Positions 1-24,152 of a stretch of 24,152 nt of DNA are shown piece by piece. The DNA is from a virus. The notes beneath the pieces are model-generated. The model searched no databases and had not been told where the DNA came from. It saw nothing but the letters and a program-made list of their open reading frames with translations. Location of the stretch: positions 1 through 24,152 of the IMG/VR virus record IMGVR_UViG_3300009512_000078. The stretch is one strand, 5' to 3'. A program made the position numbers and the translations under genes. How positions within the stretch are numbered: position 1 is the first letter of the stretch; each line of letters starts with the position of its first letter.

Positions 1-2
1 CA

Positions 3-77
3 CACCTTTCAGGTCATATCACACTACAAAAGGGTGAAAGATCAGAGCTTGCAACAGCTATATCAAAAATGATTTGA
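3..77 (+). CDS. 3' end of an upstream gene (partial)
   Basis: An open frame enters from the left edge and stops with TGA at 75-77. Its last residues read GHITLQKGERSELATAISKM followed by I. Codon choice (aga, tca, aca, cta, ata) is like the other genes here, which is why I prefer this frame. The frame starting at base 1 is also open, to a TGA at 70-72, and cannot be excluded. Too little remains to assign a function; position suggests another virion gene. Confidence 0.45.
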   Translation, partial: HLSGHITLQKGERSELATAISKMI

Positions 78-100
78 AAGTAAAATAATTTCGTAATATT

Positions 101-106
101 TATACT
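101..106 (+). promoter_or_regulatory. candidate -10-like element (TATACT)
   Basis: TATACT lies in an AT-rich gap 24 bases before the GTG at 130, at a distance like that of the TATAAT elements upstream of other genes here. It differs by one base from TATAAT and I see no -35 box, so this is a weak call made by analogy. Confidence 0.3.
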
Positions 107-129
107 TAATAATATTATGGAGAGTGTCT

Positions 130-468
130 GTGAGTCTTACGGGAACAAAAAAGAAAAACAAAAATGCTTTTAAAAAAGTATACCCATATGTCAGAAGGCG
201 GCCTGTTTATACATACGAGCTTGAACACGAGACTATTATAGAGACAACCGTTATAGAGTTCATAGCTGAAAGTGAAAAAGTGTATGTGTACGAAGGAATA
301 TTTGCTGTTGATCCCACTGTAACGGCCATCGCCGCGGAAAATTCGAGTGGTGATAATGCAAACGTGAACTTGGTAGTTAGTAATGTATCAACAACAAGCT
401 GTACAATATCGGCGTCTGACGAATTTACAGGATATGCACACGTTCAAATCATATTAGTAATGTCATAA
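130..468 (+). CDS. small lectin-like / beta-sandwich virion protein
   Basis: 112 residues starting at GTG 130. A GTG at 124 is in the same frame, but GGAG at 119-122 sits only one base from it and seven from the GTG at 130, so 130 is the better start. The N-terminus is very basic (TGTKKKNKNAFKK). The last half (from about IFAVDPTVTAIAAEN to GYAHVQIIL) has the alternating hydrophobic pattern of a short beta sandwich and resembles the H-type-lectin-like modules found at the ends of phage fibre proteins. The N-terminal region of the next gene shows a similar pattern. The stop overlaps the next ATG by one base (TAATG), so the two are probably translated together. Likely a small fibre or decoration protein; the lectin call is inferred from pattern only. 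Confidence 0.6.
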   Translation: MSLTGTKKKNKNAFKKVYPYVRRRPVYTYELEHETIIETTVIEFIAESEKVYVYEGIFAVDPTVTAIAAENSSGDNANVNLVVSNVSTTSCTISASDEFTGYAHVQIILVMS

Positions 469-2900
469 TGGCAAGTAGCTCTAGAAAATCAGAAAAAGAC
501 TTTTCAAAAGTTTCAAGCAAGACGTTATCAATAGGAAGCCCAGGCGAAAAAAAAGACGCTGTAGTTATTGAATATTCAAAATCGTTTACTGAAATTCCTG
601 GATTAGTTGTATCTCCTGTTTTAAGAACAAATTCTAATTCATATCTTTCTGGGGTTTCAAAAGATGGATTCACAATAAAGTTTTCCAGTAGCGTGTCTGG
701 AAAGTCTAAGCTAAAATACAGGGCGTCAGGTAGAGTAAAAAAAGATGAAGAAATAGAAGAAACCACCGAAGAAACACGTAGTGTAGAGTTTGGTTCGTCT
801 ACTGTTACATTCTATCGTGATGATAACACATTTGACCCCGTACCAACGGTTGTTGGGTATAAATACAATTATGGAAGAGGACAAAATCACAAATGGGAAA
901 TTGTCAGCATACCCGTAGGTGCAACGACTTCTTTTTCAGATGACTCAGTTCTTTCTCCTACATTTTCTACTGACTCATTGGGTACACATACACTAAAACT
1001 TACAATAACCGGAGATGGTTACACAAGATCGGATACCACCACATTTACCGTCGCTAATAGAGCACCCACAGTAGATCTAGGAGCTGATGTTACGTATCCT
1101 AGCACAAAACTAGGTGATGTTGTACTTATAAAGCCCAATAGGTTTAGTGACCCAGATGGTGACTCTTTGACTTATTCGACGGTTATTGAAAGCAAACCGA
1201 ATAAATCAGTTACTACACTTATTAGAGTCTCTGATGGGCATGAGATCACACCAGACATTCTTGGTACGTATATTATCAAAGGAATAGTAGATGATGGTAT
1301 GGGTGAATCAAACTCTGTAGTCGTTGACTTCGTAAATATTATTATTAATACACCCCCGATTGCCACTCTAACTTCTGTTGAAAACATGATATCGTATAGC
1401 GGCGCGAGAGAAATTATTTTAGACGGCAGATTGAGCTCGTCTCCTGTTGGGAATCCTTTAAGTTATTCTTGGAGTCAGGTCTCTAGACCTGAGAAAGCTG
1501 ATCATGATTGTATTTTAGAAGACTATTATAGCAATAAAAGACAAAAAATTACAGCTCCACCAACAAGCGGACAATATGAGATACAATTAACAGTAGATGA
1601 CAGTATAGAGACTATATCTGCAATTTTGTCGTTTAATGTAAATTATCCTCCTACTGCAAGAATATCTGGAGATGCTAAAATTTATACAGGAATTAGTAAT
1701 TATTACAATGGCTCGACATCAGCTACGAACGACTCGGGTCAAACATTAACATATATTTGGGATGTAGTAGATCAGTCTGATTCATCGAAAACTCAACTTG
1801 GAACTCTAAATACTGCCGAACTGACGCTGAGAAACAAAGGATCTTATGACGTAAATCTAACTGTAAGCGATGGATACGATAATGACTTAGAAACCATGAC
1901 GATTACTGCTTACGATGCTCCGACTATTGGGTCGATTGGTTCAAAAAGAATAAGAGGTTCAACAAAAACATCAACATTTAATTCGATTTCAATAGGCGAT
2001 AGACTTGAATTAGCCACAATTATTTTGCCATCAACTGCCGTAGACTCTGACAATCCATTGACATATAATTGGATTCTTCAAAAATACAACTATATAGAAG
2101 ACGTGTATGAAAAAAGTATAATACGTTCATCAAAATCTACTTTTGAATATTTAGTTGATAGTTTAGACACTACAATTTATTCAAAATACAGAGTAAGTCT
2201 AACAATTACAGATACAATGGGAACAACAGATACTGTAGTGTCTTCAGAGTGGGTCACAAACACATTTCCTACTGCAAGCATATCTGGAGATGCTAAAATT
2301 TACACGAATTTAAATTATATATTTAATGGAAGCGGCTCATCAGCTGAAGATGCTGGTCAAACATTAACATATTCATGGGCTCTAGAAAGGTTCGCTACAA
2401 CGTGGTCCAGTCTATCCTCAGGGTTCACAGGAGCGTCTACTGCTGCCTTAACTATTAATGCTCCTGGTCCTGGAGCATTCAGGGCTATTTTGACAGTAGA
2501 TGACGGTTATGATACAAATTCTTCAATTCACTTGTTTGATATTTTCAAACCACCTGAAATTGACAGTTTCAACGATAGGCCTGACGCTCCTATGCTTAAT
2601 AGAGGTGATAGAATTACTATAAGCCCTAATATATTATCAGAGGGAATCATTACTGATACTGAGACTTTGGGCTATTTTTGGCAATTAGAGGCATATACTG
2701 GCGCCAGGTGGAATGTCTTCAATCATTCAGATGATCATCTGAATGATGGTTCTACTGGAAGTGGGAGTACTTATATGTACGAAATAATCGCACCACCTGG
2801 AGTTTATAATTCATATTGCTCAAAATTAAGAGTTAAACTAACGATTACTGATTCAAATGGCACTACAGACGAATATTATTCTACTGAGTGGAATATTTAA
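468..2900 (+). CDS. PKD/Ig-like repeat protein, putative surface or fibre protein
   Basis: 810 residues. Residues about 25-92 resemble the lectin-like module of the previous gene. The rest is a chain of Ig/PKD-like beta domains, recognisable by starts such as RAPTVDLGADV (198) and TPPIATL (about 295), by the central LTYSW-type strand, and by endings such as VTLTVSDG, LTVDDG and LTITDTMGTTD. The last 416 residues are an A-B-A'-B' arrangement: A at 395 (PTARISGDAKIYT), B at 483, A' at 601 (PTASISGDAKIYT) and B' at about 694; B and B' both end TIT-D-GTTD followed by an STEW-like motif. PKD-type chains usually act as extended, sugar- or protein-binding stalks. No enzyme motif or signal peptide is visible. 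A long fibre, a head decoration or a tail-sheath decoration are all possible. Confidence 0.75.
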   Translation: MASSSRKSEKDFSKVSSKTLSIGSPGEKKDAVVIEYSKSFTEIPGLVVSPVLRTNSNSYLSGVSKDGFTIKFSSSVSGKSKLKYRASGRVKKDEEIEETTEETRSVEFGSSTVTFYRDDNTFDPVPTVVGYKYNYGRGQNHKWEIVSIPVGATTSFSDDSVLSPTFSTDSLGTHTLKLTITGDGYTRSDTTTFTVANRAPTVDLGADVTYPSTKLGDVVLIKPNRFSDPDGDSLTYSTVIESKPNKSVTTLIRVSDGHEITPDILGTYIIKGIVDDGMGESNSVVVDFVNIIINTPPIATLTSVENMISYSGAREIILDGRLSSSPVGNPLSYSWSQVSRPEKADHDCILEDYYSNKRQKITAPPTSGQYEIQLTVDDSIETISAILSFNVNYPPTARISGDAKIYTGISNYYNGSTSATNDSGQTLTYIWDVVDQSDSSKTQLGTLNTAELTLRNKGSYDVNLTVSDGYDNDLETMTITAYDAPTIGSIGSKRIRGSTKTSTFNSISIGDRLELATIILPSTAVDSDNPLTYNWILQKYNYIEDVYEKSIIRSSKSTFEYLVDSLDTTIYSKYRVSLTITDTMGTTDTVVSSEWVTNTFPTASISGDAKIYTNLNYIFNGSGSSAEDAGQTLTYSWALERFATTWSSLSSGFTGASTAALTINAPGPGAFRAILTVDDGYDTNSSIHLFDIFKPPEIDSFNDRPDAPMLNRGDRITISPNILSEGIITDTETLGYFWQLEAYTGARWNVFNHSDDHLNDGSTGSGSTYMYEIIAPPGVYNSYCSKLRVKLTITDSNGTTDEYYSTEWNI
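1650..1684 (+). repeat. direct repeat copy 1 inside the PKD gene
   Basis: 35 bases beginning CCTACTGCAAG match 2268-2302 with one mismatch (A against C at the 12th base). A second matched block, GGTCAAACATTAACATAT, lies at 1737-1754 and again at 2355-2372. Both pairs are exactly 618 bases (206 codons) apart, so the repeat unit is in frame. Confidence 0.95.
2268..2302 (+). repeat. direct repeat copy 2 inside the PKD gene
   Basis: Second copy of the 35-base repeat at 1650-1684. It encodes the start of domain A' (PTASISGDAKIYT), and the downstream 18-base block at 2355-2372 stays in the same register. Confidence 0.95.
2722..2747. repeat. perfect 26-bp palindrome in coding sequence
   Basis: The left arm ATCATTCAGATGA (2722-2734) is followed directly by its exact reverse complement (2735-2747), with no spacer. 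It encodes HSDDHLND inside domain B' of the PKD protein. The flanking bases (A and G) do not pair, so the symmetry ends exactly here. Confidence 0.97.
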
Positions 2901-2917
2901 AAATAAGGAAATAAAAA

Positions 2918-5119
2918 ATGGCTACAAAAGACTTTCAAGCAAATCAAATAAAAGTATCTAAGATAATAGGTCAAGAAGATGAAATAATACCTGGTGATAG
3001 TAAAAAAATAGAAATATACTCACATACTATTTCTACTGGTGATGAGGGTACAAACTCTATAGCATCGGGACAAATCGGCGAAGACGTCTCTGTCTATGTT
3101 CATGGTACACCAGGCAAGAAAGATGCAATTACCATCATTGATCATGGAGGTACTCCGGGAACTGGAGACGGCGTTACATTAATAGGTGGCGATCTAGTTG
3201 TTTCAGGTTCGATATATGATGCCATAGGAACTGCGTTTACAGCGGGTTCAACATTTACTGGGATAAACTTAGGTGCTGATACTACGACTTCTAGCGAGGC
3301 TCTTGCCGACGAAGACACGTTAAGTGTATTGGGCGGCGCAGGCTTGTCAACTGAAGTGGTGGCAACTGACACTATTACTGTGGCACTTGATTACGCAGGT
3401 GCAGATAATTTTATAGAAGTAATGGTAACAACAGCGGCGCCTGCTACAGGTGATAAAATATTGTTTCATGATATTGATGATAGCAATGTAAAGAAGTGTA
3501 CAATCAGCGACCTACCGTTTGCACCTTCTACAGCAACTGGTGAAATGACTTCTTTTAATATAGGAGGCGATACAGGTTCTCAATTTACAGTAGAGGATGG
3601 TGAAGTGATTGCAATCGTCGGTGGAACCGGTACATCTACTAGATCAGTCGCCAGTGATAAGTTGTTCATAGATCTCGATAATACTACAGTAACATTGGGC
3701 TCGTATACAAATGCTGATATTATAGTTGATCAACAAGGAAGAATTACACATGCTGCTAACGGAACTTCAGGCGGTGGGTCTTCAATAGCTCCAGCTGGGA
3801 TAGTCCAAATTGCTGGAACTGTACTCGGAACATTTGCTGCAGCAGCGCATCTAAAATACGACACCGTTGACAATAGAGTCTGGTTAGGGTCAGGAACAAT
3901 ACCAGCATCGTATAATGCTAAATTACATATAACATCTGAATTTGTGTCTCCTAGCACAGACAACGTCCCAACTTTGAGAATAGACACCAAAAGCGGTGCC
4001 ACTGACAACCCGCATGAATCATTGTTAATAGATCATGCAAGCCCACTTAGCGCGATAAAAATAGTAAAAATAGATGCAAAAGCTGCCGAACTTTTTACAA
4101 TTGACAACGATGGACTTGTAGAGCTCACAGCAGCTGCGCCTAAACTTATCATTAATTCTACAAGCGCCTTAGATGAAGCTATTATCAAATTAACAGATTC
4201 AACTACTGGCACTGTAACAGGTGGTGAAGGCGTCATAATTCAGTCTAAACTAGGTGATCTTGTAATAGGAAATACTGAAGACTCTAAGATAACAGAAATT
4301 AGAGGTAAATATGGTGGTGGGACTCCTCAGCTTTATAATATTATCCGTGGAGAAGTCGGAGGAGTTAATAAACCTACTGTGATGATTCAGACTAATCCTT
4401 TAAGTTTGGCAGGAAAACCCGCAACAGCTATAGCATCTAATGATATCAACCTCTACGTAGAGGGAGTTCCTGGGTCTCTAGGTTCAACAACTCACAAAGG
4501 GACTTCACAATTTGGTGGAGATGTTAAAGTTGACGGCTGTGTAGCTAGGGGTGGAATTTTACATCTAGGAAACGGACCTGCTCCACCTCAATCTTATGAC
4601 ATAGTAGGAACTACCGCTGCCTACGTTGGGCTGGTTGCGGGAGTTGGTTCTATCGGAACCGGTGGTTACACTACAGCTCTGAATCCGGCATGGGTTCAAA
4701 GCGTAATATGGAATACACCATTTATTGTAGATGCCAATTTTTATACTATCTCAGGATACCCAACAACAGACATTACTATAAATAAAGCCGGTACTTATAA
4801 AATATCATATTCTGTTAATCTTAGTCAAATACAACCGAGTCTAAATAGAGTAAATATGCGAACATTTCTACGTAATACAACTGGATCTTCGTCTTCTATA
4901 GATACAATTGATTGTTCTGAAGCTTGGTCTTATGGACGTGGTAGTGGTGCAGCTGATACTGTTAGCAAGATGTCAAATGTATGCACAACTACTGCAATTC
5001 TTACTGTAGGTGATGTATTAAATTTAAATATGTTATTTCTTCATGGAACTAGAGAGACAGTCGTGGAGGTAAAAGTCAGAGCTGATCAGACTTGGATCCT
5101 AATTGAAAGAATAGCATAA
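2918..5119 (+). CDS. fibre-like protein with C-terminal C1q/TNF-like domain
   Basis: 733 residues with AAGGA at 2905-2909 before the ATG. The N-terminal third is low in charge and rich in Gly, Thr and Ser, with repeated patterns such as GGTGTSTRSVASDKLFIDLD and the related GGAGLSTEVVATDTITVALD, typical of beta-helical or trimeric phage fibre shafts. The middle has a set of short beta repeats (LHITSEF, LRIDTKSG, LLIDHASPL, KLIINSTSA). The last 120 or so residues contain INKAGTYKISYSVNLSQ and an RTFLRN strand, then end VRADQTWILIERIA, the layout of a C1q/TNF-like jelly roll, a trimerising and receptor-binding fold common at fibre tips. Likely a homotrimeric tail or head fibre. It closes the first gene group, since a 154-base gap follows. 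Confidence 0.7.
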   Translation: MATKDFQANQIKVSKIIGQEDEIIPGDSKKIEIYSHTISTGDEGTNSIASGQIGEDVSVYVHGTPGKKDAITIIDHGGTPGTGDGVTLIGGDLVVSGSIYDAIGTAFTAGSTFTGINLGADTTTSSEALADEDTLSVLGGAGLSTEVVATDTITVALDYAGADNFIEVMVTTAAPATGDKILFHDIDDSNVKKCTISDLPFAPSTATGEMTSFNIGGDTGSQFTVEDGEVIAIVGGTGTSTRSVASDKLFIDLDNTTVTLGSYTNADIIVDQQGRITHAANGTSGGGSSIAPAGIVQIAGTVLGTFAAAAHLKYDTVDNRVWLGSGTIPASYNAKLHITSEFVSPSTDNVPTLRIDTKSGATDNPHESLLIDHASPLSAIKIVKIDAKAAELFTIDNDGLVELTAAAPKLIINSTSALDEAIIKLTDSTTGTVTGGEGVIIQSKLGDLVIGNTEDSKITEIRGKYGGGTPQLYNIIRGEVGGVNKPTVMIQTNPLSLAGKPATAIASNDINLYVEGVPGSLGSTTHKGTSQFGGDVKVDGCVARGGILHLGNGPAPPQSYDIVGTTAAYVGLVAGVGSIGTGGYTTALNPAWVQSVIWNTPFIVDANFYTISGYPTTDITINKAGTYKISYSVNLSQIQPSLNRVNMRTFLRNTTGSSSSIDTIDCSEAWSYGRGSGAADTVSKMSNVCTTTAILTVGDVLNLNMLFLHGTRETVVEVKVRADQTWILIERIA

Positions 5120-5273
5120 ATCTAGCTTAGCCCACCCAACCAATCCCTTTTATTATATCAGTGATCTCTGTATTGTTTATTAAAAAATGTGATTGTTCGT
5201 TGCACTCACAAACATAAAAAAATATTAATACAATATATCGATATACAGTAGTATCTGTAAGAGGTGATCTGTA
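5120..5273 (+). promoter_or_regulatory. intergenic gap with candidate promoter and strong ribosome binding site
   Basis: This is one of the largest gaps in the window. It holds a small imperfect hairpin at 5188-5210 (TGTGA/TCACA arms), an AT-rich stretch, a TATACAGT element at 5242-5249, and GAGGTGAT at 5261-5268, the strongest Shine-Dalgarno sequence in the window, five bases before the ATG at 5274. The gap probably separates the fibre genes from the glycosyltransferase cassette. The promoter part is inferred from similarity to the other TATA-type elements. Confidence 0.45.
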
Positions 5274-7151
5274 ATGAACAGTCCGTTTGATACTTTGTCT
5301 ATTCACGACAATACTGAAATTATTTTAGTTTCTGACTTATTCTCTTCCGATATTAACGGTGGAGCTGAACTAACTACTGAGGCTATCTTTGAGAATACTG
5401 AATGTGTTGTACAAAGGATCTATTCTAAAGATATCTCTATGAAGCTACTTCAAGAGGGTTATAATAAGTTTTGGATTTTTACTAATTTTGCATCTATTAA
5501 TCTTGAGTTAATCCCTACAATTATTGCCAACTTAAAATATTCAGTTATAGAATATGACTACAAGTTCTGTAAATATAGATCTGTAGAGAAACATAATCAT
5601 TTCGAAGATGCTAAATGTGATTGTGCTAATGAACATCATGGCAAGCTAATTTCTACTTTTTATTATGCTGCAAAATCGTTGTGGTTTATGTCTGAAGGTC
5701 AGAGATCTGTTTATGAGAGAGCTTTTCCTTTTTTGAAAGATGCTAATAGTTTCGTTCTATCTTCAGTTTTCTCTACTTCGTTTTTTGATAAAATAGAAAA
5801 TCTAGTAAAAAATAACAAGAATGATAAGTATATTGTTTTAAACTCTCAAAGTTGGATAAAAGATGCAAATGCTTCAACTGACTGGTGTACAGACAACAAC
5901 AAAGAATACGAACTACTTTCAGGATTATCACATGATGAATTCTTACAAAAGCTCTCCGAGTCAAAAGGAATATCATACTTCCCATCAGGTAATGACACAT
6001 GTCCAAGAATGATCATAGAGGCAAAGTTATTAGGTTGTGACATTCAAACAAATGAAAACGTACAACATGTAAACGAAGAGTGGTTCACTGGTTCAAATGA
6101 TGACACAATAAATTATTTAAAATCAAGACCATCAGTGTTTTGGGACGAAATAAGCAACAACGTAAAGAAACAGACCATATCAGGTTATACAACTACATAC
6201 AACTGTATAGATCAGGAGTACCCATTTGAAGAATCAATATTATCCCTGGCTTCATTCTGTGACCAAATAGTCGTAGTCGATGGTGGTTCCAAAGATGGTA
6301 CACTAGAAAGGCTCCACGAACTAGCAGAGGCCCACGAATCAATAGCAGTGCATGTGGTACAAAGAAACTGGAATGATACTAGATTCGCACTGTATGATGG
6401 TCAACAGAAGGCAGAAGCCCGAAAATTATGCACATCAGATTTCTGCTGGCAACAAGATGTCGATGAGATTGTTCATGAGGACGACGGACAAAAAATAAAA
6501 AATATTGTAGATAACTTTCCAAACACTATGGACTTAATAGCCTTGCCTGTTGTTGAATACTGGGGAGACTACGATAAAGTAAGAGTAGATGTCAACCCTT
6601 GGAAAGCACGACTAAGTAAGAATAAAGACTTTATTACACACGGTATTCCAGCCCATCTTAGGGCTCATGATGAAAACGGAGAACTATTTTCAAAACAAGG
6701 ATCAGATGGCTGTGACTACATTAGAACAGACAATGGAACGCATGTGCCTTTTGGAAACTTTTACAACAAAGACTTGCATACACTAAGAGTTGAAGCCTTA
6801 AACGGTGATACTGAATCACTAACAGCATATCAGGACTCGATTGAAGACATAATTGAAACATATCCCGGCGTATTCCATTATTCATGGTTCAATCTTGAAA
6901 GAAAAATAAAGACGTATAAAAATTATTGGTCTAGACACTGGCAAAGCATGTATAATATAGCTCAAGCGGACACAATTGAGAACAATATGTTCTTTGACAA
7001 GCCGTGGTCTGAAGTTTCTGATGAAGATATCACACTACTCAGTGTAGAATTAAAACAAAAGATGGGCGGTTGGATATTCCACAATAAAATAGATTTCAAC
7101 ACACCTACACCTTCAATAAAAATATGTAAATCACCGTCTTCTATGGTATAA
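5274..7151 (+). CDS. two-domain glycosyltransferase (GT-B-like half fused to GT2 half)
   Basis: 625 residues. The N-terminal half looks GT-B-like: a first Rossmann region starts EIILVSDLFSSDINGGAEL (about 15-33, with the Gly-Gly donor-side loop) and a second starts at DKYIVLNSQSW (184-194); PRMIIEAKLLGCDI resembles the nucleotide-sugar-binding end of GT4 enzymes. From about residue 300 a GT2-type GT-A domain follows, with IVVVDGGSKDGTLE (332-345) for the nucleotide-binding strand and loop, and DVDE (395-398) as the metal-binding DXD motif. The protein should transfer two sugars in sequence or use one half for binding; acceptor unknown. Serine codons switch from mostly TCT (13 TCT, 2 TCA) before residue 200 to mostly TCA (20 TCA, 5 TCT) after, suggesting a chimeric gene. 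Confidence 0.8.
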   Translation: MNSPFDTLSIHDNTEIILVSDLFSSDINGGAELTTEAIFENTECVVQRIYSKDISMKLLQEGYNKFWIFTNFASINLELIPTIIANLKYSVIEYDYKFCKYRSVEKHNHFEDAKCDCANEHHGKLISTFYYAAKSLWFMSEGQRSVYERAFPFLKDANSFVLSSVFSTSFFDKIENLVKNNKNDKYIVLNSQSWIKDANASTDWCTDNNKEYELLSGLSHDEFLQKLSESKGISYFPSGNDTCPRMIIEAKLLGCDIQTNENVQHVNEEWFTGSNDDTINYLKSRPSVFWDEISNNVKKQTISGYTTTYNCIDQEYPFEESILSLASFCDQIVVVDGGSKDGTLERLHELAEAHESIAVHVVQRNWNDTRFALYDGQQKAEARKLCTSDFCWQQDVDEIVHEDDGQKIKNIVDNFPNTMDLIALPVVEYWGDYDKVRVDVNPWKARLSKNKDFITHGIPAHLRAHDENGELFSKQGSDGCDYIRTDNGTHVPFGNFYNKDLHTLRVEALNGDTESLTAYQDSIEDIIETYPGVFHYSWFNLERKIKTYKNYWSRHWQSMYNIAQADTIENNMFFDKPWSEVSDEDITLLSVELKQKMGGWIFHNKIDFNTPTPSIKICKSPSSMV

Positions 7152-7152
7152 T
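7147..7152 (+). promoter_or_regulatory. candidate -10-like element (TATAAT)
   Basis: GGTATAATATT overlaps the stop of the glycosyltransferase gene and lies 25 bases before the ATG at 7178. No -35 box is visible. An AAGGAG ribosome binding site follows at 7163-7168. It would give the nuclease gene its own transcription start. Confidence 0.4.
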
Positions 7153-7177
7153 ATTATTATAAAAGGAGTTTCATCTT

Positions 7178-8026
7178 ATGAGTGAAGAATTATACGTACT
7201 ACCAACTGGAAAATCACATGTCTCGTTCTCTGAAATAAAAGAATGGGCTGAATGTAGTTGGCGGCACAAGCTTGCGAAGATAGATAAAATTGACATGTTT
7301 AAACCGTCACCTTATCTTGGCTTTGGTACTGCAGTCCACGAAGGCTGTGAAAATATGCTTGAAGGTAAAGATCTAAACAAGGACAAATTGCTCAACGACA
7401 TCAGAGAAGACTTCAAAAAGCACGGCTTTGATGATCCTGAATGGGTAGACAAGCAGCCGGGCTGGTACAAGAAATCATCCGATGTCGGTGTAGAAAAATG
7501 GTGCACTTGGGCAGAAAACATGTGGGCTGAGGTTCCCGACTACCTTGATAAAGAGTTCCCAGGTTGGGAAACAGTAAAGGCAGAGGAATATCTCTATGAG
7601 CCTATTGAAGGAAAGCCTGTAAAGTTCAAAGGATTTGTTGATGCTATCATTAAAGTCCCAAAGAAAAGAGGCGAAGGATACGTCTATTGGATTCTTGACT
7701 GGAAAACAGCTGGAGCATATGGGTGGCGCCGGGATAAGAAACAGGACTTCACTCTACAAGCACAGTTGATTCTATACAAGCATTTCTACTCAAAGAAATA
7801 CGATATTGAACTCAAGGACATACGATGTGCATTTATTCTTCTTAAACGAGGCGGAAAGATTGGAAATATTGTTGATATTGTCCCTGTCTCAGTAGGCCCA
7901 AAGACACTAGCAAAAGGCGTGAAGTTAATGAATAACATGATCTCATCGGTCATGCGAGAGTTTGCAATGAAAAATAGAAACTCATGTCAATTCTGTCCAT
8001 ATAAGGACACACCACACTGTACTTAA
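7178..8026 (+). CDS. PD-(D/E)XK nuclease with Fe-S cluster cysteines (Cas4/AddB-like)
   Basis: 282 residues. The order of conserved features fits the RecB/Cas4-type PD-(D/E)XK superfamily: His54 in GTAVHEG, Asp155 in FKGFVDAI, Asp174 and Lys176 in YWILDWKTAG as the catalytic D...DxK, and a Q-x-Q-x3-Y motif (Gln194, Gln196, Tyr200) in helix LQAQLILYKHF. One cysteine near the N-terminus (Cys26, ECSWRHK) and three at the C-terminus (Cys270, Cys273, Cys281; CQFCPYKDTPHC) match the 4Fe-4S arrangement of Cas4, AddB and Dna2. Expected role is metal-dependent cutting of single-stranded or end-processed DNA in phage recombination, replication or packaging, or in attack on other DNA. No helicase or Cas1 is nearby; the neighbours are glycosyltransferases. 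All catalytic residues seem present. Confidence 0.88.
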   Translation: MSEELYVLPTGKSHVSFSEIKEWAECSWRHKLAKIDKIDMFKPSPYLGFGTAVHEGCENMLEGKDLNKDKLLNDIREDFKKHGFDDPEWVDKQPGWYKKSSDVGVEKWCTWAENMWAEVPDYLDKEFPGWETVKAEEYLYEPIEGKPVKFKGFVDAIIKVPKKRGEGYVYWILDWKTAGAYGWRRDKKQDFTLQAQLILYKHFYSKKYDIELKDIRCAFILLKRGGKIGNIVDIVPVSVGPKTLAKGVKLMNNMISSVMREFAMKNRNSCQFCPYKDTPHCT

Positions 8027-8055
8027 AAATTATTTTAAATTTTTTTTATTTTTGA

Positions 8056-8061
8056 TATAAT
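8056..8061 (+). promoter_or_regulatory. candidate -10-like element (TTTTGATATAAT)
   Basis: TATAAT with the left flank TTTTGA, 26 bases before the GTG at 8088. The same 12-base string TTTTGATATAAT recurs at 14012-14023 before the gp25-like gene, and both lie in intergenic gaps. No -35 box is visible. The repeated longer match makes this the best-supported promoter pair in the window. Confidence 0.55.
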
Positions 8062-8087
8062 GTTTAAGTGATAGGATAATATAACAA

Positions 8088-9329
8088 GTGCAAAAAAAGA
8101 AAAAAATATTAGTTTTATCTGATCATGCGATGTCTACATCGGGTGTAGGAACTCAAACGCGTCATCTCATTAATGGGTTGATAAAGAAAAATGAATGGAC
8201 TTTCAGACAGTTCGGTGCTGCAATGAAGCATTCTGACTACAAGACAGTTCATATTAATGACGACTTTGTAATCAAGCCAATAGATGGCTTTGGCAACAGA
8301 GACCTCATACGACTTACTCTTGCTACAGAGAAGCCTGATCTTATTTTTATTTTTACTGACCCACGATTCTTTATATGGCTCTGGGAGATGGAAGATGAAA
8401 TACATCAAGTTTGTCCAGTTGCGTACTGGCATGTCTGGGACAACGAGCCCTTTCCAAAGTTCAATGAAAAACTATATGAATCAACTGATACAGTAAATTG
8501 TCATTCATACTTGACATACAAAATGCTATCAGAGAACATGCCAGACAAACCAAGAGTCAGCTTCATACCACATGCAGTCCCAGAAGACATATTCTTTAGA
8601 CTTCCAGATAGCGAAAGAAAAAAATATAAACAAAAAATATTAGGCGCAGGAAAAGAAGATCACTTTGTTGCAATCTGGAATAATAGAAACGCTAGACGGA
8701 AACGTCCTGGTGATTTGTTGTTCGCGTGGCAGAAGTTCTTAGAAAAAATAGAAAACAAAGATGCTATTTTAATAATGCACACAGACCCACATGACAAAGA
8801 GGGTTCAAATTTATTCATATTGGCAGAAGAACTAGGAATAAAAGACAGTGTATTCTTCTCTAGAGAGAGACTAGAGTTTGACAAGATAAACATTCTGTAT
8901 AATGTATCCGATGTGTGTGTAAACATAAGTTATTCTGAAGGATTCGGGCTTTCAACATTAGAAGCAATGCAAACTGGGATACCGATAATTGCAGTAAAAA
9001 CAGGTGGTCTAACACGCCAGATCATTGATCATAGAGATGGTTCACTGAACGGAGTCGCCCTAGACGTCACAATGAAAACACTCGCAGGCAGCCAGCAGGT
9101 ACCATACATTTACGAAGACTACGCATCAGTTGATGATATAGCGTCTGCTCTTCATGAGGTATATTCATATGACACACAAACAAAAAATAAAATGTCAAAG
9201 AAAGTAATGGAATATGTCAAATCAGAATTTAATCTACAAACAACTGTTGATCTTTGGCATGACTCATTAAAAGACACTATCGACAACTGGAAAAACGACT
9301 ATAAACCATGGAATATTACAACGCTATGA
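8088..9329 (+). CDS. GT-B glycosyltransferase (GT4-like)
   Basis: 413 residues from a GTG start; AGGATAA at 8073-8079 is a plausible ribosome binding site. The N-terminus KKILVLSDHAMSTSGVGTQT gives the first Rossmann strand and the Gly-rich loop of GT-B enzymes. In the C-terminal half, HFVAIWNNRNARRKRPGDL begins the second Rossmann domain, and SYSEGFGLSTLEAMQTGIPI holds the E-x7-E motif that binds the nucleotide sugar in GT4 enzymes, followed by AVKTGGLTRQII. The protein has normal family length and looks intact. It is the first of a tandem pair, and its stop overlaps the start of the next gene (ATGA). Substrate is unknown; phage sugar-modified DNA, virion proteins or host surface polysaccharide are all possible. 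Confidence 0.85.
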   Translation: MQKKKKILVLSDHAMSTSGVGTQTRHLINGLIKKNEWTFRQFGAAMKHSDYKTVHINDDFVIKPIDGFGNRDLIRLTLATEKPDLIFIFTDPRFFIWLWEMEDEIHQVCPVAYWHVWDNEPFPKFNEKLYESTDTVNCHSYLTYKMLSENMPDKPRVSFIPHAVPEDIFFRLPDSERKKYKQKILGAGKEDHFVAIWNNRNARRKRPGDLLFAWQKFLEKIENKDAILIMHTDPHDKEGSNLFILAEELGIKDSVFFSRERLEFDKINILYNVSDVCVNISYSEGFGLSTLEAMQTGIPIIAVKTGGLTRQIIDHRDGSLNGVALDVTMKTLAGSQQVPYIYEDYASVDDIASALHEVYSYDTQTKNKMSKKVMEYVKSEFNLQTTVDLWHDSLKDTIDNWKNDYKPWNITTL

Positions 9330-10501
9330 ATAGAAAAAATGTAGTAATTAGAGCACCACTTCTCAGTCAGTCAGGATATGGAGTGCATTCCAGACAAATA
9401 GTAAAGTATCTACTTAATAGATCAGACTTTGTAACAACGTCACAAATTGTCAACTGGGGAAACACTCCATGGATACTAAATCATGATGCAGAAGACGGTC
9501 TTATAGGGAGAATACTCGAATCGTCTATAACAAATAGGGATAATTTCGACATATCATTCCAGGTACAACTACCAAATGAATGGGATACATCTTTGGCAAA
9601 ATTCAATGTAGGCGTCACAGCACTAGTCGAGACAGACAAGTGCAACCCAGCGTGGATAGAAAAAATAAACAAAATGGACCTTGTTGTCGTCCCATCACAA
9701 TTTGTCAAGAAGACAATCTATGACACAGGCGTTGAAGTAACTACAAAAGTAGTAGTTGTAGGTGAGTCATATCATGAGTCAATTGATAAAGAAATAATAG
9801 ACATTGATTTGAATATTGATACTAAGTTTAATTTCTTGGTGTTCGGGCAGTTTACGGGTATGACGCCTACAACTGATAGAAAGAATCTTTTTAATACTGT
9901 GAAATGGCTTTGTGAAGAATTTAAAGACAACAAAGATGTTGGAATAGTTCTTAAGACGAACTCAAGCCGTTCAACAAAAATCGATAAAGGAATAACCACA
10001 AGCCTCGTAGGTCGATTAATAAGTGAAGTCAGACATGGACAGTACCCAAAGGTTCATCTATTGCATGGAAATATGCTTCCTGAAGAGGTTGCCTCACTTT
10101 ACAAACATAAAAACATAAATGCACTAATCTCAGCGACAAGAGGTGAAGGGTTTGGATTACCACTACTTGAGGCTGCATCATCTGCATTACCAGTAATCGC
10201 AACGAACTGGTCAGGACATTTAGACTTTCTTAATCTCGGTTCATTCATCAAATTAGATTATGAATTAAAAGAAGTAGATAAATCAAAAATCGACAACAAT
10301 ATTTTTGTCCCAGGATTAAAGTGGGCAGAGGTAAATGAAAATGATTTTAAAAAGAAAGCAAAAGATTTTTATAAAAATAGAAAAGGAATTCAATCAAAAT
10401 CAAACAAATTAGCTGAAAAAATCAAACAAAACTACTCATTTGACGCCATTTCAGAACAATATAACGTTTTAATACAAAAAAATATTTTACAAAATGATTA
10501 A
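9326..10501 (+). CDS. GT-B glycosyltransferase (GT4-like), second of a tandem pair
   Basis: 391 residues from ATG 9326, which overlaps the previous stop as ATGA; an in-frame ATG at 9308 would add six residues, but the usual N-terminus begins NVVIRAPLLSQSGYGVHS. That strand and Gly-rich loop plus EGFGLPLLEAASSALPVIA (E-x7-E motif near residue 285) mark a GT4-type GT-B fold. The second Rossmann domain starts at KFNFLVFGQFTG and has the DRKNLFNTVKWL helix. Coupling to the preceding gene suggests the two act in one pathway. Bases about 9790-9960, at the start of the second domain, use more T- and G-ending codons than the flanks. Confidence 0.85.
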   Translation: MNRKNVVIRAPLLSQSGYGVHSRQIVKYLLNRSDFVTTSQIVNWGNTPWILNHDAEDGLIGRILESSITNRDNFDISFQVQLPNEWDTSLAKFNVGVTALVETDKCNPAWIEKINKMDLVVVPSQFVKKTIYDTGVEVTTKVVVVGESYHESIDKEIIDIDLNIDTKFNFLVFGQFTGMTPTTDRKNLFNTVKWLCEEFKDNKDVGIVLKTNSSRSTKIDKGITTSLVGRLISEVRHGQYPKVHLLHGNMLPEEVASLYKHKNINALISATRGEGFGLPLLEAASSALPVIATNWSGHLDFLNLGSFIKLDYELKEVDKSKIDNNIFVPGLKWAEVNENDFKKKAKDFYKNRKGIQSKSNKLAEKIKQNYSFDAISEQYNVLIQKNILQND

Positions 10502-10826
10502 TTTTATTTCACATTATCACTTATATATTATAGGATTCCTTATATTATTTAGTATTTTGTCTGCTTATTTTACAATTAAATTTGCCATCTTAATACTAAA
10601 AACAGAAGAAAAATTAACTAACATCTTAGATGCGATCGACGAAGAGTATATGGAAATATCAAAAGTTCTTGAAACACCAATATTTTTCGATAGTCAAGAA
10701 GTAAAACAAGTAATGTCAAGTATTAATAATGTTAGAAATACATTTTTAAATATATCTGCATACATCATTGAAGATTACAAAGACTCAGATGATCAAACTA
10801 ATGAAGAAAATCAGGCAGATAATTGA
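10494..10826 (+). CDS. small membrane protein, unknown function
   Basis: 110 residues. Residues about 9-36 (IIGFLILFSILSAYFTIKF and onwards) form one strong transmembrane helix, and the rest is a charged, probably helical cytoplasmic tail ending in an acidic stretch (EDYKDSDDQTNEENQADN). It overlaps the preceding glycosyltransferase by 8 bases and has no clear Shine-Dalgarno sequence, so it may be read by translational coupling. Its stop TGA overlaps the TTG start proposed for the sigma factor. I do not recognise the family. Confidence 0.65.
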   Translation: MINFISHYHLYIIGFLILFSILSAYFTIKFAILILKTEEKLTNILDAIDEEYMEISKVLETPIFFDSQEVKQVMSSINNVRNTFLNISAYIIEDYKDSDDQTNEENQADN

Positions 10827-11560
10827 TAATAAGACGAACAACAAGACGTAGAGGTAAAAAAAAGGGAACTAAAATGTATTTCGGGCGTCCTGCCCATGAT
10901 GCAATTTGCGAATTTCAAAAAGTTATTACAGAAGAAGAAAAACACGAAATCTATGTAACAAGAATAAAGCAACCATTTAATAAATTAGTTGAAAATCTTA
11001 TTTTTATACACGGGTTTAGATCATTAACTGGGTCTTACGAAGATCTAAAAAATGATTGTGTAACATTCTTGTATGAAACGCTTTACAAATTTGACCCATC
11101 AAAGGGATCAAAGGCTTTCTCGTATTTCAATGTCGTCGCCAAAAATTGGTTGATAATACAGTCAAAAAAGAATACAAGAGATATGAAACGATCAGTTTCA
11201 ATAGATGACACGGAGATTATGAGTCATAGGGACAAAGTTGCAATTGAAACGCACTCTATAGCTAAATCACAAGATGCTCGTCTAATAAGAGAAAACGCCA
11301 TACAGAATCTCTTCTCACTCTTGGAAGAAATAAAGAGTAGAGTCGATGGCACTAACGAAATCTCGTGTATTGATTCAATAATTACGCTTTTTTCAAGTAT
11401 AGATGAACTAGAGTTTCTAAATAAGCGTGCAGTCTTTGTATACCTTAGAGACATTTCAGGTTTAAATCCAAAACAATTGTCTGTTTCAATGTCTTCTATA
11501 CGAAAACATTATAGATCAATCAAAAAAGACGACAAGTTCGATATATTTTTTGGAGAATAA
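10823..11560 (+). CDS. 55: late-transcription sigma factor, gp55-like
   Basis: 245 residues if the TTG at 10823 is used. The stretch MYFGRPAHDAI, the KLVENLIFIHGF helix, then a segment with YEDLKNDCVTFLYETL and the strong signature KFDPSKGSKAFSYFNVVAKN are those of the T4 gp55 family of marine T4-like phages, which direct host RNA polymerase to late promoters. The basic N-terminus (RRTTRRRGKKKG) precedes MYFG. An ATG at 10874 with AAGGGA at 10862-10867 is a better start by ribosome binding site and would leave 228 residues; homologues often keep a basic segment, so both are possible. The C-terminus DKFDIFFGE is hydrophobic and acidic, like the sliding-clamp-binding tails of gp55 and gp33. It sits just ahead of the structural genes it should switch on. 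Confidence 0.88.
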   Translation: MIIRRTTRRRGKKKGTKMYFGRPAHDAICEFQKVITEEEKHEIYVTRIKQPFNKLVENLIFIHGFRSLTGSYEDLKNDCVTFLYETLYKFDPSKGSKAFSYFNVVAKNWLIIQSKKNTRDMKRSVSIDDTEIMSHRDKVAIETHSIAKSQDARLIRENAIQNLFSLLEEIKSRVDGTNEISCIDSIITLFSSIDELEFLNKRAVFVYLRDISGLNPKQLSVSMSSIRKHYRSIKKDDKFDIFFGE

Positions 11561-11929
11561 ATGACTACAAAAGAAAAAATAAACAAAGAACTCACTAAAA
11601 TAACAGACAAAGATAATAAAGTAAAACAATTTTCTGATCTGTTAAATTCAATCGAGTCACTTGAAGACAAAAGAAAGTTTTTGTGGAAAGAAATCTATGA
11701 AAACGCTGTAAAAGACAGAGAATGTGCATCGTTCCTTTTTGCCGATTTATTCAAAGATCTATCGGGATCTGCTCAACATGCAGTAACAGGAGCAATAGCT
11801 TCAAAATACCTAGAAAGAATGAGTAAATCAAACGATCAAATACTAAAGCTTGCAGAATTAATAACAAAGGCAGAAGAAGATAATTCTAAATTCGACCCAG
11901 AAGATATTTATTCTACAATAATGGAATAA
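11561..11929 (+). CDS. small helical protein, possible late-transcription co-factor
   Basis: 122 residues, starting one base after the stop of the sigma factor with GGAG at 11552-11555. The whole protein looks alpha-helical (repeated E/K-rich heptad-like stretches such as LNSIESLEDKRKFLWKEI). The end, KFDPEDIYSTIME, again mixes acidic and hydrophobic residues. In T4, gp33 is a small helical partner of gp55 that bridges RNA polymerase and the sliding clamp; placement and character fit, but I see no diagnostic motif, so this is a guess. Otherwise unknown. Confidence 0.6.
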   Translation: MTTKEKINKELTKITDKDNKVKQFSDLLNSIESLEDKRKFLWKEIYENAVKDRECASFLFADLFKDLSGSAQHAVTGAIASKYLERMSKSNDQILKLAELITKAEEDNSKFDPEDIYSTIME

Positions 11930-11932
11930 AAC

Positions 11933-13216
11933 ATGCCACCTGATAATTTTAGAGATGCACTTAGCGACATTTCGACACATATTGGTCGAGGTGTAAATAG
12001 AGCACACGACAGCACGTTTTCAGCATATGTTGTAGATGTAATAGACGACCCGAAAAGAGTCTCTGAAGAAAGAAAAGCAACAATACTAAAATTCCTACAT
12101 AATAAAGAGGCATTTGATTACCTACCAGGTAAATCAATAATATTTGCAAAAATAAATAATCTAGGAAAAATGAAAGGAAGCAAAGTTTTTTATGCACTTC
12201 CATTTATGTCACCTCATTTTTCACAACCGATAAATGCGGGTGAAATGGTATGGATATTCAATGACAACGGGTCATATTATTGGATAACTAGAAAAGCTTC
12301 ACTGTTAAATATAGAGGATATAAACTACACTAGTGGGTTAAGAAAAATAAGTGATGAAGACGCAGTATCTACTAGAACTAATATTGACATAGCATTAGGC
12401 ATAGAATCAACAGATGAAACAACGACTCCTGATTTTCCGCTCATAACAAATACTACCGACGTCGACATGATGAGACTAATGACGTTTTTCGATAGTCATT
12501 CATCTAAGAGTTTTAAAGGAGAGCCTGTCCCAATTATAAAATCAAAAGGCAATGAGTTTTTATTACAGGGCGGAAACAATTCTTCAATTAGATTAAGCAA
12601 TAATAATTCGTTAAGCGACGGAAATATTGAACTAACTGCAGGAATAATAACAAATACATATAGTACATTAAGGGAAAATGATCGTGGGTACAAAGAGACA
12701 GATCGAGCAGTAATAGAAGATCAAAGTGTAAATGAAGGAGACTCAGATTACATAGAGGACGCATCAAGAATCTATATCTCTACGAATGCCGATGGCGATG
12801 AAAAATTTGGACTCAATTTTACATATTCTGGGCAGGTTAGTGAGTCTCCATTTATAATTGCGAAATCAAGCGAAATAAGGCTTGCAGCAAGAGGAGGGGT
12901 CAGAGCAAAGTCTCTGGCAGGTGCTGAACTAGATCTTATGTCAAACGGAGAAGCAGCTCTCGTCGGAAGCCGTGTCTTTCTAGGTTCACCTGATACGGAA
13001 CACACTGGTGACTTAACAAATGAACATCAACATGTAATAAGAGGTGATGACTTAGTTACAGCAATTAATAATTTCGCCGATGCAATGAATGCAGCTCTCG
13101 CATTAGGCGGAAATCTAGGAGCTCCACTCACCGGCCAGCCGGACATCATCCTCGCATGTGAAGCCTTTAAATCTGAAGCCCTCACTGCTCTTAGCAAAAT
13201 AGTACACACGGAGTAA
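11933..13216 (+). CDS. 5: baseplate hub / central spike protein, gp5-like
   Basis: 427 residues. Residues about 25-130 look like the OB fold of gp5/VgrG proteins (STFSAYVVDVIDD, then AGEMVWIFNDNGSYYWI). The block NEFLLQGGNNSSIRLSNNNSL followed by GNIELTAGI is the landmark seen in gp5 proteins of marine T4-like phages. A beta-rich C-terminal region (ASRIYISTNADG, SEIRLAARGGVRAKSLAGAELDL, ALVGSRVFLGSPDTEH) resembles the start of the triple-stranded spike, followed by a helical tail. No lysozyme domain is visible, unlike T4 gp5. Forms the membrane-piercing spike at the tail tip. It follows the sigma factor group and is close to gp25. Confidence 0.8.
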   Translation: MPPDNFRDALSDISTHIGRGVNRAHDSTFSAYVVDVIDDPKRVSEERKATILKFLHNKEAFDYLPGKSIIFAKINNLGKMKGSKVFYALPFMSPHFSQPINAGEMVWIFNDNGSYYWITRKASLLNIEDINYTSGLRKISDEDAVSTRTNIDIALGIESTDETTTPDFPLITNTTDVDMMRLMTFFDSHSSKSFKGEPVPIIKSKGNEFLLQGGNNSSIRLSNNNSLSDGNIELTAGIITNTYSTLRENDRGYKETDRAVIEDQSVNEGDSDYIEDASRIYISTNADGDEKFGLNFTYSGQVSESPFIIAKSSEIRLAARGGVRAKSLAGAELDLMSNGEAALVGSRVFLGSPDTEHTGDLTNEHQHVIRGDDLVTAINNFADAMNAALALGGNLGAPLTGQPDIILACEAFKSEALTALSKIVHTE

Positions 13217-13221
13217 TAAAA

Positions 13222-13716
13222 ATGGCTGACTGTGATCTTCCTGCAATGCAACCTCTATTAGCTGTTTTCGACGCTGCAATGGCACCAATACAGCCTTATT
13301 TGGATTTTGCCTTTAATGAGGACGAACTTGGCGCTGTGACCCTATCTAAGATTGCAGCACAGGTTGCAATTCCTTTAACTCTACCCGGAATAATACAAGC
13401 ACTTCAGGTAATTGATGTAACAATTGCATTAGGTGATCTTCCATCCATGCCAGCTCTAGGCCCACTACCGGCAGCCGGATTCCCACCCATATTGCCAGAT
13501 GGTACAATAAATTTAGACTGGGATGTAGAAACTCAAGGACTTGCTCTGGTGACGACAGTCGTCGCAATGATTAAAATCCCACTAGATCTAATAGTCGGAA
13601 CACTGTTAGGTTCTCCTCCTGCGTTTCCTGATATTATAATTGAGTCTCTTCCCGATGTAGGAGGCTCAATCACACTAGCTGAGTGTATTGAAGAGAAATT
13701 GTCTATGTTTGGATAA
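13222..13716 (+). CDS. hydrophobic proline-rich protein next to gp5
   Basis: 164 residues, five bases after the gp5-like gene, with GGAG at 13210-13213 across its stop. It is low in charge and very rich in Ala, Leu, Ile and Pro (for example PSMPALGPLPAAGFPPIL), with two hydrophobic helix-like stretches (ALVTTVVAMIKIPLDLIVG and IAAQVAIPLTLPGIIQAL). No catalytic motif is visible. Similar hydrophobic proline-rich proteins lie near hub genes in marine T4-like phages, so it may be part of the tail tip or membrane-facing hub. Function is inferred only from position. Confidence 0.6.
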   Translation: MADCDLPAMQPLLAVFDAAMAPIQPYLDFAFNEDELGAVTLSKIAAQVAIPLTLPGIIQALQVIDVTIALGDLPSMPALGPLPAAGFPPILPDGTINLDWDVETQGLALVTTVVAMIKIPLDLIVGTLLGSPPAFPDIIIESLPDVGGSITLAECIEEKLSMFG

Positions 13717-13720
13717 TGAT

Positions 13721-14005
13721 ATGTCTATAATAAGCATAGGCGACGCCTGGCTAACTTTTTTAATGGTCAAGTACTTTAATAAAGAACTACCATTAGCGAC
13801 AAAAAAAATAGTCGAGGAAAGATTTAACACATGTGTATCTTGTGATCATTTGAAAAAAAAGACATTCAAGTCATCAAAAGTTATAATGAGATTCTGTGAT
13901 ATCTGCAAATGCTCGTTTCCAGGTATGATATTCTCGAGTGGTAAAAAGTGCCCAGTCAATAAATGGGGATCGATTCCGGAAGAAAATCTAAATCATAACA
14001 AATAA
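13721..14005 (+). CDS. small Cys-rich, zinc-ribbon-like protein
   Basis: 94 residues from ATG 13721, four bases after the previous stop; a TTG at 13688 would add 11 residues but runs far back into the preceding gene. The sequence has CVSCDHL, then FCDICKCSFPGMIFSSGKKCPVNKW, giving Cys pairs CxxC and CxxC plus a further CP-x-x-KW. This pattern (C-x2-C ... C-x2-C-x-C ... CP-x2-KW) is common in small phage zinc-ribbon proteins near structural genes. Probably binds one zinc ion. Role unknown; a tail assembly helper or regulator are possible. Confidence 0.7.
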   Translation: MSIISIGDAWLTFLMVKYFNKELPLATKKIVEERFNTCVSCDHLKKKTFKSSKVIMRFCDICKCSFPGMIFSSGKKCPVNKWGSIPEENLNHNK

Positions 14006-14017
14006 TTAGTATTTTGA

Positions 14018-14023
14018 TATAAT
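14018..14023 (+). promoter_or_regulatory. candidate -10-like element before the wedge genes (TTTTGATATAAT)
   Basis: TATAAT preceded by TTTTGA, the same 12 bases as at 8050-8061. It lies 89 bases before the gp25-like gene. The 107-base gap 14006-14112 is otherwise AT-rich, with AAGGAA at 14101-14106 as ribosome binding site. No -35 box is visible. Confidence 0.5.
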
Positions 14024-14112
14024 TAGTTATAGATTACGCAAAACTAAATACATGATAAATTAAATAAACACAATATTTTTTATTCATTATATTTATTAAC
14101 AAGGAAGCACAA

Positions 14113-14583
14113 ATGGCAAGCTATAATTTTAAAAACGTAGGTATTGAAAGAAACTCTAGTGAACTTAAAACTTCAAGAACTTTTGAATCATCATACGGAA
14201 TAAAAACACCGCTACAGCCCGGAGAAGGTATGTTATTTGAAATGTCTAATGATTTTAGAAAACAAATAAATGACAATTTAGCAAATCTTATAAAAACGAA
14301 TAACGGCGAAAGACTCGGATCGTATAATATAGGTGCAAACATAAGACCGTTATTAACAGAAAAACTATCAGAAGAAGACTTTGCCGAAGTAGTCATGACA
14401 AGAATAAAAACAGCAGTATCAAAGAGCATGCCGTATATAGAACTGTCAGACTTTGAGTATAATATGGGCAAAATAGACGAAGTAACAGGGGCAGCATCTG
14501 CTCTTTTAACGTTGACATATTCAATAAGAAGTGTAAATATAATAAACAAAAAACTTAGTGTTATTGTTCAACCCGTGAGTTAA
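14113..14583 (+). CDS. 25: baseplate wedge protein, gp25-like
   Basis: 156 residues. EGMLFEMSNDFRKQINDNLA, then NLIKTNNGERLGSYNIG and ANIRPLLTEKLSEEDFAEVV, are the core of the gp25/gpW lysozyme-like family, in which a conserved T-x-x-GER loop is followed by a Gly-rich turn and a short helix. It is a wedge component next to the gp6 protein that follows. Length fits the family. The next ATG follows the stop by one base. Confidence 0.85.
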   Translation: MASYNFKNVGIERNSSELKTSRTFESSYGIKTPLQPGEGMLFEMSNDFRKQINDNLANLIKTNNGERLGSYNIGANIRPLLTEKLSEEDFAEVVMTRIKTAVSKSMPYIELSDFEYNMGKIDEVTGAASALLTLTYSIRSVNIINKKLSVIVQPVS

Positions 14584-14584
14584 A

Positions 14585-16420
14585 ATGCAAAAAAAATTAA
14601 TAAGTGAACTAAAAAGTGTAAAAAAGAGATCATTCTATGGAAGAGATTTCGATGCACTACGCGGCGACCTTGTAGAATACGCCACAACGTATTTTCCAGA
14701 CTCAATCAAAGATTTCTCTGACGCCTCTATGGGTGGTCTGTTTCTAGATATGGCAGCACACGTTGGTGATGTTATGTCGTTCTATTTAGATCATCAATTC
14801 AATGAACTAGATATTGATACAGCTGTACAAACTAAAAACATTGAAAAACTGTTAAAAACAGCAGGAATAAAAAACAGATCTACTTCTCCTTCAATTGTTG
14901 AGATAGACTTTTATTTAACAGTACCTTCGGTAGTTGACATAAATGATAATATCGTTGTAGATCCAAATGTACTTCCTATAATTCTTACTGGTACGTCTAT
15001 AAAATCAAATTCAGGAGTTACATTTGAATTGATGGAAGATCTAGATTTTTCTAGGCAAATTTTTGATGAATATGTTCATGAGCGTACTATAAACATAGAT
15101 GACTTAGACTCAGACCTTAATCCAAACACGTATATCATAAAAATGACAGGAATATGCGTATCAGGCGAGACAAAAACAAGCGTTATTTCTGCTGGAAGTT
15201 TTCAACAGTTCAAACAAATAACAATATCAGACTCAGATATAAACGAAATATTAAGAATAAAAGACTCGTCAGGCAATGAGTACTACGAAGTAGAGTATTT
15301 GTCTCAAGACGTAGTTTTTCGGTCTGTTCAAAATAAAAGCTATGATTATGATGTAGTTTCTGATAATCTAGAGATAATTCCAGCACCATACAGATTTACT
15401 AGAGAATTAGACAGGATTTCAGGACAAACAAAATTGACATTTGGTAGCGGTAACGCAATGACACTTGATACTGATTATATACCAGATCCAAGTGAGTTTG
15501 CTCTTCCAATGTATGGTAAGACAATCATGAGTAGGCAATCAATTGATCCTAACAACATGCTATCAACATCAACACTAGGTATGTCACCATATAATACAAA
15601 TTTAACTATAGTATATAGAAAGGGTGGCGGACTAAACCATAACGTATCTGCATCTTCTATAAAGACAGTTGAAAAACTGTTGTTAATGTATAACAGAAAT
15701 TCAACATCATACCATAATTTTAACATCAAAACATCGCTAAACGTTATAAACATGAGTGCAGCTCGTGGTGGAGAAGACAAACCAACATTAAACGAACTAA
15801 GGTTTGAATATAAAGGACATCAAAATTCTCAATCAAGAATAGTATCTAAAAATGATCTTCTTACAAGAGTGTATACGTTGCCTACAAACTTCGGAAGAGT
15901 GTTTAGGGCTGGACTTTCAAACACAACAAGCAATTTGTTTTCAACACAATTATACATCATTAGCAGAGACTCAAAAGGCAAACTAATATCATCATCTGAT
16001 AGTCTTAAGAAGAATCTTGAAGTATATTTAAATCAATATAGACTTATAACAGACGCTATTGATATTTTAGATGCGTTTGTAATAAACATAGGTGTTGAAT
16101 ACGAAATACTTTCAGATGGTATTGTTAACAAGAATCTGATTATTAGCAATATTAACAAAAAAATTAAATCACTGTTTGATATAAAAAAATGGCATCTAGA
16201 TATGCCAATAAATAAAACAAATATAGAGATGTTAATAACAACCACAGAAGGCGTAATAGCTCTTAATTATTGCACAATTCTAAACAAAGCAGGATCAGGG
16301 TATAGTTCTTTTAACTTAGATATAGACAAAAATACGTCTGGAAAGTTCTTGGTAGGGCCTCCAGGGTCTATATTTGAATTAAAGAGTTCAACAGATGACA
16401 TCGCAGGATACGTGAAATAA
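14585..16420 (+). CDS. 6: baseplate wedge protein, gp6-like (J family)
   Basis: 611 residues. The N-terminus DFDALRGDLVEYATTYFPDS and the segment GGLFLDMAAHVGDVMSFYLD are the classic start of gp6/baseplate J proteins of T4-like phages; TFGSGN (near 280) and RGGEDKPTLNELR (near 400) occur at the usual places. In T4, gp6 dimers join wedges into a ring around the hub, with gp25 at the inside and gp7 at the outside. The stop overlaps the next start by one base (TAATG). Confidence 0.88.
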   Translation: MQKKLISELKSVKKRSFYGRDFDALRGDLVEYATTYFPDSIKDFSDASMGGLFLDMAAHVGDVMSFYLDHQFNELDIDTAVQTKNIEKLLKTAGIKNRSTSPSIVEIDFYLTVPSVVDINDNIVVDPNVLPIILTGTSIKSNSGVTFELMEDLDFSRQIFDEYVHERTINIDDLDSDLNPNTYIIKMTGICVSGETKTSVISAGSFQQFKQITISDSDINEILRIKDSSGNEYYEVEYLSQDVVFRSVQNKSYDYDVVSDNLEIIPAPYRFTRELDRISGQTKLTFGSGNAMTLDTDYIPDPSEFALPMYGKTIMSRQSIDPNNMLSTSTLGMSPYNTNLTIVYRKGGGLNHNVSASSIKTVEKLLLMYNRNSTSYHNFNIKTSLNVINMSAARGGEDKPTLNELRFEYKGHQNSQSRIVSKNDLLTRVYTLPTNFGRVFRAGLSNTTSNLFSTQLYIISRDSKGKLISSSDSLKKNLEVYLNQYRLITDAIDILDAFVINIGVEYEILSDGIVNKNLIISNINKKIKSLFDIKKWHLDMPINKTNIEMLITTTEGVIALNYCTILNKAGSGYSSFNLDIDKNTSGKFLVGPPGSIFELKSSTDDIAGYVK

Positions 16421-17649
16421 TGTACAAAATACTAACAGCATCAGCAGACACATACATAACAAATAAAGTATTAAACAAAGCAACCCGGGCTACTGATGCC
16501 AACATGGGTAATGCATCAACAATCGATATATTCAAGCTTTATGACGAGTCATCGTTCACTGGTCACCCAAAGACTTACAAAGATGACACTGGGACTTTAT
16601 TACTACATGCAGACGCCGATGGTGCTAGCGTTCCCGTTGAACTATCAAGAGGACTCGTGAAGTTCGACCTATCTGAGCTTGCTGCAGGAATACAGTCTGA
16701 AACTGGCTTTGAAGCTACACTAAAAATGTACGATGTCTTCGGTGGACAGACAACTCCATCTAATTTTTCATTATTAGTCACCCCGTTATCTTTCGCATTC
16801 GACGAAGGCTCAGGTCGTGACGTAGAATCGTTCGACGACCTTGATGTATGCAACTTTTTAACAGCCTCTTATTCTAGTGGAGTTGAGACTTTGTGGGGAA
16901 CACATACAACAATAACACCAACATTAGGTGATCCTTATCTTGTTTTCAACATATTGTCAGTAACAGATGTCTTGGATATATCAACGTATGGAGTTACTCA
17001 AGATTTCGAGACAGGCCAAGAGGATCTCTCTGTAGACGTAACTACTGCAATTACTGCAATGCTTAGAACAACGACGCCGATCACAAACAACGGATTCAGA
17101 GTATCATTCATTCAGACTGAAGAACAGGACAACAAGACGCGATTCGTAAAGCGCTTTGTATCACGTCACTCAAATGATAAAAATAAGACGCCAAGACTAA
17201 TAATAAAATATACAGAAGATATTTCTGCAGCAACTTCAAATGTAGATTATACAAATTATCAAGCAACAATATTAAACTTACAAAAAGAATACAGTGCTAC
17301 AGATAAGGTAAGGCTTCACATATTCGTTGATGACAGAAACTATAGCTCTGTTGAAGCTACAAAATTACCGATTAAAAACAAAGGAAAACTAATAGGATCA
17401 GATGACATTCTATTAGGCGTCGCAGGCACTCTTTGTTATTCTTTAATAGACGTAGGCACAGGAGATATAATAATTCCTTTTGATGAACTTGCAACTGTAG
17501 TCTCATATGATACAGATGAGATGCACATGATATTAAACTTATCAGGCTTATCAAAGGGAACATCATATGAAATTAAGTTCCGATTAACAGAGACAGCAGG
17601 CTCTCTACAATATACTATCGGCGAAAATAATATCTTTAAGGTAGTATAA
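16420..17649 (+). CDS. DNRLRE-type beta-sandwich protein (carbohydrate-binding-like)
   Basis: 409 residues. The first 265 residues resemble DNRLRE/CBM96-type domains: SADTYITNKVLN and DANMGNASTIDI form the opening signature (A-DTYI ... N-G-S), RGLVKFDLSEL is the conserved strand, and FVSRHSNDKNKTPRLIIKY closes it. Such domains are usually found in secreted polysaccharide-active proteins. A second beta-rich region (about 280-409) follows. It sits between the gp6-like gene and the giant wedge-like gene, translationally coupled to the former. Possible role is surface binding or structural decoration of the baseplate; I infer this from position. Confidence 0.65.
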   Translation: MYKILTASADTYITNKVLNKATRATDANMGNASTIDIFKLYDESSFTGHPKTYKDDTGTLLLHADADGASVPVELSRGLVKFDLSELAAGIQSETGFEATLKMYDVFGGQTTPSNFSLLVTPLSFAFDEGSGRDVESFDDLDVCNFLTASYSSGVETLWGTHTTITPTLGDPYLVFNILSVTDVLDISTYGVTQDFETGQEDLSVDVTTAITAMLRTTTPITNNGFRVSFIQTEEQDNKTRFVKRFVSRHSNDKNKTPRLIIKYTEDISAATSNVDYTNYQATILNLQKEYSATDKVRLHIFVDDRNYSSVEATKLPIKNKGKLIGSDDILLGVAGTLCYSLIDVGTGDIIIPFDELATVVSYDTDEMHMILNLSGLSKGTSYEIKFRLTETAGSLQYTIGENNIFKVV

Positions 17650-17651
17650 TA

Positions 17652-20600
17652 ATGACAACCTACACAGACTCAGTAAGCAAATTAATAGACAACACTCTGT
17701 TCGATGAGTTTCCTGAAAGCGACTTTTTCAAAGAAGCACTAAAGTCTATTTCATCTACACAACAGCTTAATCTTGACTGGTCCAAGTTTGAAAATCATAC
17801 ATTTTTTAATTCTGCTGTGTCTAATGTAAACACAGCTTTTGACAAACTTGTCAACGGATATCCAATCGATGGCACTAAAAAGGAAGTAATAGACTTTGTT
17901 AATTCATTGACGGGTTTTGAAAAATATATACTTGATACTTTTCCTAAAAATACTGGATATTTGCAGTTCAATAAGTCGCTTCCTAACTCGATAGACGTAA
18001 AAGACATCAAAAATTCAGGAATAGTAATAAAAGAGTCGGCAATAGTTACTGGTGAGAAGGGATTAAACCCAGGTTCAAAATCATTTTCAATAGAAGCTCA
18101 CATATACGCAGAGGATGCTGCCAATTTAAACCAGATAGTTTTACAGAAACTAGAAAGTAACAATATTGGATTTTCATTAGTGTTGGAAGAAAATTTAAGT
18201 ACAACAGCTTGCAACATTCAGTTTATCGTCACGACTGCAGAAATTGTGTCATATGTATCAGCTCCTATTGTCAAAGGAAAATTCAATCACATATGCGCAA
18301 TATTTGACAGAGACAGTGAGACGTCTACTTTAAAGATATTAGTAAACGGAGTGGAGTCAACAAATGATTTAGTATTGGAGGTACTTAATATTAACCCTAC
18401 TAATAACTATCTAACTATTGGGTATGGAAATACTACTAAGATAACCTCAACTACGACTTTCACACAAGGTGAATATTTCGATGGGTACATAGATGAATTA
18501 AGATTATATCATAAAGCAATATCATGGGACTCAGTAGAGCCAAAAGCTAAAAAACAGATATTCCAAGATGATGATCTTGTTTTATATTTTAGATTCAACG
18601 AACCCTTCGATGCCGAAGCAGCTGTGAACACTCCGAATATAGTAATAGACAGCTCAGGAAATGGTTTTCATAGTGTAATAAATAACTTTGATTCTTCACT
18701 TAGAGACAATCCTACATCAATAGTAAATCCTATTGAATTTGAAGATGAAAAATACTTTCCGATCTTGTTCCCAAACAACACGTTAGTACAAACATTCAAC
18801 ACATCACTACTTACATCAGCAATTTTATATGATGACAACAATCCAAACTTAATCACAAAGCTTGTCCCACCTCATTACTTTTTAGACGGAATGAACGAAA
18901 CTATATCAAATGAAAGCGGCTTTGGTACAATTTTAAACGCATACGAAGGCGACAAGCCAAATTCTGGAAAACTAGGCACAGCACAAATGCTAACTTCAGT
19001 TTTGCTAATTTGGGGAAAATTCTTTGATGAAATAAAAATAGTAACAGATAACTTTTCTAACTTGTTGAATGTAGAGTACAGCGATGAAGAGTCTGCAATC
19101 AATACATTTTTAACTTTTGTTGCAAAATACTACGGATTTGATCTGCCTACAATATTTCCAGAGGCATCATGGGAACAGTTCGCTCATGGTGAAAACACAA
19201 GTGATCAGACGACAAAAGCTCAGACAGCGCTGTCATACATACAATCACAGATCTGGAGAAGAATACTTGTTAACTTAAAAGACATCTACAAATCAAAGGG
19301 AACTATAAACAGTATTAAATCGTTTCTATTGTCAGCAGGAATTGATCCAAACTCGCTACTACGTCTCAGAGAGTACGGTGGAAATCTTAAGAACGATATA
19401 AAATACTCAAGAGAAGAAAAAATAGAAACGTCTACAATGCTAGACTTTTCTGGATCATTAAGCACAACATCAACAGGCGTCTATGACTCTGACGGTATAT
19501 ACGAAGACCTTCCTTACATAAAATCAGGATTCTTGTCTGGATCACGGCTTGAAGTAGGGTTCCCGGAACCACAGGGAACTATGCAGACAATATCATCACA
19601 TTATCCTACACCTGGTATTTTAGCAACATCAGTGACAACACCTGGACTAGCACCTGCCGATGGGCATGTAATAATAATAACGATGACATCTACTTCATTG
19701 ACAGAGACGTGGACAAGAGGAACTACCACAACAGGAATATGGGAAATATCTTCAGGTACTCCTGATTTCTCTGTAACCGACTCAGGCGGAATTGTTACAA
19801 TAACATCACTATTCGCAGGCGAAGCGTTCAATGGGTCAGCAACAATCGAGGGCGTCCCGCTCACTGCTATAGCTGGAGGTACAAACGTAATTCCAGTAGC
19901 TGACTTAGAATCACGACACGGAATATCCGACGATATAAATGATGGTTTGTTCACATCGGGATCGTTCTTATTCGAAGGAATCTACTCGTTTCCAGTTGAT
20001 AGAGAGTACAGCTCATATCAAAGTCTAATACGTGTTAACGCCGACGGAAAATCCTACAACAACGTTGTTTTAAATGTCGTTGCACATTCTTCTTCGATAG
20101 ACCCAGCTAATCACGAATTAAAGTGCTTTATTACACCTACAAATACCACCATACCATCTGTTCCAAAGATAGAATTAGTGATCACAGGCGTAAATATTTT
20201 TGATGGATCAAAGTGGAATATAGCTGCCGGAAGAGATAGATTCGATGAAATAGAAGATAACGTATCGTCGTCTTATTATATGAAATGCACACGTCAGATG
20301 TTTGGTGATATAAAAGAATATCATTCCGCATCTTCTTATTATGAAGAACTAGATCATTCACTTATATATGCCGTATCAACAAACACAGTATTATCTCTCA
20401 CTCTTCCTGTTATAAATGACACTATTACCTGGACTCCTACAGGAGGAGCCTTGACAACATCTACATATGACGGATCAGATTGGTCAAACCCCACAGGGTA
20501 CTCTGTAGTTGTAACAGAAGGAGGCGGATTTATAACGGATATAGTTATTACTGTCACATCAGGAACATCATCAGCTCTTAACACAGTTGTCCCTACACAT

Positions 20601-21677
20601 ACTGATGGTGGAGGCTCAGGTTCATCGACTCTGCTTGCTGCATTCGTCGACGGAATCGATGGATCAGATATTTTTTCTAAGAGAGACGGAAACTTTAATG
20701 AATACGGACACTTCCTTTCGATAGGAAAACAGAATTTTGCAACGACTCCAGAGTTCTTAAACAGTTTTGGCCCATCATCTACAGAAATGACAACAGAATT
20801 TGAAGGTAAAGTCGGACACTTAAGAATGTGGTCGAAAGGATTCACAGACGATGAATGGAAAGAACACGTTCGAAATTATACTTCACTCGGTGTTGTATCA
20901 CCGTTTGACAACTTTAACTTCAACACTCACGCAACCGGTTCATTCCAGAGACTCAGAGTAGACGCTTCAACAGATCAATCTACAACGGCAGCAAACGCTT
21001 CTGGAGAGATCCAGATATTCGATTATTCACAAAATGAAAAACACTTGTCAGGAACAGGCTTCGAACTAGAAAACACTGTAATTAAACCAGAGAACTTCTA
21101 TTTTAATATTATTTCTCCTAAGTATGATCTATTACAGTCAAGCAATAAAATTAGAGCCCGCGGTTTCATAGATGAAGACAATGTCAAAAACTCTGCAAAT
21201 GCCATACAAGGGCTAGTTCATGAGATCCCATTGTATGAAAAGTTCTTTGATGATGCAAGATTCGCAGTTGAATTCTCGTCAATAGATGCCTTAAACGAAG
21301 ACATAGTCAAGATGTTCAGCTCGCTTGACGTCATCAACAATATACTTGGTCAACCGAATCTAATGTTCTCTGATTCATATATTGATCTAGAGAACTTACA
21401 GAAAATTTATTTCAACAGACTTACTGGCAAACTAGACATCGATGCGTACTTAGGGATCTTTAAGTGGTTCGACGAAGCATACACAAAAATAATAAAACAA
21501 CTACTCCCAAAGAAGACAAAGTATATGGGAACAAACTTTATCATTGAATCACACATGTTAGAAAGAAACAGATTCAAATACTTATTCGACGACATCTACA
21601 TGAACTCATCAGAACGCGACAATTCAAGAGGAAACATATTCCTATCTCAGATTGTTGGTAGTATAAAGAAATTTTAG
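17652..21677 (+). CDS. giant baseplate/tail protein with LamG domains, possible gp7/gpI-like
   Basis: 1341 residues. A LamG-like domain spans about 120-345 (FSIEAHIYAEDA, YIDELRLYHKAI, then VIDSSGNGFHSVI). A helical region near 410-590 includes QIWRRILVNLKDIYKSKGT and SIKSFLLSAGI, the pattern of the gpI-like tail domain; in P2 and T4 this component (gpI, gp7) follows gpJ/gp6, as here. A second LamG region (about 770-1085) has FVDGIDGS, GHFLSIGKQNF and GHLRMWSKGF. Two related small beta inserts (about 650-755 and 913-990) break these regions. The C-terminus (YMGTNFIIESHMLERNRFKYL) is a motif that recurs in large phage tail proteins. The gp7 assignment rests on order and the short pattern; LamG calls are firmer. 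Confidence 0.75.
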   Translation: MTTYTDSVSKLIDNTLFDEFPESDFFKEALKSISSTQQLNLDWSKFENHTFFNSAVSNVNTAFDKLVNGYPIDGTKKEVIDFVNSLTGFEKYILDTFPKNTGYLQFNKSLPNSIDVKDIKNSGIVIKESAIVTGEKGLNPGSKSFSIEAHIYAEDAANLNQIVLQKLESNNIGFSLVLEENLSTTACNIQFIVTTAEIVSYVSAPIVKGKFNHICAIFDRDSETSTLKILVNGVESTNDLVLEVLNINPTNNYLTIGYGNTTKITSTTTFTQGEYFDGYIDELRLYHKAISWDSVEPKAKKQIFQDDDLVLYFRFNEPFDAEAAVNTPNIVIDSSGNGFHSVINNFDSSLRDNPTSIVNPIEFEDEKYFPILFPNNTLVQTFNTSLLTSAILYDDNNPNLITKLVPPHYFLDGMNETISNESGFGTILNAYEGDKPNSGKLGTAQMLTSVLLIWGKFFDEIKIVTDNFSNLLNVEYSDEESAINTFLTFVAKYYGFDLPTIFPEASWEQFAHGENTSDQTTKAQTALSYIQSQIWRRILVNLKDIYKSKGTINSIKSFLLSAGIDPNSLLRLREYGGNLKNDIKYSREEKIETSTMLDFSGSLSTTSTGVYDSDGIYEDLPYIKSGFLSGSRLEVGFPEPQGTMQTISSHYPTPGILATSVTTPGLAPADGHVIIITMTSTSLTETWTRGTTTTGIWEISSGTPDFSVTDSGGIVTITSLFAGEAFNGSATIEGVPLTAIAGGTNVIPVADLESRHGISDDINDGLFTSGSFLFEGIYSFPVDREYSSYQSLIRVNADGKSYNNVVLNVVAHSSSIDPANHELKCFITPTNTTIPSVPKIELVITGVNIFDGSKWNIAAGRDRFDEIEDNVSSSYYMKCTRQMFGDIKEYHSASSYYEELDHSLIYAVSTNTVLSLTLPVINDTITWTPTGGALTTSTYDGSDWSNPTGYSVVVTEGGGFITDIVITVTSGTSSALNTVVPTHTDGGGSGSSTLLAAFVDGIDGSDIFSKRDGNFNEYGHFLSIGKQNFATTPEFLNSFGPSSTEMTTEFEGKVGHLRMWSKGFTDDEWKEHVRNYTSLGVVSPFDNFNFNTHATGSFQRLRVDASTDQSTTAANASGEIQIFDYSQNEKHLSGTGFELENTVIKPENFYFNIISPKYDLLQSSNKIRARGFIDEDNVKNSANAIQGLVHEIPLYEKFFDDARFAVEFSSIDALNEDIVKMFSSLDVINNILGQPNLMFSDSYIDLENLQKIYFNRLTGKLDIDAYLGIFKWFDEAYTKIIKQLLPKKTKYMGTNFIIESHMLERNRFKYLFDDIYMNSSERDNSRGNIFLSQIVGSIKKF

Positions 21678-21686
21678 GAAAACATC

Positions 21687-23699
21687 ATGGCATATACATT
21701 AAGAAACGATCCTGGAGTTCTAACACCCTACGAAGACGACAACTCAAATAATAGAAAGGTAGTATCAAGAGTAACTGAATCAAAAACAGGGTATTCTACC
21801 AAGTTAGAGTCTCAAACTATTGAAATAACAAATAAAAATTATCTGGGGTTTGGTTTAACAACTGTTGACACAAGTGAAATAACCTCTGCATTAGTCAGTT
21901 TCCCAAACACACAGCGTAAAAGAAAACAAGATGAACCGTATGAGCTAACGGACGAGTTCTCAAAAACAGGAAGACAATACACACAATGGGCATCAGATAA
22001 TCTAAAAGTGTACACACGTTCAAGTACATCTGCTATAAGCGATCTACTAACCCCACCGTCAGTTGTGACCGTAAAAGATCAATTAGGCGCCCTTGTTTTT
22101 ACAGCAAATACAAATATTCCATTTTTGGCAGCACCTGGTAAAAAGATGAATGTAGATGTAGCGTCTGTAAAGCTTACATCACCTGATGCATCGTCTTATC
22201 AATACATTGAAATAGAAAACACAACAGGGTCAAACATAGGCTCGGGAACTTCAACAGATAAACAGTTCTCAATTTCAATGTGGTTTTATTTGAACAATGA
22301 AAAAGAGACTATACTTTTATCAAAAGGGACGCTATTAGATCAAGAGTACGAATTAAAAATAAATCCTGACATGAAGATAGAGTTTAAAACAATTGAAGAT
22401 GATGCCGCCGCTAAAACTTATGTGATTACTTCTGCACTTGCTGTTGAAGCAAATAAATGGCAACACGTAGTATTGTCGTCAATTGGTAACGACTGGACTG
22501 CCACAGACGCTTTTACTAATAAATTTTATAGACTCTATATCAATAAGACTATTGACAAAAACTATTCTATTACTCATACAACTTATGCTGCAACAGGTAC
22601 ACTTGTTGGACCTGGGAATGTCTTCGTAGGTTCAAATAAATCAGGAGACGACAATAACATCGACGGATTGATAGCAGAAGTCGCCATCTGGCAAGACTAC
22701 TATTTGAAGAAGAAAGAAGTTGTAGCAATTTACAACTCTGCTACAAAAAATCTAGCAAAAATGGATACTTCTGCATTTGATGCGTTTAGACAGGGCGTCA
22801 GCGTTACAACAGATAAGTACAAAAATGATTCAATATTATACAAATTATCATCAAATAATCAGAGAAACATAGGACGCCCAGATCATTATGTTGAGCAAAG
22901 AGAGTACGGCCAACCTATAAATTATGAAGGAAATATACCTTTTGCCGATATCGAAGGCAGGCACAGTCCATATGATCTCACCACACACACGATATTAAGC
23001 ACAGAGACTGTTCAATATCCCGTAGTGTACGATAATAATATACTTGAACCAATCAGAAATAATGGTATTCTCGAGCCACTCGCAATCAGAGAGACAATAC
23101 TCAACAACTCAGCTGACTCACCTTGGCAAGCACATAGAGTGTCTGGCGAGATATCTGGTGCAAATTCAAACCCAGAGTTTGGAACAATCTTCGTGTCAAA
23201 TGATATAAAAAGAACAGAAGATCAACAAAAACTAGAAAACGTAATGATCAACGACGACGGTTATTTTGATGCAAGTGAACAAGCCTTTGCGCCTGTAACA
23301 AATAGTGATTACATTTCTTTAACAGATTATGTAGCATTCATAAGCGGCACTTATACTTTATGGGAAAATTTATATAACTACGCTATCTGGATAAGCGCTG
23401 GTTCTCCTGGTGAATCTCATTATCCTCGCCCATATCTCAGAACGTTAGAAAAAATAACCTTCAACGTCCCCGGGTTCTCTTCAGACGTCCCACAGACAGA
23501 AGTATTGTTCGATGATACAATTGATCTAACAACGAACTCACTAATAACAGAGACTGAGGCTTTAACAGGCATACTAATGGCTCTTCCTGACAGTTCTAGA
23601 TCGAATTACTTGATAAAATCAGCCCATTCTGGTTTCACATATGACAACAATCCCGAAGGCACAGACTCTTTGGCATTCGGCGGGTTACTTAGAAAATAA
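21687..23699 (+). CDS. LamG-domain structural protein
   Basis: 670 residues, ATG with AGGA at 21676-21679. An N-terminal beta-rich region (1-165) precedes a LamG/concanavalin-like domain at about 170-350, with FSISMWFYLNNEKETILLSKG, WQHVVLSSIGNDW, FYRLYINKTID and IDGLIAEVAIWQDYYLKK in the usual order. The remaining 320 residues are unassigned and include LEPIRNNGILEPLAIRET, a pattern known to me from large phage tail proteins but without known function. Second of three consecutive LamG genes, so likely a paralogue; probably binds host surface sugars. Confidence 0.72.
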   Translation: MAYTLRNDPGVLTPYEDDNSNNRKVVSRVTESKTGYSTKLESQTIEITNKNYLGFGLTTVDTSEITSALVSFPNTQRKRKQDEPYELTDEFSKTGRQYTQWASDNLKVYTRSSTSAISDLLTPPSVVTVKDQLGALVFTANTNIPFLAAPGKKMNVDVASVKLTSPDASSYQYIEIENTTGSNIGSGTSTDKQFSISMWFYLNNEKETILLSKGTLLDQEYELKINPDMKIEFKTIEDDAAAKTYVITSALAVEANKWQHVVLSSIGNDWTATDAFTNKFYRLYINKTIDKNYSITHTTYAATGTLVGPGNVFVGSNKSGDDNNIDGLIAEVAIWQDYYLKKKEVVAIYNSATKNLAKMDTSAFDAFRQGVSVTTDKYKNDSILYKLSSNNQRNIGRPDHYVEQREYGQPINYEGNIPFADIEGRHSPYDLTTHTILSTETVQYPVVYDNNILEPIRNNGILEPLAIRETILNNSADSPWQAHRVSGEISGANSNPEFGTIFVSNDIKRTEDQQKLENVMINDDGYFDASEQAFAPVTNSDYISLTDYVAFISGTYTLWENLYNYAIWISAGSPGESHYPRPYLRTLEKITFNVPGFSSDVPQTEVLFDDTIDLTTNSLITETEALTGILMALPDSSRSNYLIKSAHSGFTYDNNPEGTDSLAFGGLLRK

Positions 23700-23706
23700 A
23701 AAGTGT

Positions 23707-23712
23707 TATAAT
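23707..23712 (+). promoter_or_regulatory. candidate -10-like element (TATAAT)
   Basis: GTTATAATTATAG in the 48-base gap after the previous stop, 35 bases before the ATG at 23748. GGAAAG at 23738-23743 is the ribosome binding site. No -35 box visible. Confidence 0.4.
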
Positions 23713-23747
23713 TATAGATGTATTTCTATAAAGTTTTGGAAAGTTAA

Positions 23748-24152
23748 ATGAGCGAAAAAGTTAAAAGTATATTTCTTGATAATACTACGATCCACAGCGA
23801 TCAAATAGTAGATCATGACCTAACAAAGCCTTGGCAGACAATCTTTGGCGCAGACAATCCCAATATAAATAATGATAGTCTCGTAGCATACTGGAGGTTC
23901 TTTGACGACAGCTTTTTCGACTCGTTTTACAAGACATCGGATTCATCTGAAAACGATCATCATATAATTTATCCTGCAGAGGTAAATGTCCCAGCCTTAA
24001 GCTATGAAACTCCTTTTAATAACAACAATACAACTGTTTCGTTTGACGGCTCAGTTTCTATGGGGCAAGTGTCTGATCATGATGATTTGTCGTTCGTCGA
24101 TGGCACAACTAATAAACCTTTTAGTATAAGTTTTTGGTTTAAGTTTAAAGAC
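23748..24152 (+). CDS. LamG-domain protein, 5' part (cut by window end)
   Basis: 135 codons are open from ATG 23748 to the end of the window. The start reads MSEKVKSIFLDNTTIHSDQI. Further on, DSLVAYWRFFDDSFFDS, a SSENDHHIIYP stretch, TTVSFDGSVSMG and KPFSISFWFKFKD match the start of a LamG/concanavalin-like domain (SxxNxxH, then V-F-DG, then SISFWFK). Third LamG gene in a row; the rest lies outside. Confidence 0.75.
   Translation, partial: MSEKVKSIFLDNTTIHSDQIVDHDLTKPWQTIFGADNPNINNDSLVAYWRFFDDSFFDSFYKTSDSSENDHHIIYPAEVNVPALSYETPFNNNNTTVSFDGSVSMGQVSDHDDLSFVDGTTNKPFSISFWFKFKD

Follow-up and report, generated by a model that had tools for sequence, protein, structure and literature searches.

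A nuclease-glycosyltransferase unit with conserved order upstream of the late sigma factor gene in a lineage of marine tailed phages, and its putative role in glycan assembly

Glycosyltransferase genes and a nuclease gene standing in one block of a phage genome raise the question of whether they form an optional cassette or a fixed unit, and of which molecule receives the sugars. The window, i.e. the whole 24-kb virus record that was analysed, carries such a block, with fibre-like genes on one side and TM110 and SIG, which are coupled, on the other (Table 1). A sequence-only reading of the window had recognized three glycosyltransferase (GT) genes and an Fe-S nuclease gene between fibre genes and a late sigma factor gene, and the gene calls, Pfam and phrog_234 agree with this layout. 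The same reading described the neighbouring proteins as full of sugar-binding domains, which was not borne out: Pfam identified PKD domains only, in g1, and these are no proof of sugar binding. The ATG at 9326, overlapping the GT2 stop codon (ATGA), is a likelier start of GT3 than the called one at 9308. GT3, TM110 and SIG are coupled (median gaps of +1, −4 and −4), and the Pfam and PHROG scans gave no family match for TM110. An assignment of the host through MAG-binned contigs was not trusted.

Table 1. Coordinates of predicted genes and candidate control elements in the window
Feature	Position	Strand	Description
Conserved leader upstream of the operon	5127..5236	+	About 110 bp; promoter candidate CTCACA (5205)-N18-TACAAT (ends 5234)
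GT1	5274..7151	+	625 aa; GT-B-like N-terminal half (about residues 12-297) fused to GT-A C-terminal half; the one gene of the block that varies
Extended −10 element TGGTATAAT before NUC	7144..7152	+	Overlaps GT1 stop codon
NUC	7178..8026	+	282 aa; predicted Fe-S PD-(D/E)XK nuclease, RecB/AddB/Cas4 group; Pfam, PHROG, motif residues, predicted fold
Sigma-70-type promoter candidate before GT2	8034..8061	+	TTTAAA-N16-TATAAT; class conserved in relatives
GT2	8088..9329	+	413 aa; predicted GT-B (GT4-type) glycosyltransferase, E284-x7-E292
GT3	9308..10501	+	397 aa; predicted GT-B (GT4-type) glycosyltransferase, E280-x7-E288
TM110	10494..10826	+	Small protein, hydrophobic at the N-terminus; gene coupled to both GT3 and SIG; position kept in relatives
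SIG	10823..11560	+	Late sigma factor resembling T4 gp55 (phrog_234); closes the putative pre-late run
ATATTTA element	11904..11910	+	29 bases before g427
ATATTTA element	14089..14095	+	24 bases before baseplate gene g156

The features of GT2 and GT3 are those expected of GT-B enzymes of the GT4 type. Both contain a Glycos_transf_1 domain (PF00534; 2.7e-16 and 6.6e-9, respectively, in Pfam), their E-x7-E glutamate pairs are conserved across relatives, and the two proteins are homologous to each other. Chlorovirus B736L (PDB 3oy2) was the best solved sequence match for each of them. The C-terminal half of GT1 belongs to GT-A families (PF13704, PF00535), and its first ~300 residues are GT-B-like, with a fold match to SenB (TMt 0.51). 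Because of this match, and because the same domain recurs fused to GT3 in locus L058, the earlier count of four sugar-transfer domains holds, GT1 contributing one in each half. Only GT-A and GT4-type families were detected among the three glycosyltransferases by Pfam and PHROG, and none was of the AGT or BGT type. The GT2 homologue of Microcystis phage Mel-JY01 is spread over two overlapping open frames (L157, 13418-14930), which may reflect a frameshift or a sequencing error.

The view of the block as an optional cassette was examined in loci sampled in three ways, through GT2, through SIG and through NUC. Counted on the best-scoring loci of each scan, some of them near-duplicates, so that the fractions hold for the lineage rather than for phages at large, the SIG sample with enough upstream sequence contained GT3 in 67/67 loci, GT2 in 56/56 and an upstream NUC in 43/43; the order GT2-GT3-(TM)-SIG was kept in 56/56. 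When the sampling started from NUC, both GT2 and GT3 were located downstream in 75 of 78 loci, with GT2 at most 1.5 kb away in 73. Where NUC is not adjacent, its only copy lies several to ~13 kb upstream, and sugar genes stand in the interval. The identity distances of GT2, GT3 and NUC track those of SIG (Spearman 0.61-0.73), as would be expected for vertical inheritance. The order fixed in relatives rules out an optional cassette for NUC-GT2-GT3, and GT1 alone comes and goes. NUC-GT2-GT3 is a core unit of a marine tailed phage lineage, usually located beside variable sugar-making genes. Searches beyond this lineage, with cultured phages excluded from the profiles, found NUC together with both glycosyltransferases in Flavobacterium phage immuto, whose gene order differs from that of the window's lineage, and in Mel-JY01, where one gene separates NUC and GT2. 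In the 484-kb phage LR756508, only GT2 lies near NUC, and Rhodothermus phage RM378 carries both glycosyltransferases of the pair but lacks NUC.

Most members of the window's own clade have GT1, which is missing from the sister contig L004; there, the shared leader is followed directly by NUC. The leader is near-identical before GT1 in L002, L003, L005 and L006. Across six contigs, with or without GT1, its conservation (8550-8790 in L004) is far above that of the flanking fibre gene. The reading of it as a structured RNA was rejected (no Rfam match and a fold z of only −1.58), as was that of a minus-strand gene: a short conserved peptide-like reading exists, but 1-base indels between relatives break the frame. 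One close relative carries a PF10364-like gene ("putative capsular polysaccharide synthesis protein") between GT1 and NUC (L003, 3008-3769).

For the sugar-making genes, the 9 kb upstream of GT2 were inspected in near relatives; 56 of these, after deduplication, offered at least 5.5 kb of sequence there. Nucleotide-sugar or related genes were found in 53 of the 56, including UDP-sugar dehydrogenase (42), NeuB-CMP transferase (15) and, in many, epimerase or GDP-mannose dehydratase; carbamoyltransferase, UDP-GlcNAc 2-epimerase and PEP mutase occur in a few, and a sulfotransferase in L065. Such genes are lacking in three: L002 and L004, both closely related to the window, and L076, a distant relative. 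No nucleotide-sugar set adjoins the block in the window's own clade, and PF00984 was absent from five close contigs, all of them fragments. Sugar-pathway genes follow the GT pair in immuto, and further glycosyltransferases occupy this place in Mel-JY01. A PEP mutase-CTP transferase fusion in the sugar island of L012 (415-1728) suggests phosphonate decoration. The glycan function that had been proposed for the block is supported by the GT families, their intact motifs and these adjoining genes of relatives.

The time at which the block is expressed may be approached through its promoters. TATA-type elements had been noted before the first three genes. In the window alone, such signals are at the level of chance, with 26 sigma-70-like sites against 26.8 in shuffles, and TATAAT (45 against 34.6 expected) is enriched weakly at best. 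Among relatives, TATAAT precedes NUC in 24/56 (expected 8.3) and bipartite sites in 35/56 (expected 8.7), and TTTACT-N15-18-minus-10 precedes GT2 in 15/63 (expected 0.09). The NUC TATAAT stands only 12 bases ahead of the called start in many relatives, so that in these one of the two, start codon or element, is in doubt. GT1 has no TATAAT ahead but lies behind the leader with its promoter candidate; the observation stands for NUC and GT2, on the strength of relatives. The further claim of promoters separate from those of the structural genes is supported: NUC and GT2 have host-type elements, whereas structural genes have ATATTTA, which in the window lies 24-29 bases ahead of g0, the second fibre gene, g427 and the baseplate gene. 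ATATTTA was found in relatives before g156 in 38/81 (expected 4.2), before g427 in 14/50 (expected 1.4) and before NUC plus GT2 in 1/119; the Fisher value of 4e-17 for g156 against NUC plus GT2 is not a pre-planned p-value, because the motifs were discovered in the same sequences. The T4 late motif TATAAATA was not enriched before core genes, except for 6/79 at GT2. ATATTTA, found in its stead, may be regarded as a putative late promoter. Since host-type promoters precede NUC and GT2, ATATTTA precedes structural genes, and GT3, TM110 and SIG are coupled, the block reads as a pre-late operon that would deliver the late sigma factor. A repeated TATATTTAGGTATCAATAATTAAAA stands before many small genes in immuto (L156) and is probably the promoter of that phage; it resembles ATATTTA of the window's lineage, though the genes concerned are not structural.

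The nuclease was characterized by its motifs and predicted fold. NUC matches PDDEXK_1 (5e-17, Pfam), and its catalytic residues H54, D155, D174-x-K176, Q196 and Y200 are invariant or nearly so in 45-47 relatives. Of its Fe-S-type cysteines, one N-terminal and three C-terminal, C26, C270 and C273 are invariant and C281 is conserved in at least 90%. These residues and cysteines are those of an Fe-S PD-(D/E)XK nuclease with a predicted cluster. The predicted fold (pLDDT 93.9) is near AdnA/Dna2/AddB/Cas4; against the PDB, the single sequence gave chance-level matches only, and the profile gave weak matches to MGME1 and helicase-nuclease. The best reading of NUC is an AdnA/AddB/Cas4-class exonuclease that processes DNA ends, probably in phage recombination or replication. 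A scheme in which the phage modifies its own DNA and cuts foreign DNA, raised from the window alone, found no support, because NUC groups with these end-processing exonucleases and not with restriction enzymes. NUC and the glycosyltransferases may even be functionally unrelated, their linkage being only an old, frozen gene order, and the chances of this are only a little short of even. The separate promoter class of NUC, the sugar genes between NUC and GT2 in some relatives, and RM378, which keeps the GT pair without NUC, are consistent with such independence, whereas the pairing of NUC with GT2 persists while the surrounding genes change completely between lineages.

The acceptor of the glycan was considered on the basis of 32 scanned records: three are cultured phages, and the other 29 are virus contigs, several of which measure 235-255 kb. 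The initiating transferase of lipid-linked O-antigen or capsule (PF02397) and the Wzx flippase (PF01943) were each found in 0/32, no Wzy/ligase (PF04932) was above the cut-off in these records, and the GtrA flippase (PF04138), by which gtrABC serotype conversion is recognized, was also found in 0/32; positive controls worked in all these scans. The absence of carrier, flippase, polymerase/ligase and GtrA genes weakens the case for a lipid-linked glycan exported by the phage alone and makes a cytoplasmic acceptor probable. A search for genes of the hydroxymethyl-cytosine type had also been suggested. The PF00303 family occurs in 4/32 records, of which immuto and G003 have ordinary thymidylate synthases (TS); in the divergent TS-like proteins of G001 and G002, Asp takes the place of the Asn, as it does in dCMP hydroxymethylases. 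Asp at this position marks cytosine specificity in TS-like proteins. No PF00303 member was found in the complete Mel-JY01 and RM378, both of which keep GT genes, or in the large G004 and G005. The pyrimidine hydroxymethylase that characterizes T4-type DNA glycosylation thus has candidate counterparts in 2/32 records only, the window's genome being a fragment. In G001, the dCMP-hydroxymethylase-like gene is directly followed by a UDP-galactopyranose-mutase-like gene (L162, 1468-3611; phrog_9677, the mutase name by sequence reading); the pair is located ~110 kb from the GT block and may form a separate DNA-sugar pathway.

Among the acceptors offered by the sequence-only reading, the host surface is disfavoured by the lack of export genes and DNA by the rarity of hydroxymethylase-like genes, and virion proteins stay the most attractive. 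What is left after this elimination, a virion protein, is the most likely acceptor, and the glycosylation known from mycobacteriophages and chloroviruses offers an analogy. As a whole, the explanation we prefer is put forward tentatively, with slightly less than even confidence: a pre-late operon whose products build a cytoplasmic glycan on an acceptor that is not a lipid but most likely a protein of the virion, with NUC as an end-processing exonuclease. Host sigma-70-type promoters before NUC and GT2 would drive a coupled run whose last gene is that of the late sigma factor. The inner part of the glycan, invariant and directed by the phage, would be put together in the cytoplasm by GT2 and GT3; in most relatives, the neighbouring variable nucleotide-sugar and tailoring enzymes would supply unusual activated sugars. 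The sugars would be placed on a tail fibre or capsid protein before assembly, and NUC would process DNA ends, probably for recombination or replication. Several observations count against the virion as acceptor. Fibre-like proteins vary freely beside fixed glycosyltransferases, expression before the late phase would fit a DNA or host-surface target no less well, and G001 and G002 have hydroxymethylase-like genes. Moreover, the tight NUC-GT2 linkage suggests a shared function beyond the reach of this explanation, and the host's own LPS core could be a lipid acceptor requiring no phage export genes.

Glycosylation by GT2 and GT3 of a hydroxylated base of phage DNA, with NUC degrading unmodified host DNA or processing modified ends, is unlikely, roughly a one-in-several prospect. 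It would account for a DNA nuclease locked to a GT pair in several deep lineages and for the Asp-bearing TS-like proteins of G001 and G002, and phages with sugar-modified bases can encode sugar-activating enzymes. Yet two of the four PF00303 proteins are ordinary thymidylate synthases, Mel-JY01, RM378 and the full-size G004 and G005 have none, no hydroxymethylase-like gene was seen near the glycosyltransferases, and the structural class of NUC is not that of restriction enzymes. GT2 is also acidic (median pI 5.5) and NUC basic (8.8), an uncalibrated and weak argument. DNA glycosylation is possible in a few of these phages and, because hydroxymethylase-like genes are so rare, unlikely as what GT2-GT3 do in general, unless the base can be hydroxylated in some other way. 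Slightly less probable still is a change of the host surface, in which the glycosyltransferases would remodel the LPS or capsule of the infected host and keep other phages from superinfecting it. The island enzymes are of the O-antigen type, pre-late expression fits, and the glycosyltransferases of pelagimyophages have been so interpreted (PMC7029224); however, no initiating phosphoglycosyltransferase, flippase, ligase or GtrA was found in the 32 records, so this route must use host carriers and exporters. That NUC-GT2-GT3 is one machine in many divergent aquatic phages, placing a glycan on phage DNA or a DNA-bound protein without TS-like hydroxymethylases and with NUC acting in concert, is improbable.

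Summarizing, a three-gene unit is conserved across deeply divergent aquatic phages and is usually docked to a changeable sugar-synthesis island that lacks export genes and whose predicted chemistry includes sialic-acid-type, carbamoyl, sulfate and phosphonate groups. Phage-built glycans on virions or DNA thereby become directly testable in immuto, which is cultured on Flavobacterium sp. LMO8, and the promoter classes indicate, for a lineage not yet cultured, where pre-late genes would give way to late ones. Within the accessible portions of the literature on related systems, neither the fixed NUC-GT2-GT3 unit, nor its docking with an export-less sugar island, nor the promoter split was found. 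T4-type DNA glucosylation (AGT/BGT with dCMP hydroxymethylase) likewise combines phage glycosyltransferases with DNA enzymes expressed before late genes; here, the GT families are different, the hydroxymethylase is mostly absent and the nuclease is of another class. NUC shares its predicted fold, catalytic residues and four cysteines with Fe-S nucleases of the AddB/AdnA/Cas4/Dna2 type, but stands alone beside glycosyltransferases, with no helicase or Cas1/Cas2 partner. Chloroviruses glycosylate their own capsid with virus-encoded glycosyltransferases and, like the relatives' loci, have nucleotide-sugar enzymes (B736L; PMC4691112). They are, however, eukaryotic viruses, and the homology is remote and limited to the GT domain. 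To our knowledge, no nuclease linkage accompanies chlorovirus glycosylation. Moraphages are large phages of aquatic origin whose core genome includes four GT groups, of a role left open in the accessible part of their description; by that description they are alike in core glycosyltransferases, gp25/gp6 baseplate genes, a sigma factor and aquatic origin; the nuclease linkage, sugar island and promoter split are described here and not in that part (PMC12619734). In mycobacteriophages, phage glycosyltransferases are reported to modify capsid and tail-tube protein without an export system (Freeman et al. 2023, cited in PMC12619734, PMC11256854), as may be the case here, where a two-GT core is locked to a nuclease and a late sigma factor, usually beside a nucleotide-sugar island. 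Pelagimyophages are marine myophages with LPS-type genes in a host-recognition cluster, where glycosyltransferases and UDP-glucose dehydrogenase lie near tail-fibre genes (PMC7029224); those genes are variable, whereas NUC-GT2-GT3 stays fixed in the lineage studied here, variation being confined to the island.
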